Assembly: GCF_019733395.1 (NCBI RefSeq)
Contig: NZ_JAIHOO010000001.1
Coordinates: 3,906,501-3,970,500, forward strand
Length of the DNA: 64,000 nt
Reading direction: 5' to 3'
From: Lysobacter sp. BMK333-48F3
GTDB taxonomy: Bacteria; Pseudomonadota; Gammaproteobacteria; Xanthomonadales; Xanthomonadaceae
Shown: one piece after another, positions 1 through 64,000 of the stretch
How the letters are laid out: every line of letters begins with the position of its first letter
Numbering within the stretch: position 1 is the first letter of the stretch
Program-made: the position numbers and the translations under genes
The notes under the pieces: generated by a model
What the model was told of the DNA's origin: nothing
Seen by the model: only the letters and a program-made list of their open reading frames with translations
The model's database searches: none

Positions 1-237
1 CAACTGGTCGACGGCCCGTTCCGCAAGCTCGGCGGGCGTTGGGAGTTCCATGCCCTGGACGAGTCGGCGTGCAAGGTCACCCTGACCCTGGAGTTCGAGC
101 CGGCGGTGAAGCTGCTGGGCCCGGCGCTGGCGCTGGGCTTCCAGAGCCTGGCCGACCGCATGGTCGACGACTTCGTCCGCGTCGCCGACCGCGGCGCCGA
201 GCCCGGCGCGCCGGTGGCCGGGGCGGCGGCGACGTGA
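1..237 (+). CDS. ratA: RatA family protein (COQ10/START domain), 3' part
   Basis: The window opens inside this gene; 78 codons and the TGA at 235-237 are visible. The readable part (LVDGPFRKLGGRWEF..., then VTLTLEFEP and the C-terminal helix with SLADRMVDDFVRVAD) matches the C-terminal half of the RatA/COQ10-type START-like fold. In E. coli RatA was described as a ribosome-association toxin; other family members bind ubiquinone or help respiration, so the cellular role is not settled. It overlaps rnfH by 4 nt (GTGA), the usual ratA-rnfH pairing in gammaproteobacteria. The start lies outside the window. Confidence 0.8.
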   Translation, partial: QLVDGPFRKLGGRWEFHALDESACKVTLTLEFEPAVKLLGPALALGFQSLADRMVDDFVRVADRGAEPGAPVAGAAAT

Positions 238-512
238 AGATCGAGCTGGTCCGCGCCTGGCCGCGTCGCCACGAGGCCTTGACGCTGGAACTGGCCGAGG
301 GCGCGACCGTGGCCGCGGCGCTGGCCGCCGCCGGCTGGCAGGACGCGCCTGAAACGGTCGCCTATGCGGTGTTCGGAGTGCGCGCCACGGCCGACACCGC
401 GTTGCGCGACGGCGACCGGATCGAGTTGCTGCGGCCCTTGCAGCTCGACCCCAAGGAGGCGCGCCGGCGCCGCGCGGCCGACCGGCCGCTGAAGCCGCCG
501 CCGAAGAAATAG
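234..512 (+). CDS. rnfH: RnfH family ubiquitin-like protein
   Basis: A 92-residue protein that begins at the GTG overlapping the ratA stop. This start gives the normal RnfH length and the typical VKIELVRAW-like first strand. The ubiquitin-like beta-grasp family (UPF0125) is recognised from VAYAVFGVRATADTALRDGDRIELLRPLQLDPKEARRRRA, quoted here in outline only: the GDR(I/V)E-(I/L)-RPL-DPK stretch is the hallmark. The tail is rich in Arg, Pro and Lys. Function is poorly known; the family is found next to ratA or in rnf operons. Translation is probably coupled to ratA. Confidence 0.85.
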   Translation: MKIELVRAWPRRHEALTLELAEGATVAAALAAAGWQDAPETVAYAVFGVRATADTALRDGDRIELLRPLQLDPKEARRRRAADRPLKPPPKK

Positions 513-612
513 CCCGGGGCGGTTGCGCACGGCCGGGCCGGCCAGTGTGCGAACGGGCGTGCTTTCGAGAACGGGCTGAGAGGCGCCGAGTGCCCGCACC
601 GGCGCCGGAACG

Positions 613-638
613 AGGCGCCACAATGAGGCGCCACAATG
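613..638. repeat. 13-bp tandem duplication
   Basis: AGGCGCCACAATG occurs twice head to tail (613-625 and 626-638) just before the rnfH/bamE terminator hairpin. It looks like a local duplication; no function can be assigned. Confidence 0.6.
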
Positions 639-642
639 AAAG

Positions 643-668
643 ACGGCCGCCCTGCGGCGGCCGTTTCT
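643..668. terminator. Hairpin terminator between convergent rnfH and bamE
   Basis: Perfect 9-bp stem ACGGCCGCC / GGCGGCCGT (643-651 and 656-664) with a 4-nt loop, followed on the + strand by TTTCT and preceded by GAAAG. It can therefore serve rnfH on + and, less well, bamE on the minus strand. Confidence 0.65.
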
Positions 669-687
669 GACGATGGACGGAGCGGGA

Positions 688-1089
688 TCAGCTGCCGCGA
701 CGGCGCTTCTTGTCCTTTTCCTTGGCCAGGTTACGGCCGAACTGCTTGACCGAGGCCTTGGCGATTTCCGGATCCTGCTCGGCGAAGTAGTCGCCTTCCC
801 ACTTGGTCAGGGCGTCGTTCTCGAACCACAGGGTCAGGTTCTTGCGCGAGGTGTGGCCGAGGCGGTCCAGGCGCTGGGTCGAGGTGTAGTCCCAACGGTT
901 CTGGTGGAACGGGTCTTCGATCGACGGGGTGCCGAGCAGGATCTGCACCTGCTGCTTGCTCATCCCGGTCTGGAGCTGGTCGACCGCGGTCTTTTCCAGC
1001 AGGTTGCCCTGGTAGATCGGCTGCTTGTAGATGATGCCGCAGCCGGCGGTGAGCACGGAAAGCGAGAGGACGAGCAGGAGCTTACGCAT
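688..1089 (-). CDS. bamE: Outer-membrane assembly lipoprotein BamE (SmpA/OmlA)
   Basis: A 133-residue lipoprotein of the BAM complex, which folds and inserts beta-barrel proteins into the outer membrane. The start at 1089 is chosen because it is followed directly by a lipoprotein signal peptide (MRKLLLVLSLSVLTAGC; lipobox LTAG-C). The mature part shows the BamE signature: IYQGN, QLQTGMSKQQVQILLGTPS and the later NRWDYTS strand. The C-terminus is a Lys/Arg-rich tail (KEKDKKRRRGS). It is divergent from fur across about 220 bp, an arrangement known for omlA/fur in Xanthomonas. Confidence 0.93.
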   Translation of the reverse strand: MRKLLLVLSLSVLTAGCGIIYKQPIYQGNLLEKTAVDQLQTGMSKQQVQILLGTPSIEDPFHQNRWDYTSTQRLDRLGHTSRKNLTLWFENDALTKWEGDYFAEQDPEIAKASVKQFGRNLAKEKDKKRRRGS

Positions 1090-1310
1090 CGGGTCGGGGT
1101 CTGCGGCAGTCGAAGGCAACGGGGCCGATGATACACTGAAGCCCGCACCCACCAAGGGCGGGCACGGGCGCGCGGCGACCCCTCGCGTTCATCCGCCATT
1201 CCGGCCCAGCCAGCCCAGTCCGCTCAACGCGCAGGCGCTCGCGGCCTGGCCAGCCGGTCTAGACCCGGGCCCGATGCTTCGGGCCGCAAACGATCGCAAG
1301 GAACACCGCC
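1090..1310. promoter_or_regulatory. Divergent bamE/fur promoter region
   Basis: This 221-bp gap must carry both promoters. A GATACACT-like -10 candidate lies around 1127-1136, but no convincing -35 or Fur box was seen, so the exact promoters are left open. Confidence 0.4.
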
Positions 1311-1712
1311 ATGGAATCGCAAGACCTGCGCAACGCCGGACTCAAGGTCACCCACCCGCGGATGCGGATCCTGGAGCTGCTGGAGCAATCCAAGCCGCGC
1401 CACATGACCGCCGAAGACATCTACCGGATGCTGCTGGAAAAGGGCGAGGACATCGGTCTGGCAACGGTCTACCGCGTGCTGACCCAGTTCGAATCCGCCG
1501 GCCTGGTGCTGAAGCACAATTTCGAAGCCGGCCAGTCGGTGTACGAGCTCGACCGCGGCCACCACCACGACCACATGGTCGACATCGACACCGGCAAGAT
1601 CATCGAGTTCGAAAGCGCCGAGATCGAGGAACTGCAGCGCAAGATCGCGGCCAAGCACGGCTACGAGATCGAGGAGCATTCCTTGGTGTTGTATGTGCGC
1701 AAGAAGCGCTGA
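1311..1712 (+). CDS. fur: Ferric uptake regulator Fur
   Basis: A 133-residue Fe(II)-responsive repressor. The N-terminal winged helix contains LKVTHPRMRILELLE and the recognition segment GLATVYRVLTQFESAGLV. The C-terminal half has the His-rich metal site (RGHHHDHMVDIDTGKIIEF) and the dimerisation helix, ending VLYVRKKR. Unusually, the protein has no cysteine: the E. coli-type CxxC of the structural zinc site reads DIDT here. It is a single-gene unit with its own terminator downstream, divergent from bamE. Confidence 0.96.
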   Translation: MESQDLRNAGLKVTHPRMRILELLEQSKPRHMTAEDIYRMLLEKGEDIGLATVYRVLTQFESAGLVLKHNFEAGQSVYELDRGHHHDHMVDIDTGKIIEFESAEIEELQRKIAAKHGYEIEEHSLVLYVRKKR

Positions 1713-1718
1713 GGGGCT

Positions 1719-1755
1719 GGGAATCGGGAATGGGGAATGGGGAATGGGGAATGGT
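1719..1755. repeat. GGGAATSG short tandem repeat array
   Basis: Four near-perfect units of GGGAAT(C/G)G directly after fur. The same unit recurs, in both orientations, around recN, hrcA and dnaJ, so this is a dispersed intergenic repeat family of the genome. Confidence 0.75.
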
Positions 1756-1828
1756 TCGAGCGGTTCTGCGCCGCTTGATCGTTCGTGATCCCTGAGCGGA
1801 ACCGTCGATTTCCCTGGACGTTGGACTA

Positions 1829-1857
1829 GGCCCGCTCGATGCGGGCCTTTGTTTTTT
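1829..1857 (+). terminator. Intrinsic terminator of fur
   Basis: GGCCCGC (1829-1835), loop TCGAT, GCGGGCC (1841-1847), then TTTGTTTTTT. A textbook rho-independent terminator on the + strand. Confidence 0.85.
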
Positions 1858-2254
1858 GGGGGCGGGACGGATGAAGCCGGTTCCGATGCGGGCCGGGCTT
1901 CAATAGCGGGCTGGTTTCATCGGATCGCCCCGTGGGGCTTGGAGGCCCCAAGCCGTCGCTCACGCGAGCGCAGGCTCTGCTTTACTGCGGCGTAGCCGAA
2001 CATCCACCGCCTTCGGCGGGCGGACGCTCCCGCTTCAGCGGGTGCAGGACGTCTTGCGTTCTCGCTCCAAACGCCCTGGATTCCCGCGTTCGCGGGAATG
2101 ACGGTGAGGGGAGCGCGTGAAGAGGGAAGTGGGGTAGTCGCTGCGCGAAGGCAGGGACTGTGCGCCGACGGCCTTAAGAAAAGCGCGCGGAGCCTTACGC
2201 GTCATCGCCACAGGGCTGCGAAGCCCCGAGCGCCATCGCCACGCCCGCTCTTCC
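1858..2254. other. Gene-free stretch between fur and recN
   Basis: No convincing coding sequence. It contains the 20-bp palindrome at 2080-2099 and a weak dyad TCCACCGCC...GGCGGGCGGA near 2004-2025. The remainder shows no recognisable signal. Confidence 0.5.
2080..2099. repeat. Palindromic intergenic element
   Basis: Perfect inverted repeat: ATTCCCGCG, TT, CGCGGGAAT, followed by GACG. Its ATTCCC...GGGAAT core is like the small palindromic repeats common in intergenic DNA of proteobacteria. Confidence 0.7.
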
Positions 2255-2284
2255 CATTCCCGATTCCCCACTCCCCATTCCCGG
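2255..2284. repeat. GGGAATSG array, inverse orientation
   Basis: Reads as CATTCCCGATTCCCC...CATTCCCGG on +, the inverse of the array at 1719-1755. It sits immediately 3' of the recN stop codon. Confidence 0.7.
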
Positions 2285-2287
2285 CTC

Positions 2288-3970
2288 TCACCCTACATCC
2301 GCCAGCAAGCGCCGCGCCGCGGCGCGGACTTCCTTGCTGAGTTCGATGCCGCCGAGCATGCGGGCGAGTTCTTCCTCGCGTTGCTTGGCGCCCAGCACCA
2401 CCACCGCGCTCTGGGTGACGCCTTCGCTGGCGGCCTTGCTGACCCGGTAGTGGGCGTGGCCCTGGGCGGCGACCTGGGCCAGGTGGGTGACGCACAGGAC
2501 CTGGCGGCTGGCGCCGAGGGTGCGCAGTTTCTGGCCGACGATCTCGGCCACCGCGCCGCCGATGCCGGAGTCGACTTCGTCGAAGACCATGGTCGGCACC
2601 GCGTCCAGGCCGAACGCGGCGACTTCGATCGCCAGCGAGATGCGCGAGAGTTCGCCGCCGGAGGCGACCTTGCGCAGCGGCCGGGCCGGCTGGCCGGGGT
2701 TGGCCGCGACCATGAATTCGACCCGTTCGCCGCCCTGCGGATCGGGGCGGTCTTCGTCCAGCGGTTCGATCGCGACGTCGAAGCGGCCGCCGCCCATGCC
2801 CAGTTCGCCGATCAGCTCGGTGGCGCGCGCGCCGAGCGAGCGCGCCGCCTCGCGGCGGGCCTGGCCGAGCGCGTCGGCGGCGCGGCGCCAGCCGGCGCGC
2901 GCGGCCTCGATCTCGCCGTCCAGGCGCTCCAGGCGTTCGCCGGCGCCGCGCAGCTGTTCCAGCTCGGCGGCCAGGCCGTCGCGGGTCGCGGCCAGGTGTT
3001 CCGGCGCGATCCGGTGTTTGCGCGCCAGTTCGTGCAGGCGGCCCATCTTGTGTTCGATCTGCTCGAACTCGGAGGGATCCAGGTCGAGGTCGTCGCGGAC
3101 CCGGTCGAGCAGCGACACGGCCTCGTCGATCTGGATCGCGGCCTGGTCGAGCATGGCCTCGACCTCGCCCAGGCGCGGTTCGTGTTCGCTCATTTTCTGC
3201 AGTTCGCCGCGCACCTGCTGCAGGGTGCGGGTCAGCGACGGGCCCTCGTCGCCGCCGAGCCGGGCGAAGGCGCTTTCGCAGGCGGCGATCAGGCCGGCGG
3301 CGTGGGCGTGGCGGCGGTGGTCGGCGAGCAGCTTGGCCAGCGCCTCGGGCTCCAGCGCCTCGCGCTCGAGTTCGGCGTGCTGGTGTTCGAGCCAGCCGAT
3401 GCGGTCGCTGACGTCGCCCTGGGCGAGCAGGGTCTCGCGCTCGCGCAGCAGCGCGCTCCAGGCGCGCGCGGCGCGTTCGACCGGTTCGCGCTGGGCCTCG
3501 CAGCGGCCGTAGGCGTCGAGCAGGCCGAGCTGGCTGGCCTTGGACATCAGCGCCTGGTGCTCGTGCTGGCCGTGGATCTCGACCAGATGCCCGGCGAGGT
3601 CGCCGAGCTGGCCCAGGGTGACCGGACGGCCGTTGATCCAGGCCCGCGAGCCGCCGTCGGCGCGGATCACCCGGCGGATCTGGCACACCGCGACGTCGCC
3701 GTCGCCGGTTTCGTCCAGTTCGTTGTCGCGCAGCCACTGCGCGGCCTGCGGGGCGTCGTCGAGGGTGAAGTCGGCGACCAGCTCGGCGCGGTCGGCGCCG
3801 TGGCGGACCACGCCGCTGTCGGCGCGCAGCCCCGACAGCAGGCCGAGCGCGTCGACCAGCAGCGACTTGCCGGCGCCGGTCTCGCCGGAAATGACGGTGA
3901 GCCCCGGACCGAAGCTGAGTTCGGCGGCGCTGACGACGGCGAATTGCTTGAGCGAGAGATGGGCGAGCAT
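2288..3970 (-). CDS. recN: DNA repair protein RecN
   Basis: A 560-residue SMC-like ATPase involved in recombinational repair of double-strand breaks. The N-terminus has LKQFAVVSAAELSFGPG and the Walker A GETGAGKS near residues 30-37. A long Ala/Glu/Leu-rich coiled coil follows through the middle. The C-terminal ATPase lobe shows the signature ASGGELSRISLA, Walker B-like MVFDEVDSGIGG and CVTHLAQVAAQ. The length is normal for the family. It is a single-gene unit flanked on both sides by GGGAATSG repeats; no LexA box was identified. Confidence 0.96.
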   Translation of the reverse strand: MLAHLSLKQFAVVSAAELSFGPGLTVISGETGAGKSLLVDALGLLSGLRADSGVVRHGADRAELVADFTLDDAPQAAQWLRDNELDETGDGDVAVCQIRRVIRADGGSRAWINGRPVTLGQLGDLAGHLVEIHGQHEHQALMSKASQLGLLDAYGRCEAQREPVERAARAWSALLRERETLLAQGDVSDRIGWLEHQHAELEREALEPEALAKLLADHRRHAHAAGLIAACESAFARLGGDEGPSLTRTLQQVRGELQKMSEHEPRLGEVEAMLDQAAIQIDEAVSLLDRVRDDLDLDPSEFEQIEHKMGRLHELARKHRIAPEHLAATRDGLAAELEQLRGAGERLERLDGEIEAARAGWRRAADALGQARREAARSLGARATELIGELGMGGGRFDVAIEPLDEDRPDPQGGERVEFMVAANPGQPARPLRKVASGGELSRISLAIEVAAFGLDAVPTMVFDEVDSGIGGAVAEIVGQKLRTLGASRQVLCVTHLAQVAAQGHAHYRVSKAASEGVTQSAVVVLGAKQREEELARMLGGIELSKEVRAAARRLLADVG

Positions 3971-4069
3971 GCGGCGGCGATTGTGCCTTGACGGCCGGCG
4001 GCCTGGGAATGGGAGGCGGACAGCGGCGTAGGGTAGGGGGAGGGTGGCTCAGGGGGTGAGACTTTGGGG

Positions 4070-4184
4070 CCGGGAATCGGGAATCGGGAATCGGTAGAGC
4101 CCTCGGCTTGAGAGAGACGACAGCAGTCACAGTGGCGCCGCCGTTGCCTTTCCGATTCCCCATTCCCGATTCCCTATTCCCCGC
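4070..4184. repeat. Paired GGGAAT / ATTCCC repeat module before hrcA
   Basis: Three GGGAATCG units at 4073-4094 and, 60 bp further on, four inverted units (CCGATTCCCCATTCCCGATT... at 4158-4183). The two arrays can pair into a long hairpin. The same design recurs at 9246-9405. Confidence 0.65.
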
Positions 4185-4227
4185 TCCAACCCTTGCACCC
4201 ACCCGCCGCGACGCCTATATCCACCCC

Positions 4228-5307
4228 ATGACCCGCCGATCGCCCGAACCCGTCCTCGACCCGCGTGCGCGGCAGTTGCTGCGCACCCTGATCGGCCGCT
4301 ACATCCACAGCGGCGAGCCGGTCGGGTCGCAGACCCTGGCCCGACACGCCGGGCTGGACGTCAGTGCGGCGACGATCCGCAACATCCTGGCCGACCTGGA
4401 AGAGGCCGGGCTGCTGAGCGCGGCGCACGCTTCGGCCGGGCGAGTGCCGACCGCGCAAGGCTACCGGCTGTTCGTCGACTCTTTGTTGCAGGTGCGGCCG
4501 CTGCCGGAGGGCGAGGTCGCGCGGCTGCGCAGCGAACTGCCGGCCGGCTCGGGCACTCAGGCCCTGCTCGGCAGCGCTTCCGAGCTGCTGTCGGCGATGA
4601 CCCATTTCGTCGGCGTGGTCAGCGTGCCCAAGCGCGAGCAATTCGCGTTCCGGCGCATCGACTTCGTGCCGCTGGACGCGCAGCGGGTGCTGGCGATCCT
4701 GGTGTTCGCCGACCAGGACGTGCAGAACCGCATCATCCAGACCCGCCGGCCCTACGACGGCGGCGAGCTGGAGCGGGTCAGCAATTACCTGAACGCTCAT
4801 TTCGCCGGCCGGCCGGTGGCCGAGATCCGCGCCACCCTGGTCCACGAATTGCGCCATGCCCAGGCCGAGATGCAGGCCCTGTTGGCCCAGTCGGTGGAGC
4901 TGGCCGAGCAGGTGCTGGCCCCGGACGGCGACGACATGGTCCTGGCCGGGCAGACCCGGTTGATGGGGCTGCAGGAACTGGCCGACCTGGACCGGCTGCG
5001 CGAGCTGTTCGAGGCCTTCGCCCGCAAGCGCGAGATCCTGCAGTTGCTCGAGCGGACCGTGCGCGCGCCGGGGGTGCGGATCTTCATCGGCGAGGAAACC
5101 GGGCTGGCGCCGCTGGAAGGGGTCTCGCTGGTGACCGCGCCGTACACCGCCGGCGGCCGGGTGCTGGGGGTGCTGGGGGTGATCGGGCCGACCCGGATGG
5201 CCTACGACCGGGTCATCCCGGTGGTGCAGGCCGCCGCCGACGCGCTCGGCGATGCGTTCCAGCCCGGCGAGGGCGGCGAGCCCCCGCAGCACCCCGGCTC
5301 CTTGTAG
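4228..5307 (+). CDS. hrcA: Heat-inducible transcription repressor HrcA
   Basis: A 359-residue repressor of the chaperone genes that acts at CIRCE operators in other bacteria. The N-terminal winged helix reads RARQLLRTLIGRYIHSGEPVGSQTL and VSAATIRNILADLEEAGLL, followed by the family motif SAGRVPT-GYR. The C-terminus has the conserved IGEE...LEGVSLVTAPY and GVIGPTRMAYDRVIPVV. The ATG at 4228 gives the family start; a longer reading from 4108 would translate the upstream repeat and is rejected. No CIRCE inverted repeat was found before hrcA or grpE, so its operator here is unclear. An IS and repeat array now separate it from grpE. Confidence 0.93.
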   Translation: MTRRSPEPVLDPRARQLLRTLIGRYIHSGEPVGSQTLARHAGLDVSAATIRNILADLEEAGLLSAAHASAGRVPTAQGYRLFVDSLLQVRPLPEGEVARLRSELPAGSGTQALLGSASELLSAMTHFVGVVSVPKREQFAFRRIDFVPLDAQRVLAILVFADQDVQNRIIQTRRPYDGGELERVSNYLNAHFAGRPVAEIRATLVHELRHAQAEMQALLAQSVELAEQVLAPDGDDMVLAGQTRLMGLQELADLDRLRELFEAFARKREILQLLERTVRAPGVRIFIGEETGLAPLEGVSLVTAPYTAGGRVLGVLGVIGPTRMAYDRVIPVVQAAADALGDAFQPGEGGEPPQHPGSL

Positions 5308-5589
5308 GAGCAGCCCCCGTTTCCAAAGGGGGGAACAGCAAACGCTACGGGCCTTGCGGGTAGGAGCGGCGCGAGCCGCGACCGCGAACCTGCGCTGGCC
5401 GGCGCAAGCGGCCCGGAAGGCAGAAGCAAATCCCCCCTAACCCCCCTTTTTCAAAGGGGGGAACAGCAAGAGCGAGGCGAACGGCGGTCAAGGGGTAGGA
5501 GCGGCGCGAGCCGCGACCGCGAACCCGCGCTGGCCGGCGCAAGCGGCACGGAAGGCAGGAGCAAATCCCCCCTGGCCCCCCTTTTTCAA

Positions 5590-6338
5590 GGGTCTTAGGA
5601 AGCAAAGCTGCCTCATAACGCAGCTATCTTCCTGAAATGAATAAGAAAAATAGGTACTACAGCCGTTCGAAAATCAGCGAGGCCCGATTTCGGGCCCTCG
5701 TGCGCTGCTGGGCCCTGGACCTGACCGCGACCAGCACCGCGCAACTGACCGGGTTGAGCGTGCGATCGGTCAACTCGATCTTCCTTGCCTTGCGTCGTGC
5801 CATCGCCACCGAATGCGAGCAGCATTCGCCGTTCACCGGCCAGGTGGAAGTCGACGAATCCTTCTTCGGACCGTGGCGCGTGCGCGGCAAACGCGGCCGC
5901 GGCGCCGGCAAGAAAACCATCGTCTTCGGCATGCTCAAACGCGGCCAGCACGTCTACACCCAGATCGTCCCCAACTGCAAAACCGCCACGCTTCAGGCCT
6001 TAATTCGTGGGCATATTCGCCTGGAGAGCGAAATCCTCTCCGACTGTCTGTCCAGCTACGACGGCCTGGTCGACCTGGGCTATGCCAAGCACTGGCGCAT
6101 TCGCCACAGCGGCAATCATTTCGCCGAGGGCGACAACCACATCAACGGCATCGAGAGCTTCTGGAGCTTCGCCAAGCGGCGCCTGGCCAAATTCAACGAG
6201 GTGCCCAAGGCCACCTTCTACCTGCACCTGAAGGAGTGCGAGTTCCGCTTCAACCACCGCCACGAAGACCTCTACCGGGCGACCCTCAAGTTGCTACGAT
6301 CCAACCCACTCTGAGGGGCTGTTTGCTTCCTAAGACCC
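5590..6338 (+). mobile_element. IS1595-family insertion sequence (749 bp)
   Basis: Terminal inverted repeats are perfect over 17 bp (GGGTCTTAGGAAGCAAA at 5590-5606, inverse at 6322-6338). The flanking direct repeat TTTTCAA (5583-5589 and 6339-6345) is a target duplication of at least 7 bp; the family usually makes 8, and one T may have been lost. The element sits inside repeat element B, exactly in the loop of its C6/G6 hairpin. It looks intact. Confidence 0.9.
5637..6314 (+). CDS. IS1595-family transposase
   Basis: A 225-residue DDE-type transposase filling the IS. The N-terminal helix-turn-helix is LTATSTAQLTGLSVRSVNSIF. The catalytic core shows VEVDESFFGP, KTIVFGMLKRG, a second Asp in LSDCLSSYDGL, and the family motif HINGIESFWSFAKRRL followed by YLHLKECEFRFNHR. 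It lacks the N-terminal zinc ribbon present in the other IS1595-type transposase of this window, so the two belong to different subgroups (this one is IS1016-like). No frameshift is seen; likely functional. Confidence 0.9.
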   Translation: MNKKNRYYSRSKISEARFRALVRCWALDLTATSTAQLTGLSVRSVNSIFLALRRAIATECEQHSPFTGQVEVDESFFGPWRVRGKRGRGAGKKTIVFGMLKRGQHVYTQIVPNCKTATLQALIRGHIRLESEILSDCLSSYDGLVDLGYAKHWRIRHSGNHFAEGDNHINGIESFWSFAKRRLAKFNEVPKATFYLHLKECEFRFNHRHEDLYRATLKLLRSNPL

Positions 6339-6585
6339 TTTTCAAAGGGGGGAACAGCAAAGGCGATGGCGTTTCTGGGTAGGAGCGGCGCGAGCCGCGA
6401 CCGCGAACCCGCGCTGGCCGGCGCAAGCGGCCCGGAGGCAGGAGCAAATCCCCCCTAGCCCCCCTTTTTCCAAAGGGGGGAACGGCAAGGGCGACGGCGT
6501 TTCGCTTCGGCCGACCGGACCGCGCAGCCGTTCACGAACCCCGCGGCTCGGCGTCGATCCCGGCCGATCGGCGCAGATCCCGGCA

Positions 6586-6612
6586 CTTGAATGGCGCCGG
6601 CGCGGCCCCATA
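6586..6612 (+). promoter_or_regulatory. Sigma-32 (RpoH) type promoter before grpE
   Basis: CTTGAA (6586-6591), a 14-nt spacer and CCCCAT (6606-6611), close to the RpoH consensus CTTGAAA / CCCCATNT. It lies 37 nt upstream of the grpE start and downstream of the IS, so grpE-dnaK need not depend on hrcA read-through. Confidence 0.75.
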
Positions 6613-6648
6613 GCTGCCCCTGTCGCGGATGGACCGCCAGGAACCAGC

Positions 6649-7164
6649 ATGAACTCACACGATCTGAACCCCGAATCGGCCCAGGCCGCCCAGGACGAGG
6701 CGCCGGCCGGAGATGTGTCCGAACTCGACGCCCTGCGCGCCGAACTGGGCAAGCTGCGCGAAGACTCGCTGCGCGAACGCGCCGAGCTGGACAACCAGCG
6801 CAAGCGCGTGGCGCGCGATATCGAGATGGCGCGCAAGTTCGCCAACGAACGCCTGCTCGGCGACCTGCTGCCGGTGATCGACAGCCTGGAGGCCGGCCTG
6901 GCCGCCGCCGGCGAGGACAGCGGCGCGCTGCGCCAGGGCATGGAACTGACCCTGCGCCAGTTGCTCAAGGTCGGCGCCGACAACGGCCTGGTCGCGGTCG
7001 ACCCGGTCGGCCTGCCGTTCAACCCCGAGCACCATCAGGCCATGAGCCTGGTGCCGGCGCCGGGCGTGGCGCCGAACCACGTGGTCCAGGTCTACCAGAA
7101 GGGCTGGCTGCTCAACGAGCGCCTGCTGCGGCCGGCCCTGGTGGTGGTCAGCCAGGACGCCTGA
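6649..7164 (+). CDS. grpE: Nucleotide exchange factor GrpE
   Basis: A 171-residue cytoplasmic co-chaperone that releases ADP from DnaK. An acidic, flexible N-terminus is followed by the long dimerisation helix ([22 protein letters not shown]...), the conserved [28 protein letters not shown] segment in outline, and the C-terminal beta domain with [10 protein letters not shown] and [16 protein letters not shown]. Length is normal. It is preceded by a sigma-32-type promoter and lies 163 bp before dnaK in the same direction. Confidence 0.95.
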
Positions 7165-7225
7165 GATCTGCGTCCGGGTATCGGTGAAGGGCCGGTACCG
7201 GGACCGACGGGGCAGGGCACGGGCG

Positions 7226-7254
7226 CTTGAACTGCCCGGCACCGGGCCCCAGAT
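7226..7254 (+). promoter_or_regulatory. Second sigma-32 type promoter, before dnaK
   Basis: CTTGAA (7226-7231), 15 nt, then CCCCAGAT (7247-7254), about 75 nt upstream of dnaK. The spacer contains a GCCCGG/CCGGGC dyad. Slightly weaker match than the grpE promoter. Confidence 0.6.
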
Positions 7255-7327
7255 AGCGAACATCGGCGGCCGGCGCCAAGCGCGCCCCGCCCCTTAAATT
7301 CCAAGCATTCGAGAGGGAGCACTAGCA

Positions 7328-9244
7328 ATGGGCAAGATCATCGGCATCGACCTGGGCACGACCAATTCCTGCGTCGCGATCATGGAAGGCGGCAAGGCCA
7401 AGGTCATCGAGAATTCCGAAGGCGATCGCACCACTCCGTCGATCGTCGCCTTCACCAAGGACGGCGAAGTCCTGGTCGGCGCCTCGGCCAAGCGCCAGGC
7501 GGTGACCAATCCGAAGAACACCTTCTACGCGGTCAAGCGCCTGATCGGCCGCAAGATGACCGACGCCGAAGTGCAGAAGGATCTCGGCCTGGTGCCGTAC
7601 GCGATCGTCCCGCACGACAACGGCGACGCCTGGGTCGCGACCCAGGACGGCAAGAAGATGGCGCCGCAGCAGATCTCGGCCGAAGTGCTGGGCAAGATGA
7701 AGAAGACCGCCGAAGCCTATTTGGGCGAGCCGGTCACCGAGGCGGTGATCACCGTCCCGGCCTACTTCAACGACAGCCAGCGCCAGGCGACCAAGGACGC
7801 CGGCAAGATCGCCGGCCTGGAAGTCAAGCGCATCATCAACGAGCCGACCGCGGCCGCGCTGGCCTACGGCATGGACAAGAAGGGCGGCGACCGCAAGGTG
7901 GCCGTGTACGACCTCGGCGGCGGCACCTTCGACGTGTCGATCATCGAGATCGCCTCGGTCGACGGCGAAATGCAGGTCGAAGTGCTGTCGACCAACGGCG
8001 ACACCTTCCTCGGCGGCGAAGACTTCGACAAGCGCGTCATCGACTACTTGGTCGAAGAGTTCCAGAAGGACCAGGGCATCGACCTGCGCAAGGATCCGCT
8101 GGCCCTGCAGCGCCTGAAGGACGCGGCCGAGCGCGCCAAGATCGAGCTGTCCTCCTCGCAGCAGACCGAAGTCAACCTGCCGTACGTGACCGCCGACGCC
8201 TCGGGTCCGAAGCACCTCAACATCAAGCTGACCCGCGCCAAGCTGGAGTCGCTGGTCGAGGACCTGGTCAAGAAGACCATCGAACCCTGCCGCATCGCCC
8301 TGAACGACGCCGGCCTGCGCGCCAGCGACATCAGCGAAGTGATCCTGGTCGGCGGCCAGACCCGCATGCCCAAGGTCGGCCAGGCGGTGGCCGAGTTCTT
8401 CGGCAAGGAGCCGCGCAAGGACGTCAACCCGGACGAAGCCGTCGCCGTCGGTGCGGCGATCCAGGGCGGCGTCATGGCCGGCGACGTCAAGGACGTGCTG
8501 CTGCTCGACGTGACCCCGCTGTCGCTGGGCATCGAGACCCTGGGCGGCGTGTTCACCAAGATCATCGAGAAGAACACCACCATCCCGACCAAGGCCTCGC
8601 AGACCTTCTCCACCGCCGAGGACAACCAGTCGGCCGTGACCGTGCACGTGCTGCAGGGCGAGCGCGAGCAGGCCCGCTACAACAAGTCGCTGGCCCGCTT
8701 CGACCTGTCCGGCATCGAGCCGGCGCCGCGCGGCATGCCGCAGGTCGAGGTGTCCTTCGACATCGACGCCAACGGCATCCTGCACGTCAGCGCCAAGGAC
8801 AAGAAGACCAACAAGGAACAGAAGGTCGAGATCAAGGCCGGCTCGGGCCTGTCCGAGGAAGAGATCGCCAAGATGGTCGCCGACGCGGAAGCCAACCGCG
8901 AGGAAGACCAGAAGTTCCATGAGCTGGTGCAGGCCCGCAACCACGCCGACGCGCTGATCCACAGCGCCCGCAGCGCGATCAAGGAGCACGGCGAGAAGCT
9001 GCCGGGCGAGGCGATCGGCCGCGCCGAGTCGGCCATCGCCGAGCTGGAAACGGCGATGAAGGGCGACGACAAGGCCCAGATCGAGGCCAAGTCGCGCGCC
9101 CTGGAAGAGGCCGCGCAGTCGCTGTTCGCCGCTGCCGGCGCCGGCCATGCCGACGCCCCGGCCGGCGACGCCGGCGCCTCCTCGGCCAAGTCCGACGACG
9201 TGGTCGATGCGGAGTTCACCGAGGTGAAGGACGACAAGAAGTAA
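7328..9244 (+). CDS. dnaK: Molecular chaperone DnaK (Hsp70)
   Basis: A 638-residue ATP-dependent chaperone. The nucleotide-binding domain begins [18 protein letters not shown] and shows the phosphate-2 loop [15 protein letters not shown] and the adenosine motif [12 protein letters not shown]. The substrate-binding domain starts near [14 protein letters not shown]. The helical lid ends in an Ala/Gly/Asp-rich tail with the usual [16 protein letters not shown] strong Shine-Dalgarno (GAGAGGGAG) precedes the ATG. It acts with GrpE and DnaJ encoded on either side. Confidence 0.98.
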
Positions 9245-9245
9245 G

Positions 9246-9405
9246 CCGGGAATGGGGAGTGGGGAATCGGGAATGGGAGGAGCGGCGAGCGCCGCGACCT
9301 GTCAGGAACCCGATTCCCCGTTCTCGTATCCGTAGCTCACGGCGCGCACGCCGCGCCGTTGGCTTTTGATCCAACCATTCCCGATTCCCACTCTCGATTC
9401 CCAGC
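9246..9405. repeat. Paired GGGAAT / ATTCCC repeat module between dnaK and dnaJ
   Basis: Direct GGGAATGG/GGGAATCG units at 9248-9277 face inverted ATTCCCGATTCCC units at 9376-9402, with a further GATTCCCC at 9312-9319. This fills nearly the whole dnaK-dnaJ spacer, so a large hairpin may form in the mRNA between the two cistrons. Confidence 0.65.
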
Positions 9406-9407
9406 CC

Positions 9408-10541
9408 ATGAGCAAACGCGATTACTACGAAGTGCTGGGCGTTGCGCGCAACGCCGGCGACGACGACCTGAAGAAGGCCTATCGCCGCTGCGCGATGAAG
9501 TTCCATCCGGACCGCAATCCGGGCGACAAGGAAGCCGAAGCCTCGTTCAAGGAGTGCAAGGAGGCCTACGAAGTCCTGTCCGACGCGAACAAGCGCCGCG
9601 CCTACGACCAGCACGGCCATGCCGCGTTCGAGCACGGCATGGGCGGCGGCGCCGGCGGCCCCGGCTTCGCCGACATGGGCGATATCTTCGGCGACATTTT
9701 CGGCAACATCTTCGGCGGTGCCGGCGGCGGCGGAGCGCGCGGTCCGCGCCGCGGCGCCGACATCGGCTACGTCATGGAGCTGTCGCTGGAGGAAGCGGTC
9801 GGCGGAGTCGAGAAGCAGATCGAAATCCCGACCCTGGACGAGTGCGAGACCTGCAAAGGCTCGGGCTCGGCCGACGGCAAGGTCGAGACCTGCACCACCT
9901 GCAACGGCCGCGGCCAGGTGCGTTTCCAGCGCGGCATCTTCTCGATGCAGCAGACCTGCCCGCACTGCAACGGGCGCGGCCAGACCATCGCCAATCCCTG
10001 CGGCGACTGCCACGGCCAGGGCCGGGTGGAGCGGACCAAGACCCTGCAGGTCAAGATTCCCGCCGGCGTCGACAACGGCGACCGGATCCGCCTGACCGGC
10101 GAAGGCGAGGCCGGCCCGGCCGGTTCGCCGCCGGGCGACCTGTACGTGGAAGTGCGCGTGCGCGAGCACGAGATCTTCCAGCGCGACGGCGACGACCTGC
10201 ACTGCGAAGTGCCGATCCGGATCTCCCAGGCCGCGCTCGGCGACTCGATCCGGGTGCCGACCCTGGACGGCGAGGTCGAGCTGCGGATTCCGGCCGAGAC
10301 CCAGAGCGGCAAGCTGTTCCGCCTGCGCGACAAGGGCGTCAAGTCGGTGCGCAGCCGCCGCCCGGGCGATCTGTACTGCCGGGTGGCGGTGGAAACGCCG
10401 GTCAACCTCACTCCCGAGCAGCGCGAGTTGCTGGAGAAGTTCGAGGCCACCTTCGTCGGCGAGGGCGCGCGCAAGCATTCGCCGCGCTCCTCGACCTTCC
10501 TCGACGGGGTCAAGGGCTTCTGGGATCGGATGACGTCCTGA
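9408..10541 (+). CDS. dnaJ: Chaperone protein DnaJ (Hsp40)
   Basis: A 377-residue DnaK co-chaperone that delivers substrate and stimulates ATP hydrolysis. The start at 9408 ([14 protein letters not shown]) is the family start; the upstream in-frame codons encode translated repeat. The J domain carries HPD in [12 protein letters not shown] Gly/Phe-rich linker ([20 protein letters not shown]) follows. Four zinc-binding motifs are complete: [24 protein letters not shown] and CGDCHGQG. The C-terminal substrate domains end at FWDRMTS. The stop codon forms the first edge of a threefold terminator repeat. Confidence 0.97.
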
Positions 10542-10815
10542 GCCGGGCGGCGCGCCGCGCCGCTCGTAGCTGCATTTGGAAAGGGCCGCCCATGCGGCCC
10601 TTTCTTTTTTTCGGTGGTCCCGAATGGCCTCCTGAGCCGGGCGGGGCGTCGTGCCGCTCGTAGCTGCATCTGGAAAAGGCTGCCCATGCGGTCCTTTCTT
10701 TTTTCGGTGGCGGTCCCGAATGGCCTCCTGAGCCGGACGGCGCGCCGAGCCGCTCGCTGCTGCATTTGGAAAGGGCCGCCATGTGGTCCTTTCTTTTTGC
10801 GGTGGTGGTTCCGAC
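10539..10815. repeat. Threefold ~95-bp repeat carrying terminator hairpins
   Basis: Three imperfect copies start at CTGAGCCGG (10539, 10632, 10728; spacing 93 and 96 bp). Each has GCTGCATNTGGAAA, a GGCCGCCCATGCGG-type hairpin, a T-rich run and CGGTGG..CCGA. The first copy includes the dnaJ stop codon. From 10816 to 11043 no further feature was seen. Confidence 0.8.
10583..10611 (+). terminator. Intrinsic terminator of dnaJ (first repeat copy)
   Basis: GGGCCGC (10583-10589), loop CCAT, GCGGCCC (10594-10600), then TTTCTTTTTTT. The second and third copies (about 10675-10705 and 10770-10799) have weaker stems through base changes but keep the T tract. Confidence 0.85.
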
Positions 10816-11043
10816 AGCGTCGACACCGGCCCGCGCGAGGTGCCGAAACGCAGGCGCGATGCGGCAACCCGCACGTTATCGACGGCGGCCTCGGCATCCC
10901 GTTCGAAACGATTCTTCGCCCGATGTGGCGGCTTGCGCGCGCCGGCGGGCAGGAACGCAGCGATGTGCTAGAAAGCACGCGCAGAGCAAGGCGTCGCGAT
11001 CCGCAGCGCCTCACCGAACGTTCGCTGCCTCGTTCCCATCGAC

Positions 11044-11577
11044 ATGGAGTCCCTGATGCCGCTACCTCACGCAACGCCGAACCGGACACCGATCGCGTGG
11101 CCTGCGCTCGCGCGCCGGGCGGCGAGGGCGGCCGCCTTCGTGTTGGCCTTGGCGGCCGCAGCGCCGGCCGCGGCCGCCTGCAGCGGCGCCACGCCGACGG
11201 CGGTCGCGCAGTCCTTCTACCGCTCGCACTACCTGTTCTGGGACCAGGCGCCGCAGCGCCTGGGAGACGCCGTCGCCGCGCCGCTGCTGGCGTTGCTGCG
11301 CAGCGAACACGCTTGCCGCGATGGCGGCGAACTGTGCGCGATCGACGCCGACCCCTGGCTCGGCGCGCAGGACGGCGAAGCGGTGGACCCGCGTTTCCAG
11401 GCCGAGGGCCGGGACCGGGTGCGGGTGGCCTACCGCTTCGAGCTGGGCGAGGAACGCAGCGAACGCAGCGCGCAATTGCTGTTCGTCCACGAGCGCGGCT
11501 GCTGGCGCATCGCCGACCTGATCTCGCCCGACGGCGGCTCGCTGCGCCGGTCGTTGGCGCAGTTCCACCGCCCTTGA
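11044..11577 (+). CDS. Secreted hypothetical protein
   Basis: A 177-residue protein of unknown function. A start at 11044 or at the next ATG (11056) is possible. Residues ~20-45 form an Ala-rich signal peptide (ARRAARAAAFVLALAAAAPAAA then AC). The mature part starts ATPTAVAQSFYRSHYLFWDQAP and later reads RVAYRFELGEERSERSAQLLFVHERGCWRIADLI in outline. That pattern (repeated short turnover of FY.. plus a C-terminal beta strand ending CWRIADL) resembles DUF3828-type periplasmic proteins, which is a weak guess. Two Cys pairs suggest periplasmic disulfides. It is isolated between dnaJ and dapB. Confidence 0.6.
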   Translation: MESLMPLPHATPNRTPIAWPALARRAARAAAFVLALAAAAPAAAACSGATPTAVAQSFYRSHYLFWDQAPQRLGDAVAAPLLALLRSEHACRDGGELCAIDADPWLGAQDGEAVDPRFQAEGRDRVRVAYRFELGEERSERSAQLLFVHERGCWRIADLISPDGGSLRRSLAQFHRP

Positions 11578-11599
11578 GCGCGGTGTCGGGGCGAGAGCA

Positions 11600-11800
11600 A
11601 AAGCAAAAGCAAAAGCAAATCCCCCCTGGCCCCCCTTTTGCAAAGGGGGGAACGGCAACAGCGACGCCGCCTCGTGTAGGAGCGGCGTGAGCCGCGACCC
11701 ACGACGCGCAGAGACACCGCCCGTCTTGCCGCTCATCGAAGCCGCATCCGCCCAGGGGGAGGAGCGACGCCAGTCGCGACCGCGAACCCGCACCGCGCGG
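11600..11800. repeat. Repeat elements B and C before dapB
   Basis: AATCCCCCCTGG...CCCCCCTTTTGCAAAGGGGGGAACGGCAA at 11618-11660 (described in outline) is element B. TAGGAGCGGCGTGAGCCGCG at 11676 and GGAGCGACGCCAGTCGCGAC at about 11760 are element C relatives. These are the same families as between hrcA and grpE and around nasS. Confidence 0.7.
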
Positions 11801-11869
11801 CGCCGACTGCCGAAGGCGAATGCCCCGCCGCGCTTGCCGTCGCGGCGGCGCAGCCGGTAGCCTGCGCGC

Positions 11870-12595
11870 ATGAGCGCACCCCTACGACTGTTGATTCACG
11901 GCGCCTCCGGGCGCATGGGCCAGGCTTTGTTGCGTCTGGCGGCCGAGCGCGACGACGTGCAGGTCGTCGCCGCCTTCTCGCGTTCGCAGCCGACCCAGCG
12001 GGTGGTCGACGGCGTGCCGCAGTTCGCCTCCAGCGAGCTCGACGGCGCGCCGGCGTTCGACGTGGCCGTCGATTTCAGCCTGCCGCAGGGCTTCGACCCG
12101 GTGCTGGCGCTGTGCGCGCAGCGCGGCAGGGCCCTGGTCTCGGGCACCACCGGCCTGAGCTCGGCGCAGAACGCGGCGATCAACGAGGCCGCCAGCGCCA
12201 TCGCGGTGGTCTGGGCGGCCAACTACAGCCTCGGCGTGGCGGTGCTGACCGAACTGGTCCGGCGCGCCGCGGCGGCGCTGCCGGGCTGGGACTGCGACGT
12301 GGTCGAGGCGCACCACACCCGCAAGCTCGACGCGCCCTCCGGCACGGCCTTGCACCTGGGCGCGGCGGCGGAGATCGGCCGCGGCGCGGCGCCGCATTAC
12401 GCCAGCCTGCGCGCCGGCGACATCGTCGGCGAACATACCGTGCAGTTCGCTGCGGCCGGCGAGCGCCTGGAGCTGATCCACCGCGCCACCAACCGCGACA
12501 TCTTCGCCCGCGGCGCGCTCGAGGCGGCGCTGCGGGTGGCCCATCAGGCGCCGGGGCGCTACGGCCTGGCCGAGCTGATGTTTCCCAATCTGTGA
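11870..12595 (+). CDS. dapB: 4-hydroxy-tetrahydrodipicolinate reductase
   Basis: A 241-residue enzyme of lysine and diaminopimelate synthesis, reducing the DapA product with NAD(P)H. The nucleotide-binding motif is IHGASGRMGQALL at the N-terminus. GTTGLS and NYSLGVAVL follow. The substrate motif is EAHHTRKLDAPSGTA, with the catalytic His pair and Lys. The C-terminal part has GEHTVQF, ELIHRATNRDIFARGALEAAL in outline. Normal length. A strong hairpin follows, so it may be transcribed separately from the protease gene downstream. Confidence 0.96.
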   Translation: MSAPLRLLIHGASGRMGQALLRLAAERDDVQVVAAFSRSQPTQRVVDGVPQFASSELDGAPAFDVAVDFSLPQGFDPVLALCAQRGRALVSGTTGLSSAQNAAINEAASAIAVVWAANYSLGVAVLTELVRRAAAALPGWDCDVVEAHHTRKLDAPSGTALHLGAAAEIGRGAAPHYASLRAGDIVGEHTVQFAAAGERLELIHRATNRDIFARGALEAALRVAHQAPGRYGLAELMFPNL

Positions 12596-12668
12596 TGCCG
12601 CCCGCGCTCCGCGCCGGGCCTGCGGCGCGAATCGCGCTGCCGGCCGGGCCGGCGCCGGAGCAGAGTGA

Positions 12669-12699
12669 GAACGCCGCGGACCCGCGGCGTTCTTACTTT
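12669..12699 (+). terminator. Hairpin after dapB
   Basis: A perfect 10-bp stem GAACGCCGCG / CGCGGCGTTC (12669-12678, 12683-12692) with a 4-nt loop, then TTACTTTC. The T tract is imperfect, and the next gene's Shine-Dalgarno (GGGAGG) follows at once. Confidence 0.55.
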
Positions 12700-12713
12700 C
12701 CGGGAGGCAGATC

Positions 12714-13649
12714 ATGGGCAAGAACGGGATGTTCGCGGCCGCTGCGGTCGCCGCGTCGCTGCTGGTCGGGCCGGCCGCCGCCGGCGATGCCGAGACCGTG
12801 GTGGCCGGCGCCGAGGGCTACCAGCGCCAGCCGCTGATCCAGATCGTCGACGAGCACGGTTTCCAGCGCGACGGCCTGCGCTGCGGCGCGCCGCCATCGA
12901 CGCCGCAGCGCCGGCGCGAGGTCGAGCGCCGCCTGCAGCAGCTGCGCGCCGCTACGCCGTTGCGCAACGGCGTGTGGGCGGCGACGGCGGCGAGCAAGAC
13001 CGTGCCGGTCTGGTTCCACGTGGTCACCCGCACCGACAACACCGGCAACGTCAGCGACGCGCGCATCGCCGAGCAGTTGCAGGTGCTCAACGCCGCCTAC
13101 GTCGGCCGCGGTTTCCAGTTCGCCCTGGCCGGGGTGACCCGGACCCGCAACAACACCTGGTACGGCAACTGCGTCAACAACGAGATGAAGATGAAGAACG
13201 CGCTGGCGGTGGACCCGGCGCGCAATCTGAACATCTACACCTGCAAGCCCGGCAGCTACCTGGGCTATGCCTATCTGCCCGACAGCTATCCCGAGTCGTC
13301 CAAGCGTCACGGCGTGGTGGTGCTGCATTCCTCGCTGCCGGGCGGCTCGTCGAGCAACTACAACGAAGGCGACACGGTCACCCACGAAGTCGGCCATCAC
13401 CTGAGTCTGGAACACACCTTCGAAGGCGGCTGCAGCGAGCCGGGCGATTTCGTCGCCGACACGCCGCCGCAGGCCAGCCCGAGCTCCGGTTGCCCGGTCG
13501 GCCGCGACAGCTGCCCGGGCGGCGGCCTGGATCCGATCACCAACTTCATGGACTACAGCTACGACTCGTGCATGAACACGTTCTCCGACGACCAGAGCAT
13601 CCGCATGCAGGACATGGTCGCGACCTACAAGCCCTCGCTGGGAACGTGA
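12714..13649 (+). CDS. Secreted zinc metalloprotease, M43 (pappalysin-like)
   Basis: A 311-residue exported protease. Residues 1-~23 are a signal peptide (FAAAAVAASLLVGPAAAG). A pro-region follows up to about residue 90. The catalytic site HEVGHHLSLEH occupies residues 224-234, giving zinc ligands H224, H228 and H234 and general base E225. The Gly normal at the eighth position is Ser231. The Met-turn is NFMDYSYDSCM (from N277), typical of M43. Cys-rich flanks (EGGCSEPG, GCPVGRDSCPGG) suggest disulfides. Target unknown; Lysobacter-type bacteria secrete many proteases. Not clearly in an operon. Confidence 0.85.
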   Translation: MGKNGMFAAAAVAASLLVGPAAAGDAETVVAGAEGYQRQPLIQIVDEHGFQRDGLRCGAPPSTPQRRREVERRLQQLRAATPLRNGVWAATAASKTVPVWFHVVTRTDNTGNVSDARIAEQLQVLNAAYVGRGFQFALAGVTRTRNNTWYGNCVNNEMKMKNALAVDPARNLNIYTCKPGSYLGYAYLPDSYPESSKRHGVVVLHSSLPGGSSSNYNEGDTVTHEVGHHLSLEHTFEGGCSEPGDFVADTPPQASPSSGCPVGRDSCPGGGLDPITNFMDYSYDSCMNTFSDDQSIRMQDMVATYKPSLGT

Positions 13650-14107
13650 ACGGCCTGGCCTGAACGGCCGGTCCGGGCTTGCCTATCCGGGCACGCCGAT
13701 CCGGGCGGACTGCCTTGAGCGGCTCGCTCGGGCAGTTCGCGCGGGCCTTCCGCTGCAGACCTTCGCGGCGGCCTGAGCGGGCCGCCGCGAAGGTGGGCGG
13801 GCGGGGGAGAAACGCCCGGTGGGCACCGTCCAGGCGCCGCCGCAGCGGTCGCGACGGCCCGGTACGGGGCCTGCCCGCAGCGGGGCGACTGCCTGAACGG
13901 CGGCCGCGTCCGGGCGCCGCTGCGCCCGGGCCGGGGCGAATCGGGCTGCGCAAACGCTGGCGCCCGGGGGCCTTCGCCGCTACAATTCCGGCTCGCCTGA
14001 ATCCCGAACGCCGGACCGGTCCAGCACCGCGTCCGCGCTTTGCTGCAACTTGCGTTTTGCCGCAGTCGCGCACGGGATCAGATCCTTCGGCAGCCAAGGC
14101 GACCCCC
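13650..14107 (+). promoter_or_regulatory. Gene-free region before carA
   Basis: 458 bp, very GC-rich, with several hairpins such as GCGGCGGCC...GGCCGCCGC near 13767-13791. A TACAAT -10 candidate is at 13981-13986, with only a weak -35 partner 17 bp upstream. No ArgR or PyrR-type signal was recognised. The reading frame open through here is an upstream extension of carA with no coding character. Confidence 0.4.
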
Positions 14108-15237
<1,130 letters not shown>

Positions 15238-15238
<1 letters not shown>

Positions 15239-15684
15239 TGAGCGCCGCGCCGGCCTCGCCGCCGCGCCGACGCCGCTGGCGTCTGCGCGCGCTGGCGGCG
15301 CTGGCGCTGCTCGCCGCCTATCCGGCGTTCGTGCTGAGCGCGGTGTACGCGCAGTGGCTCGGCGCGAACCTGCCGGGCGGTCGCAACGGCCCGGCCGATG
15401 CCTACCGGCACAGCCTGGCCAGCGCGATCGTCGCCTACACCGCGTCGCCGCGCTGCGTCGACTGGGTCACGGCGGTGATGGAGCGGGGCGGCGAGGGCAA
15501 CCCGAGCCGGGCCATGGACGCCCACAACAACCGGATCGGCGCGCGCCTCGGCGCCGCCGCTCCGACCTGGACCGCGATGCAGCGCGAGGTTCGCGCCGCG
15601 GTCGACCATGGGGCGATCGATGCGCGATCGCCCGACCAGATCACCTGGCGCGCCCCCGAGACGTGGCAGGAACGACTTTACTGA
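15238..15684 (+). CDS. Small membrane-anchored conserved protein between carA and carB
   Basis: A 148-residue protein. An Arg-rich N-terminus ([10 protein letters not shown]) precedes one membrane segment ([21 protein letters not shown], residues ~17-37), so it is probably an inner-membrane anchor with a periplasmic domain. The domain shows [19 protein letters not shown] and later [16 protein letters not shown]. This spaced RH...DxHNNxxG pattern resembles DUF6973-like domains, from memory. Start and stop are tightly packed: 1-nt overlap with carA, 7 nt before carB, so it is co-translated with both. No role in carbamoyl phosphate synthesis is known. Confidence 0.75.
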
Positions 15685-15691
15685 GGACGAC

Positions 15692-18937
<3,246 letters not shown>

Positions 18938-19183
18938 TCGGGGCGGCCTGATCGGAGCCGCGGTCGCCGGCACACTCGCCGGCGGCGCGTCCGCGCGCCG
19001 CCGGGGCTACGGCGAAACCCCCTGCGGCCGGCCAGGCCGGCGCAGGGCGGCGCGCAAATCCCCGGGATCGGTCACACGTTCCGCGCAGGCGCCCCGCAAC
19101 GGGGTGCCAAGCCGGCCTGTTCCCGGCACAATGCCGTTACAGTCAAACACGATGGGCCGGCGGCGTCCGGCGAGAGGAAGGCA

Positions 19184-19660
19184 ATGAGAGCACCCATGAC
19201 CGCGAAGGGCGCGCAGCGTCTGCGCGCCGAGCTGGACGAACTGAAGACGGTCAAGCGGCCGGCGGTGATCAACGCGATCGCCGAAGCGCGCGCGCACGGC
19301 GATCTCAAGGAGAACGCCGAGTACCACGCCGCGCGCGAACAGCAGGGCTTCATCGAAGGCCGCATCAAGCAGCTCGAAGCCGAGCTGTCGCACGCCCAGA
19401 TCATCGACATCAGCCAGCTCAACGCCGGCTCCAAGGTCGTGTTCGGCGCGATCGTCGAACTGGCCGACGTCGACACCGACGAAGAAAAGACCTACCAGAT
19501 CGTCGGCGACCTGGAAGCCGACATCAAGCTGGGCCTGATCGCGATTTCCTCGCCGGTGGCGCGCGCCCTGATCGGCAAGAACGAGGGCGACAGCGTCGTC
19601 ATCGAAGCGCCGGGCGGCACCCGCGAATACGAGATCGTCGGCGTCAGCTACCAGGGCTGA
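19184..19660 (+). CDS. greA: Transcription elongation factor GreA
   Basis: A 158-residue factor that reactivates backtracked RNA polymerase by stimulating transcript cleavage. The N-terminal coiled coil has [48 protein letters not shown] in outline; the acidic tip residues D and E in GDLKENAEY are in place. The C-terminal FKBP-like domain ends [12 protein letters not shown]. The first ATG is used because AGAGGAAGG lies at the right distance. A GC-rich hairpin without T tract (18981-19002) lies in the carB-greA gap. The carB-greA-rpfE-recJ order is typical of Xanthomonadaceae. Confidence 0.95.
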
Positions 19661-19677
19661 GCCGCGGTCCCGCGCGC

Positions 19678-20628
19678 ATGAATTCCGCCACCGTCCTGCT
19701 GCCGGCGCGCGAGCGCTACGGCGGCCAGCGCTTCGGCGAAGCCTTCGGCCGCCGGCTCGGCCGCGCCGACCGCCAGGTCGAGGCGGCCGACCAGGCCGCG
19801 CGCGCGTTCGACATCCTGCCGCGCGGCTGGCCGGTCGCGGCGGTGACCCGCCAGCGCGACGCCGGCGACGCCGCGCACGCGGCCTGGCTGCGCGCCGATC
19901 CCGCCTACGTGCGCCCGGACATCAACGGCGCGCGCCTGCTCGCCTACGGCCAGGCGCTGGCGCTGAGCGAGCGCGACAGCGCCGCGCTGCTGCCGGCGCT
20001 GCGGCCGTTGTTCGGCGACGCCGGCTTTCCGATCGACGCGCCCAGCCCGACCCGCTGGTACCTGCGCCTGCCGCGCGAGGCGCGCCTGCCGCGGTTCGCC
20101 TCGCCGGAACAGGCGCTGGGCGAGGATCTGTTCCAGCACCTGCCCGAGGGCGAGGGCGCCGAAGGCCGGCGCTGGCGCAGCCTGCTCAGCGAGGCGCAGG
20201 TGGTGTTGCACAACCACCCGCACAACGCCCAGCGCATCGCCGCCGGGCTGGCGCCGATCAACTCGCTGTGGTTCTGGGGCGCCGGCGTGCTGCCCGACCA
20301 TGTGCGCAGCGACTACGCGCAGGTGTTCAGCGACGACGAAGCGCTGACCGCGTTCGGCGCCCAGGCCGGCGTCGCCGCGCAGGCGCTGCCGCCGCGCTGG
20401 AGCGCGGGCGAGGGCGCCTGCCTGTTCGACCTGCGCGCGACCCGCGACCTGGCCATCGTCCAGCGCGACTGGCTGGAACCGATCGGCCAGGCCCTGGATG
20501 CCGGCGCGATCGAACGCGCGGTACTGGCCTTCGCCGACGGCGAGCGCTTCGAACTGGCGCGTTCGCAGCGCTGGCGCTTCTGGCGCAAGCCGCTGCGTTC
20601 GCTGTTGGACCCCGAGCCGGCGCAATGA
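19678..20628 (+). CDS. rpfE: RpfE-like protein (phosphoglycerate mutase-like)
   Basis: A 316-residue protein of the family annotated as RpfE or cofactor-independent phosphoglycerate mutase-like in Xanthomonas. Recognised by position between greA and recJ and by the core SEAQVVLHNHPHNAQR...PINSLWFWGAGVLP, given in outline. The N-terminal third reads FDILPRGWPVAAVTRQRD and RADPAYVRPDINGARLLAYG. No complete metal-binding set of a true iPGM was identified, so catalysis is uncertain. In Xanthomonas campestris the gene belongs to the rpf region that controls extracellular enzymes. Its stop overlaps the recJ start (ATGA), implying coupled translation. Confidence 0.75.
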   Translation: MNSATVLLPARERYGGQRFGEAFGRRLGRADRQVEAADQAARAFDILPRGWPVAAVTRQRDAGDAAHAAWLRADPAYVRPDINGARLLAYGQALALSERDSAALLPALRPLFGDAGFPIDAPSPTRWYLRLPREARLPRFASPEQALGEDLFQHLPEGEGAEGRRWRSLLSEAQVVLHNHPHNAQRIAAGLAPINSLWFWGAGVLPDHVRSDYAQVFSDDEALTAFGAQAGVAAQALPPRWSAGEGACLFDLRATRDLAIVQRDWLEPIGQALDAGAIERAVLAFADGERFELARSQRWRFWRKPLRSLLDPEPAQ

Positions 20629-22349
20629 CGCCGGCCGCACGTCTGCGCCGCCGGCCGCCGAGCGAGAGCGGCGATTTTCCCGACAGCATTCCGCCGCTGC
20701 TGCAGCGGATCTACGCCGCGCGCGGCGCCACCGACGCGGCCCTCGCCCAGCCCAAGCTGACCCAGTTGCTGCCGCTCGACGGCCTGCTCGGGCTGGAGCG
20801 GGCTACCGAACTGTTGGCCGAGGCGATCGCCGCGCAACGCCATATCCTGGTGGTCGGCGATTTCGACTGCGACGGCGCCACCGCTTGCGCGGTCGGCGTG
20901 CGCGGGCTGCGCATGCTCGGCGCGCAACGGGTCTCGCACGCGGTGCCGAACCGGATCGTGCACGGCTACGGCTTGTCGCCGGCGCTGGTCGAGGAACTGG
21001 CGCCGCTGCAACCCGACCTGCTGGTCACCGTCGACCACGGCATCGCCTGCCACGCCGGCATCGCCGCGGCGCGCGCACGCGGCTGGCAGGTGCTGGTCAC
21101 CGACCACCATCTGCCCGGCGAGCGCCTGCCCGAGGCCGACGCCATTGTCGACCCCAACCAGCCCGGCGACGGTTTCCCGAGCAAGATGCTGGCCGGCGTC
21201 GGAGTGATGTTCTACGTGCTGCTGGCGCTGCGCCGGCGCCTGCGCGAGGCCGGCGTCTTCGCCGACGGCAAGGGCCCGGACCTGAGCGTGCTGCTGGACC
21301 TGGTCGCGGTCGGCACGGTCGCCGACCTGGTGCCGCTGGACACCAACAACCGCGCCCTGGTCGCGGCCGGCCTGCGCCGCCTGCGCGCCGGCCAAGGCTG
21401 CGCCGGCCTGCGCGCGCTGATCGAAGTCTCGCAGCGCGACTACCGGCGGTTGACCGCGGCCGACATCGGCTACGCGGTCGGGCCGCGGCTCAACGCGGCC
21501 GGGCGCCTGGAAGACATGGCGCTTGGCATCGAATGTCTGCTCACCGACGATGCCGGCCAGGCGCGCGAGATCGCCGCGACCCTCAACGAGATCAACGCCG
21601 AGCGCCGCGCGGTGCAGCAGCAGATGACCGACGAGGCGCAGAGCGCGTTCGCCCGCGTCGCTCTCGACGCGGCCAGCGCGCCGCTGGCGGTGTGCCTGTA
21701 CGACGCCGACTGGCACCCCGGCGTGGTCGGCCTGGTCGCCTCGAAGATGAAGGAACGCCTGCACCGGCCGGCGATCGCCTTCGCCCCGGCCGAGCCCGGC
21801 AGCGACCAGTTGCGCGGCTCGGCGCGTTCGATTCCGGGCTTCCACATCCGCGACGCCCTGGCCGACGTGGCCGCGCTGCATCCCGAACTGATCGAACGCT
21901 TCGGCGGCCACGCCATGGCCGCCGGCCTGTCGCTAAAGCGCGAGGCCTTCGACGCGTTCCGCGTAGCCTTCGAGGCCTGCGCCCAGCGCCTGCTGACCCC
22001 GGAGCTGCTGCAGGCCGACATCCTCAGCGACGGCGAACTGCAACCCGCCGAGTTCGACCGCCGCCACGCCGAATGCCTGCGCGACGGCGGCCCCTGGGGC
22101 CAGGGTTTTCCCGAGCCTACCTTCCATGCCCACTGCGAAGTGCTCAACCACCGCGTGCTCGGCGAGAAGCACCTGAAGCTGACCCTGCGCGTCGAGGGCA
22201 GGGCAGAGCCGCTGAACGCGATCCAGTTCAACGGCTGGGACGGGGTGCCGCCGCCGAAACATATCCTCGTGGCGTTCCGGCTGGAGCCGGACGATTACCG
22301 GGGCGGGGATGCGATCCAGCTCAATATCGTTTATCGAGAGTCTGTCTAA
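20625..22349 (+). CDS. recJ: Single-stranded-DNA-specific exonuclease RecJ
   Basis: A 574-residue 5'-3' ssDNA exonuclease acting in recombination and mismatch repair. DHH-family motifs are clear: VVGDFDCDGATA, VTVDHGIAC, VTDHHLPGE, IVDPNQPGDGFPSKMLAGVGV in outline, and VGPRLNAAGRLEDM. The DHHA1 domain has SARSIPGFHIRDALADV and FGGHAMAAGLSL, and the OB-like end IQLNIVYRESV is typical. The ATG overlapping the rpfE stop gives the normal N-terminus (RLRRRPPSE). Length is standard. Confidence 0.96.
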   Translation: MTPAARLRRRPPSESGDFPDSIPPLLQRIYAARGATDAALAQPKLTQLLPLDGLLGLERATELLAEAIAAQRHILVVGDFDCDGATACAVGVRGLRMLGAQRVSHAVPNRIVHGYGLSPALVEELAPLQPDLLVTVDHGIACHAGIAAARARGWQVLVTDHHLPGERLPEADAIVDPNQPGDGFPSKMLAGVGVMFYVLLALRRRLREAGVFADGKGPDLSVLLDLVAVGTVADLVPLDTNNRALVAAGLRRLRAGQGCAGLRALIEVSQRDYRRLTAADIGYAVGPRLNAAGRLEDMALGIECLLTDDAGQAREIAATLNEINAERRAVQQQMTDEAQSAFARVALDAASAPLAVCLYDADWHPGVVGLVASKMKERLHRPAIAFAPAEPGSDQLRGSARSIPGFHIRDALADVAALHPELIERFGGHAMAAGLSLKREAFDAFRVAFEACAQRLLTPELLQADILSDGELQPAEFDRRHAECLRDGGPWGQGFPEPTFHAHCEVLNHRVLGEKHLKLTLRVEGRAEPLNAIQFNGWDGVPPPKHILVAFRLEPDDYRGGDAIQLNIVYRESV

Positions 22350-22365
22350 AAAGGCGGTTAGATCG

Positions 22366-22866
22366 ATGCACCCAGCCCATCAGTTGATCGCACAACAGAT
22401 CTCTAGTGCCGCATCTACTCCGCACTGGACTGTCTACATAACAGCTGTTGTCGTTCCCGTGGTTGCATTGATTGCAGCGTGGATCGCATTCCGGCAATCA
22501 CAGATTGCGCGAAACAAGCTAAAACTTGATCTATACGACAAGCGAATCGCCATCTACGACGTGGTGCGAAAAACTCTAGGCATTGCAACAAGTCATGGAA
22601 AGCTGACTCAGGACGATGAAGTTGAGTATCTATCCGGAATTCGCACGGCGCAGTGGCTATTTGGGCCCGAGGTGGCCGAGTATCTGACAAAGACTTTGTG
22701 GCACAAAATTGTCGACTTTAGCCTGCATAACGCGATGTTATCGAGCACCGACAGGGAAGAGAGGAGCAAGCATATCCATGCTCGTGCAGAGACAATTAAG
22801 TGGCTGGTCGAGCAATACGACGAGCTCGATAAGCTCTGTGGACCATATCTACGTCTTAAACATTGA
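22366..22866 (+). CDS. Low-GC single-pass membrane protein of unknown function
   Basis: A 166-residue protein. Residues ~18-40 form a membrane segment (YITAVVVPVVALIAAWIAFR), followed by a basic QSQIARNKLKLDLYDKRIAIYDVV stretch in outline that is probably a juxtamembrane coiled coil. The rest is helical and charged (DDEVEYLSGIRTAQWLFG, REERSKHIHARAETIKWLVEQYDELD). The DNA is visibly richer in A+T than every neighbour, with codons such as ATA, TTA and AGA that are rare here, which points to recent acquisition. Proteins with this layout are widespread and often lie in accessory islands, but no function can be given. It starts 16 nt after recJ. Confidence 0.75.
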   Translation: MHPAHQLIAQQISSAASTPHWTVYITAVVVPVVALIAAWIAFRQSQIARNKLKLDLYDKRIAIYDVVRKTLGIATSHGKLTQDDEVEYLSGIRTAQWLFGPEVAEYLTKTLWHKIVDFSLHNAMLSSTDREERSKHIHARAETIKWLVEQYDELDKLCGPYLRLKH

Positions 22867-23034
22867 TGTGGCAATTTGACGGAAGTTCGTAACTGTAGAT
22901 GCGATGGTCGGTGCGATCATCTGGTCCCTCGTGGGCTTGGCTTCACGGTCGAGTTTCGTCTGTCCCGGTGGAAGCCTGAATCTTTAGTTCGGCAGCAGCT
23001 GCATCGTGGCTCGTCAGCGAAGAGGGCGTGCGGA

Positions 23035-23421
23035 TCAACGATCCCACTGGCACAGATGCAGCAGCACGCCCGCCGGGTCGTGCACGAACACCACGCTGGC
23101 GCCGTAGTCCTGCCAGCGCGGCGGTTGCACCCGCGCCGGGGCGAAATCGCCGTCGCGCAGGACCGAGGCGACGTGCGCATGCCAGGCCGGCGCGTCGTCG
23201 ACGGTCAGGTGCAGCATGGTGTTTTCGGCGACTTCCTTGATGTAGTAGTCCTGGATGTAGAAGTGCTGTTCTTCGCCCAGGCTCACCAGGGCCAGCCCGC
23301 GGTCGACGTCGCGGGTTTCCCAGCCCAGCGCGGCGTAGAAGCGCTTGGACAAGGCGAAGTCCTGCGCAGGGATGAAGGGGCGCAGGTCGGAAACGTTCAA
23401 TGTGGGCACGATGGCCTCCAT
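23035..23421 (-). CDS. VOC family protein (glyoxalase/bleomycin-resistance fold)
   Basis: A 128-residue protein starting MEAIVPTLNVSDLRPFIPAQDF. The pattern of an N-terminal beta strand, FALSKRFYAALGWE helix, EEQHFYIQDYYIKE and FVHDPAGVLLHLCQW at the end is that of a single VOC domain. Such proteins act as dimers; some bind metals or antibiotics, many have unknown substrates. The longer frame from 23556 lacks protein character before M23421 and is not used. It is a single-gene unit. Confidence 0.8.
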   Translation of the reverse strand: MEAIVPTLNVSDLRPFIPAQDFALSKRFYAALGWETRDVDRGLALVSLGEEQHFYIQDYYIKEVAENTMLHLTVDDAPAWHAHVASVLRDGDFAPARVQPPRWQDYGASVVFVHDPAGVLLHLCQWDR

Positions 23422-23796
23422 GCTCGGGCGCGAAAAACCGCATCGACGGATGCCGCCTTCATGCTGCGTTGCGACCGGATCGCAGCGGATCGCAGCGGAT
23501 CGGATCGACGCAAGGCGACGCTGGCCGAACCTACCGGCTATCGGGCACCCGATCAAGCGCTCTGCCCCAAGCCGCTCCCCTCATGCTGGTCCCGCCCAGC
23601 CGTCCCCCCCTTTGAAAAAGGGTGAGAGCGTGCGCTTGCGAACCGCAGGTTCGCGCACGATCGAACGCCAGCCGGCTATGCCGGCTGGCCGGACGGGCAG
23701 GGGGATTTGCTCACAAGCCTCGCGCCGAGCCCCGCCGGCGCCCAGGTTCGAGCCGAACGCATCCCCTCCCGTCCGGCCCGCGCTTGCGTCGCGGAT
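23422..23796. other. Gene-free stretch with decayed repeats
   Basis: Contains GGATCGCAGC duplicated near 23478-23498 and a partial, inverted C6/G6 element around 23605-23625 (CCCCCCCTTTGAAAAAGGG). No coding sequence or terminator for the T6SS FHA gene was recognised. Confidence 0.5.
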
Positions 23797-24975
23797 TCAG
23801 CTGCCAGCGCCGGCCAGCGTGCGCAGGTTGCGCACCAACCCGCCGAGACGGTGCATGAAGTCCAGGCTGTACAGGTCCTGGGCCACATGGATGTCGGCAC
23901 CGGCGCCTTCGAGAAAGGCGCGCGCCAGGCTGCAGTGCTGTTCGACCAGTTCCGGCCCGGCCAAGGCCGTCGGCGGCATGCCGAAACCAGCGACCGGCGC
24001 AGCCGCTACCGGCGTCGTCAACGAGGCGATCAACTCTGCGGTGCTCGGCAACGGCGCATGCGCGGCTTCCGATAGCGCAGTTTCGGATAGCGTGGTTTCG
24101 GACGGCGCGACATCGGGCAGCGCGACATCGGGCGACCGCGCCGCGGCCGCGACCGGGTCGCTCGGCTCGACCGCGGACGCCGCCTCCGCCGGCGCGGACT
24201 CGATCGAGAACGCCTGCAGCGCGGCCGCCAGTCCGCTTTGATCGCGCAGCGGCGGCGTCGCCTTCGCTGCGGCGTCCTCGGCGATGCGGATCTGCATCGG
24301 TCCGGAAAACTCCGGCATGGTGTCCTTGACCGCGCGCAGGCCGAAGCCGCCGTCGACGGGCGCGCGCGGCGCTTCGGCCGCGAACGCCAGCGAGGTCGGG
24401 TCGGCCGGCGACAGCGGCTCGCCGGGATCGAACAGGTCCATGCCGGCGCCACCGGCGCCGTGCCCGGCGCTGGGAAACAGGCTCAGCGGGTCCAGCGGCG
24501 TGTTGAGCAGTTCGGCCGGGTCAAGGCCGGCGCCCGCGTGTTCGCCCAGCGGCGAGGGCGGCGTGCCGGGTTCGTCGGCGGGATAGGCGCGCAAGGGATT
24601 GCCGGCCGGGTCCGAAGCGGCCAGCGCCGGTTCGGCGATCGCATCGTCCACCACGTCTTCGTCCAGGGTCGCGTCCTCGACCATCAACACGTGGTCGCCG
24701 ATCTCGATCACGTCGTGGTCGGCCAGCGCGCGCTCGGCGCCGCATTCCAGCCAGCGACCGTTGACGACCACGAAGCGCTTGCCTTCGTTGCGCAATCGCC
24801 ATTCGCCGCGTCCGCGCACGATGCTGGCCTGGCGCGCGGCGACGTTGCCGTCGACGGCGGGCAGGACCAGGTCGTTGTCGGGAGCGGCGCCGAGCGTGCC
24901 GCCGCGATGGTCGAACTGCACCGCTTTGTCGCTTTCGCAGGCTGTACCGGGCCGGCCGACGAGAATCAGTTTCAT
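23797..24975 (-). CDS. tagH: T6SS-associated FHA domain protein (TagH/Fha-like)
   Basis: A 392-residue protein, last gene of the T6SS block, 63 nt after tssM. Residues 1-~100 form an FHA fold (KLILVGRPG, PDNDLVLPAVDG, ERALADHDVIEIGDHVLMVE). The canonical phosphopeptide residues are changed: the GR after the second strand reads GA (G29-A30), and the SxxH region reads VAARQA. The middle is a long Ala/Pro/Asp-rich disordered region, including short repeats SDVALPDVAPSETTLSETAL in outline. A short C-terminal helical piece (VEQHCSLARAFLEGAGADIH) may be the TagH tail. Fha proteins link kinase signalling to T6SS assembly elsewhere; no kinase gene is nearby. Confidence 0.8.
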   Translation of the reverse strand: MKLILVGRPGTACESDKAVQFDHRGGTLGAAPDNDLVLPAVDGNVAARQASIVRGRGEWRLRNEGKRFVVVNGRWLECGAERALADHDVIEIGDHVLMVEDATLDEDVVDDAIAEPALAASDPAGNPLRAYPADEPGTPPSPLGEHAGAGLDPAELLNTPLDPLSLFPSAGHGAGGAGMDLFDPGEPLSPADPTSLAFAAEAPRAPVDGGFGLRAVKDTMPEFSGPMQIRIAEDAAAKATPPLRDQSGLAAALQAFSIESAPAEAASAVEPSDPVAAAARSPDVALPDVAPSETTLSETALSEAAHAPLPSTAELIASLTTPVAAAPVAGFGMPPTALAGPELVEQHCSLARAFLEGAGADIHVAQDLYSLDFMHRLGGLVRNLRTLAGAGS

Positions 24976-25038
24976 GACGACTCCTTCATGACGACTCCAG
25001 GGGGGAGGCGGCGCTGGCGTACAGGCGCCGCGCGGCGT

Positions 25039-28000
25039 TCAGGGGCAGGCGAAGGATTCCAGTTCGGCCAGGTGGAACGGATTGCGGCTGCCGCCGACCG
25101 CGACCCGCAGCGACAGCTTGCGGCCGCCGAAACCGTAGGACACGACGAAGTCCTCCGGCGCCGCGCCGGGCTTGATCCGGCCGCGCTGGAACAAACGATG
25201 CAGGGCCCAGGTGCCCTCGGTGCGGATCGCGTCGGTGCCCGGGCTGATCTGCAACTGCGCGGTCGCGCTGCCGCGCGGACCGGGCCAGGTCATGCTCGCT
25301 GGCGTCGGCGGGCCGTGCGCATAGCGCAGGGTCTGGCCGTCGATGTTCAACTGGTATTGCTCGATGGCCGGATCCAGGTCGATCGGGGTGAGCCGCAGGC
25401 GGACCGTCGGCATGCGCTCACCCGAGGGAAAAAAAACGTCGCGGATCACCTCGGCGCGCTGGAACGCCACCGGCAGGGCCGCATCGACCGGTTCGGCGCC
25501 CGCGCCGGGGTCGCGGAACGACCACGGCTGGGTGCTCATGTCGATGCGATCGGCCAGGTGCTTCTGGTAGAACGCGTCCATCAGCCCGCCCGGAGCGAAC
25601 AAGCGGGCGAAGTCCTCGGCCGAGACTTCGCGCTCGGCATCGCGCACGAACGGATAGCGGCCCTGGATGATCTGCCGGCATTGCCGGCCGACCGAGGCTT
25701 CGGCATTGCCGATCAGGCTGCTGCGGCCGACCCCGCTGACCTGGCGGGTGGTGATGCCGGACAACTCGTCGAACATCTGCCGCAGCGGTATCGGCATGCG
25801 CCCGGCTTCGGACTGCAGCTTGCTCAGCACGTCGGGCGGCGGCGGCGGGCTGCCGGTGGCCTGGGCGGACTGGGTCGAGTTGAGGTAGCTGTAAAGCTCG
25901 TCGATGGTCTTGAGCGTGCCGTCCAGCGCCGAGGGGCCGCTGCCGTCGGGCGCGTTGCCGGCGACCATGCGCCGCAGCGGATCGAAGTGGTCGTCGACGA
26001 TGCTCTCCAGGAATCGCTGGTTCTCGACCGGACGGCGGCGGGTCGGCAGGGCATCGCCGAACACGTCGGTCAGCGCCTGCTGGGCCTGGCTGATGCCTTC
26101 CTGGGCGCGGCCGAGCAGCGAACGGCGGTCGCCGACGCGTCCGCGCAGCAAATGGGTTTCGCGCGCCACCGATTGCAGGAACAGCTTCAGCGGCGAGTCG
26201 GGCGAGGACAGCACCCGCGCGATCTGGATGCTCTGGGTCAGCGACTCGCTGCTGGCCAGGCTGAGGTCGTCCAGATACTGGTCCCAGACTTCGACGTAGT
26301 CGTTGAAGTACTCGCGCTTGACCTCGCCGACCAGGCGCCGCCGGGCGATGTCGTCCAGGCCCTGCAACTGGCGCACGCCGAGCACCCAGGCGTCGTCCTT
26401 CTCCAGGTCGGAGGTGGCGCTGGAGACCTGCTTGTTGAACACCTCCCAGTAGCCGCGATAGCTGTACAGCCCGGGGATGCCTTCGGTGAGCGGGCGTCCG
26501 CTGCGGCGGCGGAACACCAGGGCCGCCTGCGGGCCGCCGGTGCTGACGTAGGTGATCGGATCCATCTCGATCGTGCGCAGCAGCTTGCGCCGCAGGCGCT
26601 GGTAGGCGCGCTGGCTGATCGGCACCTGGGTGATGCGCATGCGGGTGGCGTCGACCAGGCCGCGGTCGACCGGATACGGCGAGCGCAACGCGCCGGGCTG
26701 CAGCAGGCGGCCGATATGCGCCTGCATGGTCTTGATCTGCTCGCTGGTGATGGTCGCGGGCAGGTTGCGCTCGATGTTCCAGTTGAGCCAGGCGGCGAGG
26801 AAGTCGGCGTCGTAGTGCTCGCCGTCGTACAGCATCAGATAGGCCTTCAACGCCTGGTACGAGTACTCGACGTCCTCGGCCGGCGCATCGGCGAGGATGT
26901 CGCGCAGGCGCACGGCGAGCTGCGGCAACAGCTTCTCGACCAGGGCGCGGCGGTACAGCGCGTCGCCGGCGCCCTGCACCCGCGCGCCCTGGTAGAGGCC
27001 GAAGCGGTAACTCAGCCGCGGATCGGCGGTATCCAGGCTCGGGCTCTGCGGCAGGCTCAGCAAGGTGTCGAGCAACGGCGACAAGGGCTGGACCGCGCCG
27101 CTGGGCAGGGTGATTTGCTTGGGCGAGGTGCGTTCGAAGCGCTCGGCGCGTTGGGCGACTTCCTGCAGATAGTCGCGGTTGTTGCGGTAAGAAACCGTCC
27201 AGCCCCACACCGCCAGGCTCAGTGCGGCGGCGATCAGCACGCAGGTGGCGACGTGCCCCCACAGGTGTCGGCGCCGCCAGGTCGGATGGGTGCCGGCCAA
27301 GCCCGATTCGGCGAACACCACCTCGGAGAAGAAGCGCTTGAGGAACAGGCCCTGGCCCGCGCCGGGGCGCGGCGCGCGCGCCGGCAGCGCGGTCAGGCCC
27401 GGCAGGTTGGGATCGGACACCCGGTCGATGACCGCCTGGTGCTGCGCGGCGCTGCTGAGGTAGACGCCGCGCGGCCACAACCCGGACTCGAACTTCGACG
27501 CAGCGAAAACGCGCGCGAAGAACTCCTTCAGCACCGGCCCCAAGGTCGAAAACTGTTGCGGGAACACGTACGCCGCCCAGCGGTCGTCGAGTTCCGGTTC
27601 GCGTTCCAGCACCTCGTGCACGCCGGCGTGCAGGCGCTCGGCGAGCAGTCCGTATTCGGCGTCGAAGCGCTTGATCGCCTGCTCCGACGACAGCCCGGAC
27701 GCAAAGGCGAAGCCCCACGCCTGCTCGCGCGCGTCGCGGTCCAGTCCGTCGAAGTACTCGCGGAAGCCCTGCACGCTGTCGAGCTTGGTCAGCAGCAGGT
27801 AGACCGGAATCCGGAACCCCAGCCGCGCCTGCAGGTCGAGCAGGCGGCGATGCAGCAGCGCCGCCTGGCGCATGCGGCCGCGGTCGTCCAGGCCGAGCAG
27901 CTCGGGCAGGGATACGGTCAGCACCACGCCGTTCAGCGGCTGCCGGCTGCGATGCTTGCGCAGCAAGTTCTGCAGCTGCAGCCAGCGCGCGTCTTCGGCC

Positions 28001-28641
28001 TCGGCGCGGCCGTCGGCGTCGAAGGCCTGGCCCGGTGCGTCGATCAGCACCGCATGATTGGAGAACAGCCAGGCGTAGTCGCTGTCGCCGGCGTGATCGG
28101 AGAACAGGCCGGCCGGGTCGGCGTCCGGGTCGGGCAGATCGATCCCGGCGCGCAGCAGGGCCGAGGTCTTGCCCGCGCCGGGACCGCCGACGACCAGGTA
28201 CCACGGCAGCCGGTAGCGATACTGCTGGCTGAGCCGGTCGAGCAGCCGCCCCCACAGGCCGCGCGCTTCCGAGGGCATCGTGCCGAGCTTGCGCAAGGCG
28301 CCGTCGAAGCCGGCGCGCAACGGATCGTGGGCGACTTCGCGCGGCGCGGCGGCGTCGCGCTTGTGCCGTCCGGGCTGGCGCATCCGTTCCAGCACCCGCG
28401 CGCCGCCGGCCTGCGACCAGCGCCAGCGGCGCAGCAGCCGGACCAGCCACCACAGCACGATCGCGCCGCTGAGCACGTAACGCCAGAGCTTGGTTTCCAG
28501 CGGCCGCCAGCCGTTGATGTCCAGCGCCGGCCCATAGGCCCAGATCAGCGCCAGCACCAGCAACATCGCCAGGAACAGCCACAGCTCGCGCGAGAACAGG
28601 ATCGAGAACAACCGGCCGAAGATGCGGAATATCCAGTACAT
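25039..28641 (-). CDS. tssM: T6SS inner-membrane protein TssM (IcmF)
   Basis: A 1200-residue channel protein of the T6SS membrane complex. Two membrane segments lie at the N-terminus (LWLFLAMLLVLALIWAYG and WRYVLSGAIVLWWLVRLL) and a third near residue 480. The cytoplasmic domain has a Walker A motif GGPGAGKTS around residues 150-158 and the IcmF motif HAVLIDAPGQAFD further on. The large periplasmic part ends in the TssJ-binding C-terminal domain (AELESFACP at the very end). Translation starts at MYWIFRIFGRLF. It lies 8 nt before the next upstream gene tssL in the transcript. Confidence 0.95.
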   Translation of the reverse strand: MYWIFRIFGRLFSILFSRELWLFLAMLLVLALIWAYGPALDINGWRPLETKLWRYVLSGAIVLWWLVRLLRRWRWSQAGGARVLERMRQPGRHKRDAAAPREVAHDPLRAGFDGALRKLGTMPSEARGLWGRLLDRLSQQYRYRLPWYLVVGGPGAGKTSALLRAGIDLPDPDADPAGLFSDHAGDSDYAWLFSNHAVLIDAPGQAFDADGRAEAEDARWLQLQNLLRKHRSRQPLNGVVLTVSLPELLGLDDRGRMRQAALLHRRLLDLQARLGFRIPVYLLLTKLDSVQGFREYFDGLDRDAREQAWGFAFASGLSSEQAIKRFDAEYGLLAERLHAGVHEVLEREPELDDRWAAYVFPQQFSTLGPVLKEFFARVFAASKFESGLWPRGVYLSSAAQHQAVIDRVSDPNLPGLTALPARAPRPGAGQGLFLKRFFSEVVFAESGLAGTHPTWRRRHLWGHVATCVLIAAALSLAVWGWTVSYRNNRDYLQEVAQRAERFERTSPKQITLPSGAVQPLSPLLDTLLSLPQSPSLDTADPRLSYRFGLYQGARVQGAGDALYRRALVEKLLPQLAVRLRDILADAPAEDVEYSYQALKAYLMLYDGEHYDADFLAAWLNWNIERNLPATITSEQIKTMQAHIGRLLQPGALRSPYPVDRGLVDATRMRITQVPISQRAYQRLRRKLLRTIEMDPITYVSTGGPQAALVFRRRSGRPLTEGIPGLYSYRGYWEVFNKQVSSATSDLEKDDAWVLGVRQLQGLDDIARRRLVGEVKREYFNDYVEVWDQYLDDLSLASSESLTQSIQIARVLSSPDSPLKLFLQSVARETHLLRGRVGDRRSLLGRAQEGISQAQQALTDVFGDALPTRRRPVENQRFLESIVDDHFDPLRRMVAGNAPDGSGPSALDGTLKTIDELYSYLNSTQSAQATGSPPPPPDVLSKLQSEAGRMPIPLRQMFDELSGITTRQVSGVGRSSLIGNAEASVGRQCRQIIQGRYPFVRDAEREVSAEDFARLFAPGGLMDAFYQKHLADRIDMSTQPWSFRDPGAGAEPVDAALPVAFQRAEVIRDVFFPSGERMPTVRLRLTPIDLDPAIEQYQLNIDGQTLRYAHGPPTPASMTWPGPRGSATAQLQISPGTDAIRTEGTWALHRLFQRGRIKPGAAPEDFVVSYGFGGRKLSLRVAVGGSRNPFHLAELESFACP

Positions 28642-28649
28642 GACGGACC

Positions 28650-29897
28650 TCAGGGTTGCGGTTGATCGGCCTGCGCCGGCGCCTGGAGAATGATTTCGAC
28701 CCGGCGGTTGCGGGCGCGGCCTTCTGCGCTGGCGTTGTCGGCGACGGGCTGTTCGGCGCCCAGGCCGACGGCCTGGATGTCCTTCGAACGTTGCAGCGAC
28801 AGCACCAGCAAGTTGCGCACCGCGTCGGCGCGCGCTTGCGACAGTTCGGTATTGGAGGCGAAGTTCTGGTTGTGGATCGGCTGCGAGTCGGTGTGGCCGA
28901 TGATCCGCACCGTGCCTTCGGCGCTGTTGAGCGCGCTGCCGATGCGCTGGATGGTCGCCAGATAGCCGTCCTTGAGCTGGGCCGAGCCGGAATCGAACAG
29001 GCCGTCGCCGCGGATCGTCACCACGCTGCGGTCGGCCTCGTCGACCACCGAGATGCGGTCGTCGGCCAGCTGGTCGGCGAGCAGGCCGGTGAGGCGGGTC
29101 GCCTGGACGAAGGTGTCGAGCTTGGGCAGGGCGATGGCGTTGATCGCCGCATAGGTACGGTCGCCGTGGCCCTGCAGCGTGGTGAGAAAGCCGATGTAGG
29201 CGCCGCAGCCGAGCAAGGCGGCCAGCACCAGCCACACCCAGGCCGGCATCCAGCGCCGTTTCGCTTCGGCGTCGGGCGCGGCGGCGCGCCAGTTCGGCGC
29301 CAGCGCCGCGGCGGTGGGCGAGCCGGTTTCGCGCAGCAGCTTGAGCAGGCGCTCGCGCACGTTCTCCACCTGCGCCTGGCCGTTGGGCACGATCCGGTAG
29401 CGGCCCTGGAAGCCCAGCGCCAGGCAGAAGTACTGCAGCTCCAGGATCTGCCGGTGCGCGTGCGGCTGTTGCGACAGCCGCGCCAGCAACTGGAAGAACT
29501 TCTCGCCGCCCCAGGTCTCGTTGTGGAAGGTCACCAGCAGGCTGTGCGCCGACCACAGGCCGCCGCCGCCCCAGGGCGTCAGCGCCGCGGCCTCGTCCAG
29601 CGCGGTGCACAGGCAGTAGCGCGCGGCGACGATGGTCTCCAGCGGTATGTCGGCCTGTTGGGCGCGGGTCTGGAACCGCCGCACTTGCGCGGCGAGGTAC
29701 TCGCGCAGGCGTTCCGGTGAGTCGTGGTGTTTGCTGCGCCGGATCGTCGGCAGCAGATCCAACAACGGATTGGCGGCGGCGACCAGCGGATTGCTGCCGC
29801 CTTGGCGGTCGGGCAGGGCGGACGGATCGGTGCCGTCGGCAGCGGACGGCAGTGCGGCGTCGGAGCGCGGTTTGGCGGCCAGGGCGAGCAGGTTCAT
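28650..29897 (-). CDS. tssL: T6SS protein TssL with OmpA-like domain
   Basis: A 415-residue inner-membrane protein. The DotU-like cytoplasmic domain (ANPLLDLLPTIRR, ARYCLCTALDEAAALTPWGG, SLLVTFHNETWGGEKFF) is followed by one membrane helix near residues 212-234 (WVWLVLAALLGCGAYIGFL). The C-terminal OmpA-like domain has GDGLFDSGSAQLKDGY and IIGHTDSQPIHNQNF with NTELSQARADAVRNLL, the peptidoglycan-binding motif. This is the extended TssL type, able to anchor the membrane complex to peptidoglycan itself. Confidence 0.95.
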   Translation of the reverse strand: MNLLALAAKPRSDAALPSAADGTDPSALPDRQGGSNPLVAAANPLLDLLPTIRRSKHHDSPERLREYLAAQVRRFQTRAQQADIPLETIVAARYCLCTALDEAAALTPWGGGGLWSAHSLLVTFHNETWGGEKFFQLLARLSQQPHAHRQILELQYFCLALGFQGRYRIVPNGQAQVENVRERLLKLLRETGSPTAAALAPNWRAAAPDAEAKRRWMPAWVWLVLAALLGCGAYIGFLTTLQGHGDRTYAAINAIALPKLDTFVQATRLTGLLADQLADDRISVVDEADRSVVTIRGDGLFDSGSAQLKDGYLATIQRIGSALNSAEGTVRIIGHTDSQPIHNQNFASNTELSQARADAVRNLLVLSLQRSKDIQAVGLGAEQPVADNASAEGRARNRRVEIILQAPAQADQPQP

Positions 29898-29957
29898 GGC
29901 GGAGATTCCGGCGTGTAGGCGTAGGCGGAAGGAGCGCGGTCGGAGTAGCGCGATGCG

Positions 29958-31325
29958 TCAGTTGCGGATGGCCCAGCACTCCATGCTCAGGCCGGGCAGA
30001 TCGCCGGCGAAATGCAGGGCCAGACCGGCGGAGGTTTCCATCTGCCGCCACAGCTCGCTGCCGGTATCCAGCTCGAAGTAGTGGTAGCCGGCGTGATAGG
30101 GAATCTGGCGCGGCGCGACCGGCAGGCTGCGGATGCCGATGCCTGGCAGGTGCAGGTGGACCAGGTCGTTGAGCAGTTCGACCGGGCCGATCTTGACCTG
30201 GGCCGGGTAGCGGGTGCGGACCACGTCGGCCGGCGCGCTGGCGTTGACCGCGAGCACGAAGCCGGCGGTGCGGATGAGTTCGACGCTGGGGATCTGCGCC
30301 ACCCACACCCGCGGCGCGCGCTCCTGCAGTTCGATCGCGATCGCGTTCTGTTCCAGCACGGTCGACAGCGAACGGCGCAGTTCGGCCATCAGGGGTTCGA
30401 AGCTGGCGCTGAGCTCGTCGTGGCGATAGGTCGGGCGCACGCCGGGACGGCGTTCGGCGGTGGTGTAGGTGGACAGGTCGAACGCCAGCCGCAGCCAGTC
30501 GCGGAACAGGCGCTCCGGGTGCAGGCCATCCAGGTTCAGCGCATGCCAGGTGTCGGCCATGCTGCGGTTGATCAGCTCCAGCAGCAGGAAGTCGGCGACT
30601 TCGGCCACGCCGCCGCGGCCGGTGTGCGAGAGGCGATGCGCCATCGCTTCGCCGCGTTGTTCGAGCAGGCCGTGCAGTTCGTTGACGAAGCCGGCCAACG
30701 GAGGGCACTGGTTGGCGCTCAGCATCGGCGGGATGTAGCGCGGATCGAGCCGGATCGAGTTGTCGCTGCGGCGTTCGAGCACGCGCGTTAGCCCCAGCGC
30801 CTGCCATTCCACGCCCAACTGCGAGGCAGGCACCAGGCGGAAGCGCGGCCGGCCGACCTGGATGCTGGCCGGGCCGAACGCGACCGCGTTGTTGTCGGCC
30901 ATGTCGCAGGCCTGGACGGTGTAGCGCGCCAGCGATTGCTCGTTGTCGGCGTAGATCAGGTCCTCGCCGCCCTGGCGCTGCAGCGGCAGGGCCAGCACCA
31001 CCAGTTCGTCGCGGCAGCCCGGCGCCACCTCCAGCGGCGGCGGTGCTTCGCGCCCGCCGGCGAACTGGAACGGCGTGCCGTCGGGCATCACCCCGCGCGC
31101 CGAGGCCAGCACGATCTTGCCCAGCGCCAAGGCATCGCGGTCGATGTCGTAGTCGCAATAGCCCCAGAAGCAGGCCTGCTGGCCGAGGCAGCGCTGCTGG
31201 ACGTAGCTTTCCAGATAGCGCTCCTGCTGCTGGAAGTGCTGCGGCCGCAGGTACATGCCCTCCGACCAAACGACTTTGCTGCGCGACAGGTGCGCGTCCT
31301 TGATCGGCGATTCGCTGGAAGTCAT
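29958..31325 (-). CDS. tssK: T6SS baseplate-membrane adaptor TssK
   Basis: A 455-residue protein. It is recognised by the N-terminal SKVVWSEGMYLRPQHFQQQERYLE (in outline), conserved in all TssK, and by VRTRYPAQVKIGP...LVHLHLPGI and YFELDTGSELWRQM near the C-terminus. TssK trimers hold the baseplate to TssL/TssM. The start codon overlaps the tssJ stop by 4 nt. Normal length. Confidence 0.96.
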   Translation of the reverse strand: MTSSESPIKDAHLSRSKVVWSEGMYLRPQHFQQQERYLESYVQQRCLGQQACFWGYCDYDIDRDALALGKIVLASARGVMPDGTPFQFAGGREAPPPLEVAPGCRDELVVLALPLQRQGGEDLIYADNEQSLARYTVQACDMADNNAVAFGPASIQVGRPRFRLVPASQLGVEWQALGLTRVLERRSDNSIRLDPRYIPPMLSANQCPPLAGFVNELHGLLEQRGEAMAHRLSHTGRGGVAEVADFLLLELINRSMADTWHALNLDGLHPERLFRDWLRLAFDLSTYTTAERRPGVRPTYRHDELSASFEPLMAELRRSLSTVLEQNAIAIELQERAPRVWVAQIPSVELIRTAGFVLAVNASAPADVVRTRYPAQVKIGPVELLNDLVHLHLPGIGIRSLPVAPRQIPYHAGYHYFELDTGSELWRQMETSAGLALHFAGDLPGLSMECWAIRN

Positions 31326-32803
31326 TTGCGGTTCCGCTGGCTGGATGGGGACGAGGGAGAGGGCGCGGGAATGGCGTCGGTCGGGTACATCTGCGGATAG
31401 GGGGGAGGCTGCGCCGGGGCATGAGTGGACGCTCGCGCGCGCTTTCGCGAATCGGCTTTCGGTTTGGTTTGCGCAGCGGCCGCCGGCGCGGTCTTCGAAA
31501 CCGGCGTGGCGGTAGTCGAAGCAGTCTTTGCCGTCGTCGCGGTAGCGGCCGTGGCAGTCTTCGCACCGGTCGCGCCGGCGGTCGGAGCGGTCTTCGAAGC
31601 TGGTGTGGCGGTTTTCGGAGCAGTCTTCGAAGCCGGCATGGCGGCCGCCGGGGCGGTCTTTCCCGTCGTCGTGGCGGCTGCAGCAACCGTCTTCGAAGTC
31701 GTCGCGGCGGACTTCGACATCGGCGCGGCGGCTGGCGGCAAGCTCTTCGATGTCGTCGCAGCCGCCTTCGATGCGTTCGCAATGGGCGTCGGATCGGCCT
31801 TAAAGGCCTTTTCGGCGATGGTCGAAGCGGCCTTCGAAGTCGTCGCAGCGGCCGGCGAGGTGGTCTTCGCGGCCGTCGCAGCGATCGCCGAGGTGGCCTT
31901 CGACGAAGCCGAGGCGACGGCCGAGGCGGCTTTCGGACCCGGCAACGCAGGCGTCGGGACGGTCTTGGACGTTGCCGCGGCGATCGCCGAGGCCGCTTTC
32001 GAAGCGGCCGGAGGAATCGTGGGCACGGTCTTGGACGTCGCGGCGGAGATCGTCGAAGCGATCTTCGAAGTGGCCCCGACGGTCGTCGAGGCTGCCTTCG
32101 ACGTCGTTTCTGCAATCGCCGATGCGATCTTCGAAGCCGCTTTCGCCGCGCGGGTCGGCGATTGCGACGCATCGCGCGCCGCTTGCCCAGGCCGCGGTAC
32201 GGCGGTTGCGTGGCGCGTTGGCGCGGTCGCACGGGCACCGCGAGTCGGGCTCGGAGCCTCGGCGGCGCGTACGCGCGGCGGTTCGGGCTCGGGCCGGTCG
32301 CGCCGGTCAGCAAGCAACCGCAGTCCGCCGGCGCCGATATCGACTTGGAACAACCGGCGGCCCGATTTGATCTGGAAGTACTTGTCCTTGGCCGAGGGCA
32401 GGGCGAGCGTCGCCTTCCAGGGCTTGCCCTGCTCGCGATAGCCGACCGCGACGCCGATCAGGCGCGCTTCGGCATTGCCCTTGCGGCGCAGCCGGCGTTG
32501 CTCGCCCGGGTGCAGGATCAACTGCTCGCCGCCCAGCAGGTCGGGGCCGAGCGCGGTCTTGTCGTCGTCCTGCAGTTGCGGATAGTCGGCGTTGGAGAAC
32601 GTCGTATCGGCCTTGAGTTCGTAGATCGCGACCAGCACCGGCGCGGCCTCGCCGCGGGCGTTGCGGTTGGCGTCGGCGGCGACGCGGATGTCCAGGTCGT
32701 AGGGCGGCGCGACCTGGGTTTTCAGGCCGGCGCAACCCGCCGACAGCAGTACACAGAACAAACTCAGCAGGCGCACGGGCAGTCGGTTCATGGCGGATCG
32801 CAT
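31322..32803 (-). CDS. tssJ: T6SS lipoprotein TssJ with a long Ala/Lys/Ser/Thr repeat tail
   Basis: A 493-residue protein, about three times the usual TssJ length. Residues 1-~24 are a lipoprotein signal (LLSLFCVLLSAGC lipobox); the second ATG (32791) is an equally good start. Residues ~25-165 are the TssJ beta-sandwich (LDIRVAADANRNARGEAAPV, VAIYELKADTTFSNADY, RLIGVAVGYRE, FQVDIGAGGLRLL). From ~175 to ~465 the chain is built of degenerate ~10-13-residue units such as ATSKTVPT, TTSKAAST and PASKTAPT, Lys-rich and without Cys or aromatic residues. The tail ends with KRARAS and a Pro-rich segment. It overlaps tssK by 4 nt. Confidence 0.9.
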   Translation of the reverse strand: MRSAMNRLPVRLLSLFCVLLSAGCAGLKTQVAPPYDLDIRVAADANRNARGEAAPVLVAIYELKADTTFSNADYPQLQDDDKTALGPDLLGGEQLILHPGEQRRLRRKGNAEARLIGVAVGYREQGKPWKATLALPSAKDKYFQIKSGRRLFQVDIGAGGLRLLADRRDRPEPEPPRVRAAEAPSPTRGARATAPTRHATAVPRPGQAARDASQSPTRAAKAASKIASAIAETTSKAASTTVGATSKIASTISAATSKTVPTIPPAASKAASAIAAATSKTVPTPALPGPKAASAVASASSKATSAIAATAAKTTSPAAATTSKAASTIAEKAFKADPTPIANASKAAATTSKSLPPAAAPMSKSAATTSKTVAAAATTTGKTAPAAAMPASKTAPKTATPASKTAPTAGATGAKTATAATATTAKTASTTATPVSKTAPAAAAQTKPKADSRKRARASTHAPAQPPPYPQMYPTDAIPAPSPSSPSSQRNRK

Positions 32804-32837
32804 CGCGTCGGAGGATCGGGCGGCCGGGGGCGGCGGT

Positions 32838-33221
32838 TCAGTTGATGAACACCTTGGTCTGGCAGGGTGCGGCGTCGCTGCCGGTGGTGTTGTTGGAGTT
32901 CTGCGAGGTCATGTTGGTCATGCGCGTGGCCGGCGTGCCGGACAAGATGAGCTTGTCGGACCCCTGGGTGTTGCGCGCGGTGGAGCAGAACGTGCCCGAC
33001 GCCACGCCGCCCTGGCAGCCGCCCTCGTCGCCGTTGCTGGTCGGGGTGATCGAGGCCATGTTGCAGGCCGGGGCGCCGGCGAACTGGATGTGCGGGCAGG
33101 CCGATATGGTCTGATTGCGCGGGGCGATGTTCGGAAACGCTTGCGGGATCGAAGCGACATTGCGGTCGGTCGTGACGGCTTGGCCGAAACCGTTCTGGCA
33201 GCAGTTCGCGGGTGTGGGCAT
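32838..33221 (-). CDS. PAAR-like protein (DUF4150)
   Basis: A 127-residue small Cys-rich protein. MPTPANCCQNGFGQAVTTD, VASIPQAFPNIAP, ACPHIQFAGAPACNM and later TPATRMTNMTSQNSNNTTGSDA (in outline) match the DUF4150/PAAR-like family, which caps the VgrG spike in T6SSs that carry DUF2169 and DUF3540 genes. It stops with the domain (CQTKVFIN), so no toxin is fused to it. It lies between the DUF3540 gene and tssJ with short spacers. Confidence 0.8.
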   Translation of the reverse strand: MPTPANCCQNGFGQAVTTDRNVASIPQAFPNIAPRNQTISACPHIQFAGAPACNMASITPTSNGDEGGCQGGVASGTFCSTARNTQGSDKLILSGTPATRMTNMTSQNSNNTTGSDAAPCQTKVFIN

Positions 33222-33276
33222 GGCGGTGCTCCTGGTGAGGCGGCGGAAGTGGAACGGGCTCGAAGATGCGTGCCGG

Positions 33277-33957
33277 TCAGCCGATATGGATCTGCTCGCC
33301 GTCGATCTTGGCCACCCTGTCCGCGGTGACGACGACGTGTTCGGCATGCAGGCGAGCGTCGGCGCTAGCGCTGTAGTCGATCTGCCCGGCGCGCAGGTAA
33401 TCGACGGTTTCCACGCTGCGCACGCTGTGACGGCTGGCCTGGACGATGCGTTCGGCCGCGGACTCCAGCACGCGTCCGACCACACGCAGCAGGCCGGCTC
33501 GGGTTTCGATCCGGTTGCTGCGGACCTGCACGGCATCGGCGTCCAGGCGCGCTTCGCGGGCGGCGAAGGCGAGCGTTCCGGTGTCGGCCTGCAGCTCCTG
33601 TTCGCTGCGCAGTTGCAGGCGCTTGCCGCCGAGCAGGCGCAAGTCGCCGTCGATGGCGTGCAGTTCCAGGTCGCCCTGCACCTGCAGGCGCACCGGGCCG
33701 GCGTCGGGACGATGCAGCACCGTGCAGACGTAGTGCTCGCTGCGCCCGTCGGACACCGCCCAGACCCGGTCGCGGGCTTCCGGCGGGGTCAGGCAACTGT
33801 GGGCGCGACGGCAATGCAGCCGCCGCCCCAGGCGGTCGATCACGATGCCGCCATCTTCGTCGACCGCGAGCACGGTGACCGCGCCCGCCCAGGGGGCTTC
33901 TTCGTGGTACAGCAACTCGGCGAACACCGAAGCTGCGCTTTCCTGTTCCTGCAACAT
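33277..33957 (-). CDS. DUF3540 domain protein of the T6SS spike cassette
   Basis: A 226-residue protein. After a mixed N-terminus (DEDGGIVIDRLGRRLHCRRA, CLTPPEARDRVWAV) it is mostly short repeating beta strands: LQVQGDLELHAIDGDLRLLG, LQLRSEQELQADTGTLAF, and DYLRAGQIDYSASADARLHAEHVVVTAD in outline, like the needle-type beta-helix of VgrG tails. DUF3540 genes accompany DUF2169 and DUF4150 in T6SS loci. A role as accessory spike or adaptor is inferred. It starts MLQEQESAASVFAE, 11 nt downstream of the pentapeptide gene stop. Confidence 0.75.
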   Translation of the reverse strand: MLQEQESAASVFAELLYHEEAPWAGAVTVLAVDEDGGIVIDRLGRRLHCRRAHSCLTPPEARDRVWAVSDGRSEHYVCTVLHRPDAGPVRLQVQGDLELHAIDGDLRLLGGKRLQLRSEQELQADTGTLAFAAREARLDADAVQVRSNRIETRAGLLRVVGRVLESAAERIVQASRHSVRSVETVDYLRAGQIDYSASADARLHAEHVVVTADRVAKIDGEQIHIG

Positions 33958-33968
33958 GATCGACTCCT

Positions 33969-35039
33969 TCAGTCGTAGAGGGCATCGCGGCGTTGCGACC
34001 AGGCTTCGGCCGCGTACAGATCCGCGTCTTGGAAAATCACGCCGGACTGCCGGCGCCAGGGGCCGCGCGGCAACGTGGCGCGGTGCACGCGCGTGGCCGA
34101 GAACGAGACGCCGTCGAAGTCGGCTTCCGAACAGTCGGCATAGGACAGGTCGGCCTGATTGAGCCGGGCGCGGGAGAAGCGCGTGCCGACCGCGTTGGCG
34201 CGCAGCATCGATGCCGACTCCAGGTCGGCACCGCTGAGGTCGGCGCGGTCCAGGCGCGCTTCCACCCACAGACTGTTGGCGAAGTAGGCCGATTGGCAGC
34301 GCGCGTCGCTGAGATCGGCGCCGCAGAAGTTGGCGTATGCGGCGGCCACCGCCTCCAGGCGCGCGCCGCGCAGGTCGGCGCCCTGGAAATTGCTTTGGGT
34401 CAGGTCGGCGCCGGACAGGTCGATCCCGGCCAGGCGGGTGCGCACGAACTGGCTGCGCGGCATGCGCTGGCCGCGCAGCACCTTGCCGCTGAGGTCGCAG
34501 TCGAAGAACGCGACCTGGTCGAGCGCCGCGGCGGCGAAATCCGTATTGCGCAGGTCGATTCGGTCGAATCCGACCTGGCGCAGTTGCGCCGATTGCAAGT
34601 CGGCCTGTTCCAGGGTGGATCCGGCGAAGATGCAACGATCCAGCGTGACCTCGCGCAACACCGCCTGGCGCAGGTCGCCGTTGAACCACTGGCTCTGGGC
34701 CATGCGCGCGCCGCGCAGATCGATGCCTGCGGCGCTGGCCTCGTGGAACACGCATTCCTCCAGTTGCGCCTGGGTCCAGCGCGATTGGTCGAAGCGGCCG
34801 CGGTCGAAGCGGCAGGCGCGCAGGGATGCGGCTTCCAGTTCGCCGCGGTCGAAGCGGCAGTCGTGGAAGGCGCAGTCGACGAAGCGCGCGTGCTGCAGTT
34901 GCGCGTAGGAAAGATCCACCCGGTCGAACACCGCGCCGGCGATGTCCGCGCCGCGCAGATCGGCGCTGTGCAGGGCCAATTCCGATACGGTGCTGTTCTC
35001 GGCCAGGTGCTCGAGCAGGGCGCTCAGTTCCGGACTCAT
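33969..35039 (-). CDS. Pentapeptide-repeat protein of the T6SS cassette
   Basis: A 356-residue protein formed almost entirely of A(D/N)Lxx-type pentapeptides from about residue 20 to 335, for example LRGADIAGAVFDRVDLSYAQ and LSGADLTQSNFQGADLRGAR. The family folds as a square right-handed beta-helix. No enzymatic domain is present. Its ATG overlaps the stop of the DUF2169 gene by 4 nt, and that protein also ends in pentapeptides, so the two probably act together, perhaps as a scaffold or adaptor for spike loading. Ends EAWSQRRDALYD. Confidence 0.85.
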   Translation of the reverse strand: MSPELSALLEHLAENSTVSELALHSADLRGADIAGAVFDRVDLSYAQLQHARFVDCAFHDCRFDRGELEAASLRACRFDRGRFDQSRWTQAQLEECVFHEASAAGIDLRGARMAQSQWFNGDLRQAVLREVTLDRCIFAGSTLEQADLQSAQLRQVGFDRIDLRNTDFAAAALDQVAFFDCDLSGKVLRGQRMPRSQFVRTRLAGIDLSGADLTQSNFQGADLRGARLEAVAAAYANFCGADLSDARCQSAYFANSLWVEARLDRADLSGADLESASMLRANAVGTRFSRARLNQADLSYADCSEADFDGVSFSATRVHRATLPRGPWRRQSGVIFQDADLYAAEAWSQRRDALYD

Positions 35040-37606
35040 GGCGCGCGCTCCCGAACCGGATAGGCGAAGCTCTTCTCCAGGTAGGTGTCGCGCAGGCGGG
35101 TGCTCTGGTCGAGCGAGACTTCCGAAAGGTGGGCGCGGAACAGGTTGGCCATGTCCAGGTCGGCGCCTTCCAGGCGCGCGCCGCGCATGTAGGCGCCGAT
35201 CAGGTCGGACGAGCTGAGGTCGGCGCCGCATAGCAGGGTGCGGACCAACAGACCGTCGTGGATCTTGGCCCGGCTCAGGTCGGCTTCGGTGAGGTCGGCA
35301 TCGGTGAAGTCGGTGGTGTGCACCTGCGCGGCGACGAAGCGCGCACCGCGCAGCTTGGCGCCGCGGAAGTTTACCTCGGCCAGTTGGGCCTGGCTGAAAT
35401 TGGCGCGCGGCAGCACCGCAGCGCCGAGGGAGGCCTTTCGCAGCTGGGCGCGGACCAGGCGCAGGTCGCCTCCGACCTGGGTGTCGTTCAGCGCGAAGCT
35501 CTCGATATCGGCCTCCGACAAATCGATATCGTGCAAGCGGCATTGCATGAATACGATTTTGCGAAGTTGAGCTCGGTGAAAGTCGATATCGCGCAGGGTA
35601 TTGCCGATCAGCATCAGATGGCTGAGCTTGGCGGAGCTGAAATCGATCGCTTCGAGGATGGCGCGATCGAAGCGACAGCGATCCAGGCTGGCAGACGAGA
35701 ACCGGCAGCGTTGTAGCTTCGCTGCCTCGAAGTTGGCTTCCTTCAGATCGCACAGGCTGAAGTCGGCGTTCTCGCAGATGGCCTGGGCGAAATTGACCCG
35801 CTTGCCGACCGCCGCCGAAAGACGCGTGCGGGTCAGGTCGCAACGCACCAGCACGGCGTCGTCCAGTCGGGCGCCGGACAAGTCGGCGTCGGACAGGTCG
35901 GCGCCTTCCAGCAGCGCGCCTTCCAGGTGAGCGCCGTGCAGGTTCATGCCGCGCAGGTCGGCGCCGGTCAGGTCGAGTCCGGCCAGGGTTTCGCCGCGCG
36001 CATGCAGTGCGGCGACGCGTTCGCGCAGCGTCTGGGATGCGGCCGAATCCAGTCGCGGCGCGGCTTTTTGGTGCTGGGCCGACCAGCGATAGCCAGCGAT
36101 CAGATCGGTCTCGCAGCGTTGCAGGCGACTCTCCAGCGCGGCGCGATCGGCCGCGTTCGGTGCCCGGTCTGCCAGCGCGTCCAGGTCCGGCCGAGCCAAC
36201 TTCGGCGGCCCCTGCGGCGCCGGCGGTACGGTCACGGTCTTGCCGTGCGGGTCGGCTGCGACGCGCGCGCGTTCGGTATGTTCCTCGGCCAGGGCATCGG
36301 TGGAAATCTTGCGCAGCGCGTCGAGTTCGCGCTCTGCGCGGCGTTGGGTCTTCAGGGCGAATTCCGGCAGGGCATCGGCCGTCGGCAGGGCCGGTACCGT
36401 CAGCGCCGGATCGGGCAGGGGGGCGGCGCCGTGGCTCGGCGGCGGCACCTCGCGCAACTGGCGCTTGGCGCGGTCCAGCGCGCGTTGCAGCTTGGGGTCG
36501 ACGCCGCCGCTTGCGGCCGCGGGCGCTTCGGGCAACAGCTCGGTGGGCAGCAAATCCCGGTCGCGCAAGCAATACAACGCGCCATGCTTGGGATCGTTGC
36601 GCCATTGCAGTACCTGCCGGTACCAGGACAACGGCCGCTCCTGGCCGTCCTGTTCGCCGGCGAGCAGCAAGCCGGACAGGTCGCTGGCATCGAAGGCCTC
36701 GACCGTCGCCTGGCCATGGAAGATCATGATCGCCTGTTCGCGGTGCGGAAAGAACCAGACCGTGCCAAGGCGCAGCGGAATTTCTTCCAGCTCGCCGCCT
36801 CCGCGCCGTTGCACGAAGGCGCGAGCCTTCAGCGCCGGCAATCGTCCATGCAGGCGCGCGCGATCGGGGTGCATGCCGAGAATTTCGTACTCGGCGGCGA
36901 CGGGAAAGGCGACGCTGCCGGCGAGTTGCTGATCGGCCGGCGCCAGGTTGTAGTAGCGGCGGTCGTGATCGCGCGGCAGGCCGGGGTAGTCGTGCTGCAG
37001 CCAGTGATCGTCGACCCGGCCGTACAACTCGCTTCGCTGCGGCCGCGCCGGCGGCAGCGGCGCGTAGCTGGCCGGTGCCGCTTCGGCGCCGGCGCGCGAC
37101 TGGGCGTAGTCGGCGTATTCCACGTTCGGCACCCGGCGCAGCCCGGTTTCGCCGGTGGCGGCGCCGGGCGCGCCGATGCCGTCGGGATTGGCGTCGTAGC
37201 CCGAACCGCCGTAGGCATGCTGCCAGTCCAGCCGAATGCGCTCGTACGGTGTCGGGTCGCTGGTTTCGAAAGCGTTGAGCCAGCAGCGATCGCCGTGCAC
37301 TTGCAACTGCTTCTCCAAGCCGGCGAACCGCACCCGAACGAAGCCGCGTTCGGCGCTGGCCTGGCCGGGCTCCGGATAGGCGTAGCCGCTGACCAGGTAC
37401 TCGGCGCAACCCTTGGGCACGGCTTCGTCGAGCGGCATCGGCGAGATCTCTTCGCCGACCAGGCGCCACAGATCCTGGTCCGAGCCCAGCCTGGGTTTGG
37501 CGCCGAGATTCACCAGCGCCGCTACCGCCAGGCCGAAGTGTTCGCTGCCGCGGTCGCGAAAGCAGCGGGTGAGATAGCTGAGGTGGGTAGGCTTGGTCGT
37601 TTTCAT
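35036..37606 (-). CDS. DUF2169 - pentapeptide-repeat fusion protein
   Basis: An 856-residue protein. The first ~330 residues are the DUF2169 domain (CLRDRDLLPTE and PKGCAEYLVSGYAYPEPGQ, IRLDWQHAYGGSGYDANPDG are characteristic). The middle (~350-560) is Ala/Pro-rich and charged. The last ~290 residues are pentapeptide repeats (LAGLDLTGADLRGMNLHGAH onward). DUF2169 proteins are adaptors or chaperones for T6SS spike effectors in other bacteria; here no toxin gene is adjacent. It is placed 79 nt downstream of vgrG, consistent with spike loading. Confidence 0.85.
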   Translation of the reverse strand: MKTTKPTHLSYLTRCFRDRGSEHFGLAVAALVNLGAKPRLGSDQDLWRLVGEEISPMPLDEAVPKGCAEYLVSGYAYPEPGQASAERGFVRVRFAGLEKQLQVHGDRCWLNAFETSDPTPYERIRLDWQHAYGGSGYDANPDGIGAPGAATGETGLRRVPNVEYADYAQSRAGAEAAPASYAPLPPARPQRSELYGRVDDHWLQHDYPGLPRDHDRRYYNLAPADQQLAGSVAFPVAAEYEILGMHPDRARLHGRLPALKARAFVQRRGGGELEEIPLRLGTVWFFPHREQAIMIFHGQATVEAFDASDLSGLLLAGEQDGQERPLSWYRQVLQWRNDPKHGALYCLRDRDLLPTELLPEAPAAASGGVDPKLQRALDRAKRQLREVPPPSHGAAPLPDPALTVPALPTADALPEFALKTQRRAERELDALRKISTDALAEEHTERARVAADPHGKTVTVPPAPQGPPKLARPDLDALADRAPNAADRAALESRLQRCETDLIAGYRWSAQHQKAAPRLDSAASQTLRERVAALHARGETLAGLDLTGADLRGMNLHGAHLEGALLEGADLSDADLSGARLDDAVLVRCDLTRTRLSAAVGKRVNFAQAICENADFSLCDLKEANFEAAKLQRCRFSSASLDRCRFDRAILEAIDFSSAKLSHLMLIGNTLRDIDFHRAQLRKIVFMQCRLHDIDLSEADIESFALNDTQVGGDLRLVRAQLRKASLGAAVLPRANFSQAQLAEVNFRGAKLRGARFVAAQVHTTDFTDADLTEADLSRAKIHDGLLVRTLLCGADLSSSDLIGAYMRGARLEGADLDMANLFRAHLSEVSLDQSTRLRDTYLEKSFAYPVRERAP

Positions 37607-37685
37607 CGTCGATGCGTTCGAGGGCGGAAGCGCAGGAGGCGGACGGGCGGCGCTTCGGCGCCGCCCGGAACGGATGACGTCGGTT

Positions 37686-40622
37686 TCACATGATCATCTT
37701 GTTCCCCACCATTTCGACCGAGCTCTGCATGTCCTTGAGGTCGACGATGGTCTGGCTGTAGCCGACCTGGGTGATGCTGAAGCTGAAGCCGGTCATGCTG
37801 ATCGAGCTGCCGGTGATGCCCAGGGTCGAAGTGTTGATGTTGGTGTCGTGGGTGGCGTTGATGTTGGTGCTGGCGCCGATCTTGACGTTCTGGCTGCTGC
37901 CGACGGTCAACGCGTTGGTGTTGCCGATGTAAGTCGAGGTGGTGTTGCTGACCGTCAGCTCGGTCTTGTTGCCGATGGTGGTCGCGGTCTTGTTGCCGAC
38001 GGTGAGGCTGGTGTCGTTGGACAGCGTGGTGCTGGTGACGTTGCCGACCGTGGTCGAGGTGATGTTGCCCTCGGTGGTCGAGTCGCTGTTGCCGACCACC
38101 AGCGAGCGCGTGCTGCCTTCGACGGTCGAATCGGTGCTGCCGACCACCAGCGAGCGGGTGCTGCCCTGCACCGTGGACATGGTGCTGCCGATGATGGTGG
38201 AGGTGGTGCTGCCCTGGACGAACGACCAGGTGCTGCCGATGGTGGTCGAGTGCGAGCTGCCTTCCAGCACCGAGGTCGAGTTGCCGCAGACCAGCGAGGC
38301 GGTGTTGCCGATTACCGCCGAATCGGTGTTGCCGATGACCACGCTGGTCGAGTTGCCGTTGACGAAGCTGCTGGTGTTGCCGTTGACGTCGGAGAACGAG
38401 CTGCCGTTGAGCACGCTGATCGCGCAGCCGGTGGTGACCGAGATCGTGCCGCCGAGGGTGACGCTGATGGTGAAGCCCTGCACCGAGACGCTGAACATGG
38501 TCACTGAGGCGCTGGCGATCTTGGCGCTGACGTCGGCCAGGGTGGCCGATACGTTGGCCCCGGTGGCGGAGAACGAAGCGCCGGTGGCCGAAGCGCTGAC
38601 GCCGGTGGACGAGAACGAGGCGCCGGTGCTGGACATGCTCAGGCCGGTGGACGAGAACGAGGCGCCGGTGCGCGACACGCTGACGCCGGTCGACGAGGTC
38701 GACACGCCACTGCCGGAGCCGCCGGAGCCACTGGAACCGCCGGAGCCGCTGGAGCCGCTGGAGCTGCCAGAGCCGGCAGAACCGCCGGCGCCGCCAGAAC
38801 TGCCGGCGCCCGCGGACGCCGCACCCGCGGCTGCCGACTTGGCTTTCGGCGGCGGCATCTGTACGCCTTGGGCGGAGGCGGCGTTGGCCGCGGCCGCGCT
38901 CGCCGATTGCTGCTGCTGGGTGCGCGCCGCCGCGGTGGTGGCTTCGGCGCCGCTGGGCGCCTGCACCGCCGATGGCTTGGGAAAGTTGCCGGCGGCGGCG
39001 CCGTCGATCAACGGCAGCGGGCTCTGCGCGCCGTCGTGCGGGGTGAGGATGCTGCCGACGGTGAACAACAGCTTGTTGGCGACGGTCAGGGTCGAGTCGT
39101 GCTCGGCGGAGGCGTCGTAGTCGCGCTCGGCGTGCAGCCGCACCTGTTCGCTGCCCTGCTTGTCCTCGAAGCGCAGCATGTTGGCGTTGTCGGGACCGCC
39201 GCCCGGGGTGCGGGTGACGAAGCCGCTCTGGGTGCACGACACCGGCATTTCGAACGGCGGCATTTGGTCGGCGTTGTAGATGCGTCCGGTGATCAGCGGA
39301 CGGTCCATCTGGCCGTTGAGAAAGTCGACCACCACTTCCTGGCCGATGCGCGGCACGTGTATCGAGCCGTAGTTGGTGCCGGCCCAGGCGTCGGACACGC
39401 GCACCCAGCACGAGCTGTTTTCGTCGCTGTTGCCGTATCGGTCCCAGCGGAACTGCAGCTTGACCCGGCTGTACTGGTCGGTCCAGATGATCTGGCCGGG
39501 CGGGCCGACCACCACCGCGGTCTGCGGGCCGGTCGCCTTGGGCACCGGGGTGACGCAGGCGGCGCGGAACGGCAGTTGCGCCGGCTGCACGGTGAAGTCG
39601 ATGTCGTAGCGGGCGTCGCTGCTGCCGGTGGCGTAGCCGCCTTCGCGCAGGTCGTAGTCGGCGCCGACGATCAGATACTGGCGGTTCTCGTTGTCGCGCG
39701 GGCAGCCGATCAGGGTGAACAGGCCGCCGCAGGCGATCGCGCGGACGGTGCTGTGGGCGCGGATGCGGGCATGTTCGGCCTGCTCGGCCTCCAGCCGGAT
39801 GCGCGCATAGTGCGTGCCCTGGTCGGCCTCGATGTAGCCGCCCTGCCAGATGTACTTCTCGAACTGGGCGTGGTCGTGGTCCATCGGCTGGGCCAGCGAT
39901 TGGCCGAGCTTGGCGGCGGGCTTCTTGAAGTCGTAGTCGTCGATGCTGTAGGCGCCGGAGCGGACTTCCTCGGCGCTGCGCCACTGGTCGATGCCGGGCT
40001 CGTCCTGCAGCGCCAGACGGTCGTGGGCGATGTACGGCAGGGTGGCGTAGCCGGGCAGTTCGTCGTGCGAGCCCAGTTCGTCGGCCAGGACCAGGGTCTG
40101 CTGGCCCAGCTCGTGCTTGAAGTAGTAGTAGATGCCTTCGTGCTCCATCAGCCGGCTGACGAAGGCGAAGTCGGTTTCCTGGTACTGGACGCAGTATTCC
40201 CAGCTCCGGTAGCTGGCGGAGGTGCGTTTTTCCACCGGGAAGCCGTACTTGCCGAACACCTCGTCGAGGATGTCCAGCACGTTCTTGTTCTGGAAGATCC
40301 GGCAGTCGATGGTCTTGGTCAGGTACCACAGGCTCGGGCGCAGGGTCAGGGTGTAGATGTAGCTGCGCGGGGTCTCGGTTTCGCGGCCGCTGAGTTCGCA
40401 ACGCACGATCTGGCCGCACAAGTGGCGGCGATCGCGGTCCTGGGTCCGGATCTCGAGAGTGAGGGGTTTGCCGAGCAGGGATTTCATGTCGACGGTCGGG
40501 TCTTCCGAAACCAGTTCGACAGCGAACTCGTACAGCGACGACAACTGCTCGGTGCCGCGGAGGCTGCGAAAGCGCAGGCTGTCCGCGGGCAGGGGGGTAT
40601 GTGCGACGACGACTCTGTTCAT
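37686..40622 (-). CDS. vgrG: T6SS spike protein VgrG (TssI) with extended repeat needle
   Basis: A 978-residue protein. Residues 1-~545 are the gp27/gp5-like VgrG core (MNRVVVAHTPLPADSLRFRS, EKRTSASYRSWEYCVQYQET, DFAFVSRLMEHEGIYYYFKH, GQEVVVDFLNGQMDRPLITG). Residues ~555-640 are low-complexity Ala/Gln then Ser/Gly. Residues ~640-700 are heptads of the type TGxSxSx. Residues ~735-900 are about 20 octads of the type xxVxGNTxS, as in the phage T4 gp5 needle. It ends VEMVGNKMIM. The ATG overlaps the tssH stop by 4 nt. No enzymatic C-terminal domain. Confidence 0.93.
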   Translation of the reverse strand: MNRVVVAHTPLPADSLRFRSLRGTEQLSSLYEFAVELVSEDPTVDMKSLLGKPLTLEIRTQDRDRRHLCGQIVRCELSGRETETPRSYIYTLTLRPSLWYLTKTIDCRIFQNKNVLDILDEVFGKYGFPVEKRTSASYRSWEYCVQYQETDFAFVSRLMEHEGIYYYFKHELGQQTLVLADELGSHDELPGYATLPYIAHDRLALQDEPGIDQWRSAEEVRSGAYSIDDYDFKKPAAKLGQSLAQPMDHDHAQFEKYIWQGGYIEADQGTHYARIRLEAEQAEHARIRAHSTVRAIACGGLFTLIGCPRDNENRQYLIVGADYDLREGGYATGSSDARYDIDFTVQPAQLPFRAACVTPVPKATGPQTAVVVGPPGQIIWTDQYSRVKLQFRWDRYGNSDENSSCWVRVSDAWAGTNYGSIHVPRIGQEVVVDFLNGQMDRPLITGRIYNADQMPPFEMPVSCTQSGFVTRTPGGGPDNANMLRFEDKQGSEQVRLHAERDYDASAEHDSTLTVANKLLFTVGSILTPHDGAQSPLPLIDGAAAGNFPKPSAVQAPSGAEATTAAARTQQQQSASAAAANAASAQGVQMPPPKAKSAAAGAASAGAGSSGGAGGSAGSGSSSGSSGSGGSSGSGGSGSGVSTSSTGVSVSRTGASFSSTGLSMSSTGASFSSTGVSASATGASFSATGANVSATLADVSAKIASASVTMFSVSVQGFTISVTLGGTISVTTGCAISVLNGSSFSDVNGNTSSFVNGNSTSVVIGNTDSAVIGNTASLVCGNSTSVLEGSSHSTTIGSTWSFVQGSTTSTIIGSTMSTVQGSTRSLVVGSTDSTVEGSTRSLVVGNSDSTTEGNITSTTVGNVTSTTLSNDTSLTVGNKTATTIGNKTELTVSNTTSTYIGNTNALTVGSSQNVKIGASTNINATHDTNINTSTLGITGSSISMTGFSFSITQVGYSQTIVDLKDMQSSVEMVGNKMIM

Positions 40623-43336
40623 GCCGGGTCCGTCAGTGCGAGTGGGGAATCGATGGGGGTGGGGAAGAAGCGGTGGGCGAGGGTTCCGCCCTGGTCGTGC
40701 AGCTCGACCGCTTGCAGCGGCCGGCCGTCGGCGATCGCGGCGATGACCGCGCGGCTGATCGGCGGCAGCACGGTGTCGACGATCACCGACTCGATCACCC
40801 GGCCGCCGGAGCTGCGCTGCACGCAGCGCTCGCGGATCGCGCCGACCGCGTCTTCGCCGTAGACGAAGCCGATGTCGTGGGCGGCGCGCATGCGCTCGAC
40901 CAGGCGGTCCAGCTGCAGGCGCACGATGCGGCCGAGGGTGTCGTCGTCGAGCGGACGGTAGGGCACTACCGTCAGCCGGCCGAGAAAGGCCGCGGGGAAG
41001 ACCTGCAACAGATCGTCGTGCAGCTTCGGCGCCAGGGCGGCGGCATCGTCGCCGCGACGCTCGGCGATGAGTTCGTCGCCGGCGTTGGAGGTCAGGATCA
41101 GGATGGTGTTCTTGAAATCGATGCGGCGGCCTTCGCCGTCTTCCATCCAGCCCTTGTCGAATACCTGGTAGAACACCTCCAGCACGTCCGGGTGCGCCTT
41201 CTCGACCTCGTCGAGCAACACCACGCTGTACGGCCGCCGACGCACCGCCTCGGTCAGCACGCCGCCTTCGCCGTAACCCACGTAGCCCGGCGGCGAGCCG
41301 CGCAGGGTGGCGACGGAGTGGCCTTCCTGGAATTCGCTCATGTTGAGCGTGATCAGATTCTGCTCGCCGCCGTACAAGGCTTCGGCCAGGGCGAGCGCGG
41401 TTTCGGTCTTGCCGACGCCGGAGGGGCCGCACAACAGGAAGCAGCCGATCGGCTTGCCGGGGTCGTCGAGCTTGGCGCGGGATATCTCCACCCGGCGGGC
41501 GATCGCCTGCATCGCGTCGAGCTGGCCGAGCACCCGGCGTTGCAGGGTTTCGGTCAGCACCAGCACTGCCTGCGCTTCGTCCTTGACCATGCGCCCCACC
41601 GGGATGCCGGTCCAGTCGGCCAGCACCGCGGCGACCGCATCGGCGTCGACCGCCGGGGTCACCAGCGGCGCCGGGTGCTGCAGGTCGCGCAACTCCGCCT
41701 GGTCCTGCGCGAGCGCGCTGCGCAATGCGGCGGCGTCGCCCTGGGCCGGATCGGCCGGCGCGTCCGGTGCGTCCAGGTTCGGGTCCGCGTTCGGGGCCGC
41801 ACTCGGGTCCGCACGGTCCAGCCGCTCCAGCGCGGTGCGGGTCTGGGCGATGCGTTCGGCCAACTCGCGCTCGCGCTGCCAGCGCGCGACCAACTCGTCG
41901 AGCCGCCGGCGGTGTTCGCGCAGTTCGGCGTCCAGGCGGTCGGGGCGTGCCGGGTCGCCCGCCTGCATCGCGCACTCGCGCCGGGCCCGGCGCAGTTCGA
42001 TGTCGAGCGCGTCGATCCGCTGGCGCAGCGCTTCGACCTGCGATGGCGCAGCGTGCTGGCTCAGCGCGACCCGCGCGCAGGCGGTGTCGAGCAGGGCGAT
42101 GGCCTTGTCCGGCAGCTGCCGCGCGGGGACGTAGCGATGCGACAGCCGCACCGCCGCGGCGATGGCGTCGTCCAGCAGCAGCACGCCGTGATGCGACTCC
42201 AGCCGCCCGGCCAGGCCGCGCAGCATGTCCTGCGCCTGCGGTTCGGACGGCTCCGGCACCTGGATCGCTTCGAAGCGGCGGCTCAACGCGGCGTCTTTCT
42301 CGATGTGTTTCTTGTATTCGCTCCAGGTGGTGGCGCCGATGGTGCGCAGCTGGCCGCGCGCCAGCGCCGGCTTGAGCAGGTTGGCGGCGTCGCCGGTGCC
42401 GCTGGCGCCGCCGGCGCCGATCAAGGTGTGGACTTCGTCGATGAACAACACCGTCGGCTGCGCGCTGCCTTCGACTTCCTCGACGATCTGGCGCAGGCGC
42501 TGCTCGAATTCGCCCTTGACCCCGGCGCCGGCCTGCAGCAGGCCCAGATCGAGCGCGCACAGGCGCACGCCGCGCAACGGCGGCGGCACGTCGCCGCTGA
42601 CCAGGCGCAAGGCCAGGCCTTCGACTACCGCGGTCTTGCCGACCCCGGCCTCGCCGGTGAGCAAGGGGTTGTTCTGGCGCCGGCGCATCAGCGTGTCGAT
42701 GACCTGGCGGATCTCGTCGTTGCGGCCGACCACCGGGTCGATGCCGCCGCTGCGGGCGCGCGCGGTCAGGTCGACCGCGTAGCGCGCCAGCGCCGATTTT
42801 TCCTGCGCGCCGGCTGCGGTCGCGGCCGGCGCGGCGGTCGCGTCGGCGCTCGCCGGTTGCTCGCGCGAGCCGGCCACCGCCTCGGGCAGCCGCTCCAGCA
42901 GCGCGTCCGGCTGCAGTTTGGCCAGTTCGCCGGAGATCCCGCACAGCACCTGGCGCAGGCCGCCGGACTGGAGCATGCCGGCCAGCAAGTGGGCGCTGCG
43001 GATCTGCGCCTGTTCGTACAACAGGCTGGCGTAGACCCAGGCCCGTTCCACCGCTTCGTCGATGAAGCTGGAGAAGTCGGCGATCGCGCTGGCGCCGCGC
43101 GGCAGGCGATCGAGCGAGGCGTTGATGTCGGCGGTCAGGCGCGCCCAGTCGAGGGAGAAATGCCGGGCCAGGCGATGCAGGTCGCTGTCGTGCTCGTGGG
43201 CGATCTGATGCAGCCAGTGCGAGAGTTCGACATAGGGATTGCCGCGCAGCTTGCACAACGCGGTCGCCGACTCGAGCGTGCCGAGCAGGAACGGGTTGAG
43301 CCGTGCGTAGAGCGTTTTACGGCTGATATGGGTCAT
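40619..43336 (-). CDS. tssH: T6SS sheath-disassembly ATPase TssH (ClpV)
   Basis: A 905-residue AAA+ unfoldase that recycles the contracted TssBC sheath. The N domain (TLYARLNPFLLGTLESAT, HLLAGML) is ClpV-like. AAA1 has Walker A GEAGVGKTA near residue 228 and Walker B VLFIDEVHTLIGAGG. A coiled-coil M domain (LRQRIDALDIELRRARRE...) follows. AAA2 has GPSGVGKTE near residue 636, FQEGHSVATLRGSPPGYVGYG and VVLLDEVEKAHPDVLE. Full length. Starts at MTHISRKTLY, overlapping the tssG stop. Confidence 0.96.
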   Translation of the reverse strand: MTHISRKTLYARLNPFLLGTLESATALCKLRGNPYVELSHWLHQIAHEHDSDLHRLARHFSLDWARLTADINASLDRLPRGASAIADFSSFIDEAVERAWVYASLLYEQAQIRSAHLLAGMLQSGGLRQVLCGISGELAKLQPDALLERLPEAVAGSREQPASADATAAPAATAAGAQEKSALARYAVDLTARARSGGIDPVVGRNDEIRQVIDTLMRRRQNNPLLTGEAGVGKTAVVEGLALRLVSGDVPPPLRGVRLCALDLGLLQAGAGVKGEFEQRLRQIVEEVEGSAQPTVLFIDEVHTLIGAGGASGTGDAANLLKPALARGQLRTIGATTWSEYKKHIEKDAALSRRFEAIQVPEPSEPQAQDMLRGLAGRLESHHGVLLLDDAIAAAVRLSHRYVPARQLPDKAIALLDTACARVALSQHAAPSQVEALRQRIDALDIELRRARRECAMQAGDPARPDRLDAELREHRRRLDELVARWQRERELAERIAQTRTALERLDRADPSAAPNADPNLDAPDAPADPAQGDAAALRSALAQDQAELRDLQHPAPLVTPAVDADAVAAVLADWTGIPVGRMVKDEAQAVLVLTETLQRRVLGQLDAMQAIARRVEISRAKLDDPGKPIGCFLLCGPSGVGKTETALALAEALYGGEQNLITLNMSEFQEGHSVATLRGSPPGYVGYGEGGVLTEAVRRRPYSVVLLDEVEKAHPDVLEVFYQVFDKGWMEDGEGRRIDFKNTILILTSNAGDELIAERRGDDAAALAPKLHDDLLQVFPAAFLGRLTVVPYRPLDDDTLGRIVRLQLDRLVERMRAAHDIGFVYGEDAVGAIRERCVQRSSGGRVIESVIVDTVLPPISRAVIAAIADGRPLQAVELHDQGGTLAHRFFPTPIDSPLALTDPA

Positions 43337-44427
43337 GGTCGGTTCCAGGGGACTGCGGCCGCAGCGGTGGCGGCGGCCGATCGCTGTTCGGGCGAATAGG
43401 TCAGATCGTCGGCGTCGCTGTCGGCGCGGCGTTGGCCCAGCCAGGCGTCCCAGCCCAGGCGCGCGCTGCCGTCGAGTTGCGCCGGCGGCACCTGGTCCCG
43501 GGCCAGCACCGGCCGCACCCGCCAGGCGAATTCCAGGCCGACGTAGTTGCGCACCCACTGCAGGATTTCGCGCGTCGCTTCGGCGTCGGGATGCAGCTTG
43601 CGGTAGTCGCTCAGCGACAGCGGGCCGATCACGATTTCGAACGTCGACTGCACGTCGCGCACCGCCGCGCCGAGCACCGCGCCGCTGCCCAGCGGCTGGC
43701 CGGCGCCGCGGCCGCACAACCGGGTGCGGCGCGCCGGCGGCACCGCGATCCAGGTCTCGACCCATTCGCGGATCCGCACCGGCAAGCCGAAGTAGGTGGC
43801 CAGGATCTGCTGCAGGCCCTCCGGGTTGCGGGTCTGGCGGCTCAGGTGGCCGGCCATGAACAACTTGGCGTGATCGGGGATGCGGTCGCGGCCGCGCAGG
43901 CCGGGCTGGCCCAGATGGATCAGGCTGGCGATGTAGTCGCCGAAGCGCGCGCCGCCGCGCGGGCCGCGATCCAGGCTGGTGGTGGCCTGCGCATCGGCCC
44001 AGGCCCGGTAGAACAGCAGGATCAGGCGATGATGGAACAGATCGGCGAAGCGGCTCATCGCCGGGTCGTTGTGGTGGCGGGCGCGGTCGCGAGCGTATTC
44101 GGTGAGATGCAGCGGCAGCGGGCCGTTCGGGCCGAACAGGCCGAAGCTGAAGATCGACAGCTTCGGCGCCGGCCCGGCGCCCAGTTCGACGCCGGCCAGG
44201 GTCGAAGGCGCGAAGGCGAGGCCGGGTTCCTGGCCCAGGCGCAGAGGCTCTTCGGCCGGTCGCGCGGCGCGGCCCAGCGGCGCGCGATGGTCCATGCGCG
44301 CATCCAGCCAGCGCAGCAGGTGATAGAGGTCGTACTCGTGCGGGGCCTGCGCCAGCCGGCGCCAGAAGTCCGCCGAGTCGGCGCCGGCGTTGCGGTCGAA
44401 CGGGGCCAGTTCGGTCGCGGCGTTCAT
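43333..44427 (-). CDS. tssG: T6SS baseplate protein TssG
   Basis: A 364-residue baseplate subunit. FDLYHLLRWLDAR-like opening (EYDLYHLLRWLDARMDH), LSIFSFGLFGPNGPLPLHLTEYARDR in outline and FADLFHHRLILLFYRAWADAQ are the TssG hallmarks. FEIVIGPLSLSDYRKLHPD lies in the second half. The start at 44427 overlaps the tssF stop (ATGA); an 11-codon longer reading is possible but would extend inside tssF. Confidence 0.94.
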   Translation of the reverse strand: MNAATELAPFDRNAGADSADFWRRLAQAPHEYDLYHLLRWLDARMDHRAPLGRAARPAEEPLRLGQEPGLAFAPSTLAGVELGAGPAPKLSIFSFGLFGPNGPLPLHLTEYARDRARHHNDPAMSRFADLFHHRLILLFYRAWADAQATTSLDRGPRGGARFGDYIASLIHLGQPGLRGRDRIPDHAKLFMAGHLSRQTRNPEGLQQILATYFGLPVRIREWVETWIAVPPARRTRLCGRGAGQPLGSGAVLGAAVRDVQSTFEIVIGPLSLSDYRKLHPDAEATREILQWVRNYVGLEFAWRVRPVLARDQVPPAQLDGSARLGWDAWLGQRRADSDADDLTYSPEQRSAAATAAAAVPWNRP

Positions 44428-46289
44428 GCCACCGGCCTCCGTCCCAGCCGCGGCGGCCACTGGTGCAACGGGCCGCGTTGCAGGCTGTGCAAGGCCAGTT
44501 CGATGAAGCTGTTCAAGGCCACGTGGCGGGCCAGGAACTGTTCCAGCACCGAACCGAGCAGATAGGGACTGGCGCCGCTGAAGGCGGTTTCGTCCAGGCC
44601 GATCTCGATCCGCACCCCGCGCGCGAGCACGATCGGCCCCAGCGCCGGCATCGGCCGGTGCACCGGCTCCAGCCGCGCCGAACGCAGACCCTGGATCTGC
44701 CGGTGCAGGGCCGAACCCGGTCGGCCGGCGTACAGCTCAAGCAGCTCGCGCAGCGCCTGCGCGCCCTGGACCTCGTCGAGATCGGTCAGGGTCAGGTGGT
44801 TGAGGCCGAGATGGCTGATCAACCGCCACGCCGCTTCGCCTTCGGCCAGCGCCGGACGCGGCGGGGTCGGGCCGTGCAGCAGGCGGATCGACGCCACCGG
44901 CGCCGACACGCGCAGGCCCAGGCCGTGTTCGGCCGGACGCAGGCGCATCGGCAGGTCGCGGTTGCTGCACCACATCTCCACCGACAGCTGGCGCAGCTCG
45001 TCGGCATGCGGCGCTTCCTGCGCGTCGACCAAGCTCAGGAACACTTCGCTGCCGGCGTAGCGGGAACGCGGCTGCACCGCCTGCGAGGGTGCGCCGGCGA
45101 TGCGCGGCTCGCGGCGCAGGGAAAAGAACCGGCCCTGCTCGCTGCCGTCGCGCAGGCAACTGTAGAACGGATGGAACTGCCACTTCTCGCCGCTGCGGGC
45201 GCCGTGGCCGACCACTTTCTCGACGCTGTAGACCTCGTAGTCGAGCGGCTTGGTCCGGTCCGGCACCAGATGGTGCTCGTAGCGCTGGGTCGATACCGGG
45301 ATGCGGTCGCTGAGCTTGCGTTGCAGGTTGACGATCGGCGTGCAGTGCAGGGCCAGGCTGTGGCTGCCGACGCTGGCCTCCAGCTCGGGGTCGGCGGCGT
45401 CGAACAGCAGGCTGATCTCCATCGTCCGGCCCTGCGCGCGCTGCACCGCCGCGCCCAACCCGTGCAGGCTGAGGAACAGGCCGCGCGCGGGCATGGCGAA
45501 GTACTCCTGCAGCACCCGGTAACCCTGGAAGCCGCGCGGCCCGGTCGGCAACAGCGCCTCGTCGGCTTCGAAGCCGTCGTGGCGCAGCGCGTCGGCGCCC
45601 AGCAGGTGATGCCAGCGCAGCGGGCGTTCGGGGTCGTGGCAGACCACGGCCACGGTCCGGCACATCAGCCATTCCAGCAGCCGCGAGGCCTCGCGGTCGG
45701 GGCCGCTGAGATGCAGGGCCAGGCGTTCCAGCGACAGTTCGCGCAGCGGCATCGAACCCTGGGTTTCCAGGCGCAGCCGCAAGCAGCCGCGCACCCGCCG
45801 GGCCAGGCCCAGCGCGGCCAGCGGCAGGTCGCCGGGCTCGCCCGCGAACGAGGCCGCGTTCAGGCGCAGCGGCCACAGGGTGACGGCATGCGCGGTGCGG
45901 AACTCGCAGGCGGTCTGGCGCTCGCTGTCGGGCTTGGCCTGCACGGCGGTGCCGGCGGGCAGGGTGAAGCCGGCGCGCAGATTGCCTTCGCGCACGTTCG
46001 GCTCGAAGGCGACGATCGCCATCGACGGCGTCGGCGCCAGATAGCCGGGATAGACCACGTCGAGCATGCGCTGGGAAAAGCGCGGAAACTCCGCGTCCAT
46101 CTTCAGCTGGATGCGCGCGGTTAGGAAGCAGAAGCCTTCCAGCAGGCGTTCGACGTAGGGATCGGCGCTTTCGCCTTCGCCCAGTCCGAGCCGGCCGGCG
46201 ACCTTGGGGTGGAGCTGGGCGAACTCGGCGCCGAGTTCGCGCAGATAGGCCAGTTCGCGGTTGTAGTAGTGCAGCAGGCGCGCGTCCAT
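44424..46289 (-). CDS. tssF: T6SS baseplate protein TssF
   Basis: A 621-residue baseplate component that pairs with TssG. It begins MDARLLHYYNRELAYLRELG with EFAQLHPKVAGRLGL, the invariant TssF opening, then DPYVERLLEGFCFLTARIQLK in outline. Toward the C-terminus ARGVRIEIGLDETAFSGASPYLLGSVLEQFLARHVALNSF (in outline) is also diagnostic. Length typical. The tssE stop codon is 1 nt from its start. Confidence 0.95.
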   Translation of the reverse strand: MDARLLHYYNRELAYLRELGAEFAQLHPKVAGRLGLGEGESADPYVERLLEGFCFLTARIQLKMDAEFPRFSQRMLDVVYPGYLAPTPSMAIVAFEPNVREGNLRAGFTLPAGTAVQAKPDSERQTACEFRTAHAVTLWPLRLNAASFAGEPGDLPLAALGLARRVRGCLRLRLETQGSMPLRELSLERLALHLSGPDREASRLLEWLMCRTVAVVCHDPERPLRWHHLLGADALRHDGFEADEALLPTGPRGFQGYRVLQEYFAMPARGLFLSLHGLGAAVQRAQGRTMEISLLFDAADPELEASVGSHSLALHCTPIVNLQRKLSDRIPVSTQRYEHHLVPDRTKPLDYEVYSVEKVVGHGARSGEKWQFHPFYSCLRDGSEQGRFFSLRREPRIAGAPSQAVQPRSRYAGSEVFLSLVDAQEAPHADELRQLSVEMWCSNRDLPMRLRPAEHGLGLRVSAPVASIRLLHGPTPPRPALAEGEAAWRLISHLGLNHLTLTDLDEVQGAQALRELLELYAGRPGSALHRQIQGLRSARLEPVHRPMPALGPIVLARGVRIEIGLDETAFSGASPYLLGSVLEQFLARHVALNSFIELALHSLQRGPLHQWPPRLGRRPVA

Positions 46290-46290
46290 G

Positions 46291-46824
46291 TCATTCGGCC
46301 CGTTGCGCGCGCAGCGAGATGTGGCCGCTTTCCAGGTCGATCTCGGAGCGGAACGAGAACGCAGTAGCGCGATCGGGCGAGATCACGTCGCCCTGGATCA
46401 GCAGGCTCAGCACGTTGCCGATCGCGCGCGCGCCGGACTCGGACAGGCAGCGCACCTGCAGCGACCCGGCGCAGATGCGCGGCTCGAAATCGACGATCGC
46501 GGCGCGGATGGTGCGTTCGATGTCGTCCCATTCGACCTCGGACATGCGCATGCCGGCCAGGGCGCTGATGCCGAAGTTGACCACCGAGCGGCGCGCGTGC
46601 GGATAAGCGTCGAAATCGATGTCCGCTTCCAGGTTGGCGGTGTTGAGCAGCCAGCTGAGGTCGCGCAGCAGCGCGTCGCGCAGGCGCGAGGGTGCCGACG
46701 GATCGACCTCCGGCGCGCCCTTGCGTTCGGCCGAACGATCGGTGAGCCGGTCGAGCAGGCTGGCCTCGCCGCCGGCCCTGCGGGTCGGAGCGGTCGGGAG
46801 CAGCGCGGGCGCGAATGGAGTCAT
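46291..46824 (-). CDS. tssE: T6SS baseplate protein TssE (gp25-like)
   Basis: A 177-residue gp25-like wedge protein. Residues 20-30 hold the conserved LLDRLTDRS. Later signatures are LLRDLSWLLNTANLE, RRSVVNFGISALAGM, and EIDLESGHISL at the end. It is separated from hcp by 263 bp holding a terminator-like structure, the largest gap within the T6SS block, so it is likely expressed less than hcp. Confidence 0.93.
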   Translation of the reverse strand: MTPFAPALLPTAPTRRAGGEASLLDRLTDRSAERKGAPEVDPSAPSRLRDALLRDLSWLLNTANLEADIDFDAYPHARRSVVNFGISALAGMRMSEVEWDDIERTIRAAIVDFEPRICAGSLQVRCLSESGARAIGNVLSLLIQGDVISPDRATAFSFRSEIDLESGHISLRAQRAE

Positions 46825-46873
46825 GCGGTCGGCCTGGGTCGATACGGTGATGGAGCGGATGGGGAGGGAGCGG

Positions 46874-46994
46874 AAAAAAGGCTCCGGAACGGTGTCGGAG
46901 GCAGCCTCCGGCGACGCCGGAGCGGGCCGGCGGTCGGTGACCGTCTTCGAGGGGGAACGGCCGCTGGATGCGGCCCACCGACACCGTCCCGGAG
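46874..46994 (-). terminator. Structured terminator/attenuator between hcp and tssE
   Basis: On the minus strand a 17-bp inverted repeat with one mismatch (46882-46898 and 46978-46994; CTCCGG.ACGGTGTCGG on +) encloses a second perfect dyad (CTCCGGC/GCCGGAG, 46906-46922) and is followed by TTTTTT (46874-46879). This is the form of a partial terminator that would limit transcription from hcp into tssE. Confidence 0.65.
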
Positions 46995-47087
46995 TCCCGG
47001 AACGCGCTGGACCCGACCCGGTCCAGCCTTCGATGCATGAGCGGCAGCGGGGGACGCCGATGCCGAGCGGGTCGGAAACGGCAGGTC

Positions 47088-47570
47088 TTACATTTCGCGG
47101 TTCTGCTTGATGTCCCAGGTCAGCACGCTTTCGCCGCCGCGCGTGCCCTGGTCGGTCTGCTCCCAGTACTGCTTGGTGACCTTGGCCGCCTGGAAGGTGT
47201 AGTCCATCAGGATCGCGTCGCTGTCGTGGTCGGCGGTGTGCTCGACCGCGGTCACCAGTACCTCGTTGAGGGTGATGCGCAGGTACTCGACCTGGGTGCC
47301 GCCGGCCTTACAGACCGAGATCTCGACCGACGGAAGATGGCGGCCGTTGGCGCAGTACTTGAGGATCGCCGGCGAAGCCTTGTCGATCACCGCAGTGACC
47401 TTGAGGTCGTTGAAGCTGGCCTTGCCGGTGCCGCCGCCGGAGCCGGTGGCCATGCTGCCGGGTTGCTTGGCGCCCCAGCCGTAGGAACGCACGTTGCTCC
47501 AACCGCGGTGGTTGGCGTCTTTCGCTTCGCCGACCACGCCGTCGACGCGCATGTACATGTCGATTGCCAT
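47088..47570 (-). CDS. hcp: T6SS tube protein Hcp (TssD)
   Basis: A 160-residue protein forming hexameric rings of the inner tube. MAIDMYMRVDGVVGEAKDAN is the standard opening; PAILKYCANGRHLPSVEISV and VEYLRITLNEVLVTAVE follow. It ends with a strand containing VTKQYWEQTDQGTRGGE. No extension or fused effector. It lies 41 nt after tssC. Confidence 0.96.
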   Translation of the reverse strand: MAIDMYMRVDGVVGEAKDANHRGWSNVRSYGWGAKQPGSMATGSGGGTGKASFNDLKVTAVIDKASPAILKYCANGRHLPSVEISVCKAGGTQVEYLRITLNEVLVTAVEHTADHDSDAILMDYTFQAAKVTKQYWEQTDQGTRGGESVLTWDIKQNREM

Positions 47571-47611
47571 TTCGTTTCCTCTTCAGTGAGTGATTGCTTG
47601 CCAATGGCGTC

Positions 47612-49132
47612 TCAGGCGACGCCTTCCTTCAGCGAGGGGAGCTTGGATACCAGTCGCAACGAGACCGTGAGGCCTTCCAGCTGGTAGTGCGGACGCAGGA
47701 AGAACTTCGCGCTGTAGTAGCCCGGGTTGTCCTCGACTTCCTCCACGATGACTTCGGCCGAGGCCAGCGGTTTGCGGGCCTTGGTGTCCTGGGACGAATT
47801 CGCCGGATCGCCATCGACGTAGCCCATGATCCAGTCGTTGAGCCAGGTCTCCATCTCGGCGCGTTCGCGGAACGCGCCGACCTTGTCGCGGACGATGCAC
47901 TTCAGGTAATGGGCGAAGCGGCAGCAGGCGAACAGATACGGCAGGCGCGCGGAGAGCTTGGCGTTGTCGGTGGCTTCCGTGTCGGTGTACTCGAACGGCC
48001 GCTGCAGGGACTGGGCGCCGATGAAGGCGGCGAAATCGGAGTTCTTGCGGTAGACGAAGGGCATGAAGCCGTTCTTCGCCAGTTCGGCCTCGCGCCGGTC
48101 GCTGATCGCGATCTCGGTCGGGCATTTGATGTCCACGCCGCCGTCGTCGGTCGGGAAGGTGTGGGTCGGCAGGTTCTCGACCGCGCCGCCGGATTCCACG
48201 CCGCGGATCGAGGTGCACCAGCCGTAGGACTTGAACGAGCGATTGATGTTGGTCGCCATCGCGTAGGCCGAGTTGATCCAGGCGTAGCGCGCGTGGCTGG
48301 CGCCCTCGGTGTCCTCTTCGAAATCGAAGTCGTCGACCGGGCTGGTGCGGATGCCGTAGGGCAGGCGGGCCAGGAAGCGCGGCATGGCCAGGCCGACGTA
48401 GCGCGAATCCTCCGATTCGCGCAGGCTGCGCCAGGAGGCGTATTCGGTGTTCTGGAAGATCTTGGTCAGGTCGCGCGGGTTGGCCAGCTCCTGCCAGGAG
48501 TCCATCTGCATCACCGCCGGAGACGCGCCGGCGATGAAGGGGCAGTGCGCCGCCGCGGCGATCTTGGCCATTTCGCCCAGGGTTTCCACGTCCTGCGGGC
48601 TGTGGTCGAAATAGAAGTCGCCGACCAGGCAGCCGAACGGCTCGCCGCCGAACTGGCCGTATTCCTCTTCGTAGATCTTCTTGAAGATCGCGCTCTGGTC
48701 CCAGCCGATGCCCTTGTAGCGCTTGAGCACGCGGCTGAGCTCCTTCTTGCTGATCGGCATGCAGCGGATCTTCAAGGTCTCGCTGGTCTCGGTGTTGTTG
48801 ACCAGGTAGTGCAGGCCGCGCCAGGACGATTCGAGTTGCTGGAACTCGGGGTGATGCAGGATGGCGTTGATCTGCTCCGACAACTTGCGGTCGATCTCGG
48901 CGATGATCGCCTGCACGGTCTGGTAGGTGTCGGAGGAGACGGTGACGGTGTTCTCCAGCGCCTGCTGCGCCAACGTGCGCACCGCGCTTTCCACGGCCTG
49001 CTTGGCCTGGTCGGTCTTGGGCCGCAGCTCGCGGTAGAGCAGGCTGGAGAAATCGTCCGCCTGCAGGGCTTCGGCGGCGTGCACCGCCTGGGCGGCGGTT
49101 TTCTTCTCGGTCGGTTGGGTCTGGGTCTTCAT
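47612..49132 (-). CDS. tssC: T6SS sheath large subunit TssC (VipB)
   Basis: A 506-residue sheath subunit. The ATG at 49132 (MKTQTQPTEKK) is chosen over the TTG two codons upstream. Hallmarks: LHHPEFQQLESSWRGLHYLV, YGQFGGEPFGCLVGDFYFDH, PRFLARLPYG, SFKSYGWCTSIRGVESGG and the C-terminal YYSAKFFLRPHYQLEGL. Its N-terminal strand is handed over to neighbouring subunits in the sheath. Lies 44 nt downstream of tssB. Confidence 0.96.
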   Translation of the reverse strand: MKTQTQPTEKKTAAQAVHAAEALQADDFSSLLYRELRPKTDQAKQAVESAVRTLAQQALENTVTVSSDTYQTVQAIIAEIDRKLSEQINAILHHPEFQQLESSWRGLHYLVNNTETSETLKIRCMPISKKELSRVLKRYKGIGWDQSAIFKKIYEEEYGQFGGEPFGCLVGDFYFDHSPQDVETLGEMAKIAAAAHCPFIAGASPAVMQMDSWQELANPRDLTKIFQNTEYASWRSLRESEDSRYVGLAMPRFLARLPYGIRTSPVDDFDFEEDTEGASHARYAWINSAYAMATNINRSFKSYGWCTSIRGVESGGAVENLPTHTFPTDDGGVDIKCPTEIAISDRREAELAKNGFMPFVYRKNSDFAAFIGAQSLQRPFEYTDTEATDNAKLSARLPYLFACCRFAHYLKCIVRDKVGAFRERAEMETWLNDWIMGYVDGDPANSSQDTKARKPLASAEVIVEEVEDNPGYYSAKFFLRPHYQLEGLTVSLRLVSKLPSLKEGVA

Positions 49133-49176
49133 CGGCAATGTCCTGGCTCGGCGGCGGTATCGCAGCGGTGCGTCGT

Positions 49177-49761
49177 TCAGTCGGCGCTGTCGTCGGCATC
49201 GGGCGCGGCGGCGCCTACGGTGGCGTCGTCGGAGGCCGCGGGCTTGGGCGAATTGGCCAGCGCGGCCAGCAGCGCCGGTTCGCGCAGGGCGCGCGCGATC
49301 AGTTCTTCGGCGGCGTTCTTGCCGTCCATGTAGGACAGCAGGTTGGCCAGCTGGATGCGCGCCTCGAGCAGGCGGCTCAGCGGCTCGACCCTGCGCGCGA
49401 CCTGGGCCGGCGAGAAGTCGTCCATGCTTTCGAAGGTGACGTCGACCAGGATGTCGTCGCCCTCGGTGAGTTTGTTCGGCACCTGGAAGGCGACCCGCGG
49501 CGCCACCGACTTGAGCCGCTCGTCGAAGTTGTCGATGTCCACTTCCAGGAACTGGCGCTGCTCCAGGTTCTTGGGCGGGGTTCTGGACTTGCCGGCCAGG
49601 TCGGCCATCACGCCCATCACGAAGGGGATTTCGACCTTGCGCTCGCTGCCGTACAGCTCGACGTCGTATTCGATCTGGACGCGCGGCGCGCGGTTGCGGC
49701 CGATGAATTTCTGGCCGCCGGACTTTTGCTTGAGTCCCTTCTTGATGTTGGTGTTGACCAC
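49177..49761 (-). CDS. tssB: T6SS sheath small subunit TssB (VipA)
   Basis: A 194-residue sheath subunit with a GTG start supported by a GAGGAA Shine-Dalgarno. RVQIEYDVELYGSERKVEIP, FVMGVMADLAG, FLEVDIDNFDERLKSVAPR and MDDFSPAQVARRVEPL are family signatures. The C-terminal ~25 residues are Ala/Asp-rich and look disordered. Pairs with TssC and is the target of ClpV after contraction. Confidence 0.96.
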   Translation of the reverse strand: MVNTNIKKGLKQKSGGQKFIGRNRAPRVQIEYDVELYGSERKVEIPFVMGVMADLAGKSRTPPKNLEQRQFLEVDIDNFDERLKSVAPRVAFQVPNKLTEGDDILVDVTFESMDDFSPAQVARRVEPLSRLLEARIQLANLLSYMDGKNAAEELIARALREPALLAALANSPKPAASDDATVGAAAPDADDSAD

Positions 49762-49815
49762 GGCGATTCCTCTGGTTCGGCTTGAAAGGGCGGGGTGGGG
49801 CGGAGCGCGCGCCGA

Positions 49816-50862
49816 TCAGTCGGCGGATGCGGGAGCGATGCCGGCGACGGTTTCGACCTGGGCCAGGCTGGCCGGGGCGAGTTCGCGCACGATGTCGTAG
49901 AAGCTCATGTCCATCAGCCGCAACGCACGCCGGATCAGCAGCGGGGCGGGGTGGCTGGGCTCGTGGCGCTCGAGGTAGGCGCTGGCCAGTTCCAGCACCG
50001 AGGCGACGTCACGGCGCGAGCGCAGCTGCAGCGCGGCGGGGTCGTGCGGCGCGGCGGCGGCGCTGTCGGCGCCGGGCTCGGCCTGCGCGATGGCGTCGGC
50101 GGCGATGGCGGCGGGCGATTCCTCGGCGACCGCGCACACGGTTTCGATCGTGTGCAGCGGTTGCTCGATCGGGCTGAAGTCGGGGATGGACTCTGCGCCG
50201 AGTTCGAGCGCGAAGCGCGCCTTGATCCGCGCCAGCGCCGCCAGCACCCCCGGGATGCTGGCGACGTCGGCCTGGCCTTCGGCATGGGCGCGGCGCAATT
50301 GCCCGATCAACGCCGCCTGCTCGCTCGTCGCCAGCGCGGTCGAGTTGACCACCGCGACCGCGACCGCGGCATCGCGGACGCTGATGGTGGCGCCGCGCCG
50401 GTCGCGCAGCAGCGGTGCGTTGCGCAGCGAACGCGCCATCCCCGTGGGGTCGCTCAAGCCGGCCACGGCGTTCAAGCGCGGCAGCGGATCGTGGTCGTCG
50501 AGCGCGTCCAGGCGCGGGTGCAGGTCGGACCAGTAACGGTCCAGCCAGGCGGCGATCAGTTCCAGGCCCTGGGCCAGCCCCGGCAGCCCGTCGCGCTCGA
50601 GCTTGGCCTGGGCGATCAGCGCGGCGATGCGCAGGTCCTTGGTGCGCGCGCTGAGTTGCAGCGCGCGCCGCTCGACCTCGTTCCAGTCCGGTGGCTCGGC
50701 CGGAATCACCGCGGCGCCATATTGTCGCTCTTCGCGGCCGGCGGCCAGACGCAGAATATGCAGATATTCCTCGTCATATTCGAGATCGTCCCCACAGGGG
50801 GCGTCCGAACGGGAATATTCGTTGATCAGCGCGTCCAGCCCGCCGGCGTCCTGAAGCACCAT
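49816..50862 (-). CDS. tssA: T6SS cap/assembly protein TssA
   Basis: A 348-residue protein, first of the T6SS transcript. The ATG at 50862 is preceded by GGGAAGGGAG and is followed by LDALINEYSRSDAPCGDDLEYD; a start 20 codons upstream is less likely. The ImpA-type N-terminal domain has EPPDWNEVERRALQLSARTKDLRIAALIA in outline and LIAAWLDRYWSDLHPRLD. The C-terminal part (APLLIRRALRLMDMSFYDIVREL) is the short form without a VasJ-like extension. It starts sheath polymerisation on the baseplate. Confidence 0.93.
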   Translation of the reverse strand: MVLQDAGGLDALINEYSRSDAPCGDDLEYDEEYLHILRLAAGREERQYGAAVIPAEPPDWNEVERRALQLSARTKDLRIAALIAQAKLERDGLPGLAQGLELIAAWLDRYWSDLHPRLDALDDHDPLPRLNAVAGLSDPTGMARSLRNAPLLRDRRGATISVRDAAVAVAVVNSTALATSEQAALIGQLRRAHAEGQADVASIPGVLAALARIKARFALELGAESIPDFSPIEQPLHTIETVCAVAEESPAAIAADAIAQAEPGADSAAAAPHDPAALQLRSRRDVASVLELASAYLERHEPSHPAPLLIRRALRLMDMSFYDIVRELAPASLAQVETVAGIAPASAD

Positions 50863-51445
50863 CTCCCTTCCCCTGTTCCTGTCGCGACCGAGCGTCCGGT
50901 CGCCTATTGATATGGATAACAATCGCGGTGGCGGCTCGGCAACGAGCGCGACTGAAGGGGCTTGCGTGATTCAAATCACTTTTCACGAGGCTGAATGAGT
51001 ATTGTTAGGAGGCGATGAATTCCGTTATGGCGTTGCACAAAATCCGCGATTAGTTGGTGTATCGATGCGTAGTTTCTTATAGCTGCGCATGAATATTGCT
51101 AAGCACATTAAGGCCGATGTCGCATTCGGCTCAAACACCAAATTTTGCAAAATGAATTTGCGCTGAATAGTAAATGTTGAACATTATTTCCCTGCGCGAG
51201 CGCACGGTGGCGATATTTGTGACCGCTTGTGGAATTGTTTATCTGGCCGATATTGGCCGGCGGCGCCGGTATTTTCTTTTCATGAATACGCGATGCCGCC
51301 GCGCGAGTATCAAATTCCGGTCCATCGCATGACGGGAGGGGCGCGGACGGGCGGGTGCCGGCTGGCGGGGCCGGCCGCGACGCGGCTGTTGCGCCGCTCA
51401 TGTTGCATGGCAACATGTGGCCGTACCCCATCGGACTGTCCCGCG
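50863..51445. promoter_or_regulatory. AT-rich divergent region tssA / nasT
   Basis: 583 bp without a gene between the divergent T6SS and nasTS transcripts. About 50990-51290 is clearly poorer in G+C than its neighbours. It holds ATTTTGCAAAAT (51142-51153, a perfect 12-bp palindrome), AATGTT-G-AACATT (51173-51185) and the Crp-like site at 50966. TATCAAT-like -10 candidates exist toward tssA (about 50900-50912), but no full promoter could be fixed. Confidence 0.55.
50966..50979. promoter_or_regulatory. Crp/Fnr/Clp-type operator candidate
   Basis: GTGATTCAAATCAC has perfect GTGA-N6-TCAC half sites, as bound by CRP and by the Xanthomonad regulator Clp. It is also close to the Fnr-type TTGAT-N4-ATCAA. 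Located 104 bp upstream of the tssA start. Confidence 0.5.
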
Positions 51446-52021
51446 ATGCCGCGTGTGCTGCTGGTCACCGACACCGACAAGCCGATCGGCGAACTGCGCG
51501 CGGTCCTGCAGGCGGCCGGGCACGAGGTGCTGGGTGAAGTCGCGACGACCTGCGGTCTGCTACGTGCGGTCGAGACCGAGCGCCCGGACGTGGTCATCGT
51601 CGACGTCGACTCGCCTTCGCGCGACGCCCTGGAGCAGTTGGCGATGTTGCATGCTCATGCGCCGCGGCCGGTGGTGATGTTCTCCGCCGACGGCGACGAG
51701 CGTCTGATCCGTGCTGCGGTCGGCGCCGGGGTCGCCGCTTATGTGGTCGACGGCCTGGCGCCGGAGCGGCTGGCCTCGATCGTCCAGGTCGCGATGGCGC
51801 GCTTCGAGCATCAGGCCGACCTGCGCCAGCGCCTGGACCGGGTCCAGCAGCAATTGCTCGACCGCAAGCTGATCGACCGCGCCAAGGGCTTGTTGATGGA
51901 GAAGCGCGGCATGAGCGAGGCGCAGGCCTATGCCGCGTTGCGCCAGCAGGCGATGAAGCAGGGCGCCAGGCTGGCCGACGTGGCGCGGCGGATCATCGAC
52001 CTGGCCGAACTGCTGGGATGA
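51446..52021 (+). CDS. nasT: ANTAR-domain antiterminator NasT
   Basis: A 191-residue response-regulator-like RNA-binding protein. The N-terminal receiver-like domain has VLLVTDTDKPIGELRAVLQ and VVIVDVDSPSRDALEQLAML. The C-terminal ANTAR domain shows LIDRAKGLLMEKRGMSEAQAYAALRQQAM in outline with the usual three-helix pattern. NasT binds paired hexaloop hairpins in nitrate-operon leaders and prevents termination; NasS, encoded 7 nt downstream, holds it inactive without nitrate. A matching leader lies before narK in this window. The start at 51446 gives MPRVLLVTD; upstream codons are not protein-like. Confidence 0.9.
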   Translation: MPRVLLVTDTDKPIGELRAVLQAAGHEVLGEVATTCGLLRAVETERPDVVIVDVDSPSRDALEQLAMLHAHAPRPVVMFSADGDERLIRAAVGAGVAAYVVDGLAPERLASIVQVAMARFEHQADLRQRLDRVQQQLLDRKLIDRAKGLLMEKRGMSEAQAYAALRQQAMKQGARLADVARRIIDLAELLG

Positions 52022-52028
52022 GGAGCCG

Positions 52029-53081
52029 ATGAGCGAGAGCACCGACGTCACCCTGAGCTTGGGCTATCTGCCGCTGATCGACTGCGCGCCGCTGATCGTC
52101 GCGGCCCGGCTCGGCTTCGATCGTCGCCACGGCCTGCGCTTGCGCTTGCAGCGGCAGGCCTCCTGGGCCGCCCTGCGCGACAAGCTGCTGTCGGGCGAAC
52201 TCGACGCCGCGCAGGCCCTGGCCGGACTGGTCTACGGCGTCGACGCCGGCATCGGCGGACCGCAGGCCGACCTGGCGGTGCTGATGACGCTCAATCACAA
52301 CGGCCAGGCGATCGTGCTGTCCTCGTCGCTGGCCGCGGCGCTGGCCGAGGGCCGCGACGTGCGCGCCGCCCTGGCGACGCTGCCGCGCGTGCCGGTGTTC
52401 GCCCAGACCTTTCCCACCGGCACCCACGCGATGTGGCTGTACGGCTGGTTGGCCGGGCAGGGCGTGGACCCGCTGCGCGAGGTGCGCAGCCTGACCCTGC
52501 CGCCGCCGCAGATGCCGCAGGCGCTGGCGCGCGGCGAACTCGACGGGTTCTGCGCCGGTGAGCCTTGGGCCGCCGAGGCCATTGCTGCGCATGCGGGTGC
52601 GGTCGCGTTGCCCAGCGGCCGGCTGTGGCCGGGGCATCCGGAAAAGGTGCTGGCCTGCCGGCGCGCGTTCGCCGCCTTGCAGCCGGATACGGCGACGGCG
52701 CTGACCGCCGCGGTGCTGGAAGCCTGCCGCTGGCTCGACGAGCCGCAGAACCGGTGCGAGGCCGTGGCCTGGCTGGCGCAACCGGAGGCGATCGGTCTGC
52801 CGGCGGCGACGATCGCCGACTGTCTGCTGGCGCAGCCGCCGACCGACCCGTCGGCGCTGCGCTTCCACGGCGACGGCGAGGTCAACCCGCCGCGGCGTTC
52901 GGACGGGCGCTGGTTCCTGCGCCAGTTCCGCCGCTGGGGCTGGCTGGCGCCGGCCGCGGCGGACGAGGAGGAAACCCGCTTGGCCGATCTGCATCGGCTC
53001 GATAGCTATCGTTCCGCCGCGCAGCGCCTGGGCATCGCCCTGCCCGTATCGGTCGAACGCCCCGACCCCGTCGCTTGGTAG
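52029..53081 (+). CDS. nasS: Nitrate-sensing protein NasS (NrtA/CmpA-like)
   Basis: A 350-residue protein of the nitrate-binding NrtA/CmpA family. It begins TDVTLSLGYLPLIDCAPLIVAARLGFD without a signal peptide, so it is cytoplasmic, which marks it as the NasS sensor rather than an ABC transporter binding protein. Further family features are GELDAAQALAGLVYG, HNGQAIVLS, GTHAMWLYGWLAGQGVDP and GELDGFCAGEPWAAEA. It is known elsewhere to release NasT when nitrate binds. Translation is adjacent to nasT (GAGG before ATG). Confidence 0.88.
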   Translation: MSESTDVTLSLGYLPLIDCAPLIVAARLGFDRRHGLRLRLQRQASWAALRDKLLSGELDAAQALAGLVYGVDAGIGGPQADLAVLMTLNHNGQAIVLSSSLAAALAEGRDVRAALATLPRVPVFAQTFPTGTHAMWLYGWLAGQGVDPLREVRSLTLPPPQMPQALARGELDGFCAGEPWAAEAIAAHAGAVALPSGRLWPGHPEKVLACRRAFAALQPDTATALTAAVLEACRWLDEPQNRCEAVAWLAQPEAIGLPAATIADCLLAQPPTDPSALRFHGDGEVNPPRRSDGRWFLRQFRRWGWLAPAAADEEETRLADLHRLDSYRSAAQRLGIALPVSVERPDPVAW

Positions 53082-53197
53082 GAGCGGCGTAAGCCGCGAC
53101 AGGGGACGCGAAGAGAATGCAACGACGATGCCGTCGCTGATCGAGCTGCGTTGGTTGCGTCGGCGGAAAGCAAATCCCCCCTGCCCCCCTTTTTCAA
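53079..53197. repeat. Repeat elements C and B after nasS, left part
   Basis: TAGGAGCGGCGTAAGCCGCG at 53081-53100 is element C. AATCCCCCCTGCCCCCCTTT... from 53171 to 53197 is the left half of element B, interrupted by the IS at 53198; its right half resumes at 54031. Confidence 0.75.
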
Positions 53198-54030
53198 GGT
53201 AATTCCTAACGTTTCTGGACCAAAAGTGGAGTGATTTGGTCAAGGTCTATGACCCGCAGAGCCTTGTCCAGCAAGGCTTGCAGGTCTTCGGCCCGGTGGT
53301 TGTAGCGGTAGCAAACTTCACCCAAATACAGATGGAAGAATTGGCGGGGCACCCCACGGTACGGGGCTAACCAGTTCTTGGCGTAGCTCCAGAAGCCTTC
53401 GATGCCGTTGATGTGGTCGCGTCCGACCGGCTTGCCCTTCTCCTTGCGGATCATCACGTGGTCGCCTCGTAGCTTCAGCGTGGCGTACGCCTGCCAGCGG
53501 TCGGTGTAGTACAGCGACCCTTCGCGGGTGTGCGCCTCGATCTGCTGCATCACGCTGTCGCGATCGTGCGCCGCGATCGGCATGGCCTTGACCTGGCCGT
53601 TGCGCTTGACGATGCCGAACACGATCACCTTGCCGGCGGCGCCCCAACCGGTTTTGCCATGACGTATGCCGCCAAACGTAGTTTCGTCGCATTCCACGAC
53701 CCCATCGAACGGCCCTCGCCACTGCTCTTCGAAGGCGCAGCAAGCCCGCAGGACGCGGTAGAACTTTTCTGCCGTGGCCGGGCTGCATACGGGCCGGAAT
53801 CGCTGCCGGTAGACCGGTACGCCCAGAGCGAAACGTTCGATCAGTTGCCGCTTCTGGGAAGCGCTCAATCGGACCGATTCCCAGGCCAAGACGGCCGGAC
53901 GAAAGCGATGGGCGCACGCCCGGCACTTGAGCCGTCCATCGCTCAATTTCCATGGCCGCGCACGTTGGCAAACAGGACATTTTTGCATCTGGAACCAGCC
54001 TAATCTGGTCCAGATTCGTAGGGAATTACC
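53198..54030 (-). mobile_element. IS1595-family insertion sequence (833 bp), second subgroup
   Basis: Ends are GGTAATTCC(TA) at 53198 and the inverse (TA)GGGAATTACC at 54030; the inverted repeat continues imperfectly inward (CTGGACCA / TGGTCCAG). A perfect 8-bp target duplication TTTTTCAA flanks it (53190-53197 and 54031-54038). It is inserted at the same point of repeat element B as the IS at 5590. Appears intact. Confidence 0.9.
53206..53988 (-). CDS. IS1595-family transposase with N-terminal zinc ribbon
   Basis: A 260-residue transposase. A zinc ribbon opens the protein (KCPVCQRARPWKLSDGRLKCRAC, in outline CxxC...CxxC). The DDE core shows VVECDETTFGGIRHGKTG, KVIVFGIVKRNG, LYYTDRWQAYATL and HINGIEGFWSYAKNWL with YLGEVCYRYNHR at the end. 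This zinc-ribbon architecture separates it from the other IS1595-type transposase in the window. No frameshift seen. Confidence 0.92.
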   Translation of the reverse strand: MQKCPVCQRARPWKLSDGRLKCRACAHRFRPAVLAWESVRLSASQKRQLIERFALGVPVYRQRFRPVCSPATAEKFYRVLRACCAFEEQWRGPFDGVVECDETTFGGIRHGKTGWGAAGKVIVFGIVKRNGQVKAMPIAAHDRDSVMQQIEAHTREGSLYYTDRWQAYATLKLRGDHVMIRKEKGKPVGRDHINGIEGFWSYAKNWLAPYRGVPRQFFHLYLGEVCYRYNHRAEDLQALLDKALRVIDLDQITPLLVQKR

Positions 54031-54195
54031 TTTTTCAAAGGGGGGAACAGCAAAGGCGGCGCCGCTTTCTGTAGGAGCGGCGTCGGCCGCGACAGCCGCT
54101 GCGGTGCATGCCGATGTTGCGACTCAAGCGAGCCGACGGCGGAGGTGGACTGGACGAGCCGATCGGCCCATGAAGGGGCGATGCGCGGCCGAGCC
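54031..54195. repeat. Right half of element B and an element C copy
   Basis: TTTTTCAAAGGGGGGAACAGCAA at 54031-54053 (given as the continuation of element B) and GTAGGAGCGGCGTCGGCCGCG at about 54071 (element C). No other signal. Confidence 0.65.
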
Positions 54196-54852
54196 TCATC
54201 CGTCGGCTTGCCGATGCAAGGCCAGGGCCGCCGCCAGTCCCAGCAGCACCAGCGCCGCTCCGCGATGGATCCGCCGCAGCCCACGCGCGCGCCACCGCCG
54301 GGCCGCGCTGGCGCCTGCCAGCGCGTAGGCGCCCATGACCAGAACATCGATCGCGACGAACACCAGGGCCAGCAGCGCGTACTGCGGCCACAACGGCTGC
54401 GAGTCGCGTACGAACTGAGGCAGCAAGGCGCAGAAGAACAGCCAGCCCTTCGGATTGCCCAGCGCCACCGCCAGGCAGCGCACGAATGCGCAGGCGCCTG
54501 CGGGCGTCGGTGCGGGTGTCGGCGTTCTGGGCAGATCCTGCGGCGGATCCTCGGCGATCGCGGTGTCCGCCGTGCGCCATAGCTGCAGCGCCAGCCAAGC
54601 CAGATAGGCGATGCCGAAGCTTTTGATCGCCAGGAACACGGCGGTGGAGGCCATCGCCGCCGATCCCAGGCCGACCGCGACGGCGCCGATCAGGATCAGG
54701 TCGGACAGGGCGGCGCCGGCGATGCCGAAGCCGGCGAGGCGCAGCCCGCCGGTGTTGCCGTGGCTCAGCGCGAGCAGGGTGGTCGGGCCGGGCACCACGA
54801 TCACCGCCGTCGCGGCGCCCGCGAACCAGGCCAACATCGGCGCGTCGATCAT
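54196..54852 (-). CDS. LysE/RhtB family exporter
   Basis: A 218-residue inner-membrane protein with about six hydrophobic segments (MLAWFAGAATAVIVVPGPTT at the N-terminus carries the family VPGPxxLL motif). ALGNPKGWLFFCALLPQFV in the middle is typical of LysE/RhtB transporters that export amino acids or related small molecules. A Pro/Thr/Ala-rich cytoplasmic loop (DPPQDLPRTPTPAPTPAGAC) is longer than usual. Its ATG overlaps the amidohydrolase stop by 4 nt, so the two form an operon; the substrate may be a product of that enzyme, which is inference only. Confidence 0.88.
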   Translation of the reverse strand: MIDAPMLAWFAGAATAVIVVPGPTTLLALSHGNTGGLRLAGFGIAGAALSDLILIGAVAVGLGSAAMASTAVFLAIKSFGIAYLAWLALQLWRTADTAIAEDPPQDLPRTPTPAPTPAGACAFVRCLAVALGNPKGWLFFCALLPQFVRDSQPLWPQYALLALVFVAIDVLVMGAYALAGASAARRWRARGLRRIHRGAALVLLGLAAALALHRQADG

Positions 54853-56246
54853 GGCGTTGCGGGAGGGCCGTCGGCCGCGGCCGGATGCGCCGCGCTGTCG
54901 CGACCGCCGGCCGGATCGTCGCGATACACCTGCCCGCCCTTCATCACGAACGATACCCGCCGCAGCAGGCCGATATCGGCGACCGGATCGCCGGCCACCG
55001 CGACGATGTCGGCCTGCTTGCCCTCGGCGACGGCGCCGGTCTCGCGGTCGATGCCCAGCATCTGCGCCGCGTGCAGGGTCGCGGCCTGGATCGCGCGCAT
55101 CGGCGGCAGCCCCGCCTGCACCAGCAACTGCAGTTCGCGCGCGTTCTCGCCGTGCGGGTACACCCCGGCGTCGCTGCCGGAGGCGATCTTCACCCCGGCC
55201 CGGTAGGCGCGCGCGGTGGTCTGCAGGTTGCGCAAGCCGGCTGCCTTGATCTTGGCCGCCACCACCGGAGGGAAATAGCCGGACTGGTCGGCCTTGTCGA
55301 AGGTGTAGGCATTGGGGCTGATGGTGGGCACGAACCAGGTGCCGTGCGCCTTCATCAGCCGCAGGCCTTCCTCGTCGACGTAGGTGCCGTGTTCGATCGA
55401 ATCCACGCCGCCCAGCACCGCGCGACGGATCGCTTCGGCGCCGTGCGCATGCGCGGTGACCTTGAAGCCGTAGTCGCGGGCCGCGGCCACCACGGCCTTG
55501 ATCTCGGCCACGGTCATCTGCGCGTTGTCGGCGCTGGCGCCTTCGCTCAGAAAACCGCCCGAGGTCATCAGCTTGATCGCGTCGGCGCCGCGCTTGTAGT
55601 GCTCGCGCACCGCCTTGCGGGCATCGTCCTCGCCGTCGATCACTCCCTGCGCCACGCCAGGGTCGCCGGCCAGATCGGCGCGATAGCCGTTGGTCGGGTC
55701 GGCATGGCCGCCGGTGGAGCCGATCGGCACGCCCGCGGTGAGGATGCGCGGGCCGATCGCGTAGCCCGCAGCGATGGCATCGCGCAGGGCCACCGTCTCG
55801 TAGGCGTTGTCGCCCAGGTTGCGCACCGTGGTGAAGCCGGCCAGCAGCGTGTCGCGCGCATAGCGGGTCGAGCGGACCGCATAGTCGGCGATGTCGAGGC
55901 GAAACTTCTCGACCGCGCTGGCCGGGCCGACCTGGTCGGACAGGTGGACATGGGCGTCGATCAGGCCGGGCAGGCAGGTCGCGTCGCTCAGGTCCACGAC
56001 CCGCGCGCCGGAGGGGGCGACGCGGCCGGGCAGCACCTGGGCGATACGCGCATCGCGCACCAGCACCGTGGTCGGGCCGAGCAACTGGCCGCGGTCGACA
56101 TCGACCAGGCGGCCGCAGTGCAGGGCGCGCAGCGCGGTGCCGTCAGCGCCGCCGGAGCCGTTTTCGGCGGGCGTGGCGAGTGCGGTCGAGGGGGCGAGCG
56201 ACAGCAGCGCCGGCGCCCATCGCGATATCTTGAGTAGATGTAACAT
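54849..56246 (-). CDS. Exported metal-dependent amidohydrolase
   Basis: A 465-residue enzyme of the amidohydrolase superfamily (imidazolonepropionase/prolidase-like). It starts MLHLLKISRWAPALLSLAPS with a signal peptide cut near ALA-TP, so it acts in the periplasm. Metal and catalytic motifs are in order: LPGLIDAHVHL, the likely carboxylated Lys in GADAIKLMTSGG, His in KVTAHAHG, His in DSIEHGTYVD and Asp in IASGSDAGVY. Such enzymes hydrolyse dipeptides (Xaa-Pro and others) or cyclic amides. An in-frame GTG 18 codons upstream is not used as it precedes the signal peptide. Divergent from the LysR gene. Confidence 0.88.
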   Translation of the reverse strand: MLHLLKISRWAPALLSLAPSTALATPAENGSGGADGTALRALHCGRLVDVDRGQLLGPTTVLVRDARIAQVLPGRVAPSGARVVDLSDATCLPGLIDAHVHLSDQVGPASAVEKFRLDIADYAVRSTRYARDTLLAGFTTVRNLGDNAYETVALRDAIAAGYAIGPRILTAGVPIGSTGGHADPTNGYRADLAGDPGVAQGVIDGEDDARKAVREHYKRGADAIKLMTSGGFLSEGASADNAQMTVAEIKAVVAAARDYGFKVTAHAHGAEAIRRAVLGGVDSIEHGTYVDEEGLRLMKAHGTWFVPTISPNAYTFDKADQSGYFPPVVAAKIKAAGLRNLQTTARAYRAGVKIASGSDAGVYPHGENARELQLLVQAGLPPMRAIQAATLHAAQMLGIDRETGAVAEGKQADIVAVAGDPVADIGLLRRVSFVMKGGQVYRDDPAGGRDSAAHPAAADGPPATP

Positions 56247-56302
56247 CAACCGTCCGTTATGGAAGTGCCTGACGGAATCGTACGAACGCTTACGAGCCAC
56301 AG

Positions 56303-56316
56303 GAAACGATCGTTTC
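56303..56316. promoter_or_regulatory. 14-bp palindrome between amidohydrolase and lysR genes
   Basis: GAAACGATCGTTTC is a perfect palindrome in the 101-bp divergent spacer, a plausible operator for the adjacent LysR-type regulator, although it lacks the common T-N11-A spacing. Confidence 0.4.
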
Positions 56317-56347
56317 TCGCAAGTCTTATGACTGGAAATAACAAGCG

Positions 56348-57232
56348 ATGATGCGTGGACTGCCGCCTTTGAGCTCGCTGCGCGCGTTCGAGGCCGCCGC
56401 CCGCCTGCAGAATTTCTCGCGCGCGGCCGAGGAACTGCACGTCACCCCCGGGGCGGTCAGCCACCGCATCAAGGCGCTGGAAGCGTTCCTGGGCGCGGCG
56501 CTGTTCGTGCGCCACGGCAAGCGCAGCCTGGTGCTGACCGGCGAGGGGCGGGACTTCGCCGAGCAGGTCCGCGGCGCCCTGCAGCAGGTCGCCGATGCGG
56601 CGCGGCGGATCCAGCGGCAACGGCCCGAGCGCCTGGTGATCAGCACCTTGCCCTCGTTCGCGTCGCGCTGGCTGATGCCGCGCATCGGCAGCTTCCTCGA
56701 TGCCCATCCCGAGATCGACTTCGGCCTGCGTACCGGCAGCGCGCACGTGGATTTCGCCGCCGAGGGGGTCGACCTGGCGATCCGCTTCGGTCCCGGCGGC
56801 TGGCCGAACGTCGATTCGGAACTGCTGCTGCGCGACGAGCAATTCCCGGTGTGCAGCCCCGCGTTCCTGGATGCGCGGCCGCCGTTGGGCCCACAGGATC
56901 TGTGCGCGCTCCCGCTGCTGCAGGCCGATCCGCCCGGCTGGCGCCCGTGGTTCGAGGCGGCGGGGCTCGGCCCGCTGGAACCGCGTCCGGCCTTGGCCTT
57001 CAACGACGCGGCGCTGACCCTGCAGGCGGCGATCGACGGACGCGGCGTCATGCTGGCGCGACGCTCGATCGTGGAGCGCGACCTGGGCGCAGGCGTCCTG
57101 GTCCGTCCGTTCGCGACGGCGGTGGCGACCGACTATGCCTACTACCTGGTCTGGCCCAGGCAGGTGTCGCGTTCGGAACTGGCGGCCGAGTTCCGCGCCT
57201 GGCTGCTGGCGCATGCGGGCGCGGTGGGCTGA
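56348..57232 (+). CDS. LysR family transcriptional regulator, GcvA-like
   Basis: A 294-residue regulator. The N-terminal helix-turn-helix reads LPPLSSLRAFEAAARLQNFS, RAAEELHVTPGAVSHRIKAL and LGAALFVRHGKRSLVLTGEG, with the VSHRIKxLE recognition helix of the GcvA/AmpR subgroup. The C-terminal effector domain has STLPSFASRWLMPRIGSFLD and GVDLAIRFGPGGWP, typical of the same subgroup. It probably controls the divergent amidohydrolase-LysE pair; effector unknown. Two adjacent ATGs (56348, 56351) could serve. Confidence 0.9.
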   Translation: MMRGLPPLSSLRAFEAAARLQNFSRAAEELHVTPGAVSHRIKALEAFLGAALFVRHGKRSLVLTGEGRDFAEQVRGALQQVADAARRIQRQRPERLVISTLPSFASRWLMPRIGSFLDAHPEIDFGLRTGSAHVDFAAEGVDLAIRFGPGGWPNVDSELLLRDEQFPVCSPAFLDARPPLGPQDLCALPLLQADPPGWRPWFEAAGLGPLEPRPALAFNDAALTLQAAIDGRGVMLARRSIVERDLGAGVLVRPFATAVATDYAYYLVWPRQVSRSELAAEFRAWLLAHAGAVG

Positions 57233-57398
57233 GCGAGCGGTGCCGGGTGCGGCCTGCGTCTGCGTCAGCGCGGACCGCGATGGGGATACGCGCATAGGCG
57301 CGGACTTGCCGTTGTTGCCCGCAGGCGCAGCAGGGCCATCCATCGACTACCGCTCGATGGCGCCGGTTCGGAATATCCCGGAACGGGTTCCGACCAGG

Positions 57399-57482
57399 AT
57401 CGCTTGTCTGAGATCGCCTGCTCGAGATCGCTAGTTCGAGATCGCTTGTTTGGGATCGCTTGTTTGGGATCGCCTGTCCGAG
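57399..57482. repeat. Six 14-bp tandem repeats
   Basis: Six units of ATCGCYTGTYYGRG-type sequence in exact 14-bp register (57399, 57413, 57427, 57441, 57455, 57469); units four and five are identical (ATCGCTTGTTTGGG). They lie in the gene-free stretch 57233-57661 upstream of the nitrate operon promoter. The remainder of that stretch shows no other signal. Confidence 0.8.
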
Positions 57483-57661
57483 CCGACGCGGCCACGGCTT
57501 ACGCCTGCGACACGTCGAGACCTGGTGCGTCGCACAATATTGGTGCAGCGCCGCACGATTTTGGCGCGGCGGGGCTGCCTGGCGCTGATCCACGCAGGAG
57601 GCAGGGCGCCTAAGCATCTGAATTTGTAACGAATCACATTCGACGAATGCCTCGCACGCGA

Positions 57662-57679
57662 TTGGCACGGGCTTTGCTT
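57662..57679 (+). promoter_or_regulatory. Sigma-54 promoter of the nitrate assimilation operon
   Basis: TTGGCACGGGCTTTGCTT matches the RpoN -24/-12 consensus with GG at 57664-57665, GC at 57676-57677 and exactly 10 nt between them. Transcription should begin about 57689, directly before the first leader hairpin. Confidence 0.85.
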
Positions 57680-57689
57680 GATCTGTCGT

Positions 57690-57761
57690 GCGGGCGCAAC
57701 GGCGCGTTCGCGACAACCCGATAGCGGCAGGCGGACCAACGGCGGTCCGGTTGCCGAAGAC
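57690..57761 (+). promoter_or_regulatory. ANTAR (NasT) target: two hairpins with AACGGC hexaloops
   Basis: Hairpin P1: stem GCGGGCGC / GCGTTCGC (57690-57697, 57704-57711) with loop AACGGC. Hairpin P2: stem CGGACC / GGTCCG (57732-57737, 57744-57749), extended by CGGCA / TGCCG (57725-57729, 57752-57756), with the same loop AACGGC. Two adjacent hexaloops with A at position 1 and G at position 4 are the known ANTAR RNA motif. NasT is encoded at 51446. Confidence 0.85.
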
Positions 57762-57807
57762 AACGGCGTCTTTCCGGTTCGCACCGGGAAGGCGCCGTTT
57801 TCGTTTG
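57762..57807 (+). terminator. Leader terminator before narK
   Basis: Stem AACGGCG / CGCCGTT (57762-57768, 57793-57799) with inner stem TTTCCGGT / ACCGGGAA, then TTTTCGTTT. It lies between the NasT hairpins and narK, so it is expected to stop transcription unless antitermination occurs. Confidence 0.8.
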
Positions 57808-57873
57808 CCCCTTGCGGTCGCCTGGCGTGCCGATGGAACGGCGCGGCGCGGCCACCTTTCGGAGATTGCGCGG

Positions 57874-59079
57874 ATGGATCGTTCGTTCTGGCGGGCCGGG
57901 CATACGCCCACCTTGTTGTCGGCGTTTTTGTATTTCGATCTGAGTTTCATGGTCTGGTACCTGCTGGGGCCGATGCAGGTGCAGATCGCCGAAGCCTTGG
58001 CGCTGGACACGCGCCAACGCGCGCTGATGGTGGCGGTGCCGATCCTGTGCGGCGCGCTGTTGCGTTTGTTGCTGGGCCTGGTGGCCGACCGCATCGGCGC
58101 GCGCCGCACCGGCCTGCTTGCCCAGGGCGTGGTGATCGCGGCGCTGTTCGTGGCCTGGTATTCGGGCGTGCACAGCTATGCGCAGGTGCTGCTGCTCGGC
58201 GCCATGCTCGGCGTCGCCGGCGCCTCGTTCGCGATCGCCTTGCCGCTGGCCTCGCGCTGGTATCCGCCCGAGCACCAGGGCACGGCGATGGGGATCGCCG
58301 GCGCCGGCAACTCGGGCACGGTGCTGGCGGCGCTGTTCGCGCCGGCCTTGGCCGCTGCGTTCGGCTACCGCAACGTGTTCGGCCTGGCCTGCCTGCCGCT
58401 GCTCGTCGTGTTGGCGGTGTTCGCCCTGTACGCCAAGGACGCGCCGGTGGCGGTACCGCAGCGGCGCCTGCGCGATTACGGCCGGGTGCTGGTCGGCAAC
58501 CGCGATTCGTGGTGGTTCATGTTCTTCTACGCGATCACCTTCGGCGGTTTCGCCGGCTTCGCCAGCGCCTTGCCCGGCTACTTCCACGATCAGTTCGGCT
58601 TCGAACCCAAGCTCGCCGGCTGGGCCACCGCGGCCTGCGTGCTGGCCGGCTCGCTGATGCGTCCGTTCGGCGGCGCGATCGCCGACCGCATCGGCGGTAC
58701 CCGCACCTTGCTGGCGGTGTACGCGCTGGCGGCGTTGCTGGTCGCGTTGGCCGCGTTGGGCCTGGGCGCGGCGGCGACGGTGGGCCTGTTCGTGCTGACC
58801 CTGCTGTGCCTGGGCGCCGGCAACGGCGCGGTGTTCCAACTCGTGCCGCAGCGCTTCGGCAGCGACATCGGCCTGATGACCGGCCTGATCGGCATGGCCG
58901 GCGGCGTCGGCGGTTTCCTGCTCGCCGCCGGCATGGGCGTGCTCAAGCAGGAATACGGCAGCTATGCGCCCGGCCTGTGGGGCTTCGCCGCATTCGCCGG
59001 ACTGGCCTGGTTGTCGGTGGCGGGATTGCGCCAGCACTGGCGCCAGCAGTGGACCGCGGTCGGCGCGGCCCGGGTCTGA
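57874..59079 (+). CDS. Nitrate/nitrite MFS transporter (NarK/NasA type)
   Basis: A 401-residue inner-membrane transporter with about 12 helices. It begins MDRSFWRAGHTPTLLSAFLY. The nitrate-porter signatures are visible: GAGNSGTVLAALFAPALA (first NNP motif, G-rich) and GMAGGVGGFLLAAGMG (second). The conserved arginines lie in GALLRLLLG and AGSLMRPFGG. It is the first gene of the operon, 11 nt before nirB. Uptake of nitrate for assimilation is the expected role. The ATG at 57874 is preceded by CGGAG. Confidence 0.93.
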   Translation: MDRSFWRAGHTPTLLSAFLYFDLSFMVWYLLGPMQVQIAEALALDTRQRALMVAVPILCGALLRLLLGLVADRIGARRTGLLAQGVVIAALFVAWYSGVHSYAQVLLLGAMLGVAGASFAIALPLASRWYPPEHQGTAMGIAGAGNSGTVLAALFAPALAAAFGYRNVFGLACLPLLVVLAVFALYAKDAPVAVPQRRLRDYGRVLVGNRDSWWFMFFYAITFGGFAGFASALPGYFHDQFGFEPKLAGWATAACVLAGSLMRPFGGAIADRIGGTRTLLAVYALAALLVALAALGLGAAATVGLFVLTLLCLGAGNGAVFQLVPQRFGSDIGLMTGLIGMAGGVGGFLLAAGMGVLKQEYGSYAPGLWGFAAFAGLAWLSVAGLRQHWRQQWTAVGAARV

Positions 59080-59090
59080 GGGGAGAGCCC

Positions 59091-61544
59091 ATGAACAAAC
59101 TCAAGCTGGTGGTGATCGGCAACGGCATGGCGGGCATCCGCACGCTGGAAGAACTGCTCAAGCTGGCGCCGGAGCTGTACGACATCACCGTGTTCGGCGC
59201 CGAGCCGCATCCGAACTACAACCGGATCCTGCTGTCGCCGGTGCTGGCCGGCGAGCAGGCCTTCGACGACATCGTGCTCAATCCGTTGTCGTGGTACGAG
59301 CAGAACGGGATCCGCCTGCACCTGGGCAAGGAAGTAGTGCGGATCGACCGGGTGCGCCGGCGGGTGATCGCCGCCGACGGTACCGAAGCCGAGTACGACC
59401 GCCTGCTGCTGGCCACCGGCTCGCTGCCGATCCTGCTGCCGGTGCCGGGCAAGGACCTGGGCGGGGTGATCAGCTACCGCGACATCCGCGATACCCAGGC
59501 GATGATCGACGCCGCCCGGGTCAAGCGCCATGCGGTGGTGATCGGCGGCGGCCTGCTCGGCCTGGAGGCGGCCAACGGCCTGCGCCAGCGCGGCATGGAG
59601 GTGGTGGTGGTGCACCTGGCCGAGTGGCTGCTCGAGCGCCAGCTCGACCCGGTCGCGGGCGAGTTGCTGCAACGCTCGCTGAGCGAGCGCGGCCTGCGCT
59701 TCCGCCTGGGCACCTCGACCGAGGCCTTGCTCGGCGACGAGCAAGGTGCGGTGCGCGCGGTGCGCTTCTCCGACGGCAGCGAGGAGCCGGCCGAACTGGT
59801 GGTGATGGCGGTCGGCATCCGTCCCAACATCCGCCTGGCCCAGGACGCGGGGATCCACTGCGCGCGCGGCATCGTGGTCAACGATTCGCTGCAGACCTAC
59901 GACCCGCGCGTGTACGCGGTCGGCGAATGCGTCAGCCACCGCGGCGTCGCCTACGGCCTGGTCGCGCCGCTGTTCGAGCAGGCCAAGGTCTGCGCCAATC
60001 ATCTGGCGCGCTACGGCATCGGCATCTACCGCGGCTCGGTGTCGTCGACCAAGCTCAAGGTCACCGGCATCGATCTGTTCTCGGCCGGCGAATTCATGGG
60101 CGGCGAGGGCTGCGACGAGATCGTGCTGTCCGACCCGGCCGGTGGGGTCTACAAGAAACTGGTGATCCGCGACGAGCGCCTGGTCGGCGCCTGCCTGTAC
60201 GGCGACACCGGCGACGGCGGCTGGTATTTCAAGCTGCTCAAGGACGCGAGCCCGATCGACGACCGCCGCGACCAGCTGATCTTCGGCGAGACCGCGCTCG
60301 GCGACGCCGGCACCGCCGGCCAGGACCGCGCCAGCGCGATGGCCGACGCCGACGAGGTCTGCGGCTGCAACGGGGTCAGCAAGGGTTGCATCGTCAAGGC
60401 GATCAACGAGCAGGGCCTGTTCACCGTCGACGAGGTCAAGAAGCAGACCAAGGCCGCCAGTTCCTGCGGTTCCTGCACCGGCCTGGTCGAGCAGTTGCTG
60501 ATGAACTGCCTGGGTTCGAATTTCCAGGAAACGCCCAAGACCAAGGCGGTGTGCGGCTGCACCGACCACAGCCACGGCGAGGTGCGCCAGGCGATCCGCG
60601 AGCACAAGCTGCTCAGCCACGCCCAGGCCTACGCCTTCCTGGAATGGCGCTCGCCCAACGGCTGCGCGACTTGCCGGCCGGCGATCAACTACTACCTGAT
60701 CTCGACCTGGCCGCGCGAAGCGGTCGACGACCCGCAGTCGCGCTTCATCAACGAGCGCGCCCACGCCAACATCCAGAAGGACGGCACGTTCTCGGTGATT
60801 CCGCAGATGAAGGGCGGGGTGACCAACGCCTCGGAACTGCGCCGGATCGCCGACGTCGCCGACAAGTACGCGATCCCGATGGTCAAGGTCACCGGCGGCC
60901 AGCGCATCGACCTGCTCGGAGTCAAGAAAGAAGACCTGGTCGAGGTCTGGCGCGATCTGGGAATGAATTCCGGCCACGCCTACGGCAAGTCGATCCGCAC
61001 GGTGAAGACCTGCGTCGGCAGCGAGTTCTGCCGCTTCGGCACCCAGAACAGCACCCAGATGGGCATCGACCTGGAAACCATGCTGGCCAACATGTGGAGC
61101 CCGCACAAGGTCAAGCTGGCGGTGTCGGGCTGCCCGCGCAACTGCGCCGAGTCCGGGATCAAGGACGTCGGCATCATCGCGGTGGATTCGGGCTGGGAGA
61201 TCCACGTCGGCGGCAACGGCGGGATCAAGACCGAGGTCGCGCGCTTCCTGGTCAAGGTGCGCAGCGCCGAGGAGGTGCGCGAGTACACCGGCGCCTTCCT
61301 GCAGCTGTACCGCGAGCAGGCCTATTACCTGGACCGCACCGTGCACTACCTGCAGCGGGTCGGGATGGACTACGTGCAGCAGCGGGTGGTCGCCGACGCG
61401 GCCAACCGGCGCGCCTTGTACGAGCGCTTGCTGTACGCGCTGGAAGGCCTGACCGACCCGTGGGCGGCGCGGATCGCCGCGGCCAAGCCGCGCGAGTACC
61501 AGCGCCTGCGGATTCCGGCGCAGTTGGTCGGGGCGGAGGGCTGA
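59091..61544 (+). CDS. nirB: Assimilatory NAD(P)H-nitrite reductase large subunit
   Basis: An 817-residue enzyme reducing nitrite to ammonium in the cytoplasm. The N-terminal FAD/NAD domain shows VVIGNGMAGIRTLEELL and AVVIGGGLLGLEAANGL. Two BFD-like iron-sulfur segments follow (CGCNGVSKGCIVKAI...SSCGSC and CGCTDHSHGEVRQAI...CATC). The siroheme/[4Fe-4S] domain has its four Cys ligands, C641 and C647 (TCVGSEFCRFG) and C681 and C685 (SGCPRNC). It ends RIPAQLVGAEG. Full length. GGGGAG Shine-Dalgarno before the ATG. Confidence 0.96.
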   Translation: MNKLKLVVIGNGMAGIRTLEELLKLAPELYDITVFGAEPHPNYNRILLSPVLAGEQAFDDIVLNPLSWYEQNGIRLHLGKEVVRIDRVRRRVIAADGTEAEYDRLLLATGSLPILLPVPGKDLGGVISYRDIRDTQAMIDAARVKRHAVVIGGGLLGLEAANGLRQRGMEVVVVHLAEWLLERQLDPVAGELLQRSLSERGLRFRLGTSTEALLGDEQGAVRAVRFSDGSEEPAELVVMAVGIRPNIRLAQDAGIHCARGIVVNDSLQTYDPRVYAVGECVSHRGVAYGLVAPLFEQAKVCANHLARYGIGIYRGSVSSTKLKVTGIDLFSAGEFMGGEGCDEIVLSDPAGGVYKKLVIRDERLVGACLYGDTGDGGWYFKLLKDASPIDDRRDQLIFGETALGDAGTAGQDRASAMADADEVCGCNGVSKGCIVKAINEQGLFTVDEVKKQTKAASSCGSCTGLVEQLLMNCLGSNFQETPKTKAVCGCTDHSHGEVRQAIREHKLLSHAQAYAFLEWRSPNGCATCRPAINYYLISTWPREAVDDPQSRFINERAHANIQKDGTFSVIPQMKGGVTNASELRRIADVADKYAIPMVKVTGGQRIDLLGVKKEDLVEVWRDLGMNSGHAYGKSIRTVKTCVGSEFCRFGTQNSTQMGIDLETMLANMWSPHKVKLAVSGCPRNCAESGIKDVGIIAVDSGWEIHVGGNGGIKTEVARFLVKVRSAEEVREYTGAFLQLYREQAYYLDRTVHYLQRVGMDYVQQRVVADAANRRALYERLLYALEGLTDPWAARIAAAKPREYQRLRIPAQLVGAEG

Positions 61545-61547
61545 GCG

Positions 61548-61904
61548 ATGCACGAGATCGACGACGATCCGCGTTGGCAGCGCATCTGCGTGCTGGAAGA
61601 CATTCCGCGCCTCGGTGCGCGGGTGCTGGAGATCGCCGGCGGCGACGACGTCGCCGTGTTCCGCACCGCCGACGACCGGGTGTTCGCCCTGATCGACCGT
61701 TGCCCGCATAAAGGCGGGCCGCTGTCGCAGGGACTGGTCGCCGGCGACCGGGTGACCTGTCCCTTGCACGCCTGGACGATCGGTTTGGGCGACGGCCGTG
61801 CCTGCGAGCCGGACGTCGGCTGCACGCCGACCTTGCGCGTGCGGCTGCAGGCCGGCGAGGTCTGGCTGGCGCTGGCCGATCTGCCGTTGCGGGGCGCGGC
61901 CTGA
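61548..61904 (+). CDS. nirD: Nitrite reductase small subunit NirD (Rieske)
   Basis: A 118-residue Rieske-type protein, partner of NirB. The [2Fe-2S] ligands are complete: C52 and H54 in CPHKGGPL, C71 and H74 in CPLHAW. It starts 3 nt after the nirB stop and overlaps the nitrate reductase gene by 1 nt. It carries electrons or stabilises NirB in the assimilatory complex. Confidence 0.94.
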   Translation: MHEIDDDPRWQRICVLEDIPRLGARVLEIAGGDDVAVFRTADDRVFALIDRCPHKGGPLSQGLVAGDRVTCPLHAWTIGLGDGRACEPDVGCTPTLRVRLQAGEVWLALADLPLRGAA

Positions 61905-64000
61905 TGGACGGCGGCGGCGCGCCCGGTCGGGAGGCCGACGACCGGATCCGTTCGGTGTGCTGCTACTGCGGCGTCGGTTGCGGCGTGCTGGTGCAGACCG
62001 CCGGCAGCGGCGAGCAGCGGCGCATCGTCGCGGTCGAGGGCGACCCGCAGCATCCGGCCAACCAGGGCCGGCTGTGCAGCAAGGGCCGCGCCCTGGCGCA
62101 GAGCGCGAGCAGCCTGCAGGGGCGGTTGCTGGCGCCGCAGCTGCGGCCGTCGCGGCATGCGCCGCGGCGCGAGGTCGACTGGTCGCTGGCGCTGGACACG
62201 GTGGCCGCGCGGCTGGCCTCGATCGTGGCCGAACACGGTCCGGACTCGGTCGCGTTCTACTTGTCCGGGCAGTTGCTGACCGAGGACTACTACGTCTTCA
62301 ACAAGCTCGCCAAAGGCCTGCTGGGCAGCAACAACATCGATACCAATTCGCGTCTGTGCATGTCCAGCGCGGTCGCCGGCTACAAGCTCGCGCTCGGCGC
62401 CGACGGGCCGCCGACCTGTTACGAGGACCTGGAGCTGGCGCGTACCGTGCTGTTCGCCGGCAGCAACATGGCCTATGCGCATCCGGTGCTGTTCCGGCGC
62501 CTTGAGCAAGCGCGCGAACGCGATCCGCAGCGGCGCTGGATCGTGGTCGATCCGCGCCGCACCGACACCGCGGCGATGGCCGACCTGCATCTGGCGATCC
62601 AGCCCGGCACCGACGTGGCCTTGTTCAACGGCATGCTGCACCACCTGATCTGGGAAGACCGGATCGACCGCGACTACATCGCCCGCCACACCCAGGGCTT
62701 CGACGAACTCAAGCGGACGCTGCGCGACTACACCCCGCGCATGGCCGCGGAGATCTGCGGCATCGAAGCCGCCGACCTGGTCCAGGCGGCGGAATGGTTC
62801 GGCAGCGGCGAGCCGGCGTTGTCGCTGTACTGCATGGGCCTGAACCAGTCCGCGCACGGCACCGACAAGAACCTGGCCCTGATCCACCTGCATCTGGCCA
62901 CCGGCCAGATCGGCAAGCCCGGCGCCGGCCCGTTCTCGCTGACCGGCCAGCCCAATGCGATGGGCGGACGCGAAGTCGGCGGCATGGCGACCATGCTGGC
63001 CGCGCACCGCGAGATCGGCAACGCCCAGCACCGGGCCGAACTGGAAACGCTGTGGGGCCTGCCGGCGCAGCATCTGTCGGCGCAGCCGGGCCTGTCCGCG
63101 GTGCCGCTGTTCGAGGCCTTGCGCAGCGGTCGGGTCAAGGCGGTGTGGATCGCCTGCACCAACCCGGTGCACTCCATGCCCGACATCGGCCGGGTGCGCG
63201 AAGCGCTGCAGCAGGCCGACTATGTGATCGTGCAGGAAGCCTTCGAACGCACCGACACCACGCCGTATGCCGACGCCTTGCTGCCGGCGGCGACCTGGGG
63301 CGAAAAAGAAGGCACGGTGACCAATTCCGAGCGGCGCATCTCGCGGGTGCGCGCCGCGGTGCCGGCGCCCGGCCGGGCCCGGCCGGACTGGTGGATCGCG
63401 ACCGAAGTCGCGCGCCGGCTGGAAGCGCGGCTGGCGCCGCCCGGCACCGCGCCGATGTTCGGCTTCGACGGGCCGGCGGCGATCTTCGACGAACACCGGC
63501 GGCTGACCGAAGGCCGCGACCTCGACATCGGCGGACTCGACTATGCGCGCCTGGATGCGCAGGGGCCGCAGCAATGGCCGTACCCGGCCGGCGCGCAAAG
63601 CGGACAGGCGCGGCGCTACGCCGACGGCCGCTATCCCACCGACGACGGCCGCGCGCGTTTTCAGCCGACCCCGTACCGGCCGGTGGCCGAGCCCACTTCG
63701 TCGCGGTTTCCGCTGCGCTTGCTCAGCGGCCGGCTGCGCGATCAGTGGCACGGCATGTCGCGTAGCGGCCGGGTGCCGGCGCTGTTCGCGCACAGCCCCG
63801 AGCCCGGCCTGCGCATGCAGGCCCAGGACGCGGCGCGGCGCGGCCTGGCCGCCGGCGATCTGGTGCGGGTGATCGGCAAACGCGGCGAACTGGTGTTGCC
63901 GCTGGAGCTGTCCGACGAAGTGAGTTCCGGCACGGTGTTCGCGGCCATGCACTGGAGCGGCCAGTTCCTGTCCAGCGGCGGCATCAACGAAGTGACCCAG
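61904..64000 (+). CDS. nasC: Assimilatory nitrate reductase catalytic subunit, 3' end missing
   Basis: 699 codons are visible and the frame is open at the window end. It is a molybdopterin (bis-MGD) oxidoreductase: the N-terminal [4Fe-4S] cluster has C19, C22, C26 (CCYCGVGC) and C58 (GRLCSKG). Later signatures are SNNIDTNSRLCMSSAV with the cofactor region, GSNMAYAHPVLF, RRWIVVDPRRTDTAAMADLH in outline, GQPNAMGGREVGGMATML and WGEKEGTVTNSERRIS. It reduces nitrate to nitrite for NirBD. Whether a C-terminal BFD-like domain follows, as in some NasA/NasC, cannot be seen. Confidence 0.95.
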   Translation, partial: MDGGGAPGREADDRIRSVCCYCGVGCGVLVQTAGSGEQRRIVAVEGDPQHPANQGRLCSKGRALAQSASSLQGRLLAPQLRPSRHAPRREVDWSLALDTVAARLASIVAEHGPDSVAFYLSGQLLTEDYYVFNKLAKGLLGSNNIDTNSRLCMSSAVAGYKLALGADGPPTCYEDLELARTVLFAGSNMAYAHPVLFRRLEQARERDPQRRWIVVDPRRTDTAAMADLHLAIQPGTDVALFNGMLHHLIWEDRIDRDYIARHTQGFDELKRTLRDYTPRMAAEICGIEAADLVQAAEWFGSGEPALSLYCMGLNQSAHGTDKNLALIHLHLATGQIGKPGAGPFSLTGQPNAMGGREVGGMATMLAAHREIGNAQHRAELETLWGLPAQHLSAQPGLSAVPLFEALRSGRVKAVWIACTNPVHSMPDIGRVREALQQADYVIVQEAFERTDTTPYADALLPAATWGEKEGTVTNSERRISRVRAAVPAPGRARPDWWIATEVARRLEARLAPPGTAPMFGFDGPAAIFDEHRRLTEGRDLDIGGLDYARLDAQGPQQWPYPAGAQSGQARRYADGRYPTDDGRARFQPTPYRPVAEPTSSRFPLRLLSGRLRDQWHGMSRSGRVPALFAHSPEPGLRMQAQDAARRGLAAGDLVRVIGKRGELVLPLELSDEVSSGTVFAAMHWSGQFLSSGGINEVTQ

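Follow-up and report, generated by a model that had tools for sequence, protein, structure and literature searches.

The closest described relatives of the leader analyzed here are the dual-hexaloop leaders of Enterococcus, exemplified by eutP and its regulator EutV, and the nitrate assimilation leaders of Klebsiella nasF and Paracoccus nasA, regulated by NasR and NasT. The accessible text of one report places the second hairpin of eutP, amiE and nasF out of sight at the base of the terminator, with the two eutP loops starting at A29 and A53, that is 24 nt apart (PMC3369931). As far as the available sections of a later study go, the first hairpin (P1) recruits the protein and the second (P2) brings about antitermination, which is abolished when 20 extra nucleotides are placed between them (PMC8934654). 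A two-hairpin motif has been identified for NasT too, in the accessible part of PMC7496416, and SELEX with NasR is described as favoring a C:G closing pair and a loop with A at position 1 and G at position 4, here A1/G4 (excerpts of PMC7496416; PMC5424462).

The sequence examined is a 64,000-nucleotide stretch of the Lysobacter sp. BMK333-48F3 genome, hereafter the window, and the promoter, the leader, the operon and nasTS all lie on its forward strand. Judged by sequence comparison, the leader of its narK-nirB-nirD-nitrate reductase operon is most probably an antitermination switch operated by NasT and transcribed from an NtrC/RpoN promoter, with an additional hexaloop anchored to that promoter. 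The leader shares with the eutP/EutV type its A1/G4 hexaloops, the 24 nt between two of its loops and a second hairpin inside the terminator (accessible text of PMC3369931; PMC8934654), but a third hexaloop is present at its predicted 5' end, its promoter is of the RpoN type, and the partner gene nasS takes the place of phosphorylation control. With nasF/NasR and nasA/NasT it shares a nitrate assimilation operon and the layering of NtrC control over antitermination (PMC7496416; PMC5424462, in their available parts). In contrast to the present leader, two hairpins are described in those systems, the accessible Paracoccus text naming HI and HII only, and NasR is a one-protein sensor.

The operon opens with a gene for a narK-type nitrate/nitrite MFS transporter (57874-59079; MFS_1, with NCBIfam TIGR00886 at 266.9 bits against a cut-off of 311.7). 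It is followed by nirB, the large subunit of nitrite reductase (59091-61544, from a presumed ATG start; TIGR02374 at 909 bits with a cut-off of 578, run on 59082-61541), by a likely nirD for the Rieske-like small subunit (61548-61904, named by ORF sequence and position) and by a likely assimilatory nitrate reductase gene (61904-64000, named by ORF sequence), which continues past the window. Upstream lie nasT (51446-52021), encoding a response-regulator and an ANTAR domain (PF00072, E 5.8e-11; PF03861, E 1.6e-18) in an ORF that opens at 51227 and probably starts at the ATG at 51446, and nasS (52029-53081; PF13379, E 4.2e-80), the nitrate/nitrite sensor partner that adjoins nasT in relatives. 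In Xanthomonadaceae loci nasTS is found upstream of narK, within a few kb. Between nasTS and the leader of the window are ORFs named by sequence as a LysE-type exporter, an amidohydrolase and a LysR-type regulator, and an IS1595/ISXO2-type transposase gene occupies 53206-53988, between nasS and the narK leader.

A preliminary description had assigned this leader a sigma-54 promoter, and the assignment holds: TGGCAC-N5-TTGCW has a single exact match in the window, the -24/-12 element TGGCACGGGCTTTGCT at 57663-57678, and the genome encodes RpoN. Taking the C of the GC in this element as position -12 predicts a transcription start at about 57689. Across 25 aligned Xanthomonadaceae leaders the element is invariant, its presence being the condition on which those rows were selected; a pattern scan found no anchored -24/-12 element in 10 of 91 narK loci. 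Further upstream are two candidate enhancer sites, an exact GCAC-N7-GTGC (57532-57546) and a one-mismatch copy 21 bp downstream of it (57553-57567), the motif being taken as the NtrC consensus. Exact copies occur 110-148 nt upstream of the -24 box in 20 of the 25 aligned leaders, against a mean of 0.09 and a maximum of 2 of 25 in 300 base shuffles, and four leaders (L014, L015, L026 and L036) carry two exact copies each, 20-21 bp apart. Both rpoN and ntrC score above their cut-offs in the genome, and the upstream sites and the ntrC gene agree with an NtrC-activated promoter.

Downstream of the promoter, the 122-nt leader RNA folds at -70.1 kcal/mol (z -4.9), a value equaled by none of 200 shuffles. 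The first hairpin, H1 (57689-57712), begins at the predicted +1 and has a 9-bp stem closed by the loop AACGGC at 57698-57703 (-12.2 kcal/mol). H2 (57725-57756) carries the same loop at 57738-57743 on a 6-bp core stem spanning 57732-57749 (-22.9 kcal/mol). A third copy, at 57762-57767, caps the 6-bp stem of H3 (57756-57773), where it is flanked by GAAGAC and GTCTTT, at a predicted -4.5 kcal/mol. The intrinsic terminator (57762-57806) has a 17-bp stem, 57762-57778 paired with 57783-57799 (-30.2 kcal/mol), with TTTTCGTTT up to 57806. Its strength is as the preliminary description had it; its T tract is interrupted (57798-57801 and 57804-57806), which counts against the explanation favored here. 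The same description spoke of twin AACGGC hexaloops, and while the coordinates of H1 and H2 were right the number was not: the loop at 57762-57767 had been overlooked, and the leader is a triple one, with A1/G4 in all three loops.

Because H3 uses bases of the 5' arm of the terminator (57762-57778), H3 and the terminator are mutually exclusive, as P2 and terminator are in ANTAR targets. In unconstrained stepwise folding the H3 hairpin appears only transiently. Three A1/G4 hexaloop hairpins with stems of at least 6 bp within 57680-57810 arose in none of 20,000 dinucleotide shuffles, two arose in 5 and one in 663. The word AACGGC itself is common (86 occurrences in the window against a shuffle mean of 52), so the signal is carried by the hairpins and not by the word. 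A fourth A1/G4 hexaloop hairpin lies between the terminator and the narK start (57826-57845, loop ATGGAA at 57833); it is listed for no relative and is probably due to chance.

Which two of the three hairpins make up the NasT pair? The loops of H2 and H3 are 24 nt apart and those of H1 and H2 are 40 nt apart. The 24-nt distance and the position of H3 inside the terminator identify H2 as P1 and H3 as P2, the antiterminator hairpin. This spacing is short and steady among relatives, at 21-26 nt in 27 of 29 Xanthomonadaceae loci, 25 nt in three of four beta-type loci and 22-25 nt in 51 of 53 Pseudomonas-type loci, counts that include duplicate loci and in which the remainder are loci unmatched by the pattern. 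In an Andreprevotia leader (L034, 6749-6950) the hexaloop preceding H3 is 86 nt away, outside the usual 21-26 nt.

The preliminary description had instead paired H1 with H2 and taken the terminator as a separate element that follows, probably because H3 is absent from the minimum-energy fold. That arrangement draws on the identical AACGGC loops of the two hairpins, on their stability relative to H3 (-12.2 and -22.9 against -4.5 kcal/mol), on a linker of 12-19 nt that fits a broad 2-25 nt rule given for actinobacteria in the accessible text of PMC8164766, and on a loop spacing that is fairly steady within the Xanthomonadaceae (36-42 nt in the 25 aligned leaders). However, both hairpins lie clear of the terminator, which could therefore not be blocked by their binding alone; the H1-H2 distance, 40 nt here, reaches 152 nt in one locus (L042), whereas H2-H3 stays at 21-26 nt; and H1 is absent from the promoter-anchored narK leaders of Pseudomonas, where H2 is the first hexaloop. 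The canonical second hexaloop sits in the terminator according to the available portions of PMC3369931 and PMC8934654, a place held here by H3, and a pair made of H1 and H2 is accordingly very unlikely. With H2 and H3 as the pair, H1 is an extra hairpin.

Support for all three hairpins comes from relatives. A NarK scan supplied the best 80 of 553 matches as named loci, and 25 Xanthomonadaceae leaders, chosen for the promoter element, were aligned; two leaders lacking -24/-12 (L010 and L020) and two near duplicates (L017 and L028) were left out, and the counts are not independent since the rows are related to each other. The H1 loop retains A1 and G4 in 24 of the 25 rows, and the H2 and H3 loops do so in all 25 (loop columns unfiltered), which bears out the expectation that the loops upstream of narK would be conserved in relatives. 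The H3 core, GACAACGGCGTC, does not vary at all, and neither do loop positions A1, A2, G4 and C6 of H2; in H1 the A, A and G at positions 1, 2 and 4 are present in 24 rows while positions 3, 5 and 6 drift. The pairs that close the three loops (columns 37/44, 80/87 and 106/113) are C-G in 25 of 25.

Covariation, which the preliminary description had put forward as a check on its hairpins, supports the stems. Changes on both sides of a pair in H1, H2 and H3 together number 43 cells against 15.7 in shuffles, and the combined score of 0.296 (0.178 in shuffles) is reached by none of 500 shuffles and by none of the versions slid along the alignment, all of which score lower. G-U pairs are kept in H1 at columns 36/45 in 14 of the 25 rows, which argues for a structure in RNA, and a DNA palindrome was ruled out on this ground. 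Columns 103, 116 and 142 change jointly in 16 of 25 rows, reading G-C-G in 10 and A-T-A or A-T-G in 6, as expected of two competing helices with a common arm; the other nine rows are gapped (5), C-T-G (3) or G-A-T (1). The outer pairs of H3 are poor, columns 101/118 being unpaired in 19 of 21 lettered rows and 103/116 failing in 4 of 20, and covariation in the terminator alone is close to that of shuffles, 34 of 500 of which reach its score.

The position of the first hexaloop is fixed with respect to the promoter. Counted from the T of TGGCA in the -24 box, an A1/G4 hexaloop starts 34-39 nt downstream in 69 of 76 distinct promoter-anchored loci (the 91 narK loci less the 10 in which the pattern found no anchored promoter and 5 repeats), comprising 31 of 34 Xanthomonadaceae and beta-type loci and 38 of 42 of the Pseudomonas type. 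In narK leaders of the Pseudomonas type this hexaloop is that of P1. Xanthomonadaceae and beta-type leaders carry it on an extra hairpin that precedes P1 and P2; for 27 Xanthomonadaceae loci the distance from the -24 box to H2 is 71-78 nt, and for L042 it is 188 nt. Among 34 loci, 25 of the 27 six-nucleotide-loop hairpins with stems of at least 5 bp in the H1 zone are A1/G4 (500 base shuffles: mean 0.24, maximum 2), and a contiguous 5-bp A1/G4 hairpin is absent from the zone in 9 of 34. Seven anchored loci of the 76 gave no A1/G4 loop: L016, through a misreading by the script, L023, where the H1 stem is kept with the loop CCACGT, L038, with G at loop position 1, and L054, L070, L084 and L097.

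Could H1 be no more than a 5' stem, one that stabilizes the mRNA or suits the initial transcribed region with no contact to NasT, its loop a resemblance by inheritance? The fixed position, with the stem beginning at about +1 or +2 and the loop at that constant distance in 69 of 76 loci, is what such a stem would show. A mere stabilizer has no need of a particular loop, however, and 24 of 25 leaders retain A1 and G4 despite drift at loop positions 3, 5 and 6; moreover, the persistence of the stem without the loop in L023 shows that the two are separable. We regard a plain stem as unlikely, and H1 as an additional NasT hexaloop as the better reading.

Several loci depart from the usual layout. 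In L010 and L020 (the latter Lysobacter penaei), -24/-12 and H1 are both missing, and H2 (loop AACGCA), H3 and the terminator are present. Four leaders about 64-66 nt before narK, those of L040, L041, L048 and L045 (Paraburkholderia), have H1 at the promoter and a second A1/G4 hexaloop hairpin of the type GTCGGGC-AATGGC-GTTCGAC, with no run of four Ts after it; control there is perhaps at translation or by Rho. The L044 leader has a terminator and a further A1/G4 hexaloop hairpin beyond it.

The content of the genome (3 contigs, 5.23 Mb) pairs one regulator with one target. The only ANTAR domain at E <= 0.001 is that of the nasT in the window, and the exact H2-H3 pattern matches once. A covariance model of the 25 leaders, which includes this one, gives a single strong sense-strand match (E 3.8e-29); the next matches lie antisense on the terminator (E 0.003) and then at E 0.8. 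Together with rpoN and ntrC, these counts agree with the earlier proposal of a NasT-type leader under RpoN control. Among 119 genomes of the family, narK is found in 11 (NarK E <= 1e-60) and nasT in 13 (NasT E <= 1e-20), namely all 11 that have narK and 2 of the other 108. Four other genomes of the same genus that were sampled (G015, G062, G090 and G116) have neither gene at these cut-offs, and the cluster is thus patchy within the genus. Across the class, the leader model matches 36 of 369 genomes at E <= 0.01, this genome included. An alternative is an attenuator run by something other than NasT, such as Rho or another RNA-binding protein. The sole ANTAR protein and the sole ANTAR-type target found lie 6 kb apart, and narK is accompanied by nasT in 11 of 11 genomes, although linked genes co-occur anyway; on sequence grounds an attenuator of this kind appears highly improbable.

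A NasT switch at this leader would work as follows. When nitrogen is short, NtrC at 57532 and 57553 would activate RpoN-RNA polymerase to start at about 57689, and H1 and H2 would fold immediately. Without nitrate, NasS would hold NasT, the weak H3 (-4.5 kcal/mol) would lose to the 17-bp terminator, and transcription would stop near 57801-57806. With nitrate, free NasT would bind the hexaloops, move from H2 to H3 and keep H3 closed, depriving the terminator of its 5' arm. H1, as an additional NasT hexaloop at the 5' end of the RNA, may pre-load NasT on the nascent transcript, or may protect the 5' end when bound. Two published results go against such a scheme: mutation of nasT in Bradyrhizobium raised the expression of a narK leader with a predicted NasT hairpin instead of lowering it (accessible text of PMC6759348), and in Paracoccus a mutation of HI is severe while one of HII is nearly without effect with nitrate (available sections of PMC5424462).

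No Rfam family matches the window at its gathering threshold. The narK RNA (RF03032) reaches 24.1 bits, below the threshold of 43.2, and Pseudomonas sRNA P11 (RF00625) reaches 24.2 bits, below 70; ctRNA_pGA1, ctRNA_p42d, MIR1151, SAH, Atu_C3 and M23 also fall below their Rfam thresholds in the window and were taken as chance. The likeness to RF03032 extends to the gene, the -12 segment of an RpoN element, the P1 hairpin and GAC-AAAGAC-GUC, a stretch left undrawn that can be read as P2, but the Rfam structure draws one hairpin and the Pseudomonas narK leaders are without H1. Scanned over the genome itself, RF03032 has 17 matches, all below cut-off, and it also responds in 13 of 14 controls, so that only the rank-1 match at narK is used here. 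Both families reach threshold in six Pseudomonas or Stutzerimonas loci of the nine loci scanned, and in none of the three others.

P11 resembles the present leader in lying upstream of nirB and in having a -24/-12 element of its own, A1/G4 hexaloops and a hexaloop embedded in its terminator; in contrast, its first hexaloop begins 44-52 nt downstream of the -24 box in four leaders, and its extra hexaloop lies between P1 and P2. Its P1 is of the type CCTTC-AACGAT-GAAGG and its terminator-embedded element is GGAC-AAAGGC-GTCC. Measured from that element, all 42 distinct P11-type leaders lie 63-118 nt before the nirB start, and 36 of the 42 have CCCG-N6-CGGG between P1 and P2, with an A1/G4 loop in 36 of 36 (loop unfiltered). 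P11 stands just before nirB in L050 (10073-10209), L057 (10552-10691), L084 (10477-10614), L074 (10311-10449), L047 (10632-10756) and L046 (10591-10718). From these features P11 reads as a putative NasT-type leader of nirB. The accessible text of PMC12080996, citing Marogi 2024, reports that P11 regulates the nirB/nirD/nasC operon and acts in C. elegans, and the C. elegans claim is disputed in the available part of PMC11942167. The features of P11 and the undrawn P2 of RF03032 suggest that both Rfam families are NasT-type leaders whose structures have been drawn incompletely.

Beyond the family, an extra hexaloop on a stem of at least 5 bp is found in 3 of 20 class leaders (shuffle mean 0.2, maximum 3). 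At a looser limit of at least 4 bp, three hexaloops are seen in 12 of 25 class loci with a recognizable H3; in 4 of the 29 loci fetched the pattern found no H3 core. Setting aside L163, whose third hexaloop is inside the terminator stem, and L165 and L166, whose first is far upstream, leaves nine (L147, L151, L152, L156, L160, L161, L164, L169 and L170), with L147, L151 and L152 from one genus. Three hexaloops as a rule across the class are not secured by these counts. We found no description of a triple-hexaloop leader in the searchable literature. The ANTAR/NasT leader family is known; a third hexaloop anchored to the promoter is a variant of it that merits testing. As a tentative proposal, less probable than the switch itself, many NasT leaders may be three-hexaloop devices in which a 5' hexaloop fixed by the RpoN promoter captures NasT on the emerging RNA and passes it to H2 and then to H3 for cooperative antitermination; P11, the Pseudomonas RNA studied as a signal for memory in C. 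elegans, would then arise by attenuation at a leader of this type. ANTAR targets are currently accepted to be dual hairpins, between whose hexaloops the protein moves stepwise in a recent model. That stepping model could be tested directly on a natural leader whose third, conserved hexaloop is tied to the start site, and this genome is a clean case, with a single ANTAR protein and a single target found.
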